A stretch of 64,000 bases of DNA from Spirochaetales bacterium. Its GTDB lineage: Bacteria; Spirochaetota; Spirochaetia; SZUA-6; RPPD01. A program made the translations under genes and the position numbers. The notes beneath the pieces were generated by a model. It was not told the origin of the DNA, ran no database searches, and saw only the letters and a program-made list of their open reading frames with translations. The number at the start of each line of letters is the position of its first letter. Position 1 is the first letter of the stretch. Shown here piece after piece: positions 1-64,000 of the stretch. The DNA lies in NCBI GenBank assembly GCA_016929065.1, contig JAFGJO010000036.1:1-64000 (forward strand), read 5' to 3'.

Positions 1-34
1 GAAATGAACAAGATTGTGCTTCGCTGCATCAGAG

Positions 35-787
35 TTACTCCTTTGACTGTATTTTATTAATCAGCTCATTGACTGCTGTGCGTAGTTTTATTTCAAGACC
101 GGCCAATTCCGATTTTTCCATCAACGGAGAAAGCTGTTCATGTATCTGCTTTTCAGTCATGGATTCCATATATTTTTGCAGTCCAGCCAAAAACACAGAC
201 AATTCCATTTTTTTCATTTTTCTTAATTCGGGGATACGTGATTCGATTTTCGACAGCCGTTTTTTCAATGTATCCATGTCCGGCAGTACCCCCGCCATTT
301 TATAAAGAAAATAGATATCATAAATATCCCGCATAAGCCGCCGCTCGTTCCATGCAGCCAGTTTGTGCGCCAGGGCTACATCAAAGCGCATAATCCTGAT
401 TATTTTTCCCTGTTCATTGACTTTTCGTGCATAATCCCCTGTTGATATCGGCTGTGTTTCGCATTCCATAGCAACATTCGCTTCTATTTGGACAGCAATT
501 TCTCCTTTATATATATTGATTCGAAGCGCTTTTGAATGAAGCGATATTTTTCTCGTTATGCCCGGTATTTTTTCGATCATTTCTTTTAATTCCGGCAATA
601 TTTCTTTTTTCGAAGTATGCGGCACAAACGTGTAGTCAAGATCATTTGTCATTCGAGGGCTTTCAAGCAAGCGCAGGGCCATTCCGCCTTTCAGTATAGC
701 GTGATCCTGGAAGGTATCTGAAATTCTGTGCATTAGCTGAACAAACAATTCATCCTGTATATTAATTTTTCCCGAAGCACTGTTCAT
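35..787 (-). CDS. abiEii: AbiEii-family nucleotidyltransferase toxin (type IV toxin-antitoxin)
   Basis: Toxin half of an AbiE-type abortive-infection or type IV toxin-antitoxin pair, 250 residues, cytoplasmic. The nucleotidyltransferase core is visible as GG at residues 34-35 followed by the acidic DLDY motif at 49-52. The downstream family motif is also present: K142, then RDIYD at 153-157. AbiEii homologues transfer nucleotides to target RNA and halt growth; that activity is family knowledge, not shown here. Its start codon overlaps the antitoxin stop by four bases (ATGA), so the two are translationally coupled. The gene is intact although close to the window edge. Confidence 0.88.
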   Translation of the reverse strand: MNSASGKINIQDELFVQLMHRISDTFQDHAILKGGMALRLLESPRMTNDLDYTFVPHTSKKEILPELKEMIEKIPGITRKISLHSKALRINIYKGEIAVQIEANVAMECETQPISTGDYARKVNEQGKIIRIMRFDVALAHKLAAWNERRLMRDIYDIYFLYKMAGVLPDMDTLKKRLSKIESRIPELRKMKKMELSVFLAGLQKYMESMTEKQIHEQLSPLMEKSELAGLEIKLRTAVNELINKIQSKE

Positions 788-1380
788 GTAAAGAAACCCC
801 TGACAAATTTTTTGAATTTTGGATTGGAATATTGTCCCAAATATTTTTCTATTATCCGCATATCCAGTTTTGAAGTGTCGAGATCGGAGTATATGTCAAA
901 ATAAAAGATATGCCCTTTCAAGTAAAAATATAATGTGTCAAGAAAGGCTTTTTCTTTTACTGCAATTTTTATTCCATTGATTTTTTCAAAACCGAAGTAC
1001 AGCTGTTTTGAAATCCCTACATGAATGATGCGGTTCTCTCCTATTGAGTATTCTCTTTTCTTCCCCGTTTTTACCGCTTTTATTTGTCTGGAGGGGATTG
1101 TACCTATAATGAGTGCCTTTGCAAGGACCGTTTCGAAGCTTAAGTATGATTCGGGATGAATCTTCTGACTGAGTGTTTTCAAATCAAAGTTTTCGGTAAT
1201 GTAAATTCCTTTTACAGCCCTGCTTAATACGCCGGCATTTTTCAATGATTTAATTTTTCTGTAAAAGGTTACCGGATCGGTCAAGGGGAAAATACTTTTC
1301 ATGTCGGTCAGGGTAAAGACACCCTGCACATCTTCGCTGAATTTTTCAATTATTCCCGCATCTTTAAATAATGTATTCAT
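784..1380 (-). CDS. abiEi: AbiEi-like antitoxin, winged-helix repressor
   Basis: First gene of the AbiE pair, 198 residues. The N-terminal part (about residues 20-62) reads as a winged helix-turn-helix: a TDPVTFYRKIKSLKNAGVL recognition segment followed by a GIYI wing. The C-terminal half is the antitoxin domain. AbiEi proteins both neutralise AbiEii and repress their own promoter by binding inverted repeats. A matching palindrome lies immediately upstream at 1385-1416. There is no Shine-Dalgarno sequence before the ATG, and the predicted transcription start is only a few bases upstream, so the mRNA may be leaderless. Identity rests on order, the overlap and the fold pattern. Confidence 0.8.
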   Translation of the reverse strand: MNTLFKDAGIIEKFSEDVQGVFTLTDMKSIFPLTDPVTFYRKIKSLKNAGVLSRAVKGIYITENFDLKTLSQKIHPESYLSFETVLAKALIIGTIPSRQIKAVKTGKKREYSIGENRIIHVGISKQLYFGFEKINGIKIAVKEKAFLDTLYFYLKGHIFYFDIYSDLDTSKLDMRIIEKYLGQYSNPKFKKFVRGFFT

Positions 1381-1384
1381 ACAG

Positions 1385-1419
1385 ACACTTAATATACATT
1401 GTATGTTATTTAGTGTCCA
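1385..1419 (-). promoter_or_regulatory. abiE promoter with overlapping palindromic operator
   Basis: Reading the minus strand, TGGACA (1414-1419) and TATATT (1391-1396) are 17 bases apart and fit a sigma-70 promoter ending 10 bases before the abiEi ATG. The same stretch is an inverted repeat: ACACTTAATA (1385-1394) faces TATTTAGTGT (1407-1416), 9 of 10 positions complementary. A smaller dyad, ATACATTGTAT, lies inside it at 1394-1404. The arms cover the -10 and the -35 edge, as expected for autorepression by the antitoxin. Confidence 0.65.
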
Positions 1420-1575
1420 TATGATTTATTTACTTTCATTATGACGTAAAAGCAACGATATCAGGCCATGTCAGAGATTCGCAGAATATGCACCGTGTAT
1501 GCAGCCGGGAAGGCCTCGGTCTGGATTGCAGGGCAAGCAGGGATTTTTGGGGAAGGAAGAGTATAAAATTCATGA

Positions 1576-1596
1576 AAAGGTGACCGTGGTCCCTTT
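1576..1596 (-). terminator. Weak hairpin at the end of the first ABC operon
   Basis: AAAGG (1576-1580) pairs with CCTTT (1592-1596), continued by GACC (1582-1585) with GGTC (1588-1591) and a one-base bulge. On the minus strand it overlaps the permease stop codon and is followed by TTTTC. The loop is tight and the T-run short, so this is a weak terminator at best. Confidence 0.3.
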
Positions 1597-2329
1597 ACCC
1601 CACCTTCCGTTTAAAAAACCATAACAAGATGCTGATCCACAGAATGTGGACCGCATACCCGCCAAGCAGCAGCAGCCCGTACTCCCAGCCGGGTGTCAGG
1701 TGATACAAAAACGCCTTGGTAATCCAGAAGTTCGGGAGAATGCCGGCCAAAAAGCACCAGGGGTCGGGGACAATATAGGCGATAAACGATGCCGCGATAA
1801 TGCCGCTGAAAAGTTTGAAGAGTGCCAAACCCTCGACCTTGTTTTTCGCGAATGCCGGCATAAAGAGGGCGCCAAAGGGAGCGGCCAGGCCGGACATGAG
1901 TGCGATTGGCAGCACGAGTAACGGGTTCCAGCTGCTCAAGCCGAAAAGAGCGAGCATCGCGTAGGTGTACCCGACCGACAATATTGACGGAATCAGAATC
2001 CGCACGCCGATGTAGGCGGATTTGGAGAGCGGACTCACCGATATAAACAATAAAATATTTTCATCGCGCTCATCGATTACCAGAAATCCGATAACCACGC
2101 CCAAAAGCAGGGGCGCGATCTGGATAATGAAACTCGCGATAAATAGATAATGATCTGCAAGATTTATTTCGATTCCCGGGACATATTTTGGAACCAGTTC
2201 TGCTGCAACCGGCAGAATCAGTTTTAACGCGATGACTGCGACAAAGGGGATAATCAGAAACAACAGCTGCATGGAATCGCGGGAGATGTTTTTGACATCA
2301 TTGACCGCAAGGGCGACCAGTTTTCTCAT
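1595..2329 (-). CDS. ABC-2 type exporter permease (second permease)
   Basis: Integral membrane protein of 244 residues with about six hydrophobic segments and little soluble sequence, third gene of an ATPase-permease-permease operon. I take the ATG at 2329 (MRKLVALAVNDVKNISRDS) rather than an upstream in-frame codon, because it overlaps the stop of the preceding permease by four bases (ATGA). The cytoplasmic segment before the third helix, DERDENILLFISVSPLSKS, resembles the coupling region of ABC-2 permeases. Substrate unknown; such two-permease exporters commonly move small drugs, peptides or lipids. Confidence 0.75.
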   Translation of the reverse strand: MRKLVALAVNDVKNISRDSMQLLFLIIPFVAVIALKLILPVAAELVPKYVPGIEINLADHYLFIASFIIQIAPLLLGVVIGFLVIDERDENILLFISVSPLSKSAYIGVRILIPSILSVGYTYAMLALFGLSSWNPLLVLPIALMSGLAAPFGALFMPAFAKNKVEGLALFKLFSGIIAASFIAYIVPDPWCFLAGILPNFWITKAFLYHLTPGWEYGLLLLGGYAVHILWISILLWFFKRKVG

Positions 2330-3048
2330 GCTGCACCCCCAATCGTTTTCAGCACATATTGCTGCATCTGTCTCCAGGCGATGACCCCGCTTGCGGTGAT
2401 ACACAGGATTGTTGAACAAATGCTGTAGGCCAGATCAAATCCTGATATGCCGCTGAGGGCTCCGCGTAGCAGCAGGGCCACACCGTATCCGGGGAAGAAA
2501 TAAAAAATAATGCTTTTCACATCCGCTACCGCGGCGACCATGGGAATAACGGCAGCAAAAAGCACCGGGAAAGAGAGGAGAATATACCCGTTCAGGCGTT
2601 TTGCCCGTACACCCAGGGCAATTCCGAGCATGGTATAAAAAAGTGAGCCCAATAGTATCGCCGCTGCCAGGAGTCCCGGATAAAACGATATCCCGACGGC
2701 AAAAAAAGTGATCCCGAATCCGACGATGACCGACAAAACCATTAACGTCAGTGCCTTGGAGATAATGTATTCCTGGATGGAAAGCGTGGTGACAAAAAGG
2801 TATTCGATCAGCTTCTGGTCTTTTTCAAGGAGGAGGATTGCGCCGACAAATATATAGCCGAGCAGCGCGACCTCGATAAACAGGAGTTCCGGCAGAACAT
2901 GCAGTTTCAAAACCTCCGGCATCCAGTTAAGGATCAGCGCGTACATCACGACGATGACCAGGTATAATATATAAAATCCATGTCTTGTCTGGAAGAGAAA
3001 ATCATTTTTTATGACACCGGCAAACCGGAATACATATTGCATCATCAT
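2326..3048 (-). CDS. ABC-2 type exporter permease (first permease)
   Basis: 240-residue membrane protein with six predicted helices. The segment LEKDQKLIEYLFVTTLSIQEYIISKAL (about residues 75-100) has the layout of an ABC-2 coupling helix, entering helix 3. The gene overlaps the ATPase stop by four bases upstream and the second permease start by four bases downstream, so the three proteins are made as a coupled set and probably form a heterodimeric pore. The substrate cannot be told from sequence. Confidence 0.75.
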   Translation of the reverse strand: MMMQYVFRFAGVIKNDFLFQTRHGFYILYLVIVVMYALILNWMPEVLKLHVLPELLFIEVALLGYIFVGAILLLEKDQKLIEYLFVTTLSIQEYIISKALTLMVLSVIVGFGITFFAVGISFYPGLLAAAILLGSLFYTMLGIALGVRAKRLNGYILLSFPVLFAAVIPMVAAVADVKSIIFYFFPGYGVALLLRGALSGISGFDLAYSICSTILCITASGVIAWRQMQQYVLKTIGGAA

Positions 3049-3899
3049 GAAAGCCTCCTTCCGGTCGTCTTGATAAAGATGTCCTCAAGGGTTGCTTCCT
3101 GTGTGTGCATTGTTTCGATCATCTCTTTCTCTATGGTGTTGAGAAACTCCTTGTTTGATGCAAGACCGTCCAGCTTGAACTCTTTGTGTTCCAGATGTGC
3201 ATTCTTCCGGAACTCCACGCGCAGGATCTTTTTACTGTTTTTTATTTTAAGTTCCCGCGGGGAATCGATCAGTTTTATTTCGCCGTCAACCAGAAACGAT
3301 ACCCGGTCGCAGAGATAGTCAGCCACCTCCATCTGGTGTGTGGTAATAAATACTGTCACTCCTTCAGCTTTTTTCTTTAGAATAATTTCGCGGACGATCC
3401 TCTGATTCACCGGATCAAGCCCGGCGGTCGGTTCGTCAAGAAACAGAATCGATGGTTTATGCAGGAGCGCGCGGCAGAAGTTCAACCGCATCTTCATTCC
3501 CTTGGAAAAATCCGACACAAGCGTTTTTGCATTTTTTTCAAGACCGACCATGGCCAGCAAGTCCATCGGTTTTTCTTTTTTCCCGGAATACAGGGTCGCA
3601 AAAAAATCAAGATTTTCAAGTGCAGTGAACTTTGTGTAAAGATTTGGAAATTCAAAGGCTATCCCGACATCTTCATAAAAGTTGGATTTAATTTTATTCA
3701 TCTCTGCACCGTTGACTGTTACCGAACCCGTGTAATTTTTTAACAGCCCGAAAAGGATTTTCTGCGTTGTGCTTTTTCCGGCACCCGACGGTCCCAGAAA
3801 CCCGAAGATTTCCCCTTTTTCTATAGTAAAGTTCAGGTCATGCAGGGTCTCTTCTTTATTCCCCCTGTAGGTAAATGAAAGGTCTTTAATCGTTATCAT
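3045..3899 (-). CDS. ABC exporter ATP-binding protein with altered Q-loop and signature
   Basis: 284-residue nucleotide-binding subunit energising the two downstream permeases. Visible: Walker A GPSGAGKST at 36-44, signature-like FSKGMKMRL at 131-139, Walker B ILFLDE at 151-156, an H-loop TTH ending at residue 188, and a C-terminal extension typical of ABC-2 drug or lipid exporters. Two oddities: the Q-loop position has Glu (AFEFP at 81-85, where VFQEP is usual), and the canonical LSGGQ signature has become FSKGM. Its SD (GGAGG) comes from the CGCGAAG-type repeat upstream. A TetR gene lies just upstream in the same direction and is the likely regulator. Confidence 0.9.
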   Translation of the reverse strand: MITIKDLSFTYRGNKEETLHDLNFTIEKGEIFGFLGPSGAGKSTTQKILFGLLKNYTGSVTVNGAEMNKIKSNFYEDVGIAFEFPNLYTKFTALENLDFFATLYSGKKEKPMDLLAMVGLEKNAKTLVSDFSKGMKMRLNFCRALLHKPSILFLDEPTAGLDPVNQRIVREIILKKKAEGVTVFITTHQMEVADYLCDRVSFLVDGEIKLIDSPRELKIKNSKKILRVEFRKNAHLEHKEFKLDGLASNKEFLNTIEKEMIETMHTQEATLEDIFIKTTGRRLS

Positions 3900-3911
3900 C
3901 TCCCTTTCCTC

Positions 3912-3942
3912 CTTCGCGTCCTTCGTGTTCTTCGCGTGAAAC
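3912..3942. repeat. CGCGAAG-type dispersed repeat, single copy
   Basis: Between the TetR gene and the ABC ATPase. On the minus strand it reads as near-repeats of nine bases: CGCGAAGAA, CACGAAGGA, CGCGAAGGAG, preceded by TTTCA. The same unit borders the elements at 6140-6223 and 12598-12734. It supplies the ribosome-binding GGAGG of the ATPase gene. Confidence 0.55.
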
Positions 3943-3951
3943 TATTTTTCA

Positions 3952-4554
3952 TTACTTCACCAATCCCTTTGCCAGGCTTTCGCACAGCAAATCAATAACC
4001 TGGTCGTAGTATTTTGGATTTATTAACTCGGTATTAAATATTGAGAGCAATGCCGTTTTTATCAGCTCCATGATGAGCACGGGATCTTTTTTAATGAGGA
4101 TTCCTTTTTTTTGCAGTTCAACCATTATTTTTGTGTTATATGTCATATCATGTTTCATGTGCTCCTCAAGGACAGCGGGCGGCAGCTTACGCAGAAGGCT
4201 TTCATACTCGGTTCGGTTGAATATAGTTCGGGTGAGCTGGTTGGTTCTCATATAATTCATGAAAAACAGAAGGAATTTTTTGAATGCCGTAACCGGGTCT
4301 GTTTTCCCGTCAAAGAGGGTGAGTGGATCAAAGGATGAACGCATGGCCTGTTCCTCTTCTTCAAGCAGTTCAAAAAAAAGGATTTCTTTTGATTCGTAAA
4401 ATTTATAAAAGGACCCTTTTGCGATCCCGGCCGCGCGGGTGATCTCCTCGATGTTTGTTTTTTTAACTCCAAAGCGGCTGAACTGTTCCTTGGCGGCTTG
4501 TTTTATTTTATCGTTGATGAGTTTCATTTCATGGTCGGAAAACGCTTTCGGCAA
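3952..4554 (-). CDS. TetR/AcrR-family transcriptional regulator
   Basis: 200-residue DNA-binding repressor. The N-terminal helix-turn-helix is clear at residues 33-60: TNIEEITRAAGIAKGSFYKFY, then SKEILFFELL. The C-terminal ligand-binding half has no recognisable specificity. It is promoter-proximal to, and co-directional with, the ABC-2 exporter genes 52 bases downstream, so it probably controls export of the compound it senses. Tandem and inverted ATGACTAT sites just upstream of its own start suggest autorepression of the whole unit. Confidence 0.88.
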   Translation of the reverse strand: MPKAFSDHEMKLINDKIKQAAKEQFSRFGVKKTNIEEITRAAGIAKGSFYKFYESKEILFFELLEEEEQAMRSSFDPLTLFDGKTDPVTAFKKFLLFFMNYMRTNQLTRTIFNRTEYESLLRKLPPAVLEEHMKHDMTYNTKIMVELQKKGILIKKDPVLIMELIKTALLSIFNTELINPKYYDQVIDLLCESLAKGLVK

Positions 4555-4573
4555 TGGTTGCTCCCTGCTTTAA

Positions 4574-4642
4574 ATGACTATATGACTATAAATAAAAAAT
4601 AGTCATAACCCTAATATAGCGCAGTTTTACATGGAAAGTCAA
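4574..4642 (-). promoter_or_regulatory. TetR-gene promoter and ATGACTAT operator array
   Basis: On the minus strand TTGACT (4637-4642) and TATATT (4613-4618) are 18 bases apart, a good promoter. Immediately downstream of the -10, around the transcription start, lie three copies of one octamer: ATGACTAT at 4574-4581 and 4582-4589 in tandem, and its inverse ATAGTCAT at 4599-4606. The inverted pair (9-base spacer) is a plausible TetR dimer site; the extra tandem half-site is unusual. Confidence 0.65.
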
Positions 4643-4958
4643 TGAAAAATTAACCACGAATTTTGCGAATTATCACAAATTACAGGGAGTAGGGGATTTC
4701 ACAATGAACAGGATAAGGAGACGACTTCCAGCGCTTGTGAGCTGGATGTCCGGAGTTTTTGCTGTGCCAAAACGTCCACGACTGTATTGTGAGGAAACTC
4801 CAGAGAAGAAAGATAAGAAAAAAAGGTGCTCACAGACTGTGCGTTTTTATTGGTAAATATGCAAAAAAACCAAGAACACAAAACATACCAAACAGCATAT
4901 TTGGAAAATAAAAGACAAGACCTATCATATATCTATAAAGAGAATTAAGGGGACAGAT
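4643..4958. other. Gene-free stretch with a degraded dispersed repeat
   Basis: No open frame here has convincing coding character. The left end (4651-4682) is a copy of the AACCACGAATTT-type dispersed sequence, with CGAATTTTGCGAATTATCAC as its recognisable core. Part of the middle, GGAGTTTTTGCTGTGCCAAA and onward (near 4752), resembles the inside of the 39018-39154 element, which suggests repeat debris. The right end carries the promoter of the following lipoprotein gene. Confidence 0.4.
4901..4928 (+). promoter_or_regulatory. Candidate promoter of the coiled-coil lipoprotein gene
   Basis: TTGGAA (4901-4906) and TATCAT (4923-4928) are 16 bases apart, about 30 bases before the ATG at 4959. 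An SD-like AAGGGGA follows. A modest sigma-70 match. Confidence 0.4.
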
Positions 4959-5564
4959 ATGAAGCAGGCTGCGTTATTAAGTATGTTAATTTTGGTTGGA
5001 TTTTTTTCCTGTGAAATGGCAGGGATAACTTCTGTGAATGAATCAGATGAAAGGGCGATTGAATCAGCCGCTATGGGTATTCAGGAAAAGGCGGTCATGA
5101 TTGATGCAGAAATTACCGCAATAAAAACAACAATAAAAAAGATCGAAACAATGAAAACAAAAGAGGCAGCTTTAAAAGCTGTTGCATCTATAGATAACAG
5201 GAAAAAAATAATTGAAAAACTGGTAACAGCAGTTAAACAGGAAAAACAAAAGCTTGATAATGCAGTAGAAGCCATCAAGGAAAAAAAGGCAGTCGTTGCT
5301 GAAAAAGAAAGGAAAGTTGCTGAAAAAGAAGCAGCAGCTGCTGTTGCCAAAGAGAAAGAAGCTGCAAAGAAAGAAAAAGAGGCTGTCGCAAAAGAGAAAA
5401 CAGAACTTGAAGTAAAAATACAGGCGGCGACAGAAAAAAAAGAAACTGCAGATAATACGATTAAAGAAGTAGTGGCGAAAACTGAAGCAATAAAAAAAGA
5501 GATTGAACAGATGAAAACAAAAACCGAGGCCAAAACACCTGAAATGAAAGTGGTATCTGAATAA
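4959..5564 (+). CDS. Lys/Glu/Ala-rich coiled-coil lipoprotein
   Basis: 201 residues. The N-terminus is a lipoprotein signal ending in FFSC with the lipidated Cys at 18. From about residue 35 onward the chain is almost entirely Lys, Glu and Ala in heptad-like order, with repeated EKEA and KEKE runs, predicting one long alpha-helical coiled coil. It would be anchored by lipid in the periplasm or on the outer membrane and could act as a structural spacer or tether. No enzyme motif. It is a monocistronic gene with its own promoter and a strong terminator. Low-complexity sequence makes family assignment unsafe. Confidence 0.75.
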   Translation: MKQAALLSMLILVGFFSCEMAGITSVNESDERAIESAAMGIQEKAVMIDAEITAIKTTIKKIETMKTKEAALKAVASIDNRKKIIEKLVTAVKQEKQKLDNAVEAIKEKKAVVAEKERKVAEKEAAAAVAKEKEAAKKEKEAVAKEKTELEVKIQAATEKKETADNTIKEVVAKTEAIKKEIEQMKTKTEAKTPEMKVVSE

Positions 5565-5584
5565 CTCCTTGTAGATCAAATTGC

Positions 5585-5626
5585 AGCTGCATTAGGGGAA
5601 ATGTATTCCTCTATTGCAGCTTTTTT
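5585..5626 (+). terminator. Rho-independent terminator of the coiled-coil lipoprotein gene
   Basis: A 16-bp stem (5585-5600 with 5606-5621, 14 positions paired), a five-base loop ATGTA, then TTTTTT. Very good terminator for the + strand, 20 bases after the stop codon. Confidence 0.85.
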
Positions 5627-5631
5627 AATGT

Positions 5632-5680
5632 TTTCCTGAATTCCTGGCTTCCTTATGGATTCTTCTTCCTGTGTTCCTTG
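5632..5680. repeat. TTTCCTGAATTCC-type dispersed repeat, copy 1
   Basis: Begins TTTCCTGAATTCCTGG, continues TTCCTTAT and ends TTCCTGTGTTCCTT. The copy at 20780-20828 matches it over the first 16 bases and over the final TTCCTGTGTTCCTT. It overlaps the 3' end of the membrane-protein gene on the minus strand and encodes its last residues and stop codon. Confidence 0.65.
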
Positions 5681-6108
5681 CTGAAAAATTCCCCCCATGT
5701 AAATGTCAGCGGGATGATCAACATCAGGAAAAGGGGGATGTTGCCAATCGCATTCCCGTAGATCAGGTAATACACAGAGAACGTCTCGTCAATTGCAAAC
5801 CACACGACAGTCGCAGTGAGAATACTCACCCAGGCCCATTGTTCTCCTTTGCGAAATGCAAAGTGTGAGATGAAAAAAAGATAGATACCCCACACGGTGA
5901 GCATCGCACCTGCCAGGCTGAAGATCATCGACTTGAAACTGATTGTCCCGGAATCCTGTATACCGTTCGGCCAGAATACCGGATCGGTTATGGCGTTCAT
6001 TGGTGCAAAGAGGGGTGTGGTATTACACAAGGCCATATATAGGCCCATTACCATTATGATGATACTTGTAATGACCAGCCAGTTGGAAAAGAATTTTGTT
6101 TTCTTCAT
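5653..6108 (-). CDS. Four-helix membrane protein of unknown function
   Basis: 151 residues. Hydrophobic segments lie near residues 10-30, 58-82, 92-110 and 122-140, with a loop after the first helix containing NTTPLFAPMNAITDPVFWPNG. I do not recognise the family. The C-terminal tail (KEHRKKNP) is encoded inside a dispersed repeat, so the original terminus may have been replaced. It lies downstream of the Lol-like operon in the same direction but is separated from it by a repeat pair, so co-transcription is uncertain. Confidence 0.6.
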   Translation of the reverse strand: MKKTKFFSNWLVITSIIIMVMGLYMALCNTTPLFAPMNAITDPVFWPNGIQDSGTISFKSMIFSLAGAMLTVWGIYLFFISHFAFRKGEQWAWVSILTATVVWFAIDETFSVYYLIYGNAIGNIPLFLMLIIPLTFTWGEFFSKEHRKKNP

Positions 6109-6139
6109 AATTTCTCCTCTATAAACTCAATATTATAAT

Positions 6140-6223
6140 TTTCACGCGGAGCTCGCAAAGATCGCGGAGGGAAATTGGAATCACTTCTCTCCTTTCCGTA
6201 TACTCCGCGGCCTCTGCGTGAAA
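6140..6223. repeat. Inverted CGCGGAG-type repeat pair (MITE-like)
   Basis: TTTCACGCGGAG (6140-6151) faces CTCTGCGTGAAA (6212-6223), 11 of 12 complementary, and the complementarity continues as AT-rich sequence outside both arms. The interior also holds matching CGCGGAG units. The same arm type bounds 12598-12734 and appears singly at 3912-3942. Confidence 0.6.
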
Positions 6224-6231
6224 TATTATTT

Positions 6232-7482
6232 CTACTTTATCGCCGTCGTACTCATGGCGCGGGCGATGACGATCTTCGCTGCTCTCCGTGCCGGTGCAAG
6301 GCCAGCCAACAAAGCGGTGACTGCCCCAAATACAACAGCGAATACAAAATCAAACCACCTGAAATCCGCAGTAAATTTCTCACCGAATGGTATGGGAATT
6401 TCTTCGGGCAGATAGTCGCCCATATTGAAGCCGACATACTGCAGAAACAAAGCAAGGACTCCGCCGACAATCAATCCAAAGACTGCTGCAATCAGGGAGA
6501 TCCAGACACTTTCAGCCAGAAACAATGCGCTGATGGTCCGACGCTTCATGCCGATTGCCCGGAGTGTGCCGATTTCCCGGGTCCTGTCCTGTACCGACAT
6601 CGACATTGCATTGCGGACACCGAGAATGATGAGGAGATAAATAACCAGCAGAAACAAGGCGAAGGTTGAACCATCGGCATTGACCGCGGAAACGACGACT
6701 TCTGCAAAACGTTCCCATGGATACGCCGCCTCCGGGGTCCCGGCCAGTTTTTTTTCAATATTTTTCATGACCGCGTTTCTGTCTGCATTCGGTTTCAAAC
6801 GGATAACCAGTTTTGTTGCCTCATCCTCCATCAAAAGCAGGTCCGATGCGGTATCGAAATCGGTATAGATGACATTATCGTCGATTGCCGGATATCCGTA
6901 GTGGAAAATACCGACTACCGAAGTGAAAACAAGATTCGGCTGGGGATTTTCTTCTGTGGAATATTTGGTATATGCGGTAAGCGAGACCGATGATCCCTCG
7001 CTTATCCCCAGTTTTTCAGCGAGCGGCTTGCTCACCAGGACTCCGGACCCGGTTTCAAAGTAATCACCCGCCTTGATCAGAGTATGCAATATGGAAACCT
7101 TTTGTTCTGTGTCCGGCTGTATTGCGCGGCCGATGAGATGCCGTGAATACCCGTTGGCACCCAGAACAACCCCGAAGTTGATGCGCGGGGTGATTGCCTC
7201 GATCCTGTCATCTTCTTGCAATGAAGCACCCAGAGTGTGAATGCCGTTGACATTTGCATCGAGCGGAAGACGCCGTTCCTCATCCAGATACCCGCGGTTC
7301 AGAATTTGCAGGTGCCCGGTTTCAAAATTGATCATCGACTGAAACAATCCGGTCTGGTATCCCCGCATCCAGCCGATACCGATAATAATCATGATCATTC
7401 CGATTGCCAAAGCGATGACATTCAATATTGTTCTTCTTTTATTTCTGAATACATTTCGTAACGCTATAAATAACAGTTCCAT
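6232..7482 (-). CDS. FtsX/LolC-type ABC permease (last gene of the Lol-like operon)
   Basis: 416-residue inner-membrane permease of the MacB/LolCDE class. One helix near residues 15-40 is followed by a large periplasmic domain (to about 270) and three C-terminal helices, the last cluster holding the FtsX signature VQDRTREIGTLRAIGMKRRTI before helix 3. It pairs with the second permease and the LolD-like ATPase encoded just upstream. MacB/LolCDE-type machines do not pump across the inner membrane; they use ATP to act on periplasmic substrates such as lipoproteins. The neighbouring LolA-like and beta-barrel genes fit that mode. Confidence 0.85.
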   Translation of the reverse strand: MELLFIALRNVFRNKRRTILNVIALAIGMIMIIIGIGWMRGYQTGLFQSMINFETGHLQILNRGYLDEERRLPLDANVNGIHTLGASLQEDDRIEAITPRINFGVVLGANGYSRHLIGRAIQPDTEQKVSILHTLIKAGDYFETGSGVLVSKPLAEKLGISEGSSVSLTAYTKYSTEENPQPNLVFTSVVGIFHYGYPAIDDNVIYTDFDTASDLLLMEDEATKLVIRLKPNADRNAVMKNIEKKLAGTPEAAYPWERFAEVVVSAVNADGSTFALFLLVIYLLIILGVRNAMSMSVQDRTREIGTLRAIGMKRRTISALFLAESVWISLIAAVFGLIVGGVLALFLQYVGFNMGDYLPEEIPIPFGEKFTADFRWFDFVFAVVFGAVTALLAGLAPARRAAKIVIARAMSTTAIK

Positions 7483-7496
7483 AGCTGCCTCCTTTT

Positions 7497-8708
7497 TTAT
7501 GATGCCCGCAGGGTGTCAATCAGTTTTAATCTGATGTTGACAAAACCTGCGTAGACAGAACCCGCAACCGAAACACCAATACCAAAAAGAAAGGCCGCAA
7601 GGGTATTGGAAAAGGAAAATGCGAAGGGAAAGGTACTCCCCATCTTCATTGCGTCAGCAGCTTCCCCCATGTCTATGCCGGTCTGCGAGACCCACAGGAG
7701 GAGCGGTATTCCAAAAGCCAGCCCCAGGATTCCTCCGGCTATGCCCTGACAGACTCCTTCACTTAATATCATGGAAAAGATATGATGTTTTTTCAGGCCG
7801 ATGGACCGCAGTGTGCCGAACTCCCCAATTCTTTCAAAGACCGACATCAAAATTGTATTGGTGATCACCGTGGCGGCCACAACCAGAATAAAGATATTCA
7901 TGAACAGCATGAAAAAGTCAAATAATTCTATAAGGACGACAAAGCTTCCGTGAATGTCCTTCCAGGTTTCAATTTCAGCATGGTGCGCCGAAAACCAGGA
8001 TTGATGCTTTTTTTTGAATTCTTCCGTGAGTGCGGGATCTGAAATATTCGCCCGTATTTTGATGGTCTGATCGGGAAGATAGAGGGTCTCCTGGGCATCA
8101 GCATGGGTAATAAATATATTATAATCATCGAACTCCCGGGAATCTGTCTTGAAAATCCCTTTTACCCTGTAGTCCTGGTAATAGGGAGAGCCATAGGAAC
8201 GATCCACTGCCAAATGAAGATATTCTCCCGGTGAACATCCCAGAAGCTCTGCAATCCGTGAAGAGATGAGGATGTCCTCGTTTGATGAAAGAAACCCGCC
8301 CTCGACGATACCCGAGCGCACCTTTCCATAATATGCGGTATCAGGATGTACCCCCTGGCCCAGGATGAAGAGATTTTTACCCTTGTAAAGTATTTTTGTG
8401 CCGAAATGTATAATTGCTTCTGCATGCATAATTTCAACCTGGCTGGTGAGGTAGCCGGTGAACTGCTGAGGGTCTTCGAGTGTGTGCTGGAGGCTTTCGG
8501 GCTCCTTGCGGTTTTTATAAGCCACGTTGTGGACCTGCAGATGTCCGCTTTCTTGTAAAAGCGTCTCATAAAAACGGGTCCGCATCCCCTCAAACATCCC
8601 GCCGATAAAAATCATCGCAACAACAGAAACCATGACGACAAATATAACAAGGAAACTTCTTTTGGGATGTTTGATCATGTTTAAAAACGCGATCTTTAAA
8701 AAAGTCAT
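7497..8708 (-). CDS. FtsX/LolC-type ABC permease (first permease)
   Basis: 403 residues with the same layout as its neighbour: an N-terminal helix (about 20-40), a periplasmic MacB-like domain and three C-terminal helices with the motif FERIGEFGTLRSIGLKKHHIF. Its ATG overlaps the ATPase stop by four bases, and it ends 14 bases before the next permease. The two permeases are related but clearly diverged, suggesting a heterodimer like LolC-LolE. Confidence 0.85.
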   Translation of the reverse strand: MTFLKIAFLNMIKHPKRSFLVIFVVMVSVVAMIFIGGMFEGMRTRFYETLLQESGHLQVHNVAYKNRKEPESLQHTLEDPQQFTGYLTSQVEIMHAEAIIHFGTKILYKGKNLFILGQGVHPDTAYYGKVRSGIVEGGFLSSNEDILISSRIAELLGCSPGEYLHLAVDRSYGSPYYQDYRVKGIFKTDSREFDDYNIFITHADAQETLYLPDQTIKIRANISDPALTEEFKKKHQSWFSAHHAEIETWKDIHGSFVVLIELFDFFMLFMNIFILVVAATVITNTILMSVFERIGEFGTLRSIGLKKHHIFSMILSEGVCQGIAGGILGLAFGIPLLLWVSQTGIDMGEAADAMKMGSTFPFAFSFSNTLAAFLFGIGVSVAGSVYAGFVNIRLKLIDTLRAS

Positions 8709-9400
8709 GGCCTGCCTCCATTTGATTTGACCTCCGAGATTGTTCCGTCTTTCAAATGAATGATCCGGTGTGCGTATTTCATGACTTCCGGGTTATGGGT
8801 CGAAAAAATAAAGGTCACTTTTTCTTCGCGATTCAGTTTTTCCATCAGTTCAAGCACCGTATTTCCGGTTACGCTGTCGAGATTGGCGGTGGGTTCATCG
8901 GCGATCACCAGGTCCGGTTTGTTCACCAGGGCGCGTGCAATCGCGACGCGCTGCCGCTGCCCGCCGGAAAGCTCATCGGGTTTATGGGCAGCAAACTCCT
9001 CCAGGCCGACCGCTTTCACAAGGTACGCAACGCGTTTTTTGCGTTCGGATTTTGGCACTTTGCCGACAATCAGCGGCAGTTCTATGTTTTCAAAAATATT
9101 GAGCACCGGGATCAGGTTAAACGACTGAAATATAAAACCGATTTTTTTCAACCGCAATTCAGATTCCATGTTGTCGGAGAGGGTGGCGATATCCGTTCCT
9201 TCGAATAAAACAGTTCCTTCGGTTGGCTTGTCGATACACCCGATGATATTCAGCAGGGTGGTTTTTCCGCAACCCGAAGGGCCCACGACAGACAAAAATT
9301 CACCCCGGTCAATTTCAAAGCTGACCCCTTTGATGGCATGGATGGTTGTTTTTCCAAGCGTGTAGTCCTTGTTGATATTGTTCATTGAAATTAAAGCCAT
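8705..9400 (-). CDS. LolD/MacB-type ABC ATPase
   Basis: 231-residue nucleotide-binding subunit with every catalytic motif intact: Walker A GPSGCGKT (40-47), Q92, LSGGQRQR signature (144-151), Walker B DLVIADE (163-169) and an H-loop STH. Length and motif context match the LolD/MacB/YbbA group that drives FtsX-type permeases. It lies between the outer-membrane protein gene (12 bases upstream) and the two permeases (overlapping downstream), so one transcript encodes all four. An AGGAGGA Shine-Dalgarno precedes the ATG. Confidence 0.92.
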   Translation of the reverse strand: MALISMNNINKDYTLGKTTIHAIKGVSFEIDRGEFLSVVGPSGCGKTTLLNIIGCIDKPTEGTVLFEGTDIATLSDNMESELRLKKIGFIFQSFNLIPVLNIFENIELPLIVGKVPKSERKKRVAYLVKAVGLEEFAAHKPDELSGGQRQRVAIARALVNKPDLVIADEPTANLDSVTGNTVLELMEKLNREEKVTFIFSTHNPEVMKYAHRIIHLKDGTISEVKSNGGRP

Positions 9401-9412
9401 AAATCCTTCCTC

Positions 9413-10576
9413 CTAAAAATGAAATACTGCTCCTGCTGTTATCTGAATGCGCTGGGGCAATAAACCGAATTCGGCTGTAGACGAACCGGTAGTCCACATG
9501 ACCTCTATGTTGAGATCAAGGTTTTCAATCACGAGCAGGGTTACCGAATGCCAGAACAGTATGCTTGAATCCTGCAGGTTCACAAGAATTGAGTGATGTG
9601 TTGCCAGCAGGCCGGTTGTTTCCATTCCGATATCTCCATACAGATAGTGCTGGCCCAAAAACTGGGGGATATGCATTGTTCCCATACCGAGTGCTTCAAA
9701 AAACCATGATTCCTCGGATTTTGTATATCCGGCGCTCGTGAAAAAGTATTCAACAGCGAAACTGAGGGTGATATCGTCAATAGCGGCGAGCTTTCGTACC
9801 CCTGCATCAACATAATAAAACGGAGTCCATAACTCGGGCTGATCCCAGACCAGCGCCGATTCGGGATAATAAGTTGGGTTGTGAAAATCGACTGCACCCT
9901 CCGCGGTGAAAACGAATCCTTCGATATCAAAGCTCGCAGCCAGGCCCGGCCGAAATACAGTATCCGGTTCGTAGACAAGGCTTGTTTTGATCTGAAGATT
10001 CCCAAAGAAGGCCGACATCAGAAGCCCGTATCTGAAATCCCGCCAGTAATCTGATTCCAGGTTGTCGAGGCTGTTTTCAATATTAAGCGCGGTAATAATT
10101 GAAAAGTTTTCATTCGGTGTGAAGGTGAGGGTGAGTCCCTGAAAACCAATATCCTGCCGCCTGTCGGTGGAGTCAATTGTCTTCGGATTAATTGCATCGG
10201 TCGGCAGAAAAAGTGATCCCATTCCCCAGTTTACGTGCTTTTTTCCGATATCCACCGCCAGCCATGGAACAGGGAAAAATGAAATATAGGCCTCATACAG
10301 ATTGTAGCTGATATCGCCTTCGGCGGTTACTTCAAGCAGGTGATGCAGCCGAAACATAGCCTGGTCATAGTCAAGCCGATGGTCCATTTCAATGTTTCCG
10401 GAAGCAGTGAACCAGCCGGTGAGTCCGAACCAGTCGGAAACCGGATCACCGACTGCGATTTCCGCATGCGACATAGTTGCCGCAAGCCCGATATCTCCGA
10501 ACTGTGTCCACTCCTGAGCCGGGATTGCCGTTAGTGCGGTGATGGTAAAAATGGTTATGAACACGAACTGTTTCAT
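9413..10576 (-). CDS. Outer-membrane beta-barrel protein of the Lol-like operon
   Basis: 387 residues. Signal peptide 1-20 (cut after AIPA, before QEW), then alternating beta-strand sequence rich in aromatic residues and ending in AGAVFHF, the terminal Phe typical of proteins inserted by BamA. A segment at about residues 105-140 (VDIGKKHVNWGMGSLFLPTDAINP) resembles strand-turn motifs of DUF1302-like or alginate-porin-like barrels, but I cannot name the family. Four bases separate it from the LolA-like gene, so it probably acts as the outer-membrane acceptor or exit pore of this ABC system. Confidence 0.75.
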   Translation of the reverse strand: MKQFVFITIFTITALTAIPAQEWTQFGDIGLAATMSHAEIAVGDPVSDWFGLTGWFTASGNIEMDHRLDYDQAMFRLHHLLEVTAEGDISYNLYEAYISFFPVPWLAVDIGKKHVNWGMGSLFLPTDAINPKTIDSTDRRQDIGFQGLTLTFTPNENFSIITALNIENSLDNLESDYWRDFRYGLLMSAFFGNLQIKTSLVYEPDTVFRPGLAASFDIEGFVFTAEGAVDFHNPTYYPESALVWDQPELWTPFYYVDAGVRKLAAIDDITLSFAVEYFFTSAGYTKSEESWFFEALGMGTMHIPQFLGQHYLYGDIGMETTGLLATHHSILVNLQDSSILFWHSVTLLVIENLDLNIEVMWTTGSSTAEFGLLPQRIQITAGAVFHF

Positions 10577-10580
10577 TATG

Positions 10581-11333
10581 CTACCTTGTCAATGCTGATT
10601 CGGTGAATTTGCCCGCCGGCAGATCATTGCGGACGGTCATTTGCTGAATGGTAACGGTTGAAACAGTGCCTTTCATATCCAGAGACTCCATGGCAACCAC
10701 GGTCGGCCGCAGCCGGCCGGCCATCTGTTTGAATCCTGATAGTTTCATGACTTTGTATAATACTCCGGACTGTGCAAAATAGTGCATTTGCAGCGGCATA
10801 TGATCAGACTTCCTCAGCCACATTTTGATTTTTGAATAGGTGGTGTCTTTTGTTTTTGCCGTTCCTTCAATCACGATGCATTCAATCTGTCCCAGTTCGG
10901 GATGAGCGATGGTTTCCATTCCGGCAATTGTCACCGAGTAGTCATCCGAATAATTGGGGTCGCTCATATCATTGTTGGAAAAAGTGCTTCCCTGAAAAGC
11001 CCCCCGCGCTGAAAGCCGGATTGCGTTTCCCGAACGGGCTTTTGGATTGTACATCCAGAGATTGTTGTCTTTCTGCAAAAAACGGATGCCCTTTGACCGG
11101 GCTGGTTCGGTGATTTCCATCAATGTCCCTGCGTCTTTCCTGTGGTATATTTCAAACGTCATCGATGTGTCAGATTTTACCGGGCTAGTGGTGACCAGCG
11201 TGTTCACAAGATAAAAGTTGTCCGGGTACATTATTGATTCCGCCTGTTTTAAAAAAGCGGTTGCATCCTGTGCGTTTCCAGCAGCAAGGATAATGCCTGA
11301 AAAAATCAGGACAATTGCAATTTTTTTATTCAT
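10581..11333 (-). CDS. LolA-like periplasmic outer-membrane lipoprotein-sorting protein
   Basis: 250 residues with a cleavable signal peptide (cut after residue 21, GNA before QD). The mature sequence follows the LolA-like pattern: a run of strands containing DTSMTFEIYHRKDAGTLMEI, then DNNLWMYNPKARSG, then KIKMWLRKSDHMPLQMHYF. These line the half-barrel that carries lipids or lipoprotein acyl chains. Members are annotated as outer membrane lipoprotein-sorting proteins. Encoded between a regulator and an outer-membrane barrel, it is the presumed shuttle between the FtsX permeases and the outer membrane. Confidence 0.82.
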   Translation of the reverse strand: MNKKIAIVLIFSGIILAAGNAQDATAFLKQAESIMYPDNFYLVNTLVTTSPVKSDTSMTFEIYHRKDAGTLMEITEPARSKGIRFLQKDNNLWMYNPKARSGNAIRLSARGAFQGSTFSNNDMSDPNYSDDYSVTIAGMETIAHPELGQIECIVIEGTAKTKDTTYSKIKMWLRKSDHMPLQMHYFAQSGVLYKVMKLSGFKQMAGRLRPTVVAMESLDMKGTVSTVTIQQMTVRNDLPAGKFTESALTR

Positions 11334-11335
11334 GA

Positions 11336-11650
11336 TTAATCTCCTTTCTTGTTTTCGATGACCATATTTTCCAAAAAGGCCAGATATTTTTTAAAAGATG
11401 CTTTTCCCTGTTTTGTGAAGGAGTACTGTGTTTCAGCAGAATTCCCCATAATAGTTTTTTTACTGATGATGTAATTGCTTTCGATCAGTTTTTTCAGATG
11501 AGAATACAGCGCGCCGTCGGTTCCTCCCAGCAGTTTCTTGAAACGGTTGAACGAGACTGTCTCTTCACGATAGAGGAGGGTGAGCATGGAAAGCCTGGTC
11601 TTCTCGAAAAATATATTGTCAAACTGAAGATACAGGTCTTCTGTTTTCAT
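11336..11650 (-). CDS. Winged-helix regulator (HTH_34/MarR-like)
   Basis: 104 residues from the ATG at 11650, chosen because it overlaps the stop of the membrane-protein gene by four bases (ATGA). The fold is a single winged helix: EKTRLSMLTLLYREETVSFNRFKKLLG, then DGALYSHLKKLIESNYI as recognition helix, and a wing AETQYSFTKQGKA. This matches the small one-domain regulators found beside ABC and membrane genes. It is the likely repressor acting on the palindromes at 12272-12295. Confidence 0.82.
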   Translation of the reverse strand: MKTEDLYLQFDNIFFEKTRLSMLTLLYREETVSFNRFKKLLGGTDGALYSHLKKLIESNYIISKKTIMGNSAETQYSFTKQGKASFKKYLAFLENMVIENKKGD

Positions 11651-12252
11651 GATACCTCGCTTGTTTTTGCCTGAACGCCTGTCCATATAAATGATCCGCC
11701 GATGACAGCACCGGTGACCAGTACCGAATACGGGATGGGGATGTTGAAAACAAACAGCATAATGCCGGCAATGATGATGACAAACGCCTGAAACATGAGC
11801 GGCGGATACGCGGAAAGCGCATAGCCGAAGAAACAGAGGGCAACGAAGAAGTTGATAAACACCGGAACCAGGTGTCCGGCATTCAGCTGCAGCAATGTAA
11901 TTACCAGGATCGCGAATATGATGAATATTCCAATGAATGCTGCGAAAAGGTATCGGAATGATTTTGTAAAAATCGGGATTGATTCCTTTGCCGCTTTCCT
12001 GATGAATCCGAGGGCTTCAAACAACCCGCCGATACAGAGGACCGGGAGCCATACTTTCAAGGCCAGATCATAATCCTTGAAGCTGAAATAGTATTCGGTA
12101 AAAAAGTGGATCATCCCGCCAATAATGATTACCGCGCCCCAGATAAAATATGACCATGATTCGACAAGGTGTCGTTCTTCCACCTTCTGAAGCATATCCT
12201 TGATAACCTGCAAATCCTGAAGCCGGTCGTTTTCGTTATGATTCTTGTTCAA
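11647..12252 (-). CDS. Six-helix membrane protein, first gene of the Lol-like operon
   Basis: 201 residues. A soluble, acidic N-terminal 30 residues (DRLQDLQVIKDMLQKVEER) precede about six hydrophobic helices. I do not recognise the family, but membrane proteins of this shape are often encoded with one-domain winged-helix regulators, as here. It overlaps the regulator by four bases and opens the operon. Its role could be signal sensing for the regulator or a subunit of the transport system. Confidence 0.65.
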   Translation of the reverse strand: MNKNHNENDRLQDLQVIKDMLQKVEERHLVESWSYFIWGAVIIIGGMIHFFTEYYFSFKDYDLALKVWLPVLCIGGLFEALGFIRKAAKESIPIFTKSFRYLFAAFIGIFIIFAILVITLLQLNAGHLVPVFINFFVALCFFGYALSAYPPLMFQAFVIIIAGIMLFVFNIPIPYSVLVTGAVIGGSFIWTGVQAKTSEVS

Positions 12253-12271
12253 TGCTTGCTCCTTTAAAGTA

Positions 12272-12334
12272 CAAAGTTACTTTGCAATGCAAAGTTGATA
12301 TATAAAACATACACACAGAAACAGCTGCTGTCAA
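12272..12334 (-). promoter_or_regulatory. Promoter and operator of the Lol-like operon
   Basis: Minus-strand TTGACA (12329-12334) lies 17 bases from TATGTT (12306-12311). Around and just after the expected start of transcription are two overlapping dyads built from ACTTTG units: CAAAG-TTA-CTTTG (12272-12284) and ACTTTGCA-A-TGCAAAGT (12279-12295). This is a typical repressor site, probably for the winged-helix protein of the operon. The -35 and -10 both lie in or next to the left arm of the long palindrome. Confidence 0.65.
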
Positions 12335-12530
12335 GAGGTTATTATAAATATAATAAATACCTGTGATATCTTTCAGTGTACAATATATGTGATTTTAAAC
12401 ATCCTCCTCGCTACTGCAGGTATGAAACGCTCGGCGGCTGTTTAAAATCACTTTTTACATGATTGAGATATCACAGGAATAATGTAAGTTATAAGACTGC
12501 TGTTTCTGTGTGTGACATGTTTTATATATC
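12297..12530. repeat. 234-bp nested palindromic element with conserved apical 19-mer
   Basis: Three nested inverted repeats share one centre. Outer arms 12297-12325 and 12499-12530 match over 29 bases apart from a three-base insertion. Middle arms CCTGTGATATC (12360-12370) and GATATCACAGG (12467-12477) are perfect. Inner arms GTGATTTTAAACA (12389-12401) and TGTTTAAAATCAC (12439-12451) are perfect. The 37-base apical loop holds CTACTGCAGGTATGAAACG (12411-12429), repeated exactly at 25834-25852. No coding frame. The gene-free interval 12253-12744 contains this element and the next repeat pair. Confidence 0.8.
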
Positions 12531-12597
12531 TCCTTTAGGGGGAGGGGGAGGAGTGCTGCGTAAAAAATCCACGGCATAGTGAGTATACAGATTATCA

Positions 12598-12734
12598 TTC
12601 TCGCGAAGGAGGGAATCTTATTTGTGGAAAGTTATATGGTCCGGTATAGATGTCCCGGTCAAGCTGTGGCATGACATTCTATATAAAAATGAGATTCTTC
12701 TCTTTCTCTGCGGGCTTCGCGTACTTCGCGAGAA
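12598..12734. repeat. 137-bp element bounded by inverted TTCTCGCGAAG repeats
   Basis: TTCTCGCGAAG (12598-12608) and CTTCGCGAGAA (12724-12734) are perfect 11-bp inverted ends; the right end continues inward with further CTTCGCG units. The interior has no credible gene. The layout resembles a miniature inverted-repeat element, of the same arm family as 6140-6223. Confidence 0.6.
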
Positions 12735-12744
12735 CTATTCTTTT

Positions 12745-13359
12745 TTAATCCTTGCCGCGGTAGATACCCCATATCTTGGTAAGATCTGCCTCGCGGTAGC
12801 GGCCGGGGACTTTGCGGTTACCGCCGACATATTCGATGGTGAGTGCACTGCGCCGGTCAAAATCGATCCACTCGACAAAAATTGCACTGTGGCCGATTTC
12901 CCCATAGGGGAGGTTGCGGTACATCACCCAGTCCCCGGGGAGGAGAGTTCCGGGGTCTGCAAACGGCCCGGTCTCTTTTTCCAGGTACAGTTTTTCTCTT
13001 TTTTTGGATGTATATCCTGCCTGGCCGTACACGGTATTCACGAAATCCCAACAGGCGCCAAGGATGATTTCCCCGTTTGAAACAATTGAATGAGCAACCG
13101 CCAGGACTTTGCCGCCGGGTGTGGGAAGGGCTGCATGCCGTTTTCCGATCACTGCGACAGAACTTACCGAGGTGTCGGCTGATTTTCGCCAGGGTGCAGA
13201 GTAGGTGGAAGATGTTGTTGTGCCTGAAGATGAAGCAGTAGACGATGAGCTGGAAGATGAGTCAGATTCTTTGGCCCAGCTGCCCTTTTTAATTTGAATT
13301 GAAGTGCAGCTGCTCACAACAAGTGCAACTATAAAAAAAAATATTATCTCATGTTTCAT
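12745..13359 (-). CDS. NlpC/P60-like (papain-fold) lipoprotein
   Basis: 204 residues. Lipobox VSSC gives a lipidated Cys18, followed by a Ser-rich linker (about 33-52). The C-terminal 110 residues look like an NlpC/P60 or CHAP-type amidase: catalytic Cys103 in GACWDFVNTVY, the PGDWVMY strand, and His157 in GEIGHSAIFVEW. Such enzymes cleave peptidoglycan stem peptides or other amide bonds in the periplasm. The gene is followed downstream by a CGCGAAG repeat rather than a terminator. It is co-directional with, and nine bases from, the secreted protein gene upstream. Confidence 0.75.
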   Translation of the reverse strand: MKHEIIFFFIVALVVSSCTSIQIKKGSWAKESDSSSSSSSTASSSGTTTSSTYSAPWRKSADTSVSSVAVIGKRHAALPTPGGKVLAVAHSIVSNGEIILGACWDFVNTVYGQAGYTSKKREKLYLEKETGPFADPGTLLPGDWVMYRNLPYGEIGHSAIFVEWIDFDRRSALTIEYVGGNRKVPGRYREADLTKIWGIYRGKD

Positions 13360-13368
13360 GCAGGACTC

Positions 13369-14028
13369 CTATTCTATTGTCCGGTGTACTTGTTCGTGCG
13401 GTCTGTTGTATACATCTCCATAGCTGTATAATTCTTTTCTGGAGAGCCAGTTTCCGTCATTGTCGAATTTTTCATATTGATAGGTTATTTCTACTGCGAC
13501 CGAGCCGTCGGGATTTTCATTTTGTATTGCAATACAATTCCCTCCATTGTCATACAAATAAACCTTTTTGAACAGCAGCGAACCGTTTGCATCCTTCTGC
13601 TCGATTTTTATGATATTTCCCTTTTGGTCAAAAAAGGTGACATACTGGAACATGATCCTGCCGTCAGTCCGCCGGACAATTTCAGTGTGGATATTGTCCT
13701 GAATATCCACAACAGCAGTGCGGATAATTGCATTCCGATTGTTATAAAAGGTTTTTTTAATTGTATTGCCGCTGTACGAAAGAATTGTCCGTTCCAGAAG
13801 CCCCTCTTTGCCGTCGGTCAGATCTTTTTGCACAAGCCGGCCGTTGTTGTCAAAAAGTTCAACAAATGTTTTGATTACCTGGTCTTCGTACCATACATTT
13901 TTGGCTGTACTCCAGTGATAGACCCGGACAATCGAGGTTATTTTCTTGGGAGCAGAAGCGGTTTTTTCGGCGTGGAGCATTGGGAGTATCGCAGCAAAAA
14001 GTATAAAAAAAATAAAAGTTTTTTTCAT
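13369..14028 (-). CDS. Secreted protein with YD/RHS-like strand repeats, unknown function
   Basis: 219 residues from the ATG at 14028, which follows an AAGGGG Shine-Dalgarno and opens a clear signal peptide (KKTFIFFILFAAILPMLHA). The mature part is a ladder of short strands with the recurring pattern of aromatic-x-D-x-x-G-N (FDNNGRLVQK, FDQKGNIIKI, YDNGGNCIAI, FDNDGNWLSR), as in YD/RHS-type or MORN-like repeats. It probably forms an elongated beta structure in the periplasm or on the surface. It is likely co-transcribed with the NlpC/P60-like lipoprotein. Confidence 0.7.
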   Translation of the reverse strand: MKKTFIFFILFAAILPMLHAEKTASAPKKITSIVRVYHWSTAKNVWYEDQVIKTFVELFDNNGRLVQKDLTDGKEGLLERTILSYSGNTIKKTFYNNRNAIIRTAVVDIQDNIHTEIVRRTDGRIMFQYVTFFDQKGNIIKIEQKDANGSLLFKKVYLYDNGGNCIAIQNENPDGSVAVEITYQYEKFDNDGNWLSRKELYSYGDVYNRPHEQVHRTIE

Positions 14029-14108
14029 CAATGAAACCCCTTCAAAAGACAATGTAGCGCCTGATGAGCGTATTTTCAACCGATTTGATATGTTCTGCCC
14101 AAAAACTG

Positions 14109-14139
14109 AAAAAAAACACCCGGCATGCACCGGGTGTTT
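14109..14139 (-). terminator. Rho-independent terminator of serC
   Basis: AAACACCCGG (14114-14123) pairs perfectly with CCGGGTGTTT (14130-14139) around a six-base loop. The A-run at 14109-14116 gives a T-run of eight on the minus strand. It lies 32 bases after the serC stop. Confidence 0.85.
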
Positions 14140-14170
14140 GAATATAAAACAATAGTGTATCGGAGTGAAA

Positions 14171-15289
14171 TCAGTTTTTTTTCACTTCTTCATATGCCCA
14201 TTGGAGCCAGGGTAGAAGCAGTTCAATATCGGAAGTTTCAACCGTTGCACCGCACCAGAAGCGAAGTCCGGGAGGAGCATCACGGTAAGCGCCGCAGTCA
14301 TAAGCGACCCCTTCCTTGTCCAGCAGTTTGACAAAGGCCTTCACCTGTTCCTCGGTGAGGTCAAGTGAAAAACAGACGCTTGTATTGGACCTGATCTCCT
14401 TGTTCGCAGCAAGGAAGCTGATCCAGCTGTTCGATTCAACGAATTTTTCAAATACTGCAAGATTGGCATTCGACCGTTTGATCAGCCCGTTAATACCGCC
14501 GATGCTGTCAGCCCATGCGAGTGCATCAAGATAATCCTCATTACAGAGCATGGACGGTGTGTTAATCGTTGAACCCTCGAAAATGCCGCCGATGAGGGCA
14601 CCTTTTTTGGTCATCCGGAAAATCTTGGGAAGCGGCCAGCTCGGAGTATAGGATTCAAGCCGCTGTACCGCACGGGGGGAGAGGACAAGGATTCCATGTG
14701 CTGCTTCACCGCCCAGAACCTTCTGCCAGGAGAAGGTGACCACATCAAGCTTTTTCCAGGGAATGTCCATGGCAAAAACCGCAGAAGTCGCATCGCAGAT
14801 GGCCAACCCCTCCCGGTTGTCCGGGATCCAGTCGCCGTTCGGCAGTTTTACTCCGGCGGTGGTTCCGTTCCACACAAATACCACGTCATGGGAGAAATCG
14901 GCCTGGGTCATATCCGGCAATTGGCCGTAATCTGCCTTGAATACCCTGGTGCCGGGGAGCTTCAGCTGCTTTTCAATATCATCGGCCCATTCCTTGCCGA
15001 ATGATTCCCAGTAAAAGACATCAACGGGTTTTGGACCCAGCATTGACCAGAGTGCCATTTCCACAGCGCCGGTATCCGATGCAGGAACAATCCCCACAAG
15101 GTAACCGGCAGGAATGTTCAGGATGCGTTTTGTTTCTTCAATTGATTTTGCGAGACGCGCTTTCCCAAGCGAACTTCTGTGCGACCGGCCAAGCGGTGCG
15201 TTTTTCAGGTTATCGAGAGAATATCCCGGCCGTTTTGCACAGGGCCCGGAAGAGAAATTGCTGATTTCAGGTTTTATTGTCGGTTTCAT
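14171..15289 (-). CDS. serC: Phosphoserine aminotransferase, SerC
   Basis: 372 residues. PLP enzyme converting 3-phosphohydroxypyruvate and glutamate to phosphoserine and 2-oxoglutarate in serine biosynthesis. The start at 15289 ([20 protein letters not shown]) matches the usual N-terminus with its NFSSGP substrate loop. Schiff-base Lys is K190 in [11 protein letters not shown], and the DATSA strand at 166-170 carries the PLP-pyridine Asp. Length and sequence style match the Methanosarcina/alphaproteobacterial branch of SerC rather than the E. coli one. It is monocistronic, ending in a strong terminator. Confidence 0.9.
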
Positions 15290-15320
15290 ACAGGTCTGTT
15301 TTTGCCTCCCCAAAGCTGAG

Positions 15321-15338
15321 ATTATACTATTGATAGTA
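15321..15338 (-). promoter_or_regulatory. Candidate serC -10 box with overlapping dyad
   Basis: The minus strand carries a perfect TATAAT (15321-15326) about 30 bases upstream of the serC start. It overlaps the dyad TACTAT-TG-ATAGTA (15325-15338). No good -35 is visible at the expected distance, so the promoter may need an activator. Confidence 0.35.
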
Positions 15339-15440
15339 AGCCGCAATTGTAGCACACCCTGCCTGCTTGCTCAAGGGTGATGTGCGGTAAATCAATGAAA
15401 ATCGGAATATTGTTGGAAACGGTTCATTCTCTTGTTCGCG

Positions 15441-16115
15441 TCAATGAGCTTGCTTTTTCCTTTCAGGCACCAAATAAATCATTGGAATACTGGCAACAGT
15501 GACAATAAATTTGATGATTATATTTCCCACAAATATGGAGATCACGACCGGCCACTCGAGGGTGAATGCGAATGCGCCGAGGGTAAATATGATGCTGTCA
15601 AGAGGGACACTGATCGCATTGCTGATGAGCACCCGGGCCCATTGGTGTCTCGCTGTAATTTTGGTCACCCACCAATGGTAGATTTCAGTATCAAGCAGTT
15701 CACTGATCACCTCGGCAATGATCGAGGCGACGACGATTCTTGGCGTGGAGGCAAAAATATCAATGAAAGCCTGATGATACGTCCAGCCGGCGTCGCCCGC
15801 CGGAACCCAGGTCGGATCACTGGGAAAATATGCTGTCATATACATATACCCGGCCATGCAGATATTGATAACCGCTGCAGTGATGACGATTGTTCGGGCT
15901 GCTTTTTTACCGAGATGTTTGTGGATCAAATCACGAAGGGTAAAGGTAATCGGGTAAATGAATGTGCCCAGATCTATGCTGATCCCGAACAGAATTCCAA
16001 TCTTGTTGCTGGTAATGTCTGCGAGCATCTGTGCGGCGATGTATGCGCCGACAAGCATGATCGCCATGGACGTAATGGTTTTAACAGAGACTTCTGTTTC
16101 GTATAATGGTTTCAT
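15441..16115 (-). CDS. Queuosine-precursor transporter (YhhQ/VUT family)
   Basis: 224-residue membrane protein with six or more helices. Diagnostic of the YhhQ/QPTR family are LADITSNKIGILFG near the first helix, the central FIYPITFTLRDLIHKHLGKKAART, and IIAEVISELLDTEIYHW. Family members import preQ0 or preQ1, precursors of the tRNA base queuosine. A 5' leader with two GC-rich hairpins lies upstream and could regulate translation. The gene has an AGGAG Shine-Dalgarno. No other queuosine gene is in the window. Confidence 0.85.
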   Translation of the reverse strand: MKPLYETEVSVKTITSMAIMLVGAYIAAQMLADITSNKIGILFGISIDLGTFIYPITFTLRDLIHKHLGKKAARTIVITAAVINICMAGYMYMTAYFPSDPTWVPAGDAGWTYHQAFIDIFASTPRIVVASIIAEVISELLDTEIYHWWVTKITARHQWARVLISNAISVPLDSIIFTLGAFAFTLEWPVVISIFVGNIIIKFIVTVASIPMIYLVPERKKQAH

Positions 16116-16136
16116 TATCTACTCCTGTTTTGGTAA

Positions 16137-16223
16137 GGCGGGTGGAACCACGACCGCCGGGGGATATCCGGCTGTAACAGCCGGCAGAGGCTGATTGTAG
16201 CACAATTTCGGAAAAAGTTTCAA
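16137..16223 (-). promoter_or_regulatory. Promoter and structured 5' leader of the queuosine-precursor transporter
   Basis: Minus-strand TTGAAA (16218-16223) and TACAAT (16194-16199) are 18 bases apart. The predicted leader of about 70 bases contains hairpin CCGGCTG-TTA-CAGCCGG (16168-16184), then GGCGG-GTGG paired with CCAC-CCGCC (16137-16158), then CAAAACAGGAG. Transporters of this family are often controlled by preQ1 riboswitches, but the leader does not match the short preQ1-I consensus as I know it. A different ligand-binding leader is possible. Confidence 0.45.
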
Positions 16224-16240
16224 GCAATCCGTGTCATTCT

Positions 16241-16771
16241 TCAGATGTCTTTTCGGGGGAACTGGGCAGGCCCATTTTTTGAAAGGAGTAAATACAGAAA
16301 CCAGACAAAGGAGATTATCATTGAGCTGGTAATCCGGAATGAAAAATCAGTCGAAAAATACTGTGCTGATAGTTTTGAATTTGCCAGCAATCCTGCATTG
16401 TCCAAAACAGGCAGGGCCGGGAAGGCGGGAATGACCAGACTGCAGTAAAACACCTGGACAACAGGAAAATAAAATTTCAAAAGTATCCATGCAGGTTTTT
16501 TCAATTTGTGAAGTGCAAGGCCAAGCAGAATCCCGGACGCAGTAAAAAAAATCATCAATATAACAGCAATCAGCATAAGGGAGTTTATCCACTCCATGCC
16601 GAGCTCCGGCATATAGGTTGAGTAAAAACTGATCATTGGATAACTCGTCACGACCACGAGCAGGGGATTTGCTGCAACAAGCCACAGGAACAAGACAAAC
16701 AGGAATCCGTTGGCGTGGCGGGTGTCATACTCACTGTATAAAGAATCCATTCTGCGGTCATTATTTGCCAT
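16241..16771 (-). CDS. Four-helix membrane protein (DUF2569-like)
   Basis: 176 residues with four hydrophobic segments (about 22-42, 65-88, 95-118 and 148-168) and a loop before the last containing SKLSAQYFSTDFSFRI. The end, FVWFLYLLLSKNGPAQF, resembles the closing helix of DUF2569 proteins, but this is a weak match. Good AAGGAG Shine-Dalgarno seven bases before the ATG. It is followed by the transporter gene in the same direction, which has its own promoter. Function unknown. Confidence 0.55.
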   Translation of the reverse strand: MANNDRRMDSLYSEYDTRHANGFLFVLFLWLVAANPLLVVVTSYPMISFYSTYMPELGMEWINSLMLIAVILMIFFTASGILLGLALHKLKKPAWILLKFYFPVVQVFYCSLVIPAFPALPVLDNAGLLANSKLSAQYFSTDFSFRITSSMIISFVWFLYLLLSKNGPAQFPRKDI

Positions 16772-16818
16772 CCGAGAACTCCTTGATCAATGCATGCAGA
16801 CAGTAACACACCTTTTTT

Positions 16819-17406
16819 CTATTCGGGTAAATATCCTTTTTTCACTGCATCCGCAAGAAGACTTTCCGCATGGGAGAAAAGAAATCCGGAACCCGCTTCT
16901 ATTTTTTCCATCATTTTTCTCACTTGGGATGCATGCACCCCGTGCTTTTGCCATGCCTTCCCCCGGGTCATATAATTGTGCCAGAACGGCTGAAATCGGT
17001 CGATTGCACGGGCGTATTTCGCTTCCGCGGTTTTCCCTTCCTCGTATTCTTCCCAGAGTTCCCGAAACTCGCGTTGCTGGCTGTCGGGAAGCAGGCCAAA
17101 CAGTTTTCCGGCCGCTTCAATTTCACGCTGTGACTGTGTTTCGGCTGCAACAGCATCATACAAATAGGTATCGCCGGCATAGACCTCAACCGCGTCATGA
17201 AACAAAAGGATTTTTAAAACCTTCAGCATATCGAGCTGCTGCGTGTCTGCATATTCTGAAAAAATGAGGGCCATGACAGCGACTTGCCAGGAATGCTCGG
17301 CATCATTTTCACAGCGGCTTTCATCCAGAATGAATGTTCTGCGAATAACGGTTTTCAGCTTTTCTATTTCTTTCAGGAATTCAAATTGTTTCGACAGTTT
17401 TTCCAT
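16819..17406 (-). CDS. HD-domain phosphohydrolase (YfbR/HDDC2-like)
   Basis: 195 residues forming one HD domain. Metal ligands fit H38 (ENDAEHSWQVA), the HD pair H70-D71 (LLFHDAVEVYAGDTY) and a distal Asp in YARAIDRFQPF. This spacing and the AGDTY/F context match the YfbR/HDDC2 group of 5'-deoxynucleotidases, which dephosphorylate nucleoside monophosphates. Substrate preference cannot be read from sequence. It is transcribed away from the agmatinase gene; only 68 bases separate the two starts. Confidence 0.75.
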   Translation of the reverse strand: MEKLSKQFEFLKEIEKLKTVIRRTFILDESRCENDAEHSWQVAVMALIFSEYADTQQLDMLKVLKILLFHDAVEVYAGDTYLYDAVAAETQSQREIEAAGKLFGLLPDSQQREFRELWEEYEEGKTAEAKYARAIDRFQPFWHNYMTRGKAWQKHGVHASQVRKMMEKIEAGSGFLFSHAESLLADAVKKGYLPE

Positions 17407-17474
17407 AATTACTCTCTTCGTGAAGAAGTCCGTCAGGCTTTTCTTTTTTTTCAGTATACTGTATTTTTATTTGT

Positions 17475-18344
17475 ATGGAAGCAGTTTTTTTGGATATTGA
17501 CAAAAAATATACGCAAAAGGAAAATGCAGCGTATACAATTATTCCGGTTCCCTATGATGAAACATCAACCTGGAAAAAGGGCGCGCACCGCGGTCCTGAT
17601 GCCGTCATCGAGGCCTCGGCTCAGATTGAGTGGTATGACATCGAAACCGGGACCGAACCGTACACCAGAGGGATACATACCTTGAAAAAGGTTTTTGATT
17701 TTTCATCGCCCGATGCCATGGTAGACGGCGTAAGGGCAGCGGTGGCCGAAGCATTTAGGGGAAAAAGTATCCCGATTGTACTGGGCGGCGAGCACTCTGT
17801 GTCAATCGGCGCGATCTATGCTGCGGCAGAAGCATATCCGGAGTGTACGATTCTTCAGCTTGATGCGCATACAGACCTCCGTGATGAATACCATGGTTCG
17901 CGGTTCAACCATGCGTGTGTCATGCGGCGCGCAGTTGAGAAATGCCCGATTGTACAGGTGGGAATACGTTCCGGCGAGGCAGATCACTTTGAGCCGGCAT
18001 ATAGAAGCCGGATGTTCTGCGCAGAAAAGATAACCGGCTCCACCGCATGGATTGAAAATGTTCTTCCGCTTCTTTCACAGCATGTTTATATCACGATCGA
18101 CCTCGATGTATTTGATCCATCCATTATGCCGTCTACCGGCACTCCGGAGCCGGGCGGGCTCTTGTGGTATCCTGTTCTTAACCTCTTGCGGCGCGTGATT
18201 GACGCCAAAACGTGTATCGGTTTTGATGTGGTAGAACTCTGCCCAAACGGCCAGCCGCATGCGGAATTCCTTGCGGCAAAACTGGTGTATAAACTGATTG
18301 CCTGCCATGCCGCGAAGACCGCACCGGACATGCGCTTTGCATAA
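17475..18344 (+). CDS. speB: Agmatinase/ureohydrolase family enzyme, SpeB
   Basis: 289-residue binuclear manganese enzyme that hydrolyses agmatine to putrescine and urea. All metal ligands are present: H107 in GGEHSVS, D130/H132/D134 in LDAHTD, and D209/D211 in IDLDVFDPS. The FNHAC segment at 144-148 takes the place of the substrate-loop SHA/HGT region of the family. Length is normal. The ATG at 17475 lies about 14 bases after a TATACT box and has no Shine-Dalgarno, so the leader may be very short. Arginase or guanidinobutyrase activity cannot be excluded. Confidence 0.87.
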   Translation: MEAVFLDIDKKYTQKENAAYTIIPVPYDETSTWKKGAHRGPDAVIEASAQIEWYDIETGTEPYTRGIHTLKKVFDFSSPDAMVDGVRAAVAEAFRGKSIPIVLGGEHSVSIGAIYAAAEAYPECTILQLDAHTDLRDEYHGSRFNHACVMRRAVEKCPIVQVGIRSGEADHFEPAYRSRMFCAEKITGSTAWIENVLPLLSQHVYITIDLDVFDPSIMPSTGTPEPGGLLWYPVLNLLRRVIDAKTCIGFDVVELCPNGQPHAEFLAAKLVYKLIACHAAKTAPDMRFA

Positions 18345-18519
18345 TTTTTTCCAGGTGATGGATAAAACTGCGGAATGTGTTAAATTTATAATAGAGGCAG
18401 AAAAGTAGTACGGACAGGAGGTGTTTTAAAATCTCCATTATATCAAATGGTTCGCAAGACGGATGTTACTGTAGTGTTCAGCTGAAAATTCAAATTTTGC
18501 GAATTTTATGGATGCACAA

Positions 18520-18565
18520 ATAATAAATTCAATGTTATAATTCTCGTTGTCGATGAATTTATTAT
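18520..18565. repeat. Perfect 12-bp inverted repeat upstream of the 95-residue orphan gene
   Basis: ATAATAAATTCA (18520-18531) and TGAATTTATTAT (18554-18565) are perfectly complementary with a 22-base spacer, about 60 bases before the next start codon. It could be an operator or a leader hairpin. The rest of the 282-base gap after speB shows only AT-rich sequence and GGAG...CTCC complementarity near 18417-18435. Confidence 0.55.
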
Positions 18566-18626
18566 GGAACAGCTTGCATGAAAAAACATGCGACGAACAG
18601 TATAAAAAAAATGTAAGGAGAACAAT

Positions 18627-18914
18627 ATGGCAGGAGGAGTCATTACTGTAGAAAAAGCACGTGCAGATGTTTATTTTCTTTCCGGTGCGGGAAAGGATGT
18701 ATTTCCCCCCGACTACAACATGGAAGTAAAGTTCTCACGTGAATTCGGCGGGGTATCGCTGCAGGATGCGGTTGCCGAAGCAAAAAAATACGCAGTCGGT
18801 GTATTTACAAACAAGGTACAGCAGAAGATCCGGGGAAAGGGATGCACGGTTGTTGTACGTGACATTGAAATCCGCTATTCTATCAAATACGGATTTAACA
18901 AAGTAAGAGTATAG
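18627..18914 (+). CDS. Conserved-looking 95-residue protein of unknown function
   Basis: Small soluble protein with an AAGGAG Shine-Dalgarno and its own strong terminator, so very likely expressed. Strand/helix order reads as ITVEKARADVYFLSG, then MEVKFSREFGG, a helix LQDAVAEAKKYAVGVFTNKV, then GCTVVVRDIEIRYSIKYG. This is a compact alpha-beta fold without Cys or His clusters. I do not recognise the family. The basic C-terminal half and small size would allow nucleic-acid or protein binding, but nothing shows this. Confidence 0.75.
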   Translation: MAGGVITVEKARADVYFLSGAGKDVFPPDYNMEVKFSREFGGVSLQDAVAEAKKYAVGVFTNKVQQKIRGKGCTVVVRDIEIRYSIKYGFNKVRV

Positions 18915-18939
18915 ATTCCGAAGATCAATTAAGCGCGCC

Positions 18940-18973
18940 CCGCATACATTATCGTGTGCGGGGTGTTTTTTTT
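18940..18973 (+). terminator. Terminator of the 95-residue orphan gene
   Basis: CCCGCATAC (18940-18948) pairs with GTGTGCGGG (18955-18963), one T-G wobble, loop ATTATC, then TG and a run of eight T. The T-run covers the stop codon of the convergent lysS. Confidence 0.85.
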
Positions 18974-20525
18974 ATTGCAGCTTTTCCTGGAGCCGGTTTG
19001 TGAATTCCTGTTTCCCGATCAATTTGATAAAGCTTCCCACCTTTGGGCCGCTTTTCTGGCCGAAAAGCACCTCATATACCAGCAGGAAAAAATCTCTGGG
19101 CGGAATATCATTCTCCTTCGCAACATCAAAGACATGCGACTGCAGAATGTCCGCATCATTTCCCGGTTCGGCAGTGATTTTCTCAATAAGAATATTCAGC
19201 AGCTTTTTCTCTGCTGCATCCGGGGTTTTGAACTCTTTGTTTGGAAGAATGTTGTCGCGGTAATAGGTGATTGCACGGGTTACAAGGTTGGTGAGAAATT
19301 CTTCATATGCTTTTGCATTTGGATCATAGTTATAGATATAGTCCAGAACCATGGCGGCGTCCTCTGTCCCCAAGGCGGAAACCAGGTTGTTGATAAGAGA
19401 ATAGGAGATATCCGCATCAAACAGTGTTGCAGCGGCAAGATCATCATGCACAAACGAAAGCGGGTTGTCTTTTTTTGTCGCGTCATCAGCATGATAAAAA
19501 CTCCGCATCAGCTGCAAATATTCATCAACTGTTTTCGGGATGACATCGAAGTGAAACTTTTTGGCTTTCCGGGGATTGATAAACATGAAATATTCAAGCG
19601 ATTCAAGCGGAGCGTAATTCGTCCAGGTGTCAATGGTGAGACCCTTACCGACAGACTTGGATATTTTTGCACCCGATTCATCAAGAAAGAGTTCGTAAAA
19701 GTAGTTTTCCGGTGCGCGGCCGCCGAGAACCTTGACGATTTTCCGGCTCAAATTGAAAGATTCAATCAGATCTTTGCCGTACATTTCATAGTGCACGCCG
19801 AATGCAAACCAGCGCAAAGCCCAGTCGGCTTTCCAGCCGAGCTTTGTTTTTCCATCCAGCACACTTGTCCGGGCACTATGTCCGCAGCCTTTTACAGTTT
19901 CGGAGACATCGCTGTCGCAGCAATAGACAAGTTCTGTTGCGTCGGGAAAATATTCTGTGACCCGCGTTGTAAGGTTTTTGCCGCATTGTTCACAGATGGG
20001 CATAAACGGGGACCATTGATTTCTGTTTTCATTTTTCATTGTCGGAATAATGATGCTCCGAATTTTTTCGACATTAATTAATGCATTGACAAGGCCGGCA
20101 TTAAACGTGCCCTTTTTATATTCTTCTTCTGATGATTTAAAGTCATAGTCAAATCCGAATGAGTCAAGAAATTCCTGCAGCTTGTTTTCCATATGATGGG
20201 CAAATGATGTGCAGCATCCGTAGGGGTCGGGAATATTTACAAGCGGTTTTCCCAGATGTTTGGCAATTTCCTCCTGGTTGGGTACGTTCAAAGGAACTTT
20301 GCGCAGCCCGTCCATATCATCACAGAAGCTGATGAGTTTTGTGGGAATCGGTGACATCTGCTGAAACGCCTTGCGGACAAAGGTGGTTCGGGAGACCTCC
20401 CCGAATGTACCGATATGCGGCAGCCCCGATGGGCCGAAACCGGTCTGGAACACAACGGTTTTTGTGTTTTCGGGCAGGGATTTTAAAATATTTTCAGCTT
20501 CTTCAACGGGCCAGAGTTTTGCCAT
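18972..20525 (-). CDS. lysS: Class I lysyl-tRNA synthetase
   Basis: 517 residues. Charges tRNA-Lys using a Rossmann-fold class I catalytic domain. The HIGH equivalent is PHIGT (36-40) in GFGPSGLPHIGTFGEV and the KMSKS equivalent is KISKS (287-291). Cysteines at 178, 181, 202, 203 and 214 probably form the zinc-binding insertion. This enzyme type occurs in most archaea, spirochaetes and some alphaproteobacteria instead of the class II LysRS, and is the best taxonomic marker in the window. It is monocistronic; its stop lies inside the T-run of the convergent terminator. Confidence 0.95.
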   Translation of the reverse strand: MAKLWPVEEAENILKSLPENTKTVVFQTGFGPSGLPHIGTFGEVSRTTFVRKAFQQMSPIPTKLISFCDDMDGLRKVPLNVPNQEEIAKHLGKPLVNIPDPYGCCTSFAHHMENKLQEFLDSFGFDYDFKSSEEEYKKGTFNAGLVNALINVEKIRSIIIPTMKNENRNQWSPFMPICEQCGKNLTTRVTEYFPDATELVYCCDSDVSETVKGCGHSARTSVLDGKTKLGWKADWALRWFAFGVHYEMYGKDLIESFNLSRKIVKVLGGRAPENYFYELFLDESGAKISKSVGKGLTIDTWTNYAPLESLEYFMFINPRKAKKFHFDVIPKTVDEYLQLMRSFYHADDATKKDNPLSFVHDDLAAATLFDADISYSLINNLVSALGTEDAAMVLDYIYNYDPNAKAYEEFLTNLVTRAITYYRDNILPNKEFKTPDAAEKKLLNILIEKITAEPGNDADILQSHVFDVAKENDIPPRDFFLLVYEVLFGQKSGPKVGSFIKLIGKQEFTNRLQEKLQ

Positions 20526-20609
20526 AATGTATTCCTTACGTGGGTATCAAATAGTGATAATCGATTTGGGGGAAAATTGCAAGCGGTATGAGGAACTCAG
20601 GAGAAGATA

Positions 20610-20697
20610 GATAAGGAAAACAGGAAAGGCAGGAAAAAAGAAAGATAAGGAAAACAAGAAAGTCCAGAAAGAGAGATAAGGAATACAGGAAAAAAAG
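20610..20697. repeat. Three tandem GATAAGGAAAACAGGAAA units
   Basis: Units begin at 20610, 20644 and 20675, each starting GATAAGGAA and about 31-34 bases long, decaying toward the right. On the opposite strand they read TTTCCTG...TTCCTTATC, the same motif as the repeats at 5632-5680 and 20780-20828. The 300-base interval 20526-20825 is otherwise empty of genes. Confidence 0.65.
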
Positions 20698-20779
20698 TGG
20701 AGGGTGTAAATATAACCCTGTTGATTTGAGTATCTCCCCAAGGGTCCAGGGAGAGGGTGTGTAAATTTATTCTTCCTCG

Positions 20780-20828
20780 TTTCCTGAATTCCTGGTTTCC
20801 TTATAAATATTTATTCCTGTGTTCCTTA
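20780..20828. repeat. TTTCCTGAATTCC-type dispersed repeat, copy 2
   Basis: TTTCCTGAATTCCTGG, TTTCCTTAT and TTCCTGTGTTCCTTA in the same order and spacing as at 5632-5680. Like that copy, it runs into the stop codon of a small minus-strand gene. It faces the inverted tandem copies at 20610-20697. Confidence 0.65.
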
Positions 20829-21011
20829 CCGGCGGTCCCACAGATCCTTTTTATCATCGTAATCCCGATGATTGTCTCTGTCCTTTTTTATGCTTCTGCT
20901 TTTGTCGTGCTTGTCGGGATAATCATGCTTAATAACGGTGACACATCCAAAAGCTGAAAATGCGGCGAAAAGAATACCGGTTATGGCAATAGTTTTTAAA
21001 AGATTTTTCAT
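20826..21011 (-). CDS. Tiny lipoprotein with charged tail
   Basis: 61 residues. Signal sequence KTIAITGILFAAFSAFGC ends in a lipobox with Cys at 23. The mature peptide of about 39 residues is nearly all charged (Lys, Asp, Arg, His), ending DDKKDLWDRR. A GAGGAG Shine-Dalgarno lies seven bases before the ATG. It would be a lipid-anchored, surface or periplasmic polyampholyte; no family recognised. A second tiny lipoprotein gene precedes it in the same direction. Confidence 0.68.
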   Translation of the reverse strand: MKNLLKTIAITGILFAAFSAFGCVTVIKHDYPDKHDKSRSIKKDRDNHRDYDDKKDLWDRR

Positions 21012-21140
21012 TCTAATACTCCTCGTTTTTGTGTTTATATAAATAATATAAAAATTTTCAGTGCAAAAAGTCTGTATGCATAATGGTATGTTTTTTAGGA
21101 GTAATAATCTAATAGTACAGCGGATATGATCGTCAGATTT

Positions 21141-21305
21141 CTATTTGTTATAACCTGGAGCAAAGTCCCGTGCGTTTTTTTCATCCTCAATCTTTTTTTC
21201 CTGGCCGGGCGGAAGCTTGTCATCCTTTAGTGTTATACATCCGGCAAAAAGGGACACAGCAAGTCCAAGAAAAATGACAGAAATAATCGTGCGGCTTTTT
21301 TTCAT
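21141..21305 (-). CDS. Tiny lipoprotein of 54 residues
   Basis: The ATG at 21305 follows GGAGGTGAAAC, a strong Shine-Dalgarno. The peptide starts MKKSRTIISVIFLGLAVSLF and continues AGC (lipidated Cys23), then a charged tail ITLKDDKLPPGQEKKIEDE and ends DFAPGYNK before TAG at 21141-21143. Same architecture as its neighbour at 20826-21011, so the pair may be co-expressed or a decayed duplication. No family recognised. Confidence 0.68.
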   Translation of the reverse strand: MKKSRTIISVIFLGLAVSLFAGCITLKDDKLPPGQEKKIEDEKNARDFAPGYNK

Positions 21306-21353
21306 GTTTCACCTCCAAAGAAAAATTATAAGTCAAAAAAAATATTATTCCAG

Positions 21354-22250
21354 TTAACCTGCTTTTTTTCTCCAGACTGATTTAAGTGCAACAGTGAGCA
21401 TTGTAATGTCCGCACTGTGCACGCGGTTTTTCAGGCAGGCAAAGGAAAGTTCAATCCGGGATGTATAGCCGGGTATAATCATGATGCCGCTGCCTTCCGC
21501 AGATTGTGCAATATATTCCGGCAGCAATGAAATGCCCATACCCGTGCGGATAAAATGCATTGTCATGGCCTCGTTGTCGGAACTGATAGTGTTTTTCGGA
21601 ATGATAGAGTGAGCAGAAAACAGCTCCTGCACTTTTGGAAGGAAGGTGCAGTCTATAGCGGGGAGTATCCATGGCAGCCCCAATATTTGGGGCAATGAAA
21701 GATCTTTTACTGTATTGTGCCAGCTTCCGGGAGCTGCAATTACCAGTTTCACCTTATCCAGCAACACCAGCTGAACGGCCACAGGGCTGTGATTCCCGAA
21801 GACAAAGCCGCCGTCGATCTTATGATCCTGTATTTTATGCAGAATATCGAATGTGGAGTTTTGGGTGAATTGAAGGGAGATTGTCGGATTTTTCCGGATC
21901 ACTGCGCTCACCAGCTCATCTATTCGCAATACACTCGATTCCGTATTGAGCGCGATGTGCAGCAACCGCTGCTCTTTTTTATAGACAGTTCGAATCTGAT
22001 TTTCAAGCTCATCTGCTTCTGTGACAATCCGTTCGATCCGGCTTTTTATACCGGTTCCCGCCTGTGTGAGCGTCACCCCTTTTGCGGTCCGGACAAACAG
22101 CAGAACCCCGAACTCATCTTCGAGTGCCCGGATTTGCGCACTGACCGCCGGCTGGCTTGTGTGTAACTGTTCCGCGGCACGGCTGATAGTACCGGATTCT
22201 GCGACAGTGATAAATGTCCTGAGCTGATACAATTCCATGCGGTCAAGCAT
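21354..22250 (-). CDS. LysR-family transcriptional regulator
   Basis: 298 residues. The N-terminal helix-turn-helix is classical: MELYQLRTFITVAESGTISR followed by AAEQLHTSQPAVSAQIRALE, then a periplasmic-binding-like effector domain (about 95-298). The start could also be the ATG at 22238, which fits the usual MELYQLRTF beginning. It is divergent from the DapA-family gene, the arrangement in which LysR proteins control the neighbouring gene. The dyad at 22249-22267 lies at its start. The effector may be a product or substrate of the lyase. Confidence 0.88.
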   Translation of the reverse strand: MLDRMELYQLRTFITVAESGTISRAAEQLHTSQPAVSAQIRALEDEFGVLLFVRTAKGVTLTQAGTGIKSRIERIVTEADELENQIRTVYKKEQRLLHIALNTESSVLRIDELVSAVIRKNPTISLQFTQNSTFDILHKIQDHKIDGGFVFGNHSPVAVQLVLLDKVKLVIAAPGSWHNTVKDLSLPQILGLPWILPAIDCTFLPKVQELFSAHSIIPKNTISSDNEAMTMHFIRTGMGISLLPEYIAQSAEGSGIMIIPGYTSRIELSFACLKNRVHSADITMLTVALKSVWRKKAG

Positions 22251-22267
22251 ACCACAATTTATGGTAT
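22249..22267. promoter_or_regulatory. Dyad in the LysR/dapA-like intergenic region
   Basis: ATACCA (22249-22254) and TGGTAT (22262-22267) form an inverted repeat with a seven-base spacer. It is a candidate LysR site at the regulator's own start, suited to autorepression. It does not fit the textbook T-N11-A spacing exactly. Confidence 0.45.
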
Positions 22268-22345
22268 CTGTCTTTGGTAATTGGAAAGCCGGATATCAAA
22301 TTCAGATCCATAAAAAAAACTGATGCAAGCCATAGAAAACCGCAA

Positions 22346-22375
22346 TTGGACAGAACAGGTCTTTATTTATAGAAT
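22346..22375 (+). promoter_or_regulatory. Candidate promoter of the dapA-like gene
   Basis: TTGGAC (22346-22351) and TAGAAT (22370-22375) with an 18-base spacer, 30 bases before the ATG. An AGGAGCTG Shine-Dalgarno follows. Weak -10, in keeping with activation by the divergent LysR protein. Confidence 0.4.
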
Positions 22376-22404
22376 GTGTACACAAAACAAAACAGGAGCT
22401 GACC

Positions 22405-23283
22405 ATGTATCCCGGCATATATATCCCGATCGTGACCCCATTTCTAAACGGAGAGATTGATTTTCTGTCACTTGAAAAACTGATCAACCGGTTTATTGAT
22501 AACGGGGTTTCCGGTCTGTTTGCGGCAGCGACAACTGGCGAAGCGCCGACATTGTCGGATGAAGAATATTTTCAGCTCATCGGAAAGGTCTGTGAAATGG
22601 TTGCCGGACGCGTTGGGGTGTATGCCGGCCTGTCTGAACACAACACCCGGCTCTTGGTCAAACTGGCCGGACAGCTTGAACCGTTTCCCATCGAGGGGAT
22701 TCTCTCTTCGTGTCCCTATTATAATCTTCCCGCACAGCAGGGGATTTATGAACATTTCCGTTGTCTTTCCGAAGCGACGCCGCACCCTGTCATCCTGTAC
22801 AACATTCCCTGCCGGACCGGCAGGAACATTGAAAACGATACAATCAGACGTCTCGCCCAGCTAAAGAATATCATCGGTTTGAAGGATTCGTGCGGCAATA
22901 TTGACCAGTCCATGGAACTCCTCCTGAACCGGCCGGACGATTTCATGATTTTCACCGGGCATGATTCTGATTTCTTCCTGAATCTGGCACTCGGCGGGGA
23001 CGGCGGAATACTCGCTTCGGCGCATATCTGTACAGAGCAGTATGTGCAAATGTTTGATGAGTTTCAGCGGAACAATATCGGTGAGGCGCGCCGCATCTGG
23101 AAAGAGCTCCTGCCGGTCATTCAGTTATTGTTTGTTGAACCGAATCCGGCACCCGTCAAATATGTACTTGCAGCTTGCGGCATGATTGCCGGCAGCGAGG
23201 TACGACTGCCGCTGACCGGTATTTCCATACAATTAAAACAAAAATTATCCGAACTGAATCTTTTCCAGGAGGCACGCGGATGA
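22405..23283 (+). CDS. DapA-family lyase (4-hydroxy-tetrahydrodipicolinate synthase-like)
   Basis: 292-residue TIM-barrel aldolase of the DHDPS/N-acetylneuraminate-lyase superfamily. Visible: TTGEAPTL (43-50), the catalytic Tyr132 in YNIPCRTG with Arg138, and Schiff-base Lys160 in GLKDSCGN. Arg138 binds the aspartate-semialdehyde carboxylate in true DHDPS, which favours lysine/diaminopimelate synthesis. However, the control by a divergent LysR gene and lack of other lysine genes nearby leave room for a catabolic aldolase. Normal length, complete. Confidence 0.85.
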   Translation: MYPGIYIPIVTPFLNGEIDFLSLEKLINRFIDNGVSGLFAAATTGEAPTLSDEEYFQLIGKVCEMVAGRVGVYAGLSEHNTRLLVKLAGQLEPFPIEGILSSCPYYNLPAQQGIYEHFRCLSEATPHPVILYNIPCRTGRNIENDTIRRLAQLKNIIGLKDSCGNIDQSMELLLNRPDDFMIFTGHDSDFFLNLALGGDGGILASAHICTEQYVQMFDEFQRNNIGEARRIWKELLPVIQLLFVEPNPAPVKYVLAACGMIAGSEVRLPLTGISIQLKQKLSELNLFQEARG

Positions 23284-23346
23284 ATGCGGAAAGCAGGGAC
23301 ACATGCAGGAGAGAACCCCGGTAGTGTCTATACATACAGATTGGGC

Positions 23347-23379
23347 AAAAAAAACCGCCGGGAAGCATTTCCGGCGGTT
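23347..23379 (-). terminator. Rho-independent terminator of lgt
   Basis: AACCGCCGG (23353-23361) pairs perfectly with CCGGCGGTT (23371-23379). The A-run at 23347-23354 gives eight T on the minus strand. It lies 22 bases beyond the lgt stop and may also stop dapA-like transcripts partly. Confidence 0.8.
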
Positions 23380-23400
23380 ATCGTTTATATCTAAAAAAAA

Positions 23401-24426
23401 TTAATCTATCTTTTTTCTGAGTTTGCGCATCTCACCCCTGGTGTGGTCGATTTCACCCGGGGAGTTTCTCTTGTGCCAAAAGTACAGTCCCGCCATGGCG
23501 ATGACACCGCCAAGGAAGGTGAGTAAACTGAACACATTGTCGAGCGAGAGATTCCAGGGGCTTAACAGAAGGTCGGTTGACGTGTGCTGGGGGCCGAGTT
23601 CGATTAAAAACTGGTCGCGCAGCGGGACCCGGAAATAATCCAGAACAAAACGGGCAATTCCGTAGAGTGCAATATACAGGCCGATAAGAAAGCCTTTGTA
23701 CGGTTTTTTCTTACGGAAGACAAACCACATGATCGCAAAAATTGCCAGGCACTCAAAAATCATCGAATAAATTTGGGTTGGATGGCGGGGTAATGCGGTT
23801 TGGTCACCGGTGATGGCAATCCCGGTTGCATTTGCAATGCGCTCAATTTCGGGGTCCAAAGGCTTGCGGCTGGTGTCTGCCAGCGCGTCCCAACCCCGAA
23901 ATACCATTCCCCACGGCGCATCAGTGAGGCGGCCGTAAAGTTCTCCATTAATGAAATTGCCGATCCGGCCGAAAGTATGTGCAAGCGGGACTCCGACTAT
24001 CAGCATATCGCCCCAATCCAGAATATCGATCTTTTTACGGTATGCATAAATGACGAGTGCAACGACGCCGCCGACAATCCCGCCGTAATAGTTCATTCCC
24101 CGAAAACCGCTGAACTGCCAGTTTTTGTCAAAGGGGAGAATGAGTGTCCACGGAGCGGTCCAGACGGTTCCCTCCCGGTCAAAAAAGAGCATGTAAAACA
24201 CACGGGCACCGGCGACAATCCCGATTATTCCCCAGAAAAAGAAACTGGTAACCGTATCAGTGTCAACTTCAAGTTCGCGTTTTTTTATCTGATACCGGAA
24301 CAGGACATAGGTAACGGCAAAGGCGACAATATACATAAGCCCGTACCAGCGCAAAAATGATAAAAACTCGACACCGGGGATTATTTCCGGGGTAAGCCAT
24401 GTTGGATGTTCAATATAGAGCGGCAT
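23401..24426 (-). CDS. lgt: Prolipoprotein diacylglyceryl transferase, Lgt
   Basis: 341-residue inner-membrane enzyme that adds diacylglycerol from phosphatidylglycerol to the lipobox Cys of prolipoproteins, including the many encoded in this window. The hallmark GRIGNFINGELYGR spans 153-166. The position matching the E. coli His103 is Tyr114 in GMNYYGGIVGG; Tyr occurs there in other Lgt homologues as far as I recall. A cytoplasmic tail after the last helix (KRNSPGEIDHTRGEMRKLRKK) is longer than in E. coli. AGGAG Shine-Dalgarno, strong terminator, single-gene unit. Confidence 0.93.
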   Translation of the reverse strand: MPLYIEHPTWLTPEIIPGVEFLSFLRWYGLMYIVAFAVTYVLFRYQIKKRELEVDTDTVTSFFFWGIIGIVAGARVFYMLFFDREGTVWTAPWTLILPFDKNWQFSGFRGMNYYGGIVGGVVALVIYAYRKKIDILDWGDMLIVGVPLAHTFGRIGNFINGELYGRLTDAPWGMVFRGWDALADTSRKPLDPEIERIANATGIAITGDQTALPRHPTQIYSMIFECLAIFAIMWFVFRKKKPYKGFLIGLYIALYGIARFVLDYFRVPLRDQFLIELGPQHTSTDLLLSPWNLSLDNVFSLLTFLGGVIAMAGLYFWHKRNSPGEIDHTRGEMRKLRKKID

Positions 24427-24456
24427 GAATTCCTCCTGTTCTTGTTTATACCTTCA

Positions 24457-25611
24457 TTATTCATGAATGTCAAATTTATAATGCTTGTAAATATCATGAA
24501 ACTTTTTTTTCAATGTCTTTCGTGACATCCCGATTTCATCGGGAGTGGTTTTTCTTGTGCTTTTGAATAATTTGGCTTCCTCAGCTTCATGGTCAAGAAT
24601 ATTCCTGAAAAAACCGCTCATGGGAAGGGAAAATTTCCGGTATATTTTTTGTATGGTTGTTTTCGGGTCCTTCACCAGAGCATCATATTTGATATAAATC
24701 GTGTTCTTGTTGGGGAGGCGTTTGAACGCTTCTATTGGATAATTATACCAATGTTTGATCATGTCGATGATCTCGTCCTGAAACGGATACTTTTCCAGCG
24801 GAGAGCAGAAAAAAGAAAATCCGAAATTAAACCAGCTCACCGCGGAGGTAAATGTTGCGACAGGATCGCGTACAAGATAAATAAATTTTGCATCCGGAAA
24901 AGTATCCGCAAGGCTCCGTATTTTTGGTGTAAACGAAGGATTTTTGGATAAAAAATAAAATGCTCCGGTATTGCTGTACATATGCCGCTGCAGCATTTTC
25001 TTGTAAAACCGCATCACGCTTCGGCGCAGGGAAAGAGAAAAACTGGTATCAAAAAAATGATACGGCCGGGCATTTTTGTAATCGGGGAAAAAAAACCAGA
25101 TAAAAATACAGCGCCAGATATATAAAAAAAGGCCCTCGTCTTCTTCCGGCTGGCGTAACCCCACCTTGTGCAGGCGTATGGTGGAGAGGTTTTTTCTCTC
25201 GAATTTGTCGGCGAATTTGCGGAAAGGGCTTCCAAATAAACTGTCAATCATCAGAAAGCCCCGGGCGACTTTCCGCTGACAAATTGAGGGAGCGAGATAT
25301 ATTTCCCAGGTTTTAAAGCAGCTGAAATTAATTGTATCCAAAGCGAGGATCCGGTGCAAAAACGTTGAGCCGCTTCTGAAGTTTCCGATGATAAATACCG
25401 GACGTTTGATCTGTGTTTTCCGGAAGCCGGGGAAAAAAATATGGTCAAGAAAAAAACCGATCCACGAAGTGATAAACAAAAAGGGAGTAATAACAACAAA
25501 CCCGATGAGTATCCGAATTCTTTTTGTCGTCAGCTGAAAGTGGGTATTTTTGGTGCGAAAGAGGCTGCGGAAAAAAAGGCGTATAAGTAAGGGCAGATTA
25601 AATGTCAGCAT
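24457..25611 (-). CDS. Sulfotransferase-family protein
   Basis: 384 residues. After a hydrophobic N-terminal segment (about 33-60) come the two PAPS-binding motifs of sulfotransferases: a 5'-phosphosulfate loop FIIGNFRSGSTFLHRIL (about 73-89) and a 3'-phosphate motif KFIYLVRDPVATFTSAVSWF in the second half. Such enzymes transfer sulfate from PAPS to glycans, lipids or small molecules. The membrane-anchored start suggests a lipid or envelope glycan substrate. It lies just upstream of lgt in the same direction. No PAPS-synthesis gene is in the window. Confidence 0.78.
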   Translation of the reverse strand: MLTFNLPLLIRLFFRSLFRTKNTHFQLTTKRIRILIGFVVITPFLFITSWIGFFLDHIFFPGFRKTQIKRPVFIIGNFRSGSTFLHRILALDTINFSCFKTWEIYLAPSICQRKVARGFLMIDSLFGSPFRKFADKFERKNLSTIRLHKVGLRQPEEDEGLFLYIWRCIFIWFFFPDYKNARPYHFFDTSFSLSLRRSVMRFYKKMLQRHMYSNTGAFYFLSKNPSFTPKIRSLADTFPDAKFIYLVRDPVATFTSAVSWFNFGFSFFCSPLEKYPFQDEIIDMIKHWYNYPIEAFKRLPNKNTIYIKYDALVKDPKTTIQKIYRKFSLPMSGFFRNILDHEAEEAKLFKSTRKTTPDEIGMSRKTLKKKFHDIYKHYKFDIHE

Positions 25612-25713
25612 AGAAAAGGAACCGGGCCTCCAACTGTTCGAATGATTATAATAATGAAATTTTTTTTATTATTCCTTCTTTTGGAATGTGTGCGCCATTA
25701 TAGCCTTCATTTG

Positions 25714-25757
25714 CGGATTATGTCTATGGTGTGCGTACACACCACAGACATAATCCG
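25714..25757. repeat. 20-bp hairpin, first of three palindromes
   Basis: Arms 25714-25733 and 25738-25757 are complementary at 19 of 20 positions around a four-base loop CGTA. The core is GGATTATGTCT facing AGACATAATCC. No T-run on either side, so not a normal terminator. Confidence 0.7.
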
Positions 25758-25809
25758 GGAGAAACTTCACAGATGATCCAAATCAGTGAATTCTTGTACT
25801 GTTGTTGTC

Positions 25810-25877
25810 GCGGGATTTTTCACTCCCCCTTCACTACTGCAGGTATGAAACGTTCGGGGGTAGATAAAAAATCCCGC
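25810..25877. repeat. Second copy of the conserved-apex hairpin (CTACTGCAGGTATGAAACG)
   Basis: Outer stem GCGGGATTTTT (25810-25820) pairs with AAAAATCCCGC (25867-25877); inner stem CCCCC (25825-25829) pairs with GGGGG (25856-25860). The loop contains CTACTGCAGGTATGAAACG (25834-25852), identical to 12411-12429, followed in both by a pyrimidine and TCGG. Stem bases differ from copy 1 (CCTCC/GGCGG there) yet pairing is kept, and both copies share GATTTT...AAAATC in the outer stem. Confidence 0.75.
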
Positions 25878-25908
25878 TATTGCAGGGGGAAATCATGGTT
25901 ATCGATTA

Positions 25909-26033
25909 TTTGATGGTTGTCGTATGAGATTTATTGTAAAGCCCTCCAGCACACCTGCACCGCGAAATGACGCGATGCAGGTGCGCTGAGGGGCTCCGAA
26001 GTACAACCGTGAAATTATACGACAACCATCAAA
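25909..26033. repeat. 125-bp extended palindrome downstream of the MCP gene
   Basis: Outer arms 25909-25925 and 26017-26033 are perfectly complementary over 17 bases. Further in, TTGTA (25934-25938) faces TACAA (26002-26006). The inner arms 25940-25964 and 25971-25995 match at 21 of 25 positions around the loop AAATGA. It begins 28 bases after the MCP stop, so the MCP transcript would end in this structure. Confidence 0.7.
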
Positions 26034-26061
26034 GTGAAAGAAGAATCACAGGTATATTTTT

Positions 26062-27843
26062 TTACAGTTTTCCGACCAGCTCGTCGAGGCCGTCAATGAT
26101 AATCTGGTTGTTCCGAACGACTTCATTCAATTCTTTCATCAATGACGAAAGAACTCCAGATTTTTCCATCTGTTCTGATGTAAGGCTGCTTACGGTGTCT
26201 GTCTGGCTTTTTATATGGGAAATCACCTGCAGAATTTCTGCACTTCCCAGCGCCTGCTCACTCGATGCCTGGCGAACTTCCTCGGTAATTTTTGAAAGCT
26301 CCTGGGTGGACCGGACAATCTCGTTTACTGCCCCCGATTCTTCTTCCATAGCGGTGAGGATTTCATTATTTATCTGCGATGTTTCACGGGCATCTTTCAG
26401 GATGCTCGTGAGTGCCTTGGAGGAATTTTCCGTGAGTTCTACAATATTTTTTATTCTACCGCCGAGGCTCTTCAGGATATCGGCAATTGTTTTTGCGCTT
26501 GATCCGGATGATTCGGCGAGAGACCGAATTTCATCAGCTACGACCGCAAACCCCTTTCCGGCATCACCGGCATGTGCAGCCTCGATTGCAGCGTTCATGG
26601 CAAGAAGGTCGGTCTCGGTGGCAATCGAGGAAATAATTTCGACGATCTCCTCGATTTTGCGGCTTTCGGCCTCGGTTTCCTGAATAACCCCCACCACATC
26701 TTCCATAATCTGTTCCCCGTTCTCTGCTGTTGACAACAGGTTCAATGCCAGGGAGTTCGCTTTTTTGGAGGTGGTGGTAATCTGATATATCGACGCGCCA
26801 ATTTCCTCGATCGCTGAAACACTCGAGGTAACCAGATCTGCCTGTGAGACAATATGTTTTGCAACCGATTCGATCGAATGAATCATCTGGGTAATCGTTG
26901 CCGATGTCTGTTCGACTGCGCTGTATTCCTCGTGTGTTTCATCCTGAATCTGTGTGCAGGAGTTCACCATTTGGTCCAGGTTCAGTGAGAAGTCTCTTGA
27001 TGTGTTTACCAGGGTGTTTGATGAGTGGTGGATTGTTTCGGTGACGGTTTTAAGTTCGGTGACGAGTGTTGTTCGGAGAGTTTCTTTTTCAACACGAATC
27101 GCAATCTGATTCTCGATCATTCTGTTGAAACGGTGTGCCATGTAGGCAAGCAGTCCGGTGATGATGAGCATGAACATGGATTTGAAAATCACATCGTCAA
27201 GCATGATCCGGATCGGCTCGGGGGCAAGCGGATTGACGAATCCGTCCATATGGACATTTAAAAGTTCAATGGTTCCGGTATCGGTGACAAGTTTGAAAGA
27301 CTGGCGGCTGACGGTATCCAGTATCGCGGCGATTGAAACGCCCAGCACGTTCATCGCAGCCATGGAATTAATACAGAGCAGCAGATGCGCGAGGGACATC
27401 AGGACTCCGGTGAAAAGGACCGATGAACGGGAATTACGGAGAGCATTAATTGCCAGGAATAAAAGATAAATCCAGGGCGCCCCGCCGGTAAACATCAGCC
27501 CGGTGGTCGGAGCAGAGACGATGTAGACCGTGGCGGACACAAGGGCGATATCGAAAACCGGAATGATATACTGCATCCAGTCGTGGTAAATCTTTTTTTT
27601 GATCTGGCGGAGCGTCCAGAACGACATGATTACCGCGCAGAGCATGAATAACACTTCCAGAATGAAAGTGATTTCGGTGAACACGCCGATACCCTTTTCC
27701 TGGATTCCCGATGCAGCCACGGCAATGGCAAACAGAAACAGCGGGCCAAGAACAATAAGCCGGATTTTGGCAATGGTTCTTTCACCTTTCATCCTGCTTT
27801 CGAGAATATATTCCCGGGCAATATTTTTTATGTCAACAGCCAT
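26062..27843 (-). CDS. Methyl-accepting chemotaxis protein with multi-helix membrane sensor
   Basis: 593 residues. The N-terminal 245 residues hold about six hydrophobic helices with short loops and no sizeable periplasmic domain, unlike the usual two-helix receptors. No HAMP domain is evident. The C-terminal half is the standard cytoplasmic coiled coil, whose hairpin tip contains [20 protein letters not shown] and IRSLAESS, the CheA/CheW contact region. It probably senses a membrane-soluble or energetic signal and controls flagellar reversal. Upstream are HDOD and PP2C genes in the same direction. No che genes lie nearby. Confidence 0.9.
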
Positions 27844-27960
27844 AGTTCTCCCTGCTTGCAGAAAAAATTCTGATAAAATGGATGAAACGATTCATGCCTC
27901 ATTTCAATACCATAATTGTAAACAGAATGCAGGAAGATTTCGAGGATTTTTTCAATTTTT

Positions 27961-28845
27961 TTATTTTAATCCAAGGGAATCCACTGCAGAGGCAATATCT
28001 CCGTGAAGTTCCCGGGCGATCCCGTCGGCTTCCTCGGGAGTGAGCGACAGCCGCAGGAAAGAATCCACTCCGGGATTTTCCACTACCGGCGAGCCGCTTG
28101 AGCCGATGTTCTGGGTGACCGCCAGCCAGTCGGCGATCCGGATAATGTCTACGGTGCTGTCATTGGAAAGGTTGAATCCGTGGCGGACATCTGGTTTTTC
28201 GTGATGGTGCCGTATTGCCACGACGGTCAACAGCGGGAGTTCCCAGTTGCGGGCAACCCATTCCCCGATTCGGGCATGGTTAATCCCGAACAGCTTGTCT
28301 TCGGCCTGGTAGAAGGGCATTGGTTCCTTCTCGATTGAATCAAGAACACGTTTGAAAAACGGGGTCAGGAATTGATCCAGCGCAATTTTGCCCAGATCAT
28401 GTAAAAGCCCTGCGGTGAATATTTCATCAAGCTGATGGGATACCCTGGAAACCCGTGCTATTTCCCGGGCAAAAATCGCTACTGCAACAGAGTGGGTCCA
28501 GAATTCGGCATGGTTAAACCGTTTATCAGATGTTCCCTTGAAAGTGGCAATGATGCTCAGTGACAGAGCCAGATGGGAGAGGGTTTTTGTGCCCAGGAAC
28601 GTCACCGCTTCCTGGATGCTCTGTATTTTCTTTTTCACGCCAAATGCAGCTGAATTGACGATCGAAAGCATTTTCGATGCAAGGGCCGGGTCCAGTTCGA
28701 CAATACGGGCGATATCGGAAGTTGAAGCGGTTGATGACCGGATCATATCCGTCAGCCTGGCGGAAATATTGGGAAGTGTGGGCAAATACTGGATTGCATT
28801 GATAATATGCTGAATTTCGCTGTTATTTTGGGTAAAATCAGCCAT
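27961..28845 (-). CDS. HDOD-domain signalling protein
   Basis: 294 residues, one HDOD domain. The characteristic start is LPTLPNISARLTDMIRSSTA (21-40), followed by LDPALASKMLSIVNSAAFG. Unlike many HDOD proteins, a GLLHDLGKIAL motif with an intact His-Asp pair is kept in the middle. HDOD proteins act in signalling and cell-cycle or motility control. The neighbouring MCP and PP2C genes on the same strand suggest a shared pathway. Spacing to the PP2C gene is about 40 bases. Confidence 0.85.
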   Translation of the reverse strand: MADFTQNNSEIQHIINAIQYLPTLPNISARLTDMIRSSTASTSDIARIVELDPALASKMLSIVNSAAFGVKKKIQSIQEAVTFLGTKTLSHLALSLSIIATFKGTSDKRFNHAEFWTHSVAVAIFAREIARVSRVSHQLDEIFTAGLLHDLGKIALDQFLTPFFKRVLDSIEKEPMPFYQAEDKLFGINHARIGEWVARNWELPLLTVVAIRHHHEKPDVRHGFNLSNDSTVDIIRIADWLAVTQNIGSSGSPVVENPGVDSFLRLSLTPEEADGIARELHGDIASAVDSLGLK

Positions 28846-28887
28846 CGGTATCCTCCCTTTGTTTCAGGATAATTCCTGTAACAATAT

Positions 28888-30054
28888 CTATAATTCCGGA
28901 AGACGTTCTGCTATCAGCAGGGTAACATCATCCGGAAACCGGTTTTCTGCCATGTAGGCGACCACTTCAGAAACAATTGTTTTTGAAAGGTTTTCAATAT
29001 CCATATTGCGGTTGTCATTCAGGAGCTGCAGGAGATTTTGTCTTCCGAACGACTGAGCGTCCGTGTTCTGGCATTCAATAATCCCGTCGGTAAAAAGGAT
29101 AAGCCGGTCACCGGGTGCAATATAAACTTTCTGGTTTTCATAGACTGTTTCCTCAAACATCCCGATAAAGAATCCCTGTGCCTTGAGTGTGTCGATGGTT
29201 CCCCCCTGTCTGACCAAAAGCTGGACAGGGTGCCCGGCATTTGAGAAGGTTGCGGTGAATGTCTCTGTATTTATTATTATATAGAAGGCAGTGATATAGT
29301 GCTCGGTCCGGATTGTGTTGATAAACTCGGTATTGATTTTTGAAAGGACTTCACTGGGTGAGAACGAATGTTCAGCAGTATGATTAAAAACGCTTTTAAA
29401 CATCGCGGTGATCAAGGCGGACGCCACGCCGTGGCCGGAAACATCCGCGATAATTATTCCTGTATGTTTGTCATCTATTGTAATGATTTCAAAAAAATCC
29501 CCACCGATGTATTCATGAGGGATATATTTATGGGTAAAGTCTATGGGAATGGACTTCGGGAAACTTTTTGGAAGAAAGCTTTTCTGTACCTCGCTTGCCA
29601 GGGCAAGGTCTTCTACCATTCTTTGTTTTTTATCATCGAGTTCTTCGAGCGCGATCCGCAATGAAGCGGTTTGTTCCTCGAGCAGGGTGTTGATTTCCCT
29701 CTGTTTCTGCTCAGAGAGTATTTGAAAAGCATGCGGTTCAAGGATCTGCCGGATCCATTTTAATGCCATCAATAGAAGCTTGTTGGGTGTGGAAATCGGT
29801 ACATGAAAGACCAGATTATCCACATAGGCAATCTGCACATTATGAAGATACAGTACCGAATGGCCGTCTTTTTGCAGTTCTTTCAGCAACAGGGCAATTT
29901 CTGGACAGTTTTTGTCGTCGATGACGATGGTCACTCCCTTGCTGACCGGAAGCTGGGGTGGATAATACAAATCGCATTTGAAGTTTTCCCGAAGCAGGAA
30001 CTGCATGATTTTTAAAAAAAGGGAATTCTGCTCTCCATAAATATTAATATGCAT
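28888..30054 (-). CDS. SpoIIE/RsbU-type PP2C serine phosphatase
   Basis: 388 residues from the ATG at 30054, preceded by AAGGCAGAGAG. N-terminal 105 residues form a receiver-like alpha/beta domain (IVIDDKNC near 44), then a coiled coil (about 112-150), then the PP2C phosphatase with metal-binding GGDFFE (184-189), DVSGHG (204-209) and a late LILFTDGIIE. Phosphatases of this type dephosphorylate STAS anti-anti-sigma proteins. The STAS gene lies divergently 190 bases away, so the two probably form a partner-switching pair. No matching anti-sigma kinase is in the window. Confidence 0.88.
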   Translation of the reverse strand: MHINIYGEQNSLFLKIMQFLLRENFKCDLYYPPQLPVSKGVTIVIDDKNCPEIALLLKELQKDGHSVLYLHNVQIAYVDNLVFHVPISTPNKLLLMALKWIRQILEPHAFQILSEQKQREINTLLEEQTASLRIALEELDDKKQRMVEDLALASEVQKSFLPKSFPKSIPIDFTHKYIPHEYIGGDFFEIITIDDKHTGIIIADVSGHGVASALITAMFKSVFNHTAEHSFSPSEVLSKINTEFINTIRTEHYITAFYIIINTETFTATFSNAGHPVQLLVRQGGTIDTLKAQGFFIGMFEETVYENQKVYIAPGDRLILFTDGIIECQNTDAQSFGRQNLLQLLNDNRNMDIENLSKTIVSEVVAYMAENRFPDDVTLLIAERLPEL

Positions 30055-30240
30055 ACTGTCTCTCTGCCTTACTATCAATTGTAGCGAGATTTTAAATTGA
30101 TGCAACAACATTCCATCCAGGGGATTCTGTAATAGTGAAGAACCAGGTAAAGCGGGATAAGCACGGCGATTGATTACAGGGCTGTTTGATTCTGAAGAAT
30201 TATCTGTTTTGGCTCAATTTCTGCCGGATGCGATCCATAA

Positions 30241-30269
30241 TTGACGAACTGGCAAATTTATTCTATAAT
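30241..30269 (+). promoter_or_regulatory. Near-consensus sigma-70 promoter of the STAS gene
   Basis: TTGACG (30241-30246), 17-base spacer, TATAAT (30264-30269). Among the best promoter matches in the window. Transcription would start near 30276. Confidence 0.75.
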
Positions 30270-30328
30270 ACATGTATTATTGAAAATGGTGGTGAAAAAT
30301 GTTTGATAACGAAAACAAGGAGTTTCGA

Positions 30329-30637
30329 ATGGAAGTAATCCTGGATACATCAGGTGATACGGTTCGATTCAAGGTTGAGGGAGAAATCGATACAAAATCC
30401 GGCGTCGAATTAAGCGAGAAGTTTGCTGAAGTAATGGAAAATGAATCAATTTATCATGTCGTTTTTGATTTCACCGGAGTTCCAAATATTACCAGTGCGG
30501 GAATCGGGAAAATACTGAAACTCTTCAAGTTTCTTAACAGTAAAGGCGGTTCCATCCGCATTAAAGGGATTTCAGCTTCATTAAAAGAGCTTTTCAAGGA
30601 AATCCACCTCGACAAAATAATTCCAATAGAAGAATAA
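30329..30637 (+). CDS. STAS-domain anti-sigma factor antagonist
   Basis: 102 residues from the ATG at 30329, which follows AAGGAG by six bases; an upstream in-frame ATG at 30299 with a weaker GGTGG site would add ten residues. The STAS fold is clear: VRFKVEGEIDTKSG, then YHVVFDFTGVPNITSAGIGK with the phosphorylatable Ser in NITSAG, and KGGSIRIKGISASLKELF. It would be inactivated by phosphorylation and reactivated by the SpoIIE-type phosphatase encoded divergently. Target sigma factor or other partner unknown. Confidence 0.88.
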   Translation: MEVILDTSGDTVRFKVEGEIDTKSGVELSEKFAEVMENESIYHVVFDFTGVPNITSAGIGKILKLFKFLNSKGGSIRIKGISASLKELFKEIHLDKIIPIEE

Positions 30638-30721
30638 ATAAACAGCCTGCATGCAATGGCTATTCAAAAACAGATTGAGTAACATACACCGGAATCTATA
30701 CACAGCAGTGAAGGAACAGGC

Positions 30722-31534
30722 ATGCCGCAAACAGTGACCGCTTCGTTGATAAAAATCATCACGGTTCTCCACGAACCGGACGGGTATATTGATCTGATTC
30801 TGTACAATCCATCTATTGCAAAAAATGCCGGACCAGGGCAATTCGTCATGATGAAAGCCGCGCCTGTAAATGACCCCATTCTTCCCCGGCCGTTTGATAT
30901 CGTCGACACCTTTCCGCGGGAAGGGACGTTCCGGCTTTTGATAAAAATCAACGGCAGGGGAACCGCTCTCATGAACAGCCTGAAACCGGGTGATGATGTC
31001 TTTATTACCGGACCGCTGGGAAAACCCATTACCGATTTCAGCTTTTCCTCATGTGCTGTGCTTTTTCGGGGATGCGGCGCAGCTGCGGTCCTTATGTTTA
31101 TCAGGGAAGCGAAAAAACGCGGAATCACAGTATACGGAATCGCCTCGGCTGCTTCAAGCGACAAGCTGGTCTGTAAAAGCGAGATCTCCGCTCTCTGCGA
31201 CGAGTATCTCGTCGCAACCGATGACGGTTCCCTGGGACTCCAGGCGTTGGGGACCGAGGTGTTGAAAAACATCGTGGAAGGGGAGGGCGTTGACCGCATT
31301 TATTCCTGCGGCGGCGGCCCGTTTTACCTGCCCTATCTGATGGAAGTTCAGGACCGCCTGCCGGTCTACCTCTTTCTGGAAAGTTACATGGGCTGCGGCG
31401 TGGGGCATTGTCACGGCTGTGCGGTTCCCAAAAAAAGCAGACCGGGCGATCCCGTCCAGTATACCCTTGTATGCCAGGAAGGCCCGTTGTACAAACTTGA
31501 TGAAGTGGAAGATCCATGCCAGATTTATCAGTAA
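30722..31534 (+). CDS. pyrK: Dihydroorotate dehydrogenase electron-transfer subunit, PyrK
   Basis: 270 residues. Ferredoxin-reductase-like flavoprotein that passes electrons from dihydroorotate to NAD+. FAD-binding LPRPFDIVDTF lies near residue 60 and NAD-binding RGCGAAAVLMFI near 118. The C-terminus has the iron-sulfur cysteines ESYMGCGVGHCHGCAV plus a distal LVCQEGP. AAGGAA Shine-Dalgarno. The gene overlaps pyrD by 19 bases, giving a coupled PyrK-PyrD pair. Confidence 0.9.
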   Translation: MPQTVTASLIKIITVLHEPDGYIDLILYNPSIAKNAGPGQFVMMKAAPVNDPILPRPFDIVDTFPREGTFRLLIKINGRGTALMNSLKPGDDVFITGPLGKPITDFSFSSCAVLFRGCGAAAVLMFIREAKKRGITVYGIASAASSDKLVCKSEISALCDEYLVATDDGSLGLQALGTEVLKNIVEGEGVDRIYSCGGGPFYLPYLMEVQDRLPVYLFLESYMGCGVGHCHGCAVPKKSRPGDPVQYTLVCQEGPLYKLDEVEDPCQIYQ

Positions 31535-32430
31535 CATTTGCCGGAATTACTTTTAAAAATCCGGTGGTTCCCGCCTCCGGAACATGGGAGCCTCTGGATG
31601 CTCCTGATACCGGACTCGCGATGAGCGAATTGGGTGCAGTGGTCAATAAAACCATATTTAAAGAGCCCCGTGCGGGTAATCCGCCGCCGCGGATTTGGGA
31701 GACTGCATCGGGCATGCTCAATGCAATCGGTATTCCCTCCGCGGGTGCGGACGACTTTATTAAAAAAAAGCTTCCAAAGATCCGAAAACATGCAGACAAA
31801 GTCATCGTGAGTATCGCGGGCTATACCGCTGATGAGTTTGCCTGGCTTGCAAAAAAAATTGAACAGACCGGTATGGCAGACATGATCGAACTGAATTTAT
31901 CGTGTCCAAATATTGAAAGCCACACCAGCTGGTCGACCGATCCAGCACTTCTTGCACAGGCAATTGTGGCGGTAAAAAAAGCGGTGAAGCTGCCGGTCAT
32001 TGCCAAACTGTCTCCGAACGTCACAGATATTGCTGAAATGTGCCTGGTGTCTGAAAGCTCCGGCGCGGACGCCCTCACGCTGGTCAACACATTCCGGGGG
32101 ATGGCGATAGATATCAAAGTGAAAAAACCCGCCTTGGGAAACATCTTCGGCGGACTCTCCGGACCGGCGATAAAACCGCTTGCTTTGTATGCAGTGTATA
32201 CTGCATATGAAAGGGTAAAAATACCAATCATCGGCATGGGCGGCATTGCCTCATGGCAGGATGCCCTTGAGTTCATTCTGGCGGGTGCAACGCTGGTGGG
32301 AATCGGGATGTACACGTTTGTGAATCCGCTCTGTATGAGACATGTTATCTCAGGACTCTCCAATTACTGCAGCGAACAGAATATTGAGAAATTATCTGAT
32401 TGTATCGGGAAGGCCCATCCTGCTACATAA
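31516..32430 (+). CDS. pyrD: Dihydroorotate dehydrogenase class 1B catalytic subunit, PyrD
   Basis: 304-residue FMN TIM-barrel oxidising dihydroorotate to orotate, the fourth step of pyrimidine synthesis. NPVVPASGTW at the start, active-site Cys in MIELNLSCPNIES, FMN-binding VIAKLSPNVTDI and GMGGIASWQDALEFILAGA are all present. Cys as base and the paired PyrK mark class 1B (NAD-dependent). The 3' end overlaps the convergent outer-membrane protein gene by eight bases, with no terminator visible. Confidence 0.93.
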   Translation: MPDLSVTFAGITFKNPVVPASGTWEPLDAPDTGLAMSELGAVVNKTIFKEPRAGNPPPRIWETASGMLNAIGIPSAGADDFIKKKLPKIRKHADKVIVSIAGYTADEFAWLAKKIEQTGMADMIELNLSCPNIESHTSWSTDPALLAQAIVAVKKAVKLPVIAKLSPNVTDIAEMCLVSESSGADALTLVNTFRGMAIDIKVKKPALGNIFGGLSGPAIKPLALYAVYTAYERVKIPIIGMGGIASWQDALEFILAGATLVGIGMYTFVNPLCMRHVISGLSNYCSEQNIEKLSDCIGKAHPAT

Positions 32431-32995
32431 ACATTGCAAAACCAATATAGATCGGGATGACAAGCCCCATGGGATCGGTATTATTTAATGGGACTGCTAA
32501 AATTGGCTGGATGCTTATATCAAGAGCGATTGTACTGATGATCGGGATGTAAATGCCGACTGGAAGAAAAAATATAAGTTTCTCTCCCTGCCATCCATCG
32601 TGCGCAGTAGTTGTATCTTTGAGTGAATACGTTATTCCAAATGCCGCACCCAATCCAAAATAAAAATTAATCAATTCGGTGTGCGACAGAAGATATCTTC
32701 CCTGCAGCCCGATTGATTGCAGCCTCCATGAAAAATTTCCATCATTCAAGCTGAAATTCAGTGAAGTATTACATGACAGTGCAACAATTGTTTGCGGATT
32801 GATAAAAAAACCTGCGATTCCTGAAAAATCAAAATTAAACAGATTGCTCCCGTATTCTTCGAGGGTCTGGGCATATGCATACGAGAACCCCCCGCCGACG
32901 AGCCATGTCCCGGGGTTGATCTTGAGTTTAGTGTTGCCGAATAAAATAGAGGTAAAAAGCAGGAACAGCAATAATAAAACGGGAGTTTTCTTCAT
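32423..32995 (-). CDS. Small outer-membrane beta-barrel protein
   Basis: 190 residues from the ATG at 32995, which follows a good GGAGG site; upstream in-frame sequence is not coding-like. Signal peptide KKTPVLLLLFLLFTSILFG, then amphipathic strands with Gly/aromatic turns (WLVGGGFSYAYAQ, INFYFGLGAAFGITYSL) ending GLVIPIYIGFAMFM. It probably forms an 8-strand barrel. No family recognised. Convergent overlap with pyrD. Confidence 0.65.
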   Translation of the reverse strand: MKKTPVLLLLFLLFTSILFGNTKLKINPGTWLVGGGFSYAYAQTLEEYGSNLFNFDFSGIAGFFINPQTIVALSCNTSLNFSLNDGNFSWRLQSIGLQGRYLLSHTELINFYFGLGAAFGITYSLKDTTTAHDGWQGEKLIFFLPVGIYIPIISTIALDISIQPILAVPLNNTDPMGLVIPIYIGFAMFM

Positions 32996-33200
32996 TGGAT
33001 CCTCCGGCGCGGGATTTGTTTTCTGTTTATAAATGTAGTGTAAAACAGATTGAGTTTCAAGGAGTTGTGTTTTCACTTTGATGCGGAAACAGCAGGACGT
33101 AGAAGAAAGCCCCGGTTTTCCGGCAGCTTTTCTTTTCTCTCTACATTGTCCCGCAGTTGATTGACAAATACAGCGGAACCCGTAATAATTCGAGTCAATC

Positions 33201-33725
33201 ATGATCCGCTTTCTGACAATCACTTTTTTTCTGTTGTATATGGTTTCTCTTCCGGTATTTGCCTTGGAATCGGGTATTTCAAACAGGTATTCCCTGTTGA
33301 TGATTACCAATGGGGATAATGGTATCCTTGGGATCGGAACGCATATCCAGTTTTCACAGGTGTTTGAACTTGTTCCTCTAAAAGCCGAAGGGTTTGGGCC
33401 GCTGCTTGCTCTGGGATATGCCGCTGAACTGCAGGGCGGTTTTTACGGCGAACTGCCGTTTTTTTATCTTGATTTTGAGCCCGTCGGCATTGCGGGGGGT
33501 AGTATTGGCGTGGAAGCAAAACTGTTCAACCTGGTTTTATTCCAGCTGCTGGCCGGAGGCTCCTGGATAAAAGACGGATTCGATTTTGTTGTCAGTTCCC
33601 GGATTCTGTTTGAATATTTTTCCCCCGGATCAATGGTTGGAATCAATCTGGGATTCTGTATTGATTTTCCCTTTGCACATGAGCTGTTTTGGGGATTTAA
33701 AAGCGGGTTGAGTCTGCGGTTTTAA
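33201..33725 (+). CDS. Small outer-membrane beta-barrel protein
   Basis: 174 residues. Signal peptide RFLTITFFLLYMVSLPVFA, then strand-like sequence with repeated aromatic-Gly patterns and a C-terminal GFKSGLSLRF ending in Phe, the usual barrel terminus. It belongs to the same general type as its divergent neighbour at 32423-32995, but the sequences are not obviously alike. Function unknown. Confidence 0.65.
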   Translation: MIRFLTITFFLLYMVSLPVFALESGISNRYSLLMITNGDNGILGIGTHIQFSQVFELVPLKAEGFGPLLALGYAAELQGGFYGELPFFYLDFEPVGIAGGSIGVEAKLFNLVLFQLLAGGSWIKDGFDFVVSSRILFEYFSPGSMVGINLGFCIDFPFAHELFWGFKSGLSLRF

Positions 33726-33736
33726 CTATATTCTTT

Positions 33737-34672
33737 TTATCGGTATGCCTGGCCCTTGAGTTCATCAATGTACTGTGAACACGAATGAGCTGCGATTGCA
33801 CCTTCGCCGGCTGCCACAATCAGCTGCCGGAAGGGGGTCGCGCGGACATCTCCTGCCGCGAACAGGCCTTTCACGTTTGTCTGCATGTGCTCATCTGTTT
33901 TGACATAACCGCCTTCATCCAGTTCCACACCGGCGACGGCAGCCGTCTGGGGAATGGTTCCGACAAAAATAAATGCCGCTCCCATCTCTTCTTCATATTC
34001 TTCGTTTTTTATTTTGTCAAATAATGTAACTGAGGTGATTTTTGTATCACCCTTTATAGTGAGGCACTCTGTATTAAACCGCACCTCAATCTTTGGATTG
34101 TTCATGACGCGTTCGGCAAGCGCTTTCTGTGCCCGGAACCGGCCCCGCCGGTGAACAAGGACAACTTTGCTCGCCAGATTTGCAAGATACATTGCTTCAT
34201 CACAGGCTGCATCACCGCCGCCGACAACAAGCATTTTCTGGCCCTTGAAAAACGGGCCGTCGCAAGTCGCGCAGTAGGACACGCCCCTGCCGGAAAACTC
34301 CTGTTCTCCCGGAACATCCAGGAGCCGGTGTTTTGCACCGGTTGCCAGAACCACGGCATAGGTAGTGATGTCACCGGCATTGCTTTTGATATGAAACACG
34401 TCTCCCTCTTTTTTAATTTCTGAGACTGTTCCAAAGGCAAACTCGGCACCGAAGTTTTTTGCCTGGGTTTCCATCCGCTGGGAGAGTTCAAACCCGGGGA
34501 GGGGATCGGGAAAACCGGGATAGTTTTCCAGGTTGTCGATGATCAGCGCCTGTCCGCCGGAGGCCATCTCCTCGATTACGAGTGTATTCAGGTTTGCCCG
34601 TGCGGCATACTGTGCTGCGACAAGTCCTGCTGCTCCTGCGCCGACAATCACAACGTCACGATCCGGTTTCAT
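33737..34672 (-). CDS. trxB: Thioredoxin reductase, TrxB
   Basis: 311-residue FAD/NADPH enzyme that keeps thioredoxin reduced. N-terminal FAD motif GAGAAGLVAAQYAAR (11-25), redox-active CATCDG with C134 and C137, NADPH motif GGGDAACDEA, and the closing GDVRATPFRQL are all present and correctly spaced. Full length. It is divergent from the transglutaminase-like gene; no thioredoxin gene is nearby. Confidence 0.95.
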   Translation of the reverse strand: MKPDRDVVIVGAGAAGLVAAQYAARANLNTLVIEEMASGGQALIIDNLENYPGFPDPLPGFELSQRMETQAKNFGAEFAFGTVSEIKKEGDVFHIKSNAGDITTYAVVLATGAKHRLLDVPGEQEFSGRGVSYCATCDGPFFKGQKMLVVGGGDAACDEAMYLANLASKVVLVHRRGRFRAQKALAERVMNNPKIEVRFNTECLTIKGDTKITSVTLFDKIKNEEYEEEMGAAFIFVGTIPQTAAVAGVELDEGGYVKTDEHMQTNVKGLFAAGDVRATPFRQLIVAAGEGAIAAHSCSQYIDELKGQAYR

Positions 34673-34760
34673 ATCACTCTCCTTGTTTTTTATAAAAATG
34701 TTTGTGCTATTATTGATTTATACTAAAATAACAGCTAAATTTGATTTAGGAAACTGTTAC

Positions 34761-36545
34761 GTGAGAAATATTGGCAGAATATTTGTTTTTTGTATAGTTT
34801 GTATTCTCTTTTTTACTCTCCCGGTATTTGGTGATTTCTCAATTTCCAGAATGAGATTTGAACCGGTTTCGATTGCCGTTTGGCTTAAAACAGCCAAAAA
34901 TCCGCCGCTCGAAAAACTTGTTGAAGCCTCACTTGCGTTTTCTGGAGTGCCGGATACCTCTTTGGCCGTATACACCGAAAAAATGGACAGGATCATCACC
35001 GAAGTAAAAACGCGGTTCAAGGGCAGGGAGAAGACAAAGGAGCTTGCCGATGAGCTTTTGGTGTTTCTGCATGAGAAATATCTGAAGCGGTATTCGGAAA
35101 ATGAGACCCTCATCAATACCCTTTTGGACAAAGGTCTGTATAATTGTGTTTCCTCAGCGGTGTTTTACATGCTTGCCGCACATGCGCTCGATATTTCTGT
35201 TTCGGGTGTGCTGACGAGCTCCCATGCGTTCTGCCTTGTCACAATTGATGGAAAACAGTTCGATGTTGAAACTACCAGCAAATACGGGTTTGATCCGCAC
35301 GGGAAACGGGAGTTTCTGGATGAATTCGGCACACAGACAGGGTACGTCTATGTCCCGCCGACAAATTACAGGGATCGTACAACCATCGGACAAATACATC
35401 TTTTGACGCTGATATTGAACAACAGAATTGCCCTCGCGGGAACAAAGGCAAAGCTTGATGAAGCCTTCTCTGCGGCGGTGGATATGTTTGAAGTGCTTCA
35501 GTCCGATGAAGCCTTCCGGACCTTGTCGGGAACCCTCTCCAATATTTCGCTTGATGCGGTGAAAAGAAAAAAATACGAGGACGGACTGGAGGTCATGGAC
35601 AAGGCGGTCTTTGCCTTTCGGGAATTTCCCGAACTTGCCGAGGTGCGCAGGCTCTATATCCTTGACTGGGCAGGCGGTCTTGTCAATGCAAACAAACCCG
35701 ACGATGCAGAAGAAGTCGCCCTGCGGATGGTTGCAACCGGCAAGATATCGCAGGATGATCTGCACATCCTTCAGATGTATATCGCATTCAAACGGGCGGA
35801 AATTATTTCCAAAAAAGGCGAGCATCACACTGCTCTTGAAATAATTGAAGAGGCGATAAAAACGCTCGGCAGCACAGACGAATTACAGCACGCCCGGACG
35901 ACCTATACCAAAAACACGGTCATCGAATATATTACCAAAAAAGATTATCCTGCGTCCCGGACCCTGCTTGACGAAGCACAGAAAACCGGTGTGCTCGATA
36001 AAAGAGCATATGAGGAACTGCTGGTCTATTATTATCTTAAAAAGGCCGAAGACCCCGCAAAACAGAAACTGTTCAGGGACGCTGTTGAAGTGCTGAACAA
36101 GGGGCTGAAATACCTTCCGAAGAATAACAAGCTGTTCAAGGCTGGTGCAGCTTATGCCTATAATCATGCGGCAGGGCTTTTACGTGAAAAGCGTTTTGAT
36201 GAGGCAGAGGAATTTCTGAGTGATGTGAATCTTACTCCCTATATGGAGCTGTCCAAAAGAAATGAGCTGTGGGTGTATTTTTATACAGAAAAAGCGTCAA
36301 TTGAAAAAACCGAAAACGGCTATTTCCCTGCGGCCCGGATACTCCATCAGGGGATAATGAAGCTGGGAAAACTGTCGCAGCTTGTAAAAACCTATGAAAT
36401 TTATATACATAACGGTGTGGTCAGCCTGATTGATGACAAACGCTTTGGCGATGCAGAGAAAGTGCTCATTGATGCAATCGCGGTCCTGCCGGCCAGCAGT
36501 ACACTCAAGAAAGATCTGGAGACCGTTCGCAGGATGATGCAGTAA
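34761..36545 (+). CDS. Secreted transglutaminase-like protein with TPR-type helical repeats
   Basis: 594 residues from a GTG at 34761, preceded by TTTAGGAAA; longer frames would overlap trxB. Signal peptide IFVFCIVCILFFTLPVFG. Residues 110-185 resemble a transglutaminase-like cysteine peptidase core: Cys129 (GLYNCVSSAVFYML), His155 (LTSSHAFCLV) and Asp168 (KQFDVETTSKYG). The remaining 370 residues are paired helices with TPR-like spacing (KYEDGLEVMDKAVFAFREFP and AEEVALRMVATGKI). It probably acts in the periplasm on peptide or protein substrates. Another secreted peptidase is encoded downstream. Confidence 0.7.
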   Translation: MRNIGRIFVFCIVCILFFTLPVFGDFSISRMRFEPVSIAVWLKTAKNPPLEKLVEASLAFSGVPDTSLAVYTEKMDRIITEVKTRFKGREKTKELADELLVFLHEKYLKRYSENETLINTLLDKGLYNCVSSAVFYMLAAHALDISVSGVLTSSHAFCLVTIDGKQFDVETTSKYGFDPHGKREFLDEFGTQTGYVYVPPTNYRDRTTIGQIHLLTLILNNRIALAGTKAKLDEAFSAAVDMFEVLQSDEAFRTLSGTLSNISLDAVKRKKYEDGLEVMDKAVFAFREFPELAEVRRLYILDWAGGLVNANKPDDAEEVALRMVATGKISQDDLHILQMYIAFKRAEIISKKGEHHTALEIIEEAIKTLGSTDELQHARTTYTKNTVIEYITKKDYPASRTLLDEAQKTGVLDKRAYEELLVYYYLKKAEDPAKQKLFRDAVEVLNKGLKYLPKNNKLFKAGAAYAYNHAAGLLREKRFDEAEEFLSDVNLTPYMELSKRNELWVYFYTEKASIEKTENGYFPAARILHQGIMKLGKLSQLVKTYEIYIHNGVVSLIDDKRFGDAEKVLIDAIAVLPASSTLKKDLETVRRMMQ

Positions 36546-36639
36546 GAAAAAAAACCGCAGGATTTTTCCTGATGCGGCGACTTATTATTGCATATACAAA
36601 AATTTGAATAAACTGATGTTATTCTGTGAGGAGAATCTG

Positions 36640-38910
36640 ATGAAGAAAATATTACTTGCTGTAGTTGGCATCCTTGCACTTGTCTTTTTGTCAGGGTGTT
36701 CTGAACCGTTTCGGGCAATGGATAGCATGCCCGGTTTCAGCCTTGACGCCGGCCTATCCGAACCGGCAGTTCCCAAGGATACATGGACGATTATAATCCA
36801 TTTTGCCATAGACAACAATCTTGATTTTATAAATGAACGTAATGCCGGAATAATATCGAATTATCTGGCTGCACTGGAGAGCATAGAGGCTGGGGATACA
36901 GGAAACAAAATTAACATAGCAGTACTTATGGATGGCTACTGGGGTGGCAGCACGTTCACGGATGGGTATTACCACCTTACCGGTGGTGCGTTCGCCGATG
37001 ACCTCATGATCCCCAGAGCCGAGATAAATTCCGGAATCCTCGCAGACACCACTGCGTTTCTTGACTGGGCGCTCGCGAACTATCCCGCTGATGGCTACAT
37101 GTACTCCATTTATGATCATGGAACGGGATTCAATGACACAACTGCCGAGGGTACATCTTCAGCGCGGGGAATAGGATTGGACAACAGCAGTGATGACTGT
37201 CTTACCCACCGCGAGCTGGGCCTGGCATTCGACCATATAAAGGCAGTAATTGGCCGCAACCTGGATCTTTTCTATGCTGATGCATGTCTTATGGGCGGGG
37301 TGGAGCTTGCCTTTGAACTCCGTGACAATACCGATTACATTCTTTTTTCAGAAGAGGAATTCCCTGTTAACTACTGGTCCTTCGAGGCATTGTCGACAAT
37401 CACCGATTCACCCGTTGGCGTGACAGCGGAACAGATTGGAACCGCATTTTGTGATTCAGCCTACGAGTTTTTCAGCCTTTTGGAAACCGGTTTGAAGAAT
37501 TTTACCCTGTCACTGGTCAGGCTTGACGAGATTCCCCTGCTTGCCCAATTGATTGATGAGTATGCGAATTCGGCAATAACCGATATGCAGGTTAACCGGA
37601 ACAATGCCTTTTACAACACGGTTGCACATGAAAGCTGGTCAATGTTGTCCCTGGGCGGATTTTCTGACTTTTACTACATGGATCTTGGGGATTACTGCAG
37701 CAGGATACAGGCACATCCCGGTATCAGCCCGTTGACAAAGGAAAAGGCAGCAGCCGTCATGGTGCAGCTTTCTGCAGCCGTAGTCTATATGAGGAATCCC
37801 GGCTATCCTGATGCGCACGGCATGACCATTTTCCATAATATATGGAAATCCGGCTTTGAATATCCCGTGGAAACATACAAATTAATCCTGAAGTTTGGCA
37901 CTAATTCATGGGCTGATTACATGGACCGTATGCATGGAATAATAGACCCGCCTGTTGGTGATGATGCCTATGAAGATGACGACACAAGAGCACAGGCGAA
38001 GCCAATTATTATTAATGCCCCTGCACAAAGTCATACGCTTTCTCCTGCGGGTGATCGGGATTATCTTGCGATGGAACTTGTCGAGGGAAGGATCTACAAG
38101 ATAGAAACCTATTTTAATACCATAGACACAAACACAGTGCTTTCGCTGGAAAGTTTCGAGCCTATGCCCGTTGCCTATAATAATAATGCCACCGGAAATT
38201 ATTCAAGAATTATCTACGCGTGCCCTGCCACGGGAATATATAGTCTGGAGGTACGGGAATTCATCTGGGCGGATACCGGTGACTACCTGGTTGATGTCCG
38301 GGATGTCACCGGTTTTCTTGATGCCTACGAGCCTGACAACAATACGGCTGATGCAAAGCCCCTAACGGTTGATGCGCCGGCACAGGAACACTCATTGTAT
38401 ATTGGTGATGCCGATTTTATGGATGTGTCTTTGACAGCGGGACGCAAATATCATTTTGAGACCTTTTTTAAATCAATTCCAACAGATACAGTGTTAACCC
38501 TGATAGATTCTTCTACCATGAATACTGTCGCGTATGACGATAACAGTGGAACTGACAACTATTCAGCGGTTGATTTTGGATGTACTGCTTCAGGAACATA
38601 CTATGTGGCTGTTATCGAAAATGGTCAGGATGATGAAGGTGATTATGTATTGACCGTTGAAGACAGAGGCACTATTATCGGTGCCGAGATTGAGATAACA
38701 GGGAAGATATCGGTAAAAGGATGGGATCCATTTACCTATCTGGCACTTACCACGGGTGATAACATGGATTATACGCTCACGGGCTATTTGGTCCCGGATC
38801 TTTGGAACAATTACCAGAATCAGACGGTGACACTCCGGGTTATATACCGTAAAGATGCAATCGGCCCCGGGTTCCCTGCAGAAGTTGAGGTGTTGGAGAT
38901 GATTGAATGA
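36640..38910 (+). CDS. Clostripain-family (C11) cysteine peptidase lipoprotein with two PPC-like domains
   Basis: 756 residues from the ATG at 36640, after GAGGAG. The lipobox FLSGC gives Cys20. The C11 peptidase domain (about 48-425) has the catalytic dyad His160 in YDHGTGFND and Cys216 in YADACLMGGVELAFEL. Two copies of a bacterial pre-peptidase C-terminal-like domain follow, each starting DAYE(D/P)D and containing TDTVL and a YxLEV/YxVAV strand; a short beta-rich C-terminus closes. It would be a surface or periplasmic Arg/Lys-specific protease. Usual activation by internal cleavage cannot be judged here. Confidence 0.85.
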   Translation: MKKILLAVVGILALVFLSGCSEPFRAMDSMPGFSLDAGLSEPAVPKDTWTIIIHFAIDNNLDFINERNAGIISNYLAALESIEAGDTGNKINIAVLMDGYWGGSTFTDGYYHLTGGAFADDLMIPRAEINSGILADTTAFLDWALANYPADGYMYSIYDHGTGFNDTTAEGTSSARGIGLDNSSDDCLTHRELGLAFDHIKAVIGRNLDLFYADACLMGGVELAFELRDNTDYILFSEEEFPVNYWSFEALSTITDSPVGVTAEQIGTAFCDSAYEFFSLLETGLKNFTLSLVRLDEIPLLAQLIDEYANSAITDMQVNRNNAFYNTVAHESWSMLSLGGFSDFYYMDLGDYCSRIQAHPGISPLTKEKAAAVMVQLSAAVVYMRNPGYPDAHGMTIFHNIWKSGFEYPVETYKLILKFGTNSWADYMDRMHGIIDPPVGDDAYEDDDTRAQAKPIIINAPAQSHTLSPAGDRDYLAMELVEGRIYKIETYFNTIDTNTVLSLESFEPMPVAYNNNATGNYSRIIYACPATGIYSLEVREFIWADTGDYLVDVRDVTGFLDAYEPDNNTADAKPLTVDAPAQEHSLYIGDADFMDVSLTAGRKYHFETFFKSIPTDTVLTLIDSSTMNTVAYDDNSGTDNYSAVDFGCTASGTYYVAVIENGQDDEGDYVLTVEDRGTIIGAEIEITGKISVKGWDPFTYLALTTGDNMDYTLTGYLVPDLWNNYQNQTVTLRVIYRKDAIGPGFPAEVEVLEMIE

Positions 38911-39017
38911 ACCGTGAACCCGCAACCCGCACATGATAGCTGGGAAGGAAACAGGGGATATATTCTGCAGCTGATTGCCATGAAGGGATGGCTGAAAGCC
39001 GCAGTTATTGAGAGGGA

Positions 39018-39154
39018 TTAACCGCCGAAAAAGATTATGTCGCTGCCGCGACAAAAACAGGAGTTTTTCGTTTTTCTCAAAACTCCACACGAAGGCGCCG
39101 GATTGTTGTCGGACAAGGGAGAATCCCCTTTCTTGTTCGGGTATTCGGTGGTTA
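39018..39154. repeat. 137-bp element bounded by inverted TAACCGCCGAA ends
   Basis: The left end, TTAACCGCCGAAAAAGA (39018-39034), recurs exactly at the window end (63984-64000). The right end TTCGGTGGTTA (39144-39154) is its inverse with one change. Inside is a hairpin GGAGTTTT...AAAACTCC. The 282-base gap 38911-39192 holds no gene besides this. Confidence 0.6.
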
Positions 39155-39192
39155 CTTCCTCTTTTTCTTTCTTTATGGTTTACTGAGTTCTC

Positions 39193-39870
39193 ATGAACAA
39201 AGACGTTGATATCATCAAAGAAATAGACAAAAACAGTATCCGCAAAAATTTGCGCGGTTTTACCTGGCAGGCGTTTAATTTGCTCCCGCAGATGACGCAG
39301 CCGGAAATACTTGACCTTGGCTGCGGGACCGGGGTGCCCACAATCGAACTCGCCATTTTAAGCAAGGGGCATGTCACGGCCGTGGATAGTAACCGGAAAG
39401 CGCTGGCGGTGCTCCGGGAAAACAGCAGAGCGCTCAATCTCACAAAGCAGATCACCATAAAAAAGGGCAATATAAAAAAACCGGGTGTAAAGAAAAATCA
39501 CTTTGACATTGTCTGGAGCGAGGGGGCAGTGAACGCAATCGGATTTGAAAAAGCCTTGTCTTCATGGCGGCCGCTGTTGAAGCAGGAAGGTTTTCTCGTG
39601 ATCCATGATGAAAAGAAGGGGTACGAAACAAAGGTTTCGGCTGCCGAAGGGCTTGGATATGAAATCCTGCACAGGTTTTTTGTGTCGGTGGATGCATGGT
39701 TTACCCGGTATATTAAGCCGCTTTCCGAGCGCGCCGAAGTTCTTCGGGAAGAGTATCACTATCGAAAAGATTTATTGGCAGTGATTGACCGGGAAACGTA
39801 TGAGGTAAAGCTGTTCCGCGACGATCCGAATGCGGTCGCATCCATTTTTTATCTCATGAAGAAAAAATAA
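39193..39870 (+). CDS. SAM-dependent methyltransferase
   Basis: 225 residues, class I methyltransferase fold. Motif I is ILDLGCGTGVPTIELA (about 39-54), motif II VTAVDSNRKAL, and a motif IV-like FDIVWSEGAVNAIGFEKALSSW. A short N-terminal segment (NKDVDIIKEIDKNSIRKNL) and the C-terminal FYLMKKK have no hint of substrate. Similar enzymes methylate small molecules or ubiquinone-like lipids. It abuts the convergent DUF4143 ATPase gene directly, with no terminator between. Confidence 0.82.
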   Translation: MNKDVDIIKEIDKNSIRKNLRGFTWQAFNLLPQMTQPEILDLGCGTGVPTIELAILSKGHVTAVDSNRKALAVLRENSRALNLTKQITIKKGNIKKPGVKKNHFDIVWSEGAVNAIGFEKALSSWRPLLKQEGFLVIHDEKKGYETKVSAAEGLGYEILHRFFVSVDAWFTRYIKPLSERAEVLREEYHYRKDLLAVIDRETYEVKLFRDDPNAVASIFYLMKKK

Positions 39871-41058
39871 TTATGCCATCGCCATCAGAAATTTTGAGGC
39901 GGGCACGATGCGGCATTTTGTCTGTTTGTCGATGTAATCTGCGTCTTCTGAAAAGGTAACTACATACGACCAGGGAACCTTAAGCTTTTGGGAAAAATAG
40001 TTGATATTTTTTACGTTGTCGGGTTTATTCAACTTGCTCTCGATGAGCATCCACGGGGCTTCATTCCAGGTGAGCAGAAAATCAACTTCTCTTTTTTCAC
40101 GATCACGCAGGTAAAAGAGTTCACATCTGATTCCAAAAATATCATGCTGATAATGACAGAATTTTAATAGATGCACTGCAAGAAGATTTTCGAATTTATC
40201 CCCGTCATTTGAAATTTCCGACCAATCCCACAGATAATATTTTGATTCTTTTTTAAGAGCCCGTTCAAGCCGTTTATGATATGGCGGGACCTTGAAAATA
40301 AAATAATTTATGCAGAGCAGTTCTATCCATTTTATGATTGTCGCAGGGCTTGCGCTGACATCATCCTTGAGTGATGCCAGTGAAAGCGGCGATGCGGTTC
40401 TTTTTGTCAATAAATGGCCCAACAGTTCCACCTTTGAGATGTGCTGGATATTTTCAACGTCGCGGATATCTTCTCTGAAAATACGTTCAAAGCGTTCATT
40501 CTGCCATCTCTGCAGGTCAATGTCTGATTGAGAAAGGAATGGTTCCGGAAACCCTCCGAACTTGAATAGCGTTTCAAGTCCCTTGGCCGGGTTCGGGAAC
40601 TTTAATTGAAACATATTTTTATTATATGCAACATTGTAATCCGATTTTTCATTTATTTCACGCAGGGAGAAGGGATGCAGCCGGTAATAACGGTACCTCC
40701 CCAACAGGGAGTCGCCACCCCGGCGAAATATATCGAGCCGGGAGCTTCCTGTTACAATGATTTTTTTATGTTCTTTTTGAGTGTCCCATATTCCTTTAAT
40801 ATAAGATTTCCACTTTTCATACTTGTGCAGTTCATCAAATGACAATAAATCAGCCTCCGGATTCCAGGCTTCTTTTATAATGGTTTCCCTGTCATTTCTA
40901 CTGTCCCAGTTCAGGTATACAGTGTTATTATAAGATTTACTCAAATTTTGTGCCACTGTAGTTTTTCCGACCTGTCTGGGGCCTCCAATGAAAGCCATCC
41001 TTTTTAAAATATCATTCTGTATCGGATTTTCAAGGTATCTGAAAACAATGTTGCTCAT
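39871..41058 (-). CDS. AAA ATPase with DUF4143 (AAA_14 family)
   Basis: 395 residues. N-terminal P-loop GGPRQVGKT (25-33), Walker B LLSFDE (71-76) and sensor IVTGSSRLDIFRRGGDSLLGR are all conserved. The middle has a winged-helix-like region (KVELLGHLLTKRTASPLSLASLKDDV). The C-terminus is a DUF4143 nuclease-like domain with REKREVDFLLTWNEAPWMLIESKL, the D-x-E-x-K arrangement of PD-(D/E)XK folds. Such genes are common in genomic islands and may act in defence or toxin-antitoxin-like roles, but no function is established. A perfect palindrome lies upstream. Confidence 0.88.
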   Translation of the reverse strand: MSNIVFRYLENPIQNDILKRMAFIGGPRQVGKTTVAQNLSKSYNNTVYLNWDSRNDRETIIKEAWNPEADLLSFDELHKYEKWKSYIKGIWDTQKEHKKIIVTGSSRLDIFRRGGDSLLGRYRYYRLHPFSLREINEKSDYNVAYNKNMFQLKFPNPAKGLETLFKFGGFPEPFLSQSDIDLQRWQNERFERIFREDIRDVENIQHISKVELLGHLLTKRTASPLSLASLKDDVSASPATIIKWIELLCINYFIFKVPPYHKRLERALKKESKYYLWDWSEISNDGDKFENLLAVHLLKFCHYQHDIFGIRCELFYLRDREKREVDFLLTWNEAPWMLIESKLNKPDNVKNINYFSQKLKVPWSYVVTFSEDADYIDKQTKCRIVPASKFLMAMA

Positions 41059-41087
41059 ATGACAATTTTATACTATACTAAATTAAA

Positions 41088-41127
41088 GTCAATACTTATT
41101 TATAGAGCCCTATAAATAAGTATTGAC
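41088..41127. promoter_or_regulatory. Perfect 18-bp palindrome upstream of the DUF4143 ATPase
   Basis: Arms 41088-41105 and 41110-41127 are perfectly complementary with loop AGCC. On the minus strand the arm ends in TATTGACT, which can serve as a -35 with TAAAAT 16 bases further on, so the palindrome overlaps the likely promoter of the ATPase. It could be an operator or an mRNA hairpin. No other structure is evident in 41059-41286. Confidence 0.65.
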
Positions 41128-41286
41128 AGGTGGATACATGTATATTTCCTCAAGAAGCGGTGAAACCGGGTAAGCAGATACTGCATCACCATTCAGACAA
41201 TACATGAAAATAAATAGCTGGAATCGTGACAAGATTTGTTTAAACTATAATAGTATTCGATTCTATTGCGGAAAGGAGCCGTGTTT

Positions 41287-41850
41287 ATGAAAAAAGCTGT
41301 CTTGATATTGGTGATAGTTTCTGCATTCTCCGGATGCAAGTATTATTCCGAAACATTGACGTTCAATGACAATATGACCTCCGGGAAAATAGAGATTCTT
41401 GTTTCGTACGATGTTGCAGAAGCCCGGAAAAATAACATTGACCGGCCGACAACAGATTCGCTGAAGACCAAATTATCACAGTTTAAGGGAATTATTGTCT
41501 CTTCAAGCACTGTCGATTACAGTTCTGAATATAACCGCGATTATATTAATGCGGAGTTCACGTTTGATTCAGAAAAAGCCTTCAATGCGCTGGAAAAGGG
41601 AAAAGACGGGATCAGGGCAGTCGGCAGCATGTTTGTCGATTTCAATCTGGATGACTGGACCATTGAATACCATCGGACCATTCAGCTTGATCCGCATGAT
41701 GAAGGGGATTATGCCGTGGTTTTTCCGAAGGATTTGTATGTTGTCGACACCAATGCGCAGGATGTGGACGATGATATGGTCAGCTGGTACTTCAAGGTTG
41801 GCGACGATCCGCTGGAAACAGAAATGTACCTGATTCTGGCGGAGAAATAA
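41287..41850 (+). CDS. Lipoprotein of unknown function
   Basis: 187 residues from the ATG at 41287, eight bases after AAAGGAG. Signal MKKAVLILVIVSAFSGC gives lipidated Cys17. The mature part is a small alpha/beta domain: TLTFNDNMTSGKIEILVSYD, a helix region, and WTIEYHRTIQLDP. It resembles the extended-strand pattern of small bacterial surface lipoproteins (such as LppM-like folds), without a certain match. No neighbours suggest a role. Confidence 0.7.
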   Translation: MKKAVLILVIVSAFSGCKYYSETLTFNDNMTSGKIEILVSYDVAEARKNNIDRPTTDSLKTKLSQFKGIIVSSSTVDYSSEYNRDYINAEFTFDSEKAFNALEKGKDGIRAVGSMFVDFNLDDWTIEYHRTIQLDPHDEGDYAVVFPKDLYVVDTNAQDVDDDMVSWYFKVGDDPLETEMYLILAEK

Positions 41851-41975
41851 TTTCATGGATGTTTACGTATAATCGGGAATCAGGACGGAAAAGGGTAAAC
41901 CATCCCAAAATAACGCTGTACTATTTTTAATAAATCAGATACCAATAATTTACCCCAAAACTATGGAGCCCCGTT

Positions 41976-42719
41976 ATGGCAGACGCCGGGCACCTGATTT
42001 CCAAGCGGATCGGGCAGGCGATATATAAATACAAACTCATCGAACCGAACGACAAAATACTGGTCGCGGTCTCCGGGGGCAAGGATTCCATGACGCTCCT
42101 GCATGACTTAAAGCGCCGCCAGAAATCCTTTCCGGTGAAGTATGAATTTGTCGCCGTGCATATCCAGACAGATTTCTGTTCGTGTTGCAAAAAAAGCGAC
42201 CTGGAAAACAAATTCAAGGAGTGGGAAGTTCCCTATGAAATAATTGACGTTCCGGTATTAAAACGCCTCAAGCCGGGAAGAAAGATGAGCTGTTACTGGT
42301 GCTCTACACAGCGACGTATGGAGCTCATCAAATACGCGGCGAAATCGGGCTGCAATAAAATTGCTCTGGGGCACCATCTGGATGATATAATTGAAACCCT
42401 GTTCATGAACATGTGCTATAAGGGGGAAATGGCCACCATGCTCCCCAAGCTGTATTACGACAAGTATGATCATGTGGTGATTCGGCCGCTTGCCCTGGTG
42501 AGTGAAAAACTCATTATAAAATTCGCAGAAAAAGCAGGGATTACCCGGCTTATCTGCAAATGTCCCTATGGAACACAATCAAAGAGGCTGAATGTCCGTG
42601 AGGCGATAACCATGCTGGCCAAACAAGATGATTCGATCCGGCTAAATTTATTGAAGGCAATGAGCAATGTCAATCTGAAATATCTGGTATCAGACGACCA
42701 GCATGATTACAATATTTGA
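41976..42719 (+). CDS. TtcA/TilS-type PP-loop tRNA thiolase family protein
   Basis: 247 residues. The ATP-pyrophosphatase loop SGGKDS (33-38) and family sequence GHHLDDIIETLFMNMCYKGEM mark it as TtcA-like. Cysteines CSCC (68-71) and CYWC (106-109), and CKCPYG near 194, are placed as expected for the iron-sulfur cluster that TtcA uses to thiolate cytidine 32 in tRNA. Chain length is a little below E. coli TtcA. The gene ends four bases before the convergent ankyrin gene. Confidence 0.83.
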   Translation: MADAGHLISKRIGQAIYKYKLIEPNDKILVAVSGGKDSMTLLHDLKRRQKSFPVKYEFVAVHIQTDFCSCCKKSDLENKFKEWEVPYEIIDVPVLKRLKPGRKMSCYWCSTQRRMELIKYAAKSGCNKIALGHHLDDIIETLFMNMCYKGEMATMLPKLYYDKYDHVVIRPLALVSEKLIIKFAEKAGITRLICKCPYGTQSKRLNVREAITMLAKQDDSIRLNLLKAMSNVNLKYLVSDDQHDYNI

Positions 42720-42723
42720 AAAA

Positions 42724-44574
42724 TCATTCAACTGCTCCGGCGCGTTTGAGCATCGATACAATTTGTGTGAAGTTCTTTTTTTGAGCCATGAGCAGGGCAG
42801 TCGTACCCCGGGAGTCCGGGATATAGAGCCTGGCATTGACGTTCACTTCCTTTGAAAAAAGATATTCCAGGAGCGGAACATGATAATACATCGCGGCATA
42901 CATGATCGGCGCCCAGCCGTCATTATTCTGAATATTCAGGTCTGCCTTCTTGTTCCCAAGCATTTCTGCGATTTTGAAATACCGGTTATTCTTTGTTGCA
43001 TCATTCCCCTTGTAAATATACTTACATGCAGTTAAAAAGGGTGTCTCACCCTTGCTGTTCTTCGCGTCGATCTCTATTTTTGCATCCAGTAAAAATGAAA
43101 CAAGAGCAGTGTTTCCTGCAAGGCCCGCCAGATGCAGCACTGTATTTCCTTCGTTATCGCGGACCGATGTGTCTGCCCCGGACTGAATGAGCGTGATGGC
43201 AATATCCGTAAGGCCGGTATTTGCCGCGTACAGAAGCAGCGGGGGCAATGAGACCTGGTCGGTGTTGTTTACCGGGGCGCCGTGAGCAATGAGCAGTTTT
43301 GCCAGTTCCTTGCGGTTATTGACAACTGCTGTATACAGCGGATAATGGCTGTTCGATGAAGGAGCAGCCGTGAATCCCGCATCCAGGTACAGGTTCACCG
43401 CCCTGGTATTGTTTTGTTTTATCTGTGTCAGGAAACTGTTATCAGAATAAAAATACCCCGCATCAATCAAGGGGATGACCCCGGGGGCACGTGTTTCAAG
43501 CTTTTCCCGGAACTTTGCAATCAGCTGTTTGTTCTGCAATGTCTGGGCAATAAAAAGCGCAGACTCGCCGTTTTCATTTTTTGCCAGAAAATCGGCTCCT
43601 TCAATAATAAGTGTGTCGATGATGTCAGATTTGTTTTTTCGCGTTGCTTCAATAATCGAGAGCATCTGACCGGGGTACAGGATATTATTGAACACTTTTA
43701 GAAGCGGCCGGGTTACCAGTGTATCTTTGGCGGCTGCCAGGTTTATCAGGGAAAGAAACAACAGGAGGGCTGACAGATGCATGGCGACAGGTGCGGTCAT
43801 ATTCAGATATTTGTTTTTAAGCCGGAATTTCAGAACCAGCCTGTTGACGCCGTATCCGATGAACTGTACGGAAATTGAATACACCACGAAGGTACAGATT
43901 CCAACGAGAAATATGTTCCACGAATCCAGCTGATAGGTTCCGAGTTCCCCGACAGTAAAATAATTCATTTCAAATGATTCTCCGTCGTCGGTTCCGTACG
44001 AGTCGATTTTATTGACGACCCGTTCAAAACCGGGAGGGCATACGATGGGGTGCAGAATATCCGCGATATTGATGAATCCCCATATTCCGATTAAAAAAGC
44101 CACAGCGCCGGAAACAACGATTGTCCACAATTTGGCCCAGCTGAACAGCTGTTTTTTATCTCTGATCGCGACAATTACCGGCGCGGCCAGTGCACCTGCC
44201 ATGATGACCGTGAAAAAAGTTTTAATTACCGTATCAAAGAAAAAGATCGCCAGTATAATAACCGCTGCAATGGAAAGCGGAATAATTACCGGGAGGCTTT
44301 TTTTAACGAACACAATCAGCTGTTTGCCTGATTTTTTTTCCGCGGCAGGCATCTGCTCTTGCGGTACAAGCTCGATGGTGTCATCACATGCCCGGACAAT
44401 GGATTCAAGCGGGATGAGGGTCTCGACATACCAGAACTTGCCGGACTTGCTTTTGTGTGCGTGCATTATGGCTGACAGCCATGTATCAAGCTTGAAATTA
44501 TTATCCGTAAACAGTTTCCAGCATTCTTTATTTTCATATTCCATGGTTTTGGTATAGCCAATTTTTTTCTTCAT
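42724..44574 (-). CDS. Membrane protein with C-terminal ankyrin repeats
   Basis: 616 residues. A soluble N-terminal part (about 1-88, with KECWKLFTDNNFKLDTWL), then several hydrophobic helices between about 92 and 290, then ankyrin-type repeats from about 300 to the end. The better repeats read GADTSVRDNEGNTVLHLAGL and KKADLNIQNNDGWAPIMYAA. Ankyrin repeats bind proteins, here likely on the cytoplasmic side. No Shine-Dalgarno is clear at 44574, so the start could be the ATG ten codons later. Function unknown. Confidence 0.78.
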   Translation of the reverse strand: MKKKIGYTKTMEYENKECWKLFTDNNFKLDTWLSAIMHAHKSKSGKFWYVETLIPLESIVRACDDTIELVPQEQMPAAEKKSGKQLIVFVKKSLPVIIPLSIAAVIILAIFFFDTVIKTFFTVIMAGALAAPVIVAIRDKKQLFSWAKLWTIVVSGAVAFLIGIWGFINIADILHPIVCPPGFERVVNKIDSYGTDDGESFEMNYFTVGELGTYQLDSWNIFLVGICTFVVYSISVQFIGYGVNRLVLKFRLKNKYLNMTAPVAMHLSALLLFLSLINLAAAKDTLVTRPLLKVFNNILYPGQMLSIIEATRKNKSDIIDTLIIEGADFLAKNENGESALFIAQTLQNKQLIAKFREKLETRAPGVIPLIDAGYFYSDNSFLTQIKQNNTRAVNLYLDAGFTAAPSSNSHYPLYTAVVNNRKELAKLLIAHGAPVNNTDQVSLPPLLLYAANTGLTDIAITLIQSGADTSVRDNEGNTVLHLAGLAGNTALVSFLLDAKIEIDAKNSKGETPFLTACKYIYKGNDATKNNRYFKIAEMLGNKKADLNIQNNDGWAPIMYAAMYYHVPLLEYLFSKEVNVNARLYIPDSRGTTALLMAQKKNFTQIVSMLKRAGAVE

Positions 44575-44632
44575 GAAAAAAGCATAAAAGAATTGGAAAA
44601 ACTAGGCAAGAGGAAAACCAGCATGAATATAT

Positions 44633-44663
44633 CAAAAAAAACGGACAGTATTTTGACTGCCCG
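44633..44663 (-). terminator. Rho-independent terminator of clpP-purC
   Basis: CGGACAGT (44642-44649) and ACTGCCCG (44656-44663) pair with one wobble around a six-base loop. The A-run at 44634-44641 gives eight T on the minus strand. Confidence 0.8.
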
Positions 44664-44686
44664 GTGTGTCCTGTTGTATCAAAAAA

Positions 44687-45646
44687 TTATTTATACGCTT
44701 CCATGGCAGATGTCACGAGTTTCAATTCTTCTGCGGCATTCACCTTCGAAGGAACAAATGTCTGGCCGGTGATGGTCTCGTAGGCGGTAATGTAGCGCAG
44801 TGCAACTTCCAGGCGGATATCGTCCGGTATCTCCGGTGCATTGCCGTCGCCCATAAAGTCCTGCCCTATAAGCCACTGGCGCAGGTATTCCTTGTCGAGT
44901 TCCCGCTGTTTCTCTCCTTTTTCATAGAGCGCAGCGTAGGTGTCGGCATACCAGTACCGGCTGGAGTCCGGAGTATGGACCTCATCGACAAGATACAGGT
45001 CATCGCCGAGCAGGCCGAACTCGTATTTCGTGTCAACAAGGATGAGCCCGTTTCTCGCAGCGATTTCTGTTCCCCGTTGGAACAGTTTGAGTGCGGTGCT
45101 TTCTATCTTCTCCAGAAGCGCTTTTTTAACGATCCCCTGATTGATAATTTCATCGGAGGAAATGGGAAGGTCGTGCTTGCCTTTTTCTTCCTTTGTTGAG
45201 GGAGTAAAAAGTGGAGTGTCAAATTTATGGTTAGACTTCAAATTCGGCGGCAAAACAATTCCAGAGATCGCTTTTCCCTGCTGGTAATCGCGCCATGCAG
45301 ACCCGGTAAGGTATCCGCGTACCACCACTTCAATCGGAAGGACGCTGCATTTCCTGCCTGCCACGGTACGGGGCGATATTTTTTTTAAAATATGATTGCC
45401 GATAATGTCATTTGTCTGCTCAAACCAGAATAATGACAGCTCATTCAATACCTGGCCCTTGCAGGGGATCGTTGAAAGCACCCGGTCAAAGGCGGAGATC
45501 CTGTCCGAGGTGGTGATGACCATGTTTTTTCCCAGGTCGACAATATCCCGTACTTTTCCTTTATATACGGGGTATGTGCAGTCGACAGGTAATGCCAGTG
45601 ATTCCAGAGTTGTATCAAGATACGGCGATAAACTGTTTTTATCCAT
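44687..45646 (-). CDS. purC: SAICAR synthetase, PurC
   Basis: 319 residues. ATP-dependent ligation of aspartate to CAIR in purine synthesis. Family motifs are complete: YKGKVRDIVDLG near 28-40, DRISAFDRVL, and VVRGYLTGSAWRDYQ. VDTKYEFG with the ATP-binding residues and EVHTPDSSRYW are also present. The length matches the longer eukaryote/plant-like bacterial form rather than the 240-residue one. The start codon shares one base with the clpP stop (TAATG), so translation is coupled to clpP, an unusual partnership. Confidence 0.94.
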   Translation of the reverse strand: MDKNSLSPYLDTTLESLALPVDCTYPVYKGKVRDIVDLGKNMVITTSDRISAFDRVLSTIPCKGQVLNELSLFWFEQTNDIIGNHILKKISPRTVAGRKCSVLPIEVVVRGYLTGSAWRDYQQGKAISGIVLPPNLKSNHKFDTPLFTPSTKEEKGKHDLPISSDEIINQGIVKKALLEKIESTALKLFQRGTEIAARNGLILVDTKYEFGLLGDDLYLVDEVHTPDSSRYWYADTYAALYEKGEKQRELDKEYLRQWLIGQDFMGDGNAPEIPDDIRLEVALRYITAYETITGQTFVPSKVNAAEELKLVTSAMEAYK

Positions 45647-46263
45647 TAAACCAGATCTTCTCTCTTATTAATTATTTTGGAAATGAGCCCGTATTCGACC
45701 GCGTCTTCGGCGCTCATCCAGAAATCCCGGTCGGTGTCCTTTCCCACTTTGTCGATTTTTTGGCCGGTTTCTCCGGCGATGAGTTCGTTGATCCGCTGGC
45801 GGAGCTTTTCAAGTTCGCGGGCGTGGATTTCGATCTCGGTTGCAACACCGCGGATGCCCGAAAGCGGCTGGTGGATCAGATAGTGTGAATTGGGCAGTCC
45901 GACCCGCATCTCTTTCGGGGAAGCAAGCAGAATAATCGCTGCCGCGCTCGCGACCAGTCCCATACCGATGGTGTAGACCTTTGGCTTGATGAACCGGATC
46001 ATGTCGAAAATGGCATAGCCCGCATCTGCGTCGCCCCCGGGAGAATCAATGAACACTTTGATGGGTTCATCGTTCTGATCCTCCAAAAGCAGAAGCTGGC
46101 GGATCACCCGTTCAGCAAGCTGTTTGTTGATCTCGCCGGAGAGGAGAATTGTTCTGGTTTTGAGAAACTGCTGCATTAAAAGCGAATCATGGCCGCTTTC
46201 GCCGTCATTTTCGTTTTCATCATCATTTTCTTCTTCGTTCAGGTAAAAGGTTTTGTATTTCAT
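45646..46263 (-). CDS. clpP: ATP-dependent Clp protease proteolytic subunit, ClpP-like
   Basis: 205 residues from the ATG at 46263. Serine peptidase of the Clp protease: Ser106 in GMGLVASAAAIILLAS, His131 in NSHYLIHQPL, Asp180 in KDTDRDFWMSAEDAVEYGL. The usual GMAASMGA active-site strand is GLVASAAAI here. An acidic N-terminal segment (EENDDENENDGESGHD) replaces the normal axial loop, so this may be a divergent paralogue rather than the housekeeping ClpP. There is no Shine-Dalgarno, and the predicted transcription start falls at or next to the ATG. Confidence 0.88.
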   Translation of the reverse strand: MKYKTFYLNEEENDDENENDGESGHDSLLMQQFLKTRTILLSGEINKQLAERVIRQLLLLEDQNDEPIKVFIDSPGGDADAGYAIFDMIRFIKPKVYTIGMGLVASAAAIILLASPKEMRVGLPNSHYLIHQPLSGIRGVATEIEIHARELEKLRQRINELIAGETGQKIDKVGKDTDRDFWMSAEDAVEYGLISKIINKREDLV

Positions 46264-46271
46264 AGAGGTAT

Positions 46272-46300
46272 AATATATCGATAAGATCGGCAAAATGCAA
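46272..46300 (-). promoter_or_regulatory. clpP promoter, apparently leaderless
   Basis: Minus-strand TTGCAT (46295-46300) and TATATT (46272-46277) with a 17-base spacer. Only eight bases separate the -10 from the ATG, so the transcript should begin at the start codon. Confidence 0.55.
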
Positions 46301-46422
46301 GAACCTGTGATAAACTGAAGGGGGTTTTAAACCGGGAAAAACACAAAAACCAAGAGGATCCGCCTGGTTGAGCAGCTGTTTTTATGGTTGTGCTTCCTGT
46401 ATTGTGAATGTATAATTATGTA

Positions 46423-47526
46423 ATGAAGACAATCAATTATACCGGTATTCTATTAATTATTTTTTTCCTGATATCATGTAATAAAGCAGAGCAGTCTGCT
46501 CCTGAAAATGATTCCACGGTAATGCGCTCTGACTCTGCAGCAGAAACAAAATATATGAAGGTATCAGCCAAAGAGGGGCTGCGCTTGAGGTCTGGGCCGA
46601 ATACTCAAAGCACAGCACTGAAACTTATTCCCTATGCTGATGAAGTTACCGTGATCGGAACGGATCGCGAAACGGAAATCATTGGCGGGGTAAAAGGAAA
46701 ATGGGCAAACGTTGTCTGGGAAAAAAATACTATACAGGAGCGGAAAAGGCTGACCGGATGGGTTTTCGACGCGTTCCTGTCTGAACAGGTTGAAGTAACT
46801 CCAGAGTTTGTTCGGTCTCAAATTACTTTTACCGGCGTAATCGAAAACACTGCTATTAAAATACCGGCTATTAACAATAAAATAATGGGGATTGAACCTC
46901 CGCCACCCATGGCACCAGATGAAAAAGCCTGTATTTTAGAGGATTTTGGATATGCATTTATTTTTTCAAAAGATTATAAAATTTCTAATAATATAACAAT
47001 CGAAGCATATTCAGGCTCAAAATCATTTTCAAGAGCGATCTCAAATGATTCATTGGATAGAAATGATAGTAATAGAATTTACTTTTATTTTCCTTTTGAA
47101 AACAAGCACTGGCTGCAGACAACCGAATGGTGTTTTGTAGTTAAAGATGGAGTATCTGAAATTTATAATAAAGAAATGGGAATTCCTGTAATACAATTCT
47201 TAATATACATCAAAAGGAGCGATGATCCCTTTGAAATCTGCCAAATCCAAAGGTTTTATAGAAATAGCCAGTACACTTTTGATCAAAAAACAGGGGACAT
47301 TGGAGTCATTGTTTTTTATTATACACAGCATTGGAATGTGTATGACCCTGTACTGGTATTGAATATGCCGGCCGGCTCCGTACATACAGGCTCATTCCGG
47401 TTCCAGTTTGAATTTTCCGCGACTGCACCCCCCGGTGCTTTTTATATACAAAAATATACAATGGAGCAAATTCCCAAAGGGGAACCGGTAGAAATGGCCA
47501 TTTTCGGCTCGTATCACCTGGATTAA
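46423..47526 (+). CDS. Lipoprotein with SH3-like (SH3b) domain
   Basis: 367 residues from the ATG at 46423. Signal KTINYTGILLIIFFLISC gives lipidated Cys19. Residues about 45-115 match the SH3b fold: MKVSAKEGLRLRSGPNTQST, then LIPYADEVTVIG, then KGKWANVVW and LTGWVFDAFLSE. SH3b domains bind cell-wall peptides. The large C-terminal part (about 125-367) is unfamiliar, with long polar stretches and few hydrophobic runs. It might be a surface or periplasmic envelope-binding lipoprotein. Confidence 0.75.
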   Translation: MKTINYTGILLIIFFLISCNKAEQSAPENDSTVMRSDSAAETKYMKVSAKEGLRLRSGPNTQSTALKLIPYADEVTVIGTDRETEIIGGVKGKWANVVWEKNTIQERKRLTGWVFDAFLSEQVEVTPEFVRSQITFTGVIENTAIKIPAINNKIMGIEPPPPMAPDEKACILEDFGYAFIFSKDYKISNNITIEAYSGSKSFSRAISNDSLDRNDSNRIYFYFPFENKHWLQTTEWCFVVKDGVSEIYNKEMGIPVIQFLIYIKRSDDPFEICQIQRFYRNSQYTFDQKTGDIGVIVFYYTQHWNVYDPVLVLNMPAGSVHTGSFRFQFEFSATAPPGAFYIQKYTMEQIPKGEPVEMAIFGSYHLD

Positions 47527-47658
47527 GGAGTGGGGGATACTCTGTTGGTTTCAAATCCTGAATGGCAAAGTCTATAAAAAAACCGTCTCTTCATCGGTGC
47601 AGCAGGGCATATTTCTTCTATACTCAAAATATAACCGATATGATATAGTCTCAGAATT

Positions 47659-48639
47659 ATGACCGACCAAATCATCAACGTACAACACCTCACCAAAAAA
47701 TACGGAACATTCACTGCGGTAAATGATATCAGTTTTTCTGTGGGGGAGGGGGAGATATTCGGGTTTCTGGGGCCGAACGGAGCGGGAAAAACCACCACCA
47801 TCAAGATGATCTGTACTATCGCCGAACCTACATGCGGTGAGATATCCGTGAACGGGTATTCCACCCGCCGCGATCAGAATACAGTGCGGGCAACGGTCGG
47901 GCTTATATTCCAGGACCCAAGCCTGGATAATAACCTCACGGTTCATGAAAATTTGTATTTTCACGCAAAATTGTATCATGTGCCTGCCGGTGAAATAAAA
48001 CCGCGGATTGATGCTGCCCTTGAACTGGTGAATCTTGCCGACCGCAGAAAATCGATTGTCAGAATTCTTTCTGGTGGCATGAAGCGGCGTGTTGAGATTG
48101 CGAGGGGAATTTTACACACTCCAACCATTTTGTTTCTGGATGAACCCACCATCGGGCTTGATCCGCAGACACGCAAGCACATCTGGGAATACATCCTCGC
48201 GTTGAAAGAAAAAGAGAACATGACCATGTTTCTGACCACGCACTATATGGAAGAGGCCGAATACTGCGACCGGATCGCGGTGATCGACAATGGGAAAATC
48301 ATCGCCCTTGATACCCCGGCCAATTTGAAGAACATGGTCCGCGGCGACCAGGTGGTGATCAAAACAAGTGACAAAGATAAAACACTCAAACGATTGGAAG
48401 AACAAACCGGTTTTGAACCGGTCATCCGTGGAGACAATATCCATTTAACCGTTCCGTCCGGCCGCGATGAAATACCAAAACTGTTCAAACTGCTGGGCGA
48501 TGATATCGTTGAGTTTGATGTCAAGAAAACATCGCTTGACGATGTGTTTCTTCACCTCACGGGAAGAGAAATACGGGAGGATACCGCAAGTGCCCACGAC
48601 CGGATGAAACAGCGTGCCAAAATGCGGAGAAAGATATGA
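47659..48639 (+). CDS. ABC-2 exporter ATP-binding protein (DrrA/NatA-like)
   Basis: 326 residues. Complete ATPase: Walker A GPNGAGKTT (38-46), signature ILSGGMKRRVEIARG, Walker B ILFLDEPTIGLDP and H-loop TTHYMEEAEYCDRIAVI. The C-terminal extension (about 230-326, GDQVVIKTSDKDKTLKRLEE) is the DrrA-type accessory domain, ending DDVFLHLTGREIRE. It overlaps the permease gene by four bases. Members export antibiotics, sodium or lipids; the substrate here is unknown. Confidence 0.92.
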   Translation: MTDQIINVQHLTKKYGTFTAVNDISFSVGEGEIFGFLGPNGAGKTTTIKMICTIAEPTCGEISVNGYSTRRDQNTVRATVGLIFQDPSLDNNLTVHENLYFHAKLYHVPAGEIKPRIDAALELVNLADRRKSIVRILSGGMKRRVEIARGILHTPTILFLDEPTIGLDPQTRKHIWEYILALKEKENMTMFLTTHYMEEAEYCDRIAVIDNGKIIALDTPANLKNMVRGDQVVIKTSDKDKTLKRLEEQTGFEPVIRGDNIHLTVPSGRDEIPKLFKLLGDDIVEFDVKKTSLDDVFLHLTGREIREDTASAHDRMKQRAKMRRKI

Positions 48640-49403
48640 TGCGGATAATCTCTGAAATTATTACGATTGCCCGGCGGGAAGTTATCCGCGGTGTGCGGGA
48701 AAAGTCTCGGCTGCTCGGTTCCCTGGGCAGGCCCTTTGTCTGGCTGTTTCTGCTCGGCACGGGACTTCGGCAGGTGGCTGTTTCCACATTGCCTGCGGGG
48801 GTGACCGATTATCAGCATTTTATCTTTCCCGGAATGATCGTCATGAACATTTTATTCGCGTCGATCATGGCGGGCACCTCGCTTATCTGGGACAGGGAGT
48901 TCGGGTTCTTAAAGGAAATACTGGTGGCTCCGGTTTCCCGAACATCAATCGCCCTTGGAAAAATGTTCGGGGGCGCGGCCCTGGCGGTCATTCAGGGGGC
49001 GCTGGTATTTTTGTTTATTCCTGTTCTGGGAATTCCGGTGGATGTGATTCGGCTTCTGCTTGTTGTTCCCTGCCTGTTTCTTGTGGCAAGTGCCATCACC
49101 TCTTTGGGAATGCTCATCGCCGTACGGATGCGCAGTTTTGAAGGATTCGGCATCATGAACAATTTTGTCGTCATGCCGATGTTTTTTTTGTCCGGCGCCA
49201 TGTATTCGGTGACAAAGGTTCCCGACTGGTTAAAGATTATTATTCAGGTCAATCCGGTGAATTACGCAGTGGATTTGATTCGCTCGATTTTTTTGGGCAT
49301 TCCGTCCAATTATAATTATCTGCTGGACATTGTGGTTTTGGCCGGCATGGCAATTGTGCTGCAGTCAATCGTCGTTTACCTGTTTCATCATGAAAAGGGT
49401 TGA
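48636..49403 (+). CDS. ABC-2 exporter permease (DrrB-like)
   Basis: 255 residues with six helices. The cytoplasmic segment IWDREFGFLKEILVAPVSRTSIALGKMFGG (about 87-116) is the conserved coupling region of ABC-2 permeases. A later MFFLSGAMYSVTKVPDWLK matches the family signature before helix 5. It overlaps the ATPase stop (ATGA). Together they make a complete exporter of the DrrAB/NodIJ type. Confidence 0.9.
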   Translation: MMRIISEIITIARREVIRGVREKSRLLGSLGRPFVWLFLLGTGLRQVAVSTLPAGVTDYQHFIFPGMIVMNILFASIMAGTSLIWDREFGFLKEILVAPVSRTSIALGKMFGGAALAVIQGALVFLFIPVLGIPVDVIRLLLVVPCLFLVASAITSLGMLIAVRMRSFEGFGIMNNFVVMPMFFLSGAMYSVTKVPDWLKIIIQVNPVNYAVDLIRSIFLGIPSNYNYLLDIVVLAGMAIVLQSIVVYLFHHEKG

Positions 49404-49517
49404 TTACGGGGGCTTTTGAGCAGATGATTTCCATTTGGACCACCCTTTTTGTAAATATAATTCGATACGCCTTTGTGTTGACAGACAAGCGGATGTCTTC
49501 TATCATTGTAGAATACT

Positions 49518-50075
49518 ATGGAAAAAACTATTATCGCCACAGTGGGAATGTGCGGGTCCGGCAAGAGTGTCGCCGGTGAGTACCTGGAGTCTCTTGGTTT
49601 TGAAAAGGTATATTTCGGCGGTATTACTATCGAAGAAGTGAAACGCAGGGGGCTTGAGGTAAACGAGGCGAACGAACGGGCTGTGCGGGAAGAACTGCGC
49701 GAGACCCACGGCATGGGGGCTTATGCAATACTTTCGCTGCCGAAAATCCACGCACTCCGCCAGAAAGACAAACTGGTTCTCATCGACGGGCTGTACAGTT
49801 TTTCAGAATATAAAATACTGCGTGAAAAATACGGTGATGAACTGTTCATCCTCGCTGTGTTCACGCCCAAGGAAATCCGCTATACGCGTCTGGGCGCACG
49901 GGAAGTGCGGCCGCTGACCCGTACCGAAGCCATTTCGAGAGATTATGCCGAAATAGAGAATATAGAGAAAGGCGGCCCCATCGCCCTGGCCGATGACACG
50001 CTTCATAACGGGGGCACTCAACAAGAGCTTGTCAAAGCATTGAAAGATATTTTAAAACGTGAAGGTGTTGAGTAG
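49518..50075 (+). CDS. P-loop nucleotide kinase-like protein (UPF0200 / dephospho-CoA-kinase-like)
   Basis: 185 residues. P-loop GMCGSGKSV (10-18) and a LID-like region RLGAREVRPLTRTEAISRDYAEIENIEKGG fit the UPF0200 group, relatives of nucleotide kinases and dephospho-CoA kinases found mainly in archaea. The central VLIDGLYSFSEYKIL has the Walker-B-like Asp. It is encoded just before a deoxycytidylate deaminase, so a nucleotide substrate is plausible. The substrate is inferred, not seen. Confidence 0.78.
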   Translation: MEKTIIATVGMCGSGKSVAGEYLESLGFEKVYFGGITIEEVKRRGLEVNEANERAVREELRETHGMGAYAILSLPKIHALRQKDKLVLIDGLYSFSEYKILREKYGDELFILAVFTPKEIRYTRLGAREVRPLTRTEAISRDYAEIENIEKGGPIALADDTLHNGGTQQELVKALKDILKREGVE

Positions 50076-50132
50076 ATTCCTGTCAAATTATCATCATTGA
50101 CATAACCTTTTATTTCCCCTACCGTATGCTCC

Positions 50133-50585
50133 ATGAGTGACATATTACATATTCGCCCAAAATGGGATGAATACTTTATCGGGTTTGCCCGGCAGGCGGC
50201 GAGCCGCAGTGACTGCATTCGTGCACAAGTCGGCGCAGTGATTGTCAACAAGCGTAAAAAAGTGAAAGGGACAGGGTACAACAATTCACCGGTAGGCGTA
50301 GAGTCATGTCTTTCGCGGGGTGTCTGCTTCCGGATTGAAAATAAAATCGAAAGCGGGACCCGGTATGAGACCTGCCGAAGTATTCATGCCGAGCAGAACG
50401 CGATTATTCAGGCAGGTGAAGACAATTGTGTGGGAAGTACCATTTATATTTTCGGACACAGCCAGGTCTGCATCCTGTGCAAACGCTTTATTCTGAATGC
50501 CGGCCTGGAGCGGGTGATCCTCCAGAAAACAGCAGACACACCGCTGCTCGAGATTGACCCGCAGTCATGGAAGAAAGACCTGTAA
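50133..50585 (+). CDS. Deoxycytidylate (dCMP) deaminase family protein
   Basis: 150 residues. Zinc deaminase: SIHAEQNAII places H85 and E87, and the second motif QVCILCKRF gives C113 and C116. The usual Pro before CxxC is Val here. Insert SCLSRGVCFRIENKIESGTR between core and HAE is the nucleotide-binding region typical of dCMP deaminases, which supply dUMP for thymidylate synthesis. It follows the kinase-like gene by 58 bases and may share a nucleotide-salvage role with it. Confidence 0.87.
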   Translation: MSDILHIRPKWDEYFIGFARQAASRSDCIRAQVGAVIVNKRKKVKGTGYNNSPVGVESCLSRGVCFRIENKIESGTRYETCRSIHAEQNAIIQAGEDNCVGSTIYIFGHSQVCILCKRFILNAGLERVILQKTADTPLLEIDPQSWKKDL

Positions 50586-50666
50586 GGCAGGCTGGGGAAA
50601 AAAAATAAGCAAAAAAGCCTGAATTCTCTTATACTGTAAACAAGTCGGTTTCACAGGAGTATCAGT

Positions 50667-51335
50667 ATGGATTGGGTCGTTGTTCTGCTTTCCGGTATTT
50701 TTGCCGTTCTTCTGGTTTTAAAGATAATTTTTTCCACAAAAAAGATGAAAATATTAAAATTCTATTTTACGCCAATGGTGACCATCTCGGTCATCTGTCT
50801 CCCGCTGTATTTTTTGTACAGTACCGGGGGGAGCCAGTATGCGGTGCTGGTTGCAGCGGCGCTGACATTTTCGCTTGCCGGCGATATTATCAACATGCGG
50901 GAAGAACGGGACAATTCCCATCTGTATTTCAGCGGTTTCTTTTTCCTGTTTACCCATTTGCTGTATATTGCAGCATTTTTGCCGGGTTATCGTTTTGGGT
51001 GGTGGCAGATTTTGGTAGTTGTTCCCGTGGTGGTATTGTTAATCCGGTCATACTTTTTATTCAAGGATCAATTTTCATCCATATTGTTGAAAATATTTAT
51101 TCCCCTTTATTCAATGGTGGTTTCGGTTTCATTAATTGTCGCGGTAGGTGCCATGGGGAAAACAATCGGTGCGCGGGAAATCCTGGCTGCAACCGGCATT
51201 GTCTTTTTATGGGCATCAGATTTTTTCCTGGGAGTGCACTCATTTTGGCACAAAATCAAATATGATTCGGTAATTATCTGGGGATTGTATGCTCCCGGAC
51301 AATTTTTAATTGCATTGTCCTGTTTTATGCCGTGA
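50667..51335 (+). CDS. YhhN/TMEM86-family membrane protein (lysoplasmalogenase-like)
   Basis: 222 residues with eight hydrophobic helices. Characteristic are SLAGDIINM in the third helix region and LWASDFFLGVHSFWHKIKY near the end, the acidic motifs of the YhhN family, some members of which hydrolyse lysoplasmalogens. A CAGGAG site precedes the ATG. Plasmalogens occur in some anaerobic bacteria, including spirochaetes, so a lipid-turnover role is plausible. Confidence 0.83.
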   Translation: MDWVVVLLSGIFAVLLVLKIIFSTKKMKILKFYFTPMVTISVICLPLYFLYSTGGSQYAVLVAAALTFSLAGDIINMREERDNSHLYFSGFFFLFTHLLYIAAFLPGYRFGWWQILVVVPVVVLLIRSYFLFKDQFSSILLKIFIPLYSMVVSVSLIVAVGAMGKTIGAREILAATGIVFLWASDFFLGVHSFWHKIKYDSVIIWGLYAPGQFLIALSCFMP

Positions 51336-51379
51336 CGGGTGCGTGCACCAAAACATGGTTTCCGCCGCAGCAGGGGGAT

Positions 51380-52687
51380 TTATGAATAATCCTGTGCCAG
51401 CACACCCGATCCTGCACGAAAGTCATTTAAAATTTCACCTGAGCTTTTCCTGAATGCCAGATTCATGCCGAAATACACAAGAGGATGGTGCATGTTTCCT
51501 GGAGCACGGCGCAGAATATTGGAGAAACTGTAGAACTCTTTTTTTGTGGTCAGATATTGCTCCATAAGACGTTCCGGGGACATCAACTTTGGCTGAAATA
51601 CAACTGTGGAGTGATCATACAGGTTCCAGTTTTTTGTGAGGATTCTGTTGTCGCGTTCCATCTGATCAAAAAGAACAGTACCTGGATAGGGGGTGAGAAC
51701 ATTAAATGTTGTTGAGTGGATTTTTGTTTTCATGAGAAATTCAAGTGTGAGATCAAATATGCTGTCGTCATCTGTGTCAAATCCAAAGATAACGGACGCA
51801 TGAAATGCGATGCCCATATCCCTGATTTTGGCAATAGCGTCTGCACTTTTTTCCGCGGATTTGAGTTTGTGCATTCCCTCAAAAGCAGCAGGGCTCACCG
51901 ATTCAAGGCCGAAAAACAGACAATAACAGCCTGCTTTTTTGGCCAGTGCCATTAATTCGACATCATCGGCAAAAGAGATCGATGCCTGGCCGACCCATTT
52001 TATATTCAAGGGGATTAATGCGGTAAAGAGTTCCCGTGCATAGGATTTCCGGGCAATAATATTGTCATCAAGAAACAGGAAAATATTACTGGAACTGGCT
52101 TTTATTGTTTCCACGACGCGTGAAATCGGAATATGGCGAATCTTGTTCCCATTAATAACTCCCACGCTGCAAAAATCGCAGTTGTAGGGGCAGCCCTTTG
52201 TGGTAAGAATGGGCATGACATTGACAAAACCCTTTTTCTGGTTTGGCCTCGCGGTCACCACAGGAAAAGATTCCAGGTTTGCAAGGGTGCCGGTGTACAT
52301 CGGTTTCAAGCGGTTTTCTTTTGCGTCATTTAACAGGACCGGCCAGATTTCTTCGGCCTCGCCAACGACCACAGCATCGGCATGGGTTATTGCTTCCTGC
52401 GGCAGCACTGTGGGATGTATCCCCCCCAACACGACCCTTTTGCCGCGGCGGCGGAATTCATCGGCAACTGAATATGCCCGTAATGCATTTGAGGTCGCAC
52501 AGGAGATCCCCACCAGATCGCAGTCAGTATCGAAATCAATATCCTCGATTTCCTCTTCGATTGTATTTACCCGATGTTCCGGGGGAGTAAGTGTGGCTAA
52601 AAGAGAGAGGGTGATATTCGGGATGCGCAATGCTTTTTGGAACCGGATTGATGGATTCGCAACAGGAGAAATGAGCAGGACATTCAT
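51380..52687 (-). CDS. B12-binding-domain radical SAM protein
   Basis: 435 residues from the ATG at 52687, preceded by AAAGGTG. The N-terminus (1-130) is a cobalamin-binding-like domain (VNVLLISP-type start, then CDLVGISCATSNALRAY and VVLGGIHPTVLPQEAI). The radical SAM core follows with the cluster motif C166-x3-C170-x2-C173 (GCPYNCDFCSV), then IFLFLDDNIIA and VIFGFDTDDDSIFDLTLEFL. Proteins of this class methylate or rearrange unactivated carbons, for example in lipid or cofactor synthesis. Substrate unknown. Stands alone between unrelated genes. Confidence 0.88.
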   Translation of the reverse strand: MNVLLISPVANPSIRFQKALRIPNITLSLLATLTPPEHRVNTIEEEIEDIDFDTDCDLVGISCATSNALRAYSVADEFRRRGKRVVLGGIHPTVLPQEAITHADAVVVGEAEEIWPVLLNDAKENRLKPMYTGTLANLESFPVVTARPNQKKGFVNVMPILTTKGCPYNCDFCSVGVINGNKIRHIPISRVVETIKASSSNIFLFLDDNIIARKSYARELFTALIPLNIKWVGQASISFADDVELMALAKKAGCYCLFFGLESVSPAAFEGMHKLKSAEKSADAIAKIRDMGIAFHASVIFGFDTDDDSIFDLTLEFLMKTKIHSTTFNVLTPYPGTVLFDQMERDNRILTKNWNLYDHSTVVFQPKLMSPERLMEQYLTTKKEFYSFSNILRRAPGNMHHPLVYFGMNLAFRKSSGEILNDFRAGSGVLAQDYS

Positions 52688-53015
52688 TGAGTACACCTTT
52701 CAACAGGAAAAGATTTCCATGGAATTTATAACGAGGGTAGGCTTTGGAGGGCATCGCCGGTGATCAATGAATCGCCTGGATAAGCTGGTGTCTTGAAAAA
52801 TCTATTCAAGTTATATATATAATGTACCAAAAAGTACGGATGGGAGCAAGTAAAAAGAAGCATTAATCGGAAATGTGAAATTCAGGGTACGGTCCGCAAT
52901 CTGAGTGGAGATGGTTTTTTATGAAATCTGATGGCTTCGCAGACGAAATTGTGTTGACGGAGGTCGGTTGATTGGGCGATAATCGTTTTCAGATACCATC
53001 GAGTAAAGGATTGCT
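52688..53015. other. Gene-free interval with a promoter for the GGDEF gene
   Basis: 328 bases between divergent genes. No coding frame of note. TTATATATATAATG near 52809 is AT-rich symmetric sequence, possibly the minus-strand promoter of the radical SAM gene. The right end holds the promoter at 52954-52983. Confidence 0.4.
52954..52983 (+). promoter_or_regulatory. Promoter of the FHA-GGDEF gene
   Basis: TTGACG (52954-52959) and GATAAT (52978-52983), 18-base spacer, with AAAGGA 5 bases before the TTG start at 53016. Confidence 0.55.
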
Positions 53016-53951
53016 TTGAAATACTGCCTGTATTTTCTTGATAATAAAATGGTCCTCGATCCGGATATTGTGTATACCCTGGGCAGGTCGCGGGATAATT
53101 TGGTGTTACTGCCGGGCCAGACCGTCTCGCGCCGCCATGCAGAAATTTCCTGGGATAAAAAACACTTTGTGCTCAGGGATCTGGGCAGTACCAACGGAAT
53201 GATTGTGAACGGGAAGCAGTGTTTCACCCACGCGCTTTTTGACGGCGACCATATCGAAATCGGGACACTCTTTCTGGTGTACAAGGAATATGATGAGAAA
53301 AAGTCGGAGGAAGCGGATTTTGACCGCGAACTCACCGATACACTGATGATAGAGCACCAAATCGCCGAATTGCTCGAGAGCGTCAGTGAACGCCAGGTCC
53401 ATGAAAAAATCATCAGGTTGAAAAAAACAATCAACAATGCAAAAACGAAAATGAACCAGCTGGCCAACCGGGACCGGCTCACCCGGCTGTACAACCGCAG
53501 GTTTTTCGATGAAGAGCTCCAGAAAGAAATCGAACGAGCGAAACGGTACGGATATATTCTTTCCCTGTTTATGATTGATATTGATCATTTCAAGCAGGTC
53601 AATGATGGTCATGGACATCAGAAAGGGGATCAGGTGCTTGCCGCAGTTTCCTCGATCATCCGCAAACACACACGGGTCAATGACCTTGTGGCCCGGTACG
53701 GCGGAGAAGAAATTGCAGTGGTCATTCCTGAAATGAAGTCAGACAATTCTGTACAGATTGCCGAGAAAATCCGTTTTATGGTGGAGCGGGATTCTGAGGC
53801 AAAAGCGGGCATTCCGGTGACCGTGAGCATTGGCGTCTCCTTTCATGCCGGGAATGACAGTCCGGACCGCCTTATTAAAAAAGCAGACAAGGCGCTCTAC
53901 GAGGCAAAACGACGGGGGCGAAACCGTGTCATTGTGTACAACTGGAAATAA
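53016..53951 (+). CDS. FHA-domain diguanylate cyclase (GGDEF)
   Basis: 311 residues from a TTG start at 53016, five bases after AAAGGA; starting at the first in-frame ATG would cut the first FHA strand. FHA motifs: GRSRDN (23-28), SRRH (38-41) and LGSTNG (56-61), which bind phosphothreonine. A coiled coil (about 95-148) leads to a GGDEF domain with signature GGEEI (229-233) and an inhibitory-site RVND (220-223) exactly five residues before it. So it should make c-di-GMP under phospho-protein control and be product-inhibited. Single gene, flanked by a terminator. Confidence 0.92.
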   Translation: MKYCLYFLDNKMVLDPDIVYTLGRSRDNLVLLPGQTVSRRHAEISWDKKHFVLRDLGSTNGMIVNGKQCFTHALFDGDHIEIGTLFLVYKEYDEKKSEEADFDRELTDTLMIEHQIAELLESVSERQVHEKIIRLKKTINNAKTKMNQLANRDRLTRLYNRRFFDEELQKEIERAKRYGYILSLFMIDIDHFKQVNDGHGHQKGDQVLAAVSSIIRKHTRVNDLVARYGGEEIAVVIPEMKSDNSVQIAEKIRFMVERDSEAKAGIPVTVSIGVSFHAGNDSPDRLIKKADKALYEAKRRGRNRVIVYNWK

Positions 53952-53952
53952 A

Positions 53953-53985
53953 AAAACAGCCATCCTGTAACAGGACGGCTGTTTT
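53953..53985. terminator. Bidirectional terminator between the GGDEF and outer-membrane protein genes
   Basis: ACAGCCATCCTG (53956-53967) pairs with CAGGACGGCTGT (53971-53982), one mismatch, loop TAA, with A-run before and T-run after. It starts just after the GGDEF stop and also stops the convergent gene at 54045. Confidence 0.85.
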
Positions 53986-54044
53986 TTTATGGAGTATTAC
54001 TCCCTCTCAATTCTGAGGTGTTGTGCGGCAATGCTTAAACTCCA

Positions 54045-54575
54045 TTAAAACTGATACTCGACGCCGATGCCCCACATCGCGGTGTAGCCGATATACCCGC
54101 CTTCAAGGATAAGGCCCAGTTGGTCGGTAAAGTGCCAGACTGCACCGCTCACCGCGGCAAACCCAAGCCCGAACGGCAACAGTGCTCCGGCGTATGCAGA
54201 CGGCAGCACATTACCGTACAGTCCAAGTCCCACACCCGCATAAAACTCGATTGGAACCTGTGTGAGCCCCAGGTGAACATTAAACAGGGGAGCGATTCCC
54301 CACATGAATATCGAATCAGTTCCCACGCTATAGCTCTGGATAATGCCGCGGACAGCAACTCCCCAGTCAAGCGGGACGCCGGAGAGGTTAAACTCGCTGA
54401 TAACGAACTCTCCGGCAGCCGATGCCATAATACCATACAAATATCCAGCCGAACCATAGGCGTTGATCTGAAAATCTTTGTTGTATGATTTCGCCCAGGT
54501 CTGCAGCGATGTTCCTTGCGCAAACCCGTTCACGGTTATTGCCAGCAGAATAAGGATAATCAATAATTTTTTCAC
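54045..54575 (-). CDS. Small outer-membrane beta-barrel protein
   Basis: 176 residues. Signal peptide cut after A19 (NGFA before QG). The mature protein is strand-rich with Gly/aromatic patterns (IEFYAGVGLGLYGNVL, LGLILEGGYIGYTAMW) and ends GIGVEYQF, a barrel-type C-terminal Phe. It looks like an 8-strand barrel of the OmpA/OmpW size class; no family match. Single gene with the bidirectional terminator at its end. Confidence 0.68.
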   Translation of the reverse strand: MKKLLIILILLAITVNGFAQGTSLQTWAKSYNKDFQINAYGSAGYLYGIMASAAGEFVISEFNLSGVPLDWGVAVRGIIQSYSVGTDSIFMWGIAPLFNVHLGLTQVPIEFYAGVGLGLYGNVLPSAYAGALLPFGLGFAAVSGAVWHFTDQLGLILEGGYIGYTAMWGIGVEYQF

Positions 54576-54699
54576 AGTGTGGCTCCTTTATAAATAAACT
54601 TCGATTTAAAAATGAATATATCCTCAAAATTGTATAAAAACAATCCAGGAGTCCGATTTTTCCTTTTTTTAAAAAAAGCTGAAATACGCGCTCCCCTTA

Positions 54700-56025
54700 T
54701 CATCCGGGATGCGTTTCCAGAAACCGGCCGTCAGGAGTTTCACCGGTGAACTCATCTTCGTCAACCAGCAGTTTCCCCCGCTGGAATACTTTTACAATTT
54801 TACCCTGTATTTTCATTCCTTCATACAGAGTGTAGGGCGCATTGGACAGTTGGTTTGAATGTTTGATGGTCCAGTTTTCTGTCGGATCAAAAACAATGAT
54901 GTCCGCATCGGCCCCTTCGGCCAGCCTGCCTTTTTTCGGCGCAAGCCCGAATATTTTTGCCGGATTTTCCGCGCAGAGCCGTATCATGTCCGAAGCGGTG
55001 AGCCTGCCCCGGTTCACGCCCAGTTCCCAGATTACCGGCAGAATTGTCTGTACCCCCGGAGCCCCGTACGGCGCAGCGGCAAAATCATCTTTGGGTTTTT
55101 TGTCTTTTGGCGCGTGGTCACTGCCGATGGTGTCAATAAAATTGTCGGACAATGCCGCCCACAGCGCGTCCCGGTCCTCCGTGTTTTTTACAGGCGGGCG
55201 CAGCCGGCCGAGTGGCCCCCGGTCTTTCAGCTCATCCCAGGTGAACGCAAGGTAATGAGGGCATGTTTCCGAATAAAATCTGATTCCTTCCTCGCGGCCG
55301 AGCGCCATCGCCTCGAGCCCTTTTTGTGATGAAATATGGGGAAGGTACAAAAGACATCCTGTTGTTTTGGCTGCGCACAACACCCGGAAGATCGCTTCCT
55401 TGTCCAGAAGCGAGGGGCTTGTCGTTGGAAAATTGTCAGCTGTTACCGGTGCGTTTTTTTCCTCAAGGAAATCGATGATACATCCATTTTCGGCATGAAC
55501 ACTGACGATCCCGTTCTCCGCAGCCACCAGGTCCATGGCTTTTGCAAGTGCGTAATCACCGGTCATCCAGCCGAGTTTTTGATACGCGGTAAACATTTTT
55601 ATGGACCGTACACCCATTTTCGCGAGGGCGGGGATTTCTTCGCACTGTTTCAGTGTGTCAAACAGCGAAGCGTGTAGTGCAAAATCTGTATATGATCCCT
55701 TTTCACCGGCTTCCCTCAATTGTGAAAGCACCTCAACAGCTTTTTCACCGGGTTTCACCGAGGTGTAATGCAGGAGAGAGGTCACGCCGCCGGCAGCCGC
55801 TGTTTTTGAAACAGCGGCAATATCATCGACATATGCGGGATGCACATGAGGATCAATAAATCCCGGGAAAATATACATGCCGGTTGCGTCAATAATTGTT
55901 CCCGCAGATTCTTTTGTGTCCGGTGCCAGGACGGTGATAACGCCATGAGAAATACCGATCGAGCCTTTTTCGGTTTTTTCCGGATACACAAGCAGTCCGT
56001 TTTTTATAATGGTTTCAAAACTCAT
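54700..56025 (-). CDS. Hydantoinase/dihydropyrimidinase-type amidohydrolase (allantoinase-like)
   Basis: 441-residue cyclic amidase with a binuclear metal site: H60/H62 in DPHVHP, carboxylated Lys143 in SIKMFTAY, H177 in VSVHAENG, H230 in LPHIS and D303 in TIGSDHAP. The SIKMFTAY context and the SETCPHYL segment fit the D-hydantoinase/allantoinase branch better than PyrC dihydroorotase, although PyrK/PyrD lie elsewhere in the window. Substrates would be hydantoins, dihydropyrimidines or allantoin. It precedes a gene-free gap and follows an aminotransferase gene in the same direction. Confidence 0.85.
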   Translation of the reverse strand: MSFETIIKNGLLVYPEKTEKGSIGISHGVITVLAPDTKESAGTIIDATGMYIFPGFIDPHVHPAYVDDIAAVSKTAAAGGVTSLLHYTSVKPGEKAVEVLSQLREAGEKGSYTDFALHASLFDTLKQCEEIPALAKMGVRSIKMFTAYQKLGWMTGDYALAKAMDLVAAENGIVSVHAENGCIIDFLEEKNAPVTADNFPTTSPSLLDKEAIFRVLCAAKTTGCLLYLPHISSQKGLEAMALGREEGIRFYSETCPHYLAFTWDELKDRGPLGRLRPPVKNTEDRDALWAALSDNFIDTIGSDHAPKDKKPKDDFAAAPYGAPGVQTILPVIWELGVNRGRLTASDMIRLCAENPAKIFGLAPKKGRLAEGADADIIVFDPTENWTIKHSNQLSNAPYTLYEGMKIQGKIVKVFQRGKLLVDEDEFTGETPDGRFLETHPG

Positions 56026-56077
56026 GGAGGCTCCTTTATTATTGGTGATTACAATATACTTATAAACCGCAGCTGCA

Positions 56078-57364
56078 TCAAAGTTCTTCTGCAGAGTTCC
56101 ATATTTCGGTTAACAGCTCGTCGATATCCGGTTCATCCACACATGAGTAGGCAACGCGCAGATAATCAGGACCGATGGAAACAGTTCCGATTTGTTTTTC
56201 CTCAAGCAGTTTTTGCCGCAGCTTTTCTGCATCGATCCCGGTTGTTTTTAGACACAGAAAATACCCTGAATTAAAAGGGAGGGCGGCAAGGTTTCTGTGC
56301 GGATGCAGTTCTGTAAACTTCTTTACTGCTTCAAACCGTTTTTGTAATGACTCCATCGCCGCGGCTTTTTCTGCGTGGTAGCCCGGTGAAGTGTATGCTT
56401 TATACAGCAGACTCTGGCTTGCCATGGAGGCACTTGAAATCGATGAGCGGATTGCACCAAGGGTTTTTTGTTCGAGCGCGGCGGATTGTATATCGGTTGA
56501 AAGGCTTTTCCCCGCAAAGGTAATAAACCCGGTGCGCAGCCCCCATGCGAAATCTTCTTTTGTTGCACCGTCCAGTTTTACGGCGAGAACATGTTCATGA
56601 GAATCGGCAAACCGGCAAAAGAGGGATTCGTTGAAAGCGCCGGGGTCCCAAAACAAACCGAAATATGCATCGTCGCAGATGACAGCAATTGTTTTCCCTG
56701 CTTCGGCAGCTTCGGTTATAATCGAAACGATCAGGTCAGCTTCCTGTTTGAGCGGGGTGTACCCGGTCGGGTTGTGGGGAAAGTTGAGGATGATAATTAA
56801 TTTTTCTGTCTCCGCCCGGCTGATTGCCTGTTTCAACCCGTTGCAGTGAAACTGGTTATTATGGTCAAAAAAAGGAAAAGAAACGAGCAATAATTCATGC
56901 TTTGCCTGAAATATGAGTGAATAATTTTCCCATGAAAGATCCGGCAGGATGACGGTGGTATGCTTGTCAGCGAACAGGTCTGCCGACACAGCAATCCCAT
57001 GGGTGATCCCGCCGGTGACCAGCGGCAGTGAGAACCTTTTGTTTTTCAGGCCGGGGTTTTTTACCATGAGTTCTTCCTGCCAATGTGAACGCAACCCGGG
57101 AATACCGCCGGTGGGGGCGTAGTTGACTGCCTCCCTGTTGGTCAGCCCTGACAGGGAGGATTTTACCGATTCAAGGATCATGGGTTGGTATCCGGATTGC
57201 GCGATTCCGGCGGTTGCGTTGTACCGTGTCGCCTTTGCTGCTGCTTCCTGGGCCTGAACCACGATGCCTTTTGGAAAATAAAGGTTTTTTCCTGTCGAGG
57301 AAAGCAGGTCTCCGGCAACAGTACCAACGAGGTCTTTATTGAGTTGTTCGGCAAGTGTGTGCAT
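56078..57364 (-). CDS. Class I/II PLP aminotransferase
   Basis: 428 residues, fold type I. Family motifs: NFPHNPTGYTP (cofactor-binding Asn), CDDAYFGLFWD with the pyridine-binding Asp, and KLDGATKEDFAWGLRTGF containing the Schiff-base Lys. The KLDGATKEDF context and N-terminal YNATAGIAQ segment are not those of AspC; the substrate is uncertain. It is separated from the upstream carboxylase gene by a strong terminator and lies 52 bases before the amidohydrolase gene, with which it may share an amine or pyrimidine-degradation route. Confidence 0.83.
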   Translation of the reverse strand: MHTLAEQLNKDLVGTVAGDLLSSTGKNLYFPKGIVVQAQEAAAKATRYNATAGIAQSGYQPMILESVKSSLSGLTNREAVNYAPTGGIPGLRSHWQEELMVKNPGLKNKRFSLPLVTGGITHGIAVSADLFADKHTTVILPDLSWENYSLIFQAKHELLLVSFPFFDHNNQFHCNGLKQAISRAETEKLIIILNFPHNPTGYTPLKQEADLIVSIITEAAEAGKTIAVICDDAYFGLFWDPGAFNESLFCRFADSHEHVLAVKLDGATKEDFAWGLRTGFITFAGKSLSTDIQSAALEQKTLGAIRSSISSASMASQSLLYKAYTSPGYHAEKAAAMESLQKRFEAVKKFTELHPHRNLAALPFNSGYFLCLKTTGIDAEKLRQKLLEEKQIGTVSIGPDYLRVAYSCVDEPDIDELLTEIWNSAEEL

Positions 57365-57430
57365 TGAGAACGAGGATAGACGGATAGGGCTGAATTGTCA
57401 ATGTGAAAGTTTCCGCCAGGCATTCAGTAA

Positions 57431-57471
57431 AAAGAAGCCCGGGAGGGGATTTCTTGTATTTTCTCCCGGGC
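57431..57471 (-). terminator. Terminator of the single-chain carboxylase gene
   Basis: GCCCGGGAG (57437-57445) pairs with CTCCCGGGC (57463-57471), loop 17 bases. The A-rich 57428-57436 gives a T-rich tail on the minus strand. Nine bases beyond the carboxylase stop. Confidence 0.75.
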
Positions 57472-57479
57472 AATTTTTA

Positions 57480-60400
57480 TCATCCAAATTTTTTCATTCC
57501 CTCTTCAACCGACTTGATCAAATAAGGGCGAATTTCCGATGCCTTGATGATATCATCGATACTTCCCACTGATCTCGCACGTTCTACAGAATGGATTTTA
57601 TCAAACTTTTGTCCGAGCTCGGTCTGTTTTTCAGCAAAGACCTTTTTGTAAAGATCATCATAATCTTTCTGGGTCATTCTGCCCTCACCGACACTTTTCT
57701 GCGCGTCGCTGATCCTTGGATCATTCGCCGTATCCTTTGCTACCTGTTTTGGAAAGACCACTGCGGCTGCGGGAGCACCACCGATGACCGAGGCAAATGA
57801 ACCTTCGAGTGCAGCTGATTTAAAGTTCGGATTCAGGCTCTTGGAGAAAACGACGTACGCCCCGCCATGGTATCGTGCGACAACGAGAAAGACGATCGGG
57901 CCCTTGAAATTGACCACTGCCCGGCCGATTTCAGCGCCGTATTCCAGCTGGAGTGCCCGCATGGATTCGGGTGAGCCGTCGAACCCGGAGAGGTTCGCGA
58001 CAATCACCAGGGGAAGCCGTGCAGAAAAAGCATTGATGCCCCGGGCGACCTTTTTTGAGGACTTCGGGAAGAGAGTTCCGCCGTTCCAGTTCTCGGGCCC
58101 GTCAAAGGGGATGGAGCCGATTCTTGGAATGGTCCGGCTTTCAATACCGATCATCCCCACGGCATTGCCGCCGAGACGTGTTTCCCATACGATTGCGGTA
58201 TCCGCATCTTTCATGTTTCTCCACCGTTCGAAATATCCGGCGTCCTGGTCGATGATCGCAGCCATGACCTGCCGCATGTCAAAGGGTTTTTTTCGTTCAC
58301 CGTTCTTGTCGCTCGAAAAAATATCGCCGATTGTCTGGAAGCCCTGTCCCAGGAAATCAGAATAGGCGCTTTTGGTTACATCACGCTTTTTGTCGTCCGC
58401 GGTTTTGCATTTTTCCGGGAAAGCCCGGCCGGGAACACGGTAGGCCATGCGGTAATGGGCAAACAGCAGCTTGTATGCCTGGCTGATATTGGCTGCGCGC
58501 AGCTGGCACTGTCCGTTGGGCCCCATAATTTTTTCTGCACCGCCGATATCAAGGTTGGATTCACCGGAAACACTTCCGGCAAACTCGAGTGCGCGTTTTC
58601 CGGTGAGAAGCATGGAGGCGTCATCGGTCATGATTAAAAGGCCCCGGGTATGCATGAGCATGGTCGCTTCCGCATCCCAGTAGCTCTGGGCACCGACATT
58701 CACGCCGGGGATGATGATATTGATTTCCCCGCCGTTCTGGGTGAACTCGATAATACGGCGCAGGGTGGCGGCGGTCCAGTCCAGGTTTTCCGTTCCGCTC
58801 TCCATATCGATTCGGGCGCCGGAAGATATTGCAATCCACTCGACGGGCAGCTCTTTTGCCTGGGCAAGGTCAAGTGCGGCATTGATGCGCCGGCATTCTT
58901 CCTCGGCAAGGCTTCCAAAGTCTTTTGTCGGGTCAGAGAGGATCAACACCCGCCTGAACGGCTCGGCAAAATCCGGATCCTGGTTTGCAATAATTCCGAA
59001 GACGATATTCGATACATTTTTACCCGGTTCGCGGTCTTTCACGCTGACGGCCGCAGAAGCAGGGCCCTTTATTTCGATATCGTATTCTTCGAATTCACCC
59101 TTGTAGGCAACATCGTTTAAGGGCAGCCCGGCGCCGGTAATTGTTTTTACCAGTTCATACGGATAAACATTGCCCCTTTGACGGGCATTGACCACCTTTT
59201 CAACATACGCGTCGAGCGGTTTTAAAAGCGCTGTTGACGGAGTGCGCGACCGCAGAGTGAACTGGTCTTCATTGACATTGAGAAAGAGCAGTTCAAGCTC
59301 CCGGACGTTTTCCTCGCGCCAGCGTTTCCGCAGTGAATAGACTACGATTTTTTCTATACCGAGGTTCGCGACCCGGTGGACAAAATTCAGTCCGTATTCT
59401 TTCATCTGCGCGAGCTTGAGGCCCAAAAGGCTTCTGTTGTGCATGATGATCCGGTTCCAGGCAAGGCGGAAGCGGTAGCGTGCCTGTGCGGCCTGGAGCG
59501 CCGATACTGCTTCAAAAAAAGCGGCTTCAAAAATGACCATCCGCGTAATGTCTTCATCCTCTGACAGCTCGGGGGATGACTCGGATGCAGACGCGAGGGC
59601 AAAGAGCCGTTTGTCTTTCGGGTTGATTTTACAGGAGGCCTCGAGCAGAGTCACTGCTTCTGACCGGTACAGGATTTTCAGGTCAAAATTGGCGAGCCGG
59701 TGCACCCGAAGTTCGCGGTACTGCAGGGGATCAAACCCGGCAGAGGATGGGTTTTCCTGCCAGGAGCTGTTCTGCGGGGTGAAACTGCGGAAAAAGTTAT
59801 CGCCGTCTTTGTAATACCACCCGGTCCAGAGTGTCCCGTTGAAACTGTCCGGATCAAAGCCTGGTTTTTCTGTTTCGGAATTCCGGGCACCGGTTGATTT
59901 GACCAGGAGGATTATTTCATTGGTTCCCTCCGGGATTTCACCGCCCAAAAGATCCGGAATTTTTTTTGCTTTTGCAAATACCTCCGCACTGCATACCGTG
60001 TAAACACTCATTCCGTCGGGGGTCTCGACGCAGTAGACAGGACAGCCCTTTGCATGGAGCAGTTCGGTTGAGATGATCTGCCGGTCGCGGTTGAAACGTC
60101 TTGCCAGTATTTCAAGGGCCGTATCTCCTTCGGGTTTGCCGCACTTTTCCAGTGAGCGGTCCAGTAACGGCCTGATGATGTAGCGGCCCGAATTTTCCAC
60201 TTTTGCCAGCAGATCGGCGTCGATCCCGGTTGATCCGATATGCTGGAGCAGCTTGTCTATCGCGCTGTGTTCATCCTTTCGAATATCCTGAATGCGGTGG
60301 ATGTCCACCAGTGCATACCGGGCGTGTCGGGCAGCATCGGCGACAGAGGGGGCCGAGCCCTGAGTGAGCCGGGCAATATGTTCGACCACCTCGTCGATTT

Positions 60401-62960
60401 TCTGCCGGAGTTCTGCATGGATTTCAAGTGTCTCGAGAGTAAAAAACAGGTTCCGGAGCACTTCCTGTTTCTCGGCAAGTTTGCTGTGCGAACGGAAAAT
60501 ATGAAACAGGGCATTCTGGATCTGGTCGTCGGCGGCTTCTTCAGAGCAGTAGCAGCTGAACGCTTTTTTGAGACTGTCGAGAAACTCTTCCGGCAGGCCT
60601 TTCTCGCGGTCTTCAAAACGTCTGAAATAATGCAAAAGCAGTTCTTCATAGCTGACCGGCCGGGAAAATATTTCGCTTTCTACCGCCTTGGGGATAAACA
60701 ACTGTTCAACCGCGGTATATATTTCGCATACCCGAAGCAGTCCTGCGGCAAGCAGCTCAGGCCCGTTTTTGGCCTTCCCGGCTGCGCTGGTAAAATCTTT
60801 CAGGATTAGCGCACCTTTGCGGTTCTGGTCATATCCAAGAAACAGACCCTGAAATTCCGTTTCCAGCATCCGGAAAGCTGCGTCGGGTGTCCTTGATTCG
60901 GGTTCGAATTGTACAGGTTCCTGTTTCGGTTCCTCTTCCTCGGGGCCTGCCTCGCCAAGGTCAAGGCTCACCAGGGGTGCTCCTGCCGCGACCTGGGTTC
61001 CCGCACTGACGCATATCTCTGTAACCGTTCCGTCACCTGGTGATTCAACAAGCATTTCCATTTTCATGGCTTCCAGCACCACCAGAACGTCTCCTTTTTT
61101 TACCACAGCACCCGGGCTGACACTTACCGAAAGCACAATCGCAGGGGAGGGTGATTTGACGTACCCGCCGGCTTCACTCTCGAGCATCACCGGAACGCCT
61201 TCTACTTCGCATTGCAGCACATCGCCGCGGGGAACCATGAGGATCCCGTACCGTTTGTTGTTGTATTCAAGAACTCCTTCATCTCCTTCGGGAATGTAGC
61301 GGCAACAGAGGGTTCCGTTTCCGGTATCAATAAAATAAAGATCCTCGCCGAGGTGGCGGACAAGGAATTCATATCCGTTTCCGGCCGCATTCAGGGTGAC
61401 CGGATATCCTTCGGCTTTGGGGCTGATGCGGGGACGGCCGATACGGCTTATTTTTTCCCGGAAGTTGATGAACTCCTCCTGGAACATCTGCTGATACTGA
61501 TACACGGCCCCTGCAAGCAGGCCCGCCTTGAGGATTTCCTGATCCAGTACAACCGAACGTGTTTTCAAGAGCTTTTCAACAAATCCGGTAGAGACGCCGC
61601 CTTCAATAATCGGGGGCAAGGCAAGGAGTTCAAGGAGAAACGCGCGGTTGGTGGTCCCATTGAGAATTCTGATCCGCAATTCCCGTAACGCACGGGAGAG
61701 TCTGCTGATCGCTTCCTTTCGGTCGTTTCCATGAGATATTATTTTTGCCACCATGGAGTCGAATTCCGACGGGATAAGCGATCCCTGTTCAATCCCTGAA
61801 TCAACCCGGATCCCGGGGCCGGCAGGTGCCTTGAGCAGGGTGACGAGTCCGGGAGCAGGGCTGAATTCCATGTCAGGATCTTCCGCGTTCAACCGGACTT
61901 CGATAACATGGCCGCGGGGTGTGCGGGTGGTCAAATCCACCGGCAGGTTTCGGGCCACGTCAATCTGGCCCTTGACCAGATCGATCCCGTACAGCGTCTC
62001 GGTAATCGGATGTTCAACCTGAAGGCGCGTATTCACTTCCATGAAATAGAACGTGTTGGCATCAAGGTCAAAAAGGTATTCAACGGTCCCGGCACTTTCA
62101 TATTTTGCCGCGCGGATAAGACGGGCTGCCGCCTCTTCCATTGCCTGGATGGTTTTTTCGTCCATGTTCGGCGGCGGGGTCTCTTCGATAATTTTCTGAT
62201 TTTTCCGCTGCACCGAGCAGTCACGGACACCGAATGTATTCACATTGCCGTGACGGTCAGCGAGCACCTGCACTTCAAGATGGCGTCCGGATTCAACAAG
62301 GTGTTCGATAAACACGACGGTATTGCCGGTAATGCGCAGTGTTTCATCCCGCGCTGATTTGTACTGTGTTTCCAGTTCGGCGGGCGTCCGCACAAAACGA
62401 ATCCCCCTGCCGCCGCCGGCGTTAGCCGCTTTGACGATCACCGGATAACCGATCGACTCGGCGACCTGACGGGCGTCCTCGACCGAATCAACAGACCGCT
62501 TGCTCCAGGGAAGTATGGGAACATCCGACTTTTCGGCCAGTTCCTTTGCAATAATCTTGTCGCCCAGCAGTTCCATGGCCTGTGCAGAAGGCCCCAGAAA
62601 AAGGATATCCGCATCTTCGATTTTTTTTGCGAAAACAGAGTCTTCGGAAACGAAACCCCAGCCGACCCATATTGCCTGACAGTCCGCAGCCTTTATCGCA
62701 GAAAGCATCAGTTCATGATCAAGGTATGGGCTTTTTTGTTTGCCCGGATACAGCGGGAGGGAGGATAATTTGACCTGATCATCAGACTGCCGGACAAACG
62801 GGGCAGATTCCTCCATATCCATATAAAGGGCGACCGTCTGCAGAGCGGTAGAGTGCAGTATATTATATTCCCGTACCGCCCGGATAAAGCGAAGCGCGGC
62901 TTCACCCCGGTTGACAATCGCGATACGGTCTGTATCCTTTAACACACGTGTCAGTGACAT
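57480..62960 (-). CDS. Single-chain biotin-dependent acyl-CoA carboxylase (BC-BCCP-CT fusion)
   Basis: 1826 residues. Order: biotin carboxylase (about 1-455, with ATP-grasp loop AANAGGGRGIRF and VEHPITE), BCCP/biotinyl domain with biotin Lys633 in EAMKMEM, a long central region (about 690-1250), then the carboxyltransferase halves (about 1300-1826, including GQCQLRAANIS and SGFDGSPESM). This is the eukaryote-like ACC layout, also known in some actinobacterial and spirochaetal long-chain or acetyl-CoA carboxylases. It would make malonyl-CoA or a homologue for lipid synthesis. The central region is poorly conserved, so exact substrate is open. Own terminator; GGAGG one base before the ATG. Confidence 0.93.
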   Translation of the reverse strand: MSLTRVLKDTDRIAIVNRGEAALRFIRAVREYNILHSTALQTVALYMDMEESAPFVRQSDDQVKLSSLPLYPGKQKSPYLDHELMLSAIKAADCQAIWVGWGFVSEDSVFAKKIEDADILFLGPSAQAMELLGDKIIAKELAEKSDVPILPWSKRSVDSVEDARQVAESIGYPVIVKAANAGGGRGIRFVRTPAELETQYKSARDETLRITGNTVVFIEHLVESGRHLEVQVLADRHGNVNTFGVRDCSVQRKNQKIIEETPPPNMDEKTIQAMEEAAARLIRAAKYESAGTVEYLFDLDANTFYFMEVNTRLQVEHPITETLYGIDLVKGQIDVARNLPVDLTTRTPRGHVIEVRLNAEDPDMEFSPAPGLVTLLKAPAGPGIRVDSGIEQGSLIPSEFDSMVAKIISHGNDRKEAISRLSRALRELRIRILNGTTNRAFLLELLALPPIIEGGVSTGFVEKLLKTRSVVLDQEILKAGLLAGAVYQYQQMFQEEFINFREKISRIGRPRISPKAEGYPVTLNAAGNGYEFLVRHLGEDLYFIDTGNGTLCCRYIPEGDEGVLEYNNKRYGILMVPRGDVLQCEVEGVPVMLESEAGGYVKSPSPAIVLSVSVSPGAVVKKGDVLVVLEAMKMEMLVESPGDGTVTEICVSAGTQVAAGAPLVSLDLGEAGPEEEEPKQEPVQFEPESRTPDAAFRMLETEFQGLFLGYDQNRKGALILKDFTSAAGKAKNGPELLAAGLLRVCEIYTAVEQLFIPKAVESEIFSRPVSYEELLLHYFRRFEDREKGLPEEFLDSLKKAFSCYCSEEAADDQIQNALFHIFRSHSKLAEKQEVLRNLFFTLETLEIHAELRQKIDEVVEHIARLTQGSAPSVADAARHARYALVDIHRIQDIRKDEHSAIDKLLQHIGSTGIDADLLAKVENSGRYIIRPLLDRSLEKCGKPEGDTALEILARRFNRDRQIISTELLHAKGCPVYCVETPDGMSVYTVCSAEVFAKAKKIPDLLGGEIPEGTNEIILLVKSTGARNSETEKPGFDPDSFNGTLWTGWYYKDGDNFFRSFTPQNSSWQENPSSAGFDPLQYRELRVHRLANFDLKILYRSEAVTLLEASCKINPKDKRLFALASASESSPELSEDEDITRMVIFEAAFFEAVSALQAAQARYRFRLAWNRIIMHNRSLLGLKLAQMKEYGLNFVHRVANLGIEKIVVYSLRKRWREENVRELELLFLNVNEDQFTLRSRTPSTALLKPLDAYVEKVVNARQRGNVYPYELVKTITGAGLPLNDVAYKGEFEEYDIEIKGPASAAVSVKDREPGKNVSNIVFGIIANQDPDFAEPFRRVLILSDPTKDFGSLAEEECRRINAALDLAQAKELPVEWIAISSGARIDMESGTENLDWTAATLRRIIEFTQNGGEINIIIPGVNVGAQSYWDAEATMLMHTRGLLIMTDDASMLLTGKRALEFAGSVSGESNLDIGGAEKIMGPNGQCQLRAANISQAYKLLFAHYRMAYRVPGRAFPEKCKTADDKKRDVTKSAYSDFLGQGFQTIGDIFSSDKNGERKKPFDMRQVMAAIIDQDAGYFERWRNMKDADTAIVWETRLGGNAVGMIGIESRTIPRIGSIPFDGPENWNGGTLFPKSSKKVARGINAFSARLPLVIVANLSGFDGSPESMRALQLEYGAEIGRAVVNFKGPIVFLVVARYHGGAYVVFSKSLNPNFKSAALEGSFASVIGGAPAAAVVFPKQVAKDTANDPRISDAQKSVGEGRMTQKDYDDLYKKVFAEKQTELGQKFDKIHSVERARSVGSIDDIIKASEIRPYLIKSVEEGMKKFG

Positions 62961-63118
62961 TCATTCCTCCAAGTACAGGCAATAATTATTGATAGATTTG
63001 GCAGTATAATACTGAAAACACATCAGCACAAGCCGGTTTTTTACAAGAGTGTCATTATATTCATCACAAATCGGTTTTGCAAGCCATGGAATGATGAAAA
63101 TATCAAATATGAATTTCT

Positions 63119-63147
63119 TTGTGCATCCGGTTGTATTTGTGTATAAT
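63119..63147 (+). promoter_or_regulatory. Plus-strand promoter-like pair with no sense gene
   Basis: TTGTGC (63119-63124), 17-base spacer, TATAAT (63142-63147). The only downstream gene is the CPBP protease, which is on the opposite strand. If active, it would make RNA antisense to the 3' end of that gene. Confidence 0.35.
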
Positions 63148-63208
63148 AGTAGAGTTCTGAACATTCCTGTTCAGTGCAGCACGGAAAAAAGAGATTTCTG
63201 CAGAGGAT

Positions 63209-63916
63209 TTAAAAAAGAAATGACAATTCAGGCAGAAAGTCTTTTAACAGGAAAGCAAGCAAAAAAAGCGAGAAATTGTACAGGGCATGTGCAGCAGCAA
63301 CCACATGAAGATTTCTGGTCTGTATATACAGCCACTGGAAAATAAAACCGATTCCCATCGTGACAAAAATACCCATTATTCCCTGATAAAAATGCAGCGA
63401 CCCGAAGATAACCGAGGCAGCCAGCACCGCGGCCCACACGGGCAGACGCATTTCCTGCAGGCGGGTAAAAAGGTATGACCGGAAAAAAAACTCTTCCTTG
63501 TATCCCACAAGAACGCAGAAAAAAAATGACACCACAAGCGCCTGCGGTGAAAGCACTGTTGGAATCTGTTTCTTTGAGACGATGTCCCTGATTCCCTCGG
63601 GCAGGTTTGTCGCGATCAATGAGCTCCAGAATGCGATTGCCAATGCGCAGACAACGCCCAGCGCAACCCAGCCGATTTTGGAAATCTGCGGTCTGACAAT
63701 GCCGAAATCGGCGAGCGGCTGTTTTGATACTATGATGATATATCCCAGAAGCAGCAGCTGCGGAACAGTCATCAGAATATATGAAATAAAATAGGGAATA
63801 TTGAACAATTCGGCGGTATTGATTTGTTCGCTGGAGGTCATCATTGAAGTGATGGTGAGCGTGAACGGGAAAAATATAATGAACAGCAGGATGATCTCGA
63901 AGAGTTTTCGTTTCAT
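63209..63916 (-). CDS. CPBP-family intramembrane glutamic protease (Abi)
   Basis: 235 residues with about seven hydrophobic helices. Catalytic motif 1 is EEFFFR (141-146: E141, E142, R146) and motif 2 is FGSLHFYQG, placing His in the next helix, as in the CAAX-protease/bacteriocin-processing CPBP family. Members cleave peptides inside the membrane or protect against bacteriocins. No bacteriocin gene is in the window. The stop lies within gene-free DNA upstream of the carboxylase gene. Confidence 0.87.
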   Translation of the reverse strand: MKRKLFEIILLFIIFFPFTLTITSMMTSSEQINTAELFNIPYFISYILMTVPQLLLLGYIIIVSKQPLADFGIVRPQISKIGWVALGVVCALAIAFWSSLIATNLPEGIRDIVSKKQIPTVLSPQALVVSFFFCVLVGYKEEFFFRSYLFTRLQEMRLPVWAAVLAASVIFGSLHFYQGIMGIFVTMGIGFIFQWLYIQTRNLHVVAAAHALYNFSLFLLAFLLKDFLPELSFLF

Positions 63917-63983
63917 CGTATTTGTGTACAGGAGAAGACTTCTACTGTCAATAGCAGGAAGGGAATATGAAAGAAGAGATTTG

Positions 63984-64000
63984 TTAACCGCCGAAAAAGA
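63984..64000. repeat. Start of a second TTAACCGCCGAA element at the window edge
   Basis: TTAACCGCCGAAAAAGA is identical to the left end of the element at 39018-39154; the rest lies beyond the window. Confidence 0.5.

Follow-up and report, generated by a model that had tools for sequence, protein, structure and literature searches.

The question raised by this locus is what a nested palindrome is doing at the promoter of an operon that starts at 12252 on the minus strand and whose products are a membrane protein, an HTH_34 regulator, a LolA-like protein, an ABC ATPase and FtsX/MacB-type permeases. A sequence-only reading of the window, by which we mean the whole stretch of 64,000 nucleotides, had proposed either a regulatory structure or a mobile element that brought the promoter. 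Our analysis indicates that the segment 12360-12477 is most probably one copy of a genome-specific, non-coding, MITE-like palindromic interspersed repeat, inserted beside a promoter that was already there. The family is best described as a new one of a known kind, the bacterial small palindromic interspersed repeats. In this way, the suspected promoter cruciform has become a countable repeat family, and the native promoter has been separated from the insertion (Table 1).

Table 1. Features of the promoter, the palindrome and the hairpin element in the window.
Feature	Position	Strand	Support
Promoter -35, TTGACA	12329..12334	-	consensus scan; TTGAC at the equivalent place in 9/11 relatives
Promoter -10, TATGTT, 17-nt spacer	12306..12311	-	consensus scan; equivalent in relatives TACTTT or TATATT-like
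Operator-like palindrome CTTTGCATTGCAAAG	12280..12294	-	ACTTTGN5CAAAGT-like repeats in relatives
Second, imperfect operator-like palindrome CTTTGTACTTTAAAG	12262..12276	-	
Outer arm: native promoter spacer and -10 region	12297..12325	.	
Outer arm: promoter spacer and -10 region, duplicated and inverted; unique to this copy	12499..12530	.	
Type-A dispersed hairpin element (family copy)	12360..12477	-	R1 match 117 bits, full length 1-122
Terminal arm P1, 5' side (CCTGTGATATCT)	12466..12477	-	double-sided changes at 6/12 pairs
Terminal arm P1, 3' side (AGATATCACAGG)	12360..12371	-	
Inner stem P2, 5' side (GTGATTTTAAACA)	12439..12451	-	
Inner stem P2, 3' side (TGTTTAAAATCAC)	12389..12401	-	
Conserved apical loop GAGCGTTTCATACCTGCAGTAGCGA, possible tandem G-A closing pairs	12408..12432	-	near-identical in 7 copies, stems diverge
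Second type-A copy in the window	25783..25899	-	R1 match 90.8 bits

The palindrome and the hairpin family inside it

The nested inverted repeats are present where the sequence-only reading had placed them, and the palindrome is real, far beyond chance. The region folds as RNA at -94.6 kcal/mol (z -9.47) and as DNA with a z score of -10.4, and no dinucleotide shuffle was as good in either case. Arm lengths of 29, 11 and 13 bp had been given; the inner 13 bp is correct, the middle repeat measures 12 bp instead of 11, and the outer 29 bp is made of 14 bp (12297-12310/12517-12530) and 15 bp (12311-12325/12499-12513) split by a 3-nt offset. It had also been argued that so long a palindrome is unstable and that its retention points to selection or recent arrival. 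This argument is weak because internal loops and the 25-nt apical loop interrupt the arms. The middle (P1) and inner (P2) repeats are part of a dispersed repeat, and the outer repeat is not.

When the palindrome was used as a query against the genome (3.49 Mb, 69 contigs), significant partial matches were obtained at four further loci, each with its centre at the inner hairpin. The census of family copies was made by covariance-model and pattern searches. The loop pattern TTCATACCTGCAGTAG gave six copies at one mismatch or fewer and two weaker ones, and type A, the kind found here, has seven copies in the genome, two of them in the window. The seven aligned copies have a common layout, in which a 12-bp terminal arm is followed by an internal loop and a long stem, and a short GC stem then leads to an apical loop of 25 nt. 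This apical loop is close to GARCGNTTCANACCTGCNGTAGYGA, and the stem sequences differ and are mostly still paired. The P1 arms (CNGTAATTYCTY / RRGAATTACNG in most copies) are terminal inverted repeats common to the copies. Double-sided changes were found at 21 of 34 pairs, a number reached in 0 of 500 shuffles, and with the register slid only 4-10 pairs showed them; the set is small (seven sequences) and the structure was fitted to the same set, so the slid control favours the structure.

A covariance model built from the seven type-A copies (R1) also matched related elements, in the same genome only, which we call type B. There are about 16 of them, with the terminal arms and AT-rich stem as in type A, ends that are TGCAGTAATTCCTT..AAGGAATTACTGCA-like, and a different head, GYGNGAGTCAT..CGAGCRC, that carries an extra hairpin in the loop of some. 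A search of the genome with a model of the type-B core (R2) gave a count near 16 and re-found two type-A copies. The family totals about 25 copies in one genome, with a unit of about 118-139 bp. Its architecture is a pair of inverted terminal arms and a long AT-rich stem bearing one of two interchangeable heads, the 25-nt loop of type A or the GAGTC loop of type B. One chimera (L089, C47:16319-16412) has a type-A left half and loop fused to a complete type B. Two deletion derivatives (C65:99007/99067 and C28:70312/70370) have lost part of the middle and kept both terminal arms. Most copies of type B and some of type A have a CGTC/TGTC-like tag, mostly paired, where the head stem begins.

That one stem can bear either of two heads raises a question open to testing, namely what conserves the loop. 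Type A could be a functional structured RNA (an sRNA or a 3'-UTR element) in which the 25-nt head is a binding site and the stems are free to change if they stay paired. This would agree with a conserved head on diverging stems, with the strong covariation, with the compensatory A-U to G-C change that adjoins possible tandem G-A pairs, and with the four type-A copies that lie downstream of genes. However, selection at the RNA level would favour G-T over A-C mismatches on the motif strand, and the asymmetry gave no overall signal (28 versus 23; 16 versus 6 in type B, 12 versus 17 in type A). Moreover, no other genome searched has the head, the window copy lies upstream of the promoter, and template switching can give covariation without selection. 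We consider an RNA function of this kind improbable. It is also improbable that the conserved stem and terminal arms serve as a module presenting alternative sequence-specific heads (25 nt in type A, GAGTC in type B) to a host protein or RNA that recognises them, which would make the family a new class of structured-RNA or single-strand DNA recognition element.

Two other candidates for the loop were rejected. The type-A loop resembles type I-E CRISPR repeats; the genome has no match to Cas1 (PF01867), and a CRISPR-derived repeat was dismissed. A short conserved peptide, ERFIPAVV, was dismissed on the grounds that the loop changes are non-synonymous (ATA/ACA/AAA in one codon) and that a stop precedes the peptide in the window copy.

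The native promoter and its inverted copy

The left outer arm does contain the -10, as had been noted earlier, and TTGACA-17-TATGTT was recovered by a consensus scan at 12334-12306 on the minus strand. A homologue of the regulator was detected in 16 of 30 relatives, and the sequence was inspected at 11 loci. At nine of these 11 loci, TTGAC is followed by a -10-like hexamer and ACTTTGN5CAAAGT-type repeats before the first gene. R1 and R2 detected no element in the relatives with the same operon promoter, which are too distant for exact junctions. Because the relatives carry promoter and operators without the element, the promoter is read as native and conserved, and the element as having been added about 25 bp upstream of its -35. 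The proposal that the element brought the promoter is refuted by this comparison.

Tandem CTTTGN5CAAAG operator-like palindromes lie between the promoter and the first gene (12262-12294), and similar repeats are found at the operon across the order. Since the operon encodes an HTH_34 protein and has these tandem palindromes, it is likely that this winged-helix protein controls its own operon through the CTTTGN5CAAAG operators. The nested palindrome itself could be imagined to regulate the Lol-like operon as a cruciform or an operator, as it overlaps the -10 and spacer of the promoter. We regard this as highly improbable, since in the relatives the operon has a promoter and operators of this kind and lacks the element, and the inner part of the palindrome occurs at two dozen unrelated loci. 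The inserted repeat would lie outside the operon mRNA if the conserved promoter is used, because it is upstream of the -35. It is probably neutral for the operon or a weak upstream boundary to read-through.

The outer arms make the locus unusual in that the promoter next to the hairpin seems to have been duplicated, inverted, on the other side of it. The outer-arm score was 48, while the maximum in 60 shuffles was 26, and among the 23 copies only that of the window had flanking arms well above shuffles. The copy in C52 owed its flank score of 33 to its terminal arms, which fall outside the core that served for this comparison, and the copy in C62 was marginal (24 versus 26). In the consensus scan, the inverted promoter copy had no matching -35 and was not an evident second promoter. 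Template switching is documented as an origin of inverted copies and of compensatory stem changes or stem repair (PMC8794818). The simplest account, drawn from one copy, is that the outer arms arose by a template switch at the hairpin. With the element already in place about 25 bp ahead of the -35 of the older, conserved promoter, such a switch would have copied the promoter, inverted, to the far side and produced the outer 29-bp arms. On the other hand, the 29-bp repeat could be older than the insertion, for example a two-site operator, and its arms are nearly concentric with the element. One arm, however, is the -10 and spacer of the promoter, and the relatives that were read showed no second inverted copy upstream, so that we find an older outer repeat unlikely.

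Distribution, placement and possible mobilisers

A search of 60 relatives with R1 gave no match, and R2 had none in 25 other genomes of the order or in 392 others of the phylum, the larger R2 searches having stricter filters by which weak copies could be lost. Weak pattern matches in relatives were not hairpins of the type-A kind and were taken as chance. Across 84,980 species, the type-A loop pattern had one match, a chance one inside a coding stretch, and viral contigs gave none. The viral, phage and plasmid collections contained no match to the element. In Rfam 15, the window had no match above the gathering score, and 16 loci with copies matched only tmRNA and tRNA; sub-threshold miRNA matches were read as hairpin noise. 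As far as sampled, with one genome of the genus, the family appears to be restricted to the species or genus.

Of the 23 copies whose surroundings were examined, nearly all lie between genes. In 15-17 of them (a hand count, in which some ORF calls are uncertain), the element and the adjacent gene or RNA gene have their 3' ends towards each other, and 17 of 23 corresponds to a binomial p of about 0.02. REP-like repeats are reported to lie mostly downstream of genes (PMC3733652), and the placement of the copies agrees with this pattern. The window copy, upstream of an operon, is the exception.

The idea of a mobile element was upheld in part: the inner 118 bp belongs to a structured repeat that is dispersed over the genome, and no mobiliser was found for it. 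Inspection of the flanks of the 23 copies gave no consistent target-site duplication, and for this reason we do not class the family as a proven MITE. Examination of terminal-arm matches, together with a search for transposases of the Y1_Tnp family, brought to light neither an autonomous element nor a transposase that shares these ends. The terminal-arm matches examined were element copies, remnants or chance sites, and no transposase was seen between paired ends. The genome has a single Y1_Tnp gene (C20:31345; L143 1474-2001), which encodes 175 aa, the size of a RAYT, and is by size and type a candidate mobiliser. This gene is downstream of ammonium-transporter-like and PII-like genes (named by eye). 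Within 1.5 kb on either side of it there was no significant family copy, and a degenerate half-copy beside it was rejected because random slices and Markov sequences did as well.

A system of the REP/REPIN type, with this RAYT-like protein as mobiliser, would account for dispersed palindromes in a genome with one Y1_Tnp gene of RAYT size, and for the CGTC/TGTC-like tag of the head stem. Nevertheless, no family copy of significance flanks the gene, the unit is 118-139 bp against 20-40 bp, the tag is largely paired and not free, and CGTC repeats apparently have no dedicated transposase (PMC3733652). Such a system therefore seems to us a poor candidate. For the MITE-like family, we suggest that mobilisation in trans of a non-autonomous element probably accounts for its spread, and that the arms may stay complementary via hairpin-templated correction, selection for folding, or both.

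Likeness to known repeat systems

The MITE-like ERIC/RU-1, Correia/NEMIS and RPE repeats are about 105-155 bp, largely intergenic and multi-copy, and form a long stem-loop with terminal inverted repeats (PMC2229807), much as in our family. In contrast, only about 25 copies in one genome were found here, with two alternative heads on one stem and no target duplication seen; the comparison is one of description, and the search of Rfam gave no match. The GTAG/CGTC-tagged REPs and HH dimers are often species-specific palindromes, mostly downstream of genes, whose inverted pairs can fold into one hairpin (PMC3733652), and CGTC/TGTC is present at many head bases in our family. The unit here is 3-6 times longer, however, the tag is paired rather than free, and the RAYT-like gene has no significant copy beside it. 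Stem-loop families catalogued in 40 bacterial genomes (PMC2267715) are alike by description, as repeated intergenic families with a shared predicted secondary structure.

The Caulobacter CIR repeats are about 110 bp and expose GANTC (PMC2229807), and a conserved GAGTC is likewise exposed in the type-B head. The fold of CIR differs, with two arms joined by a linker. The loop of type A, to which the window copy belongs, has no GANTC. In the type-B apical loop, the conserved GAGTC (alignment A2, L101-L116; GAATC in the C38 copy) fits GANTC. Two type-B elements in opposite orientation lie about 130 bp apart in one intergenic region (L068 1501-1639 and ~1771-1841; C49:74404-74542 and 74674-74744). 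A terminator-like hairpin, GGGGCTGTCC or GAGGCTATCC..GGACAGCCCC, adjoins the 3' end of many type-B elements (L065, L067, L068, L069, L075 and L078).
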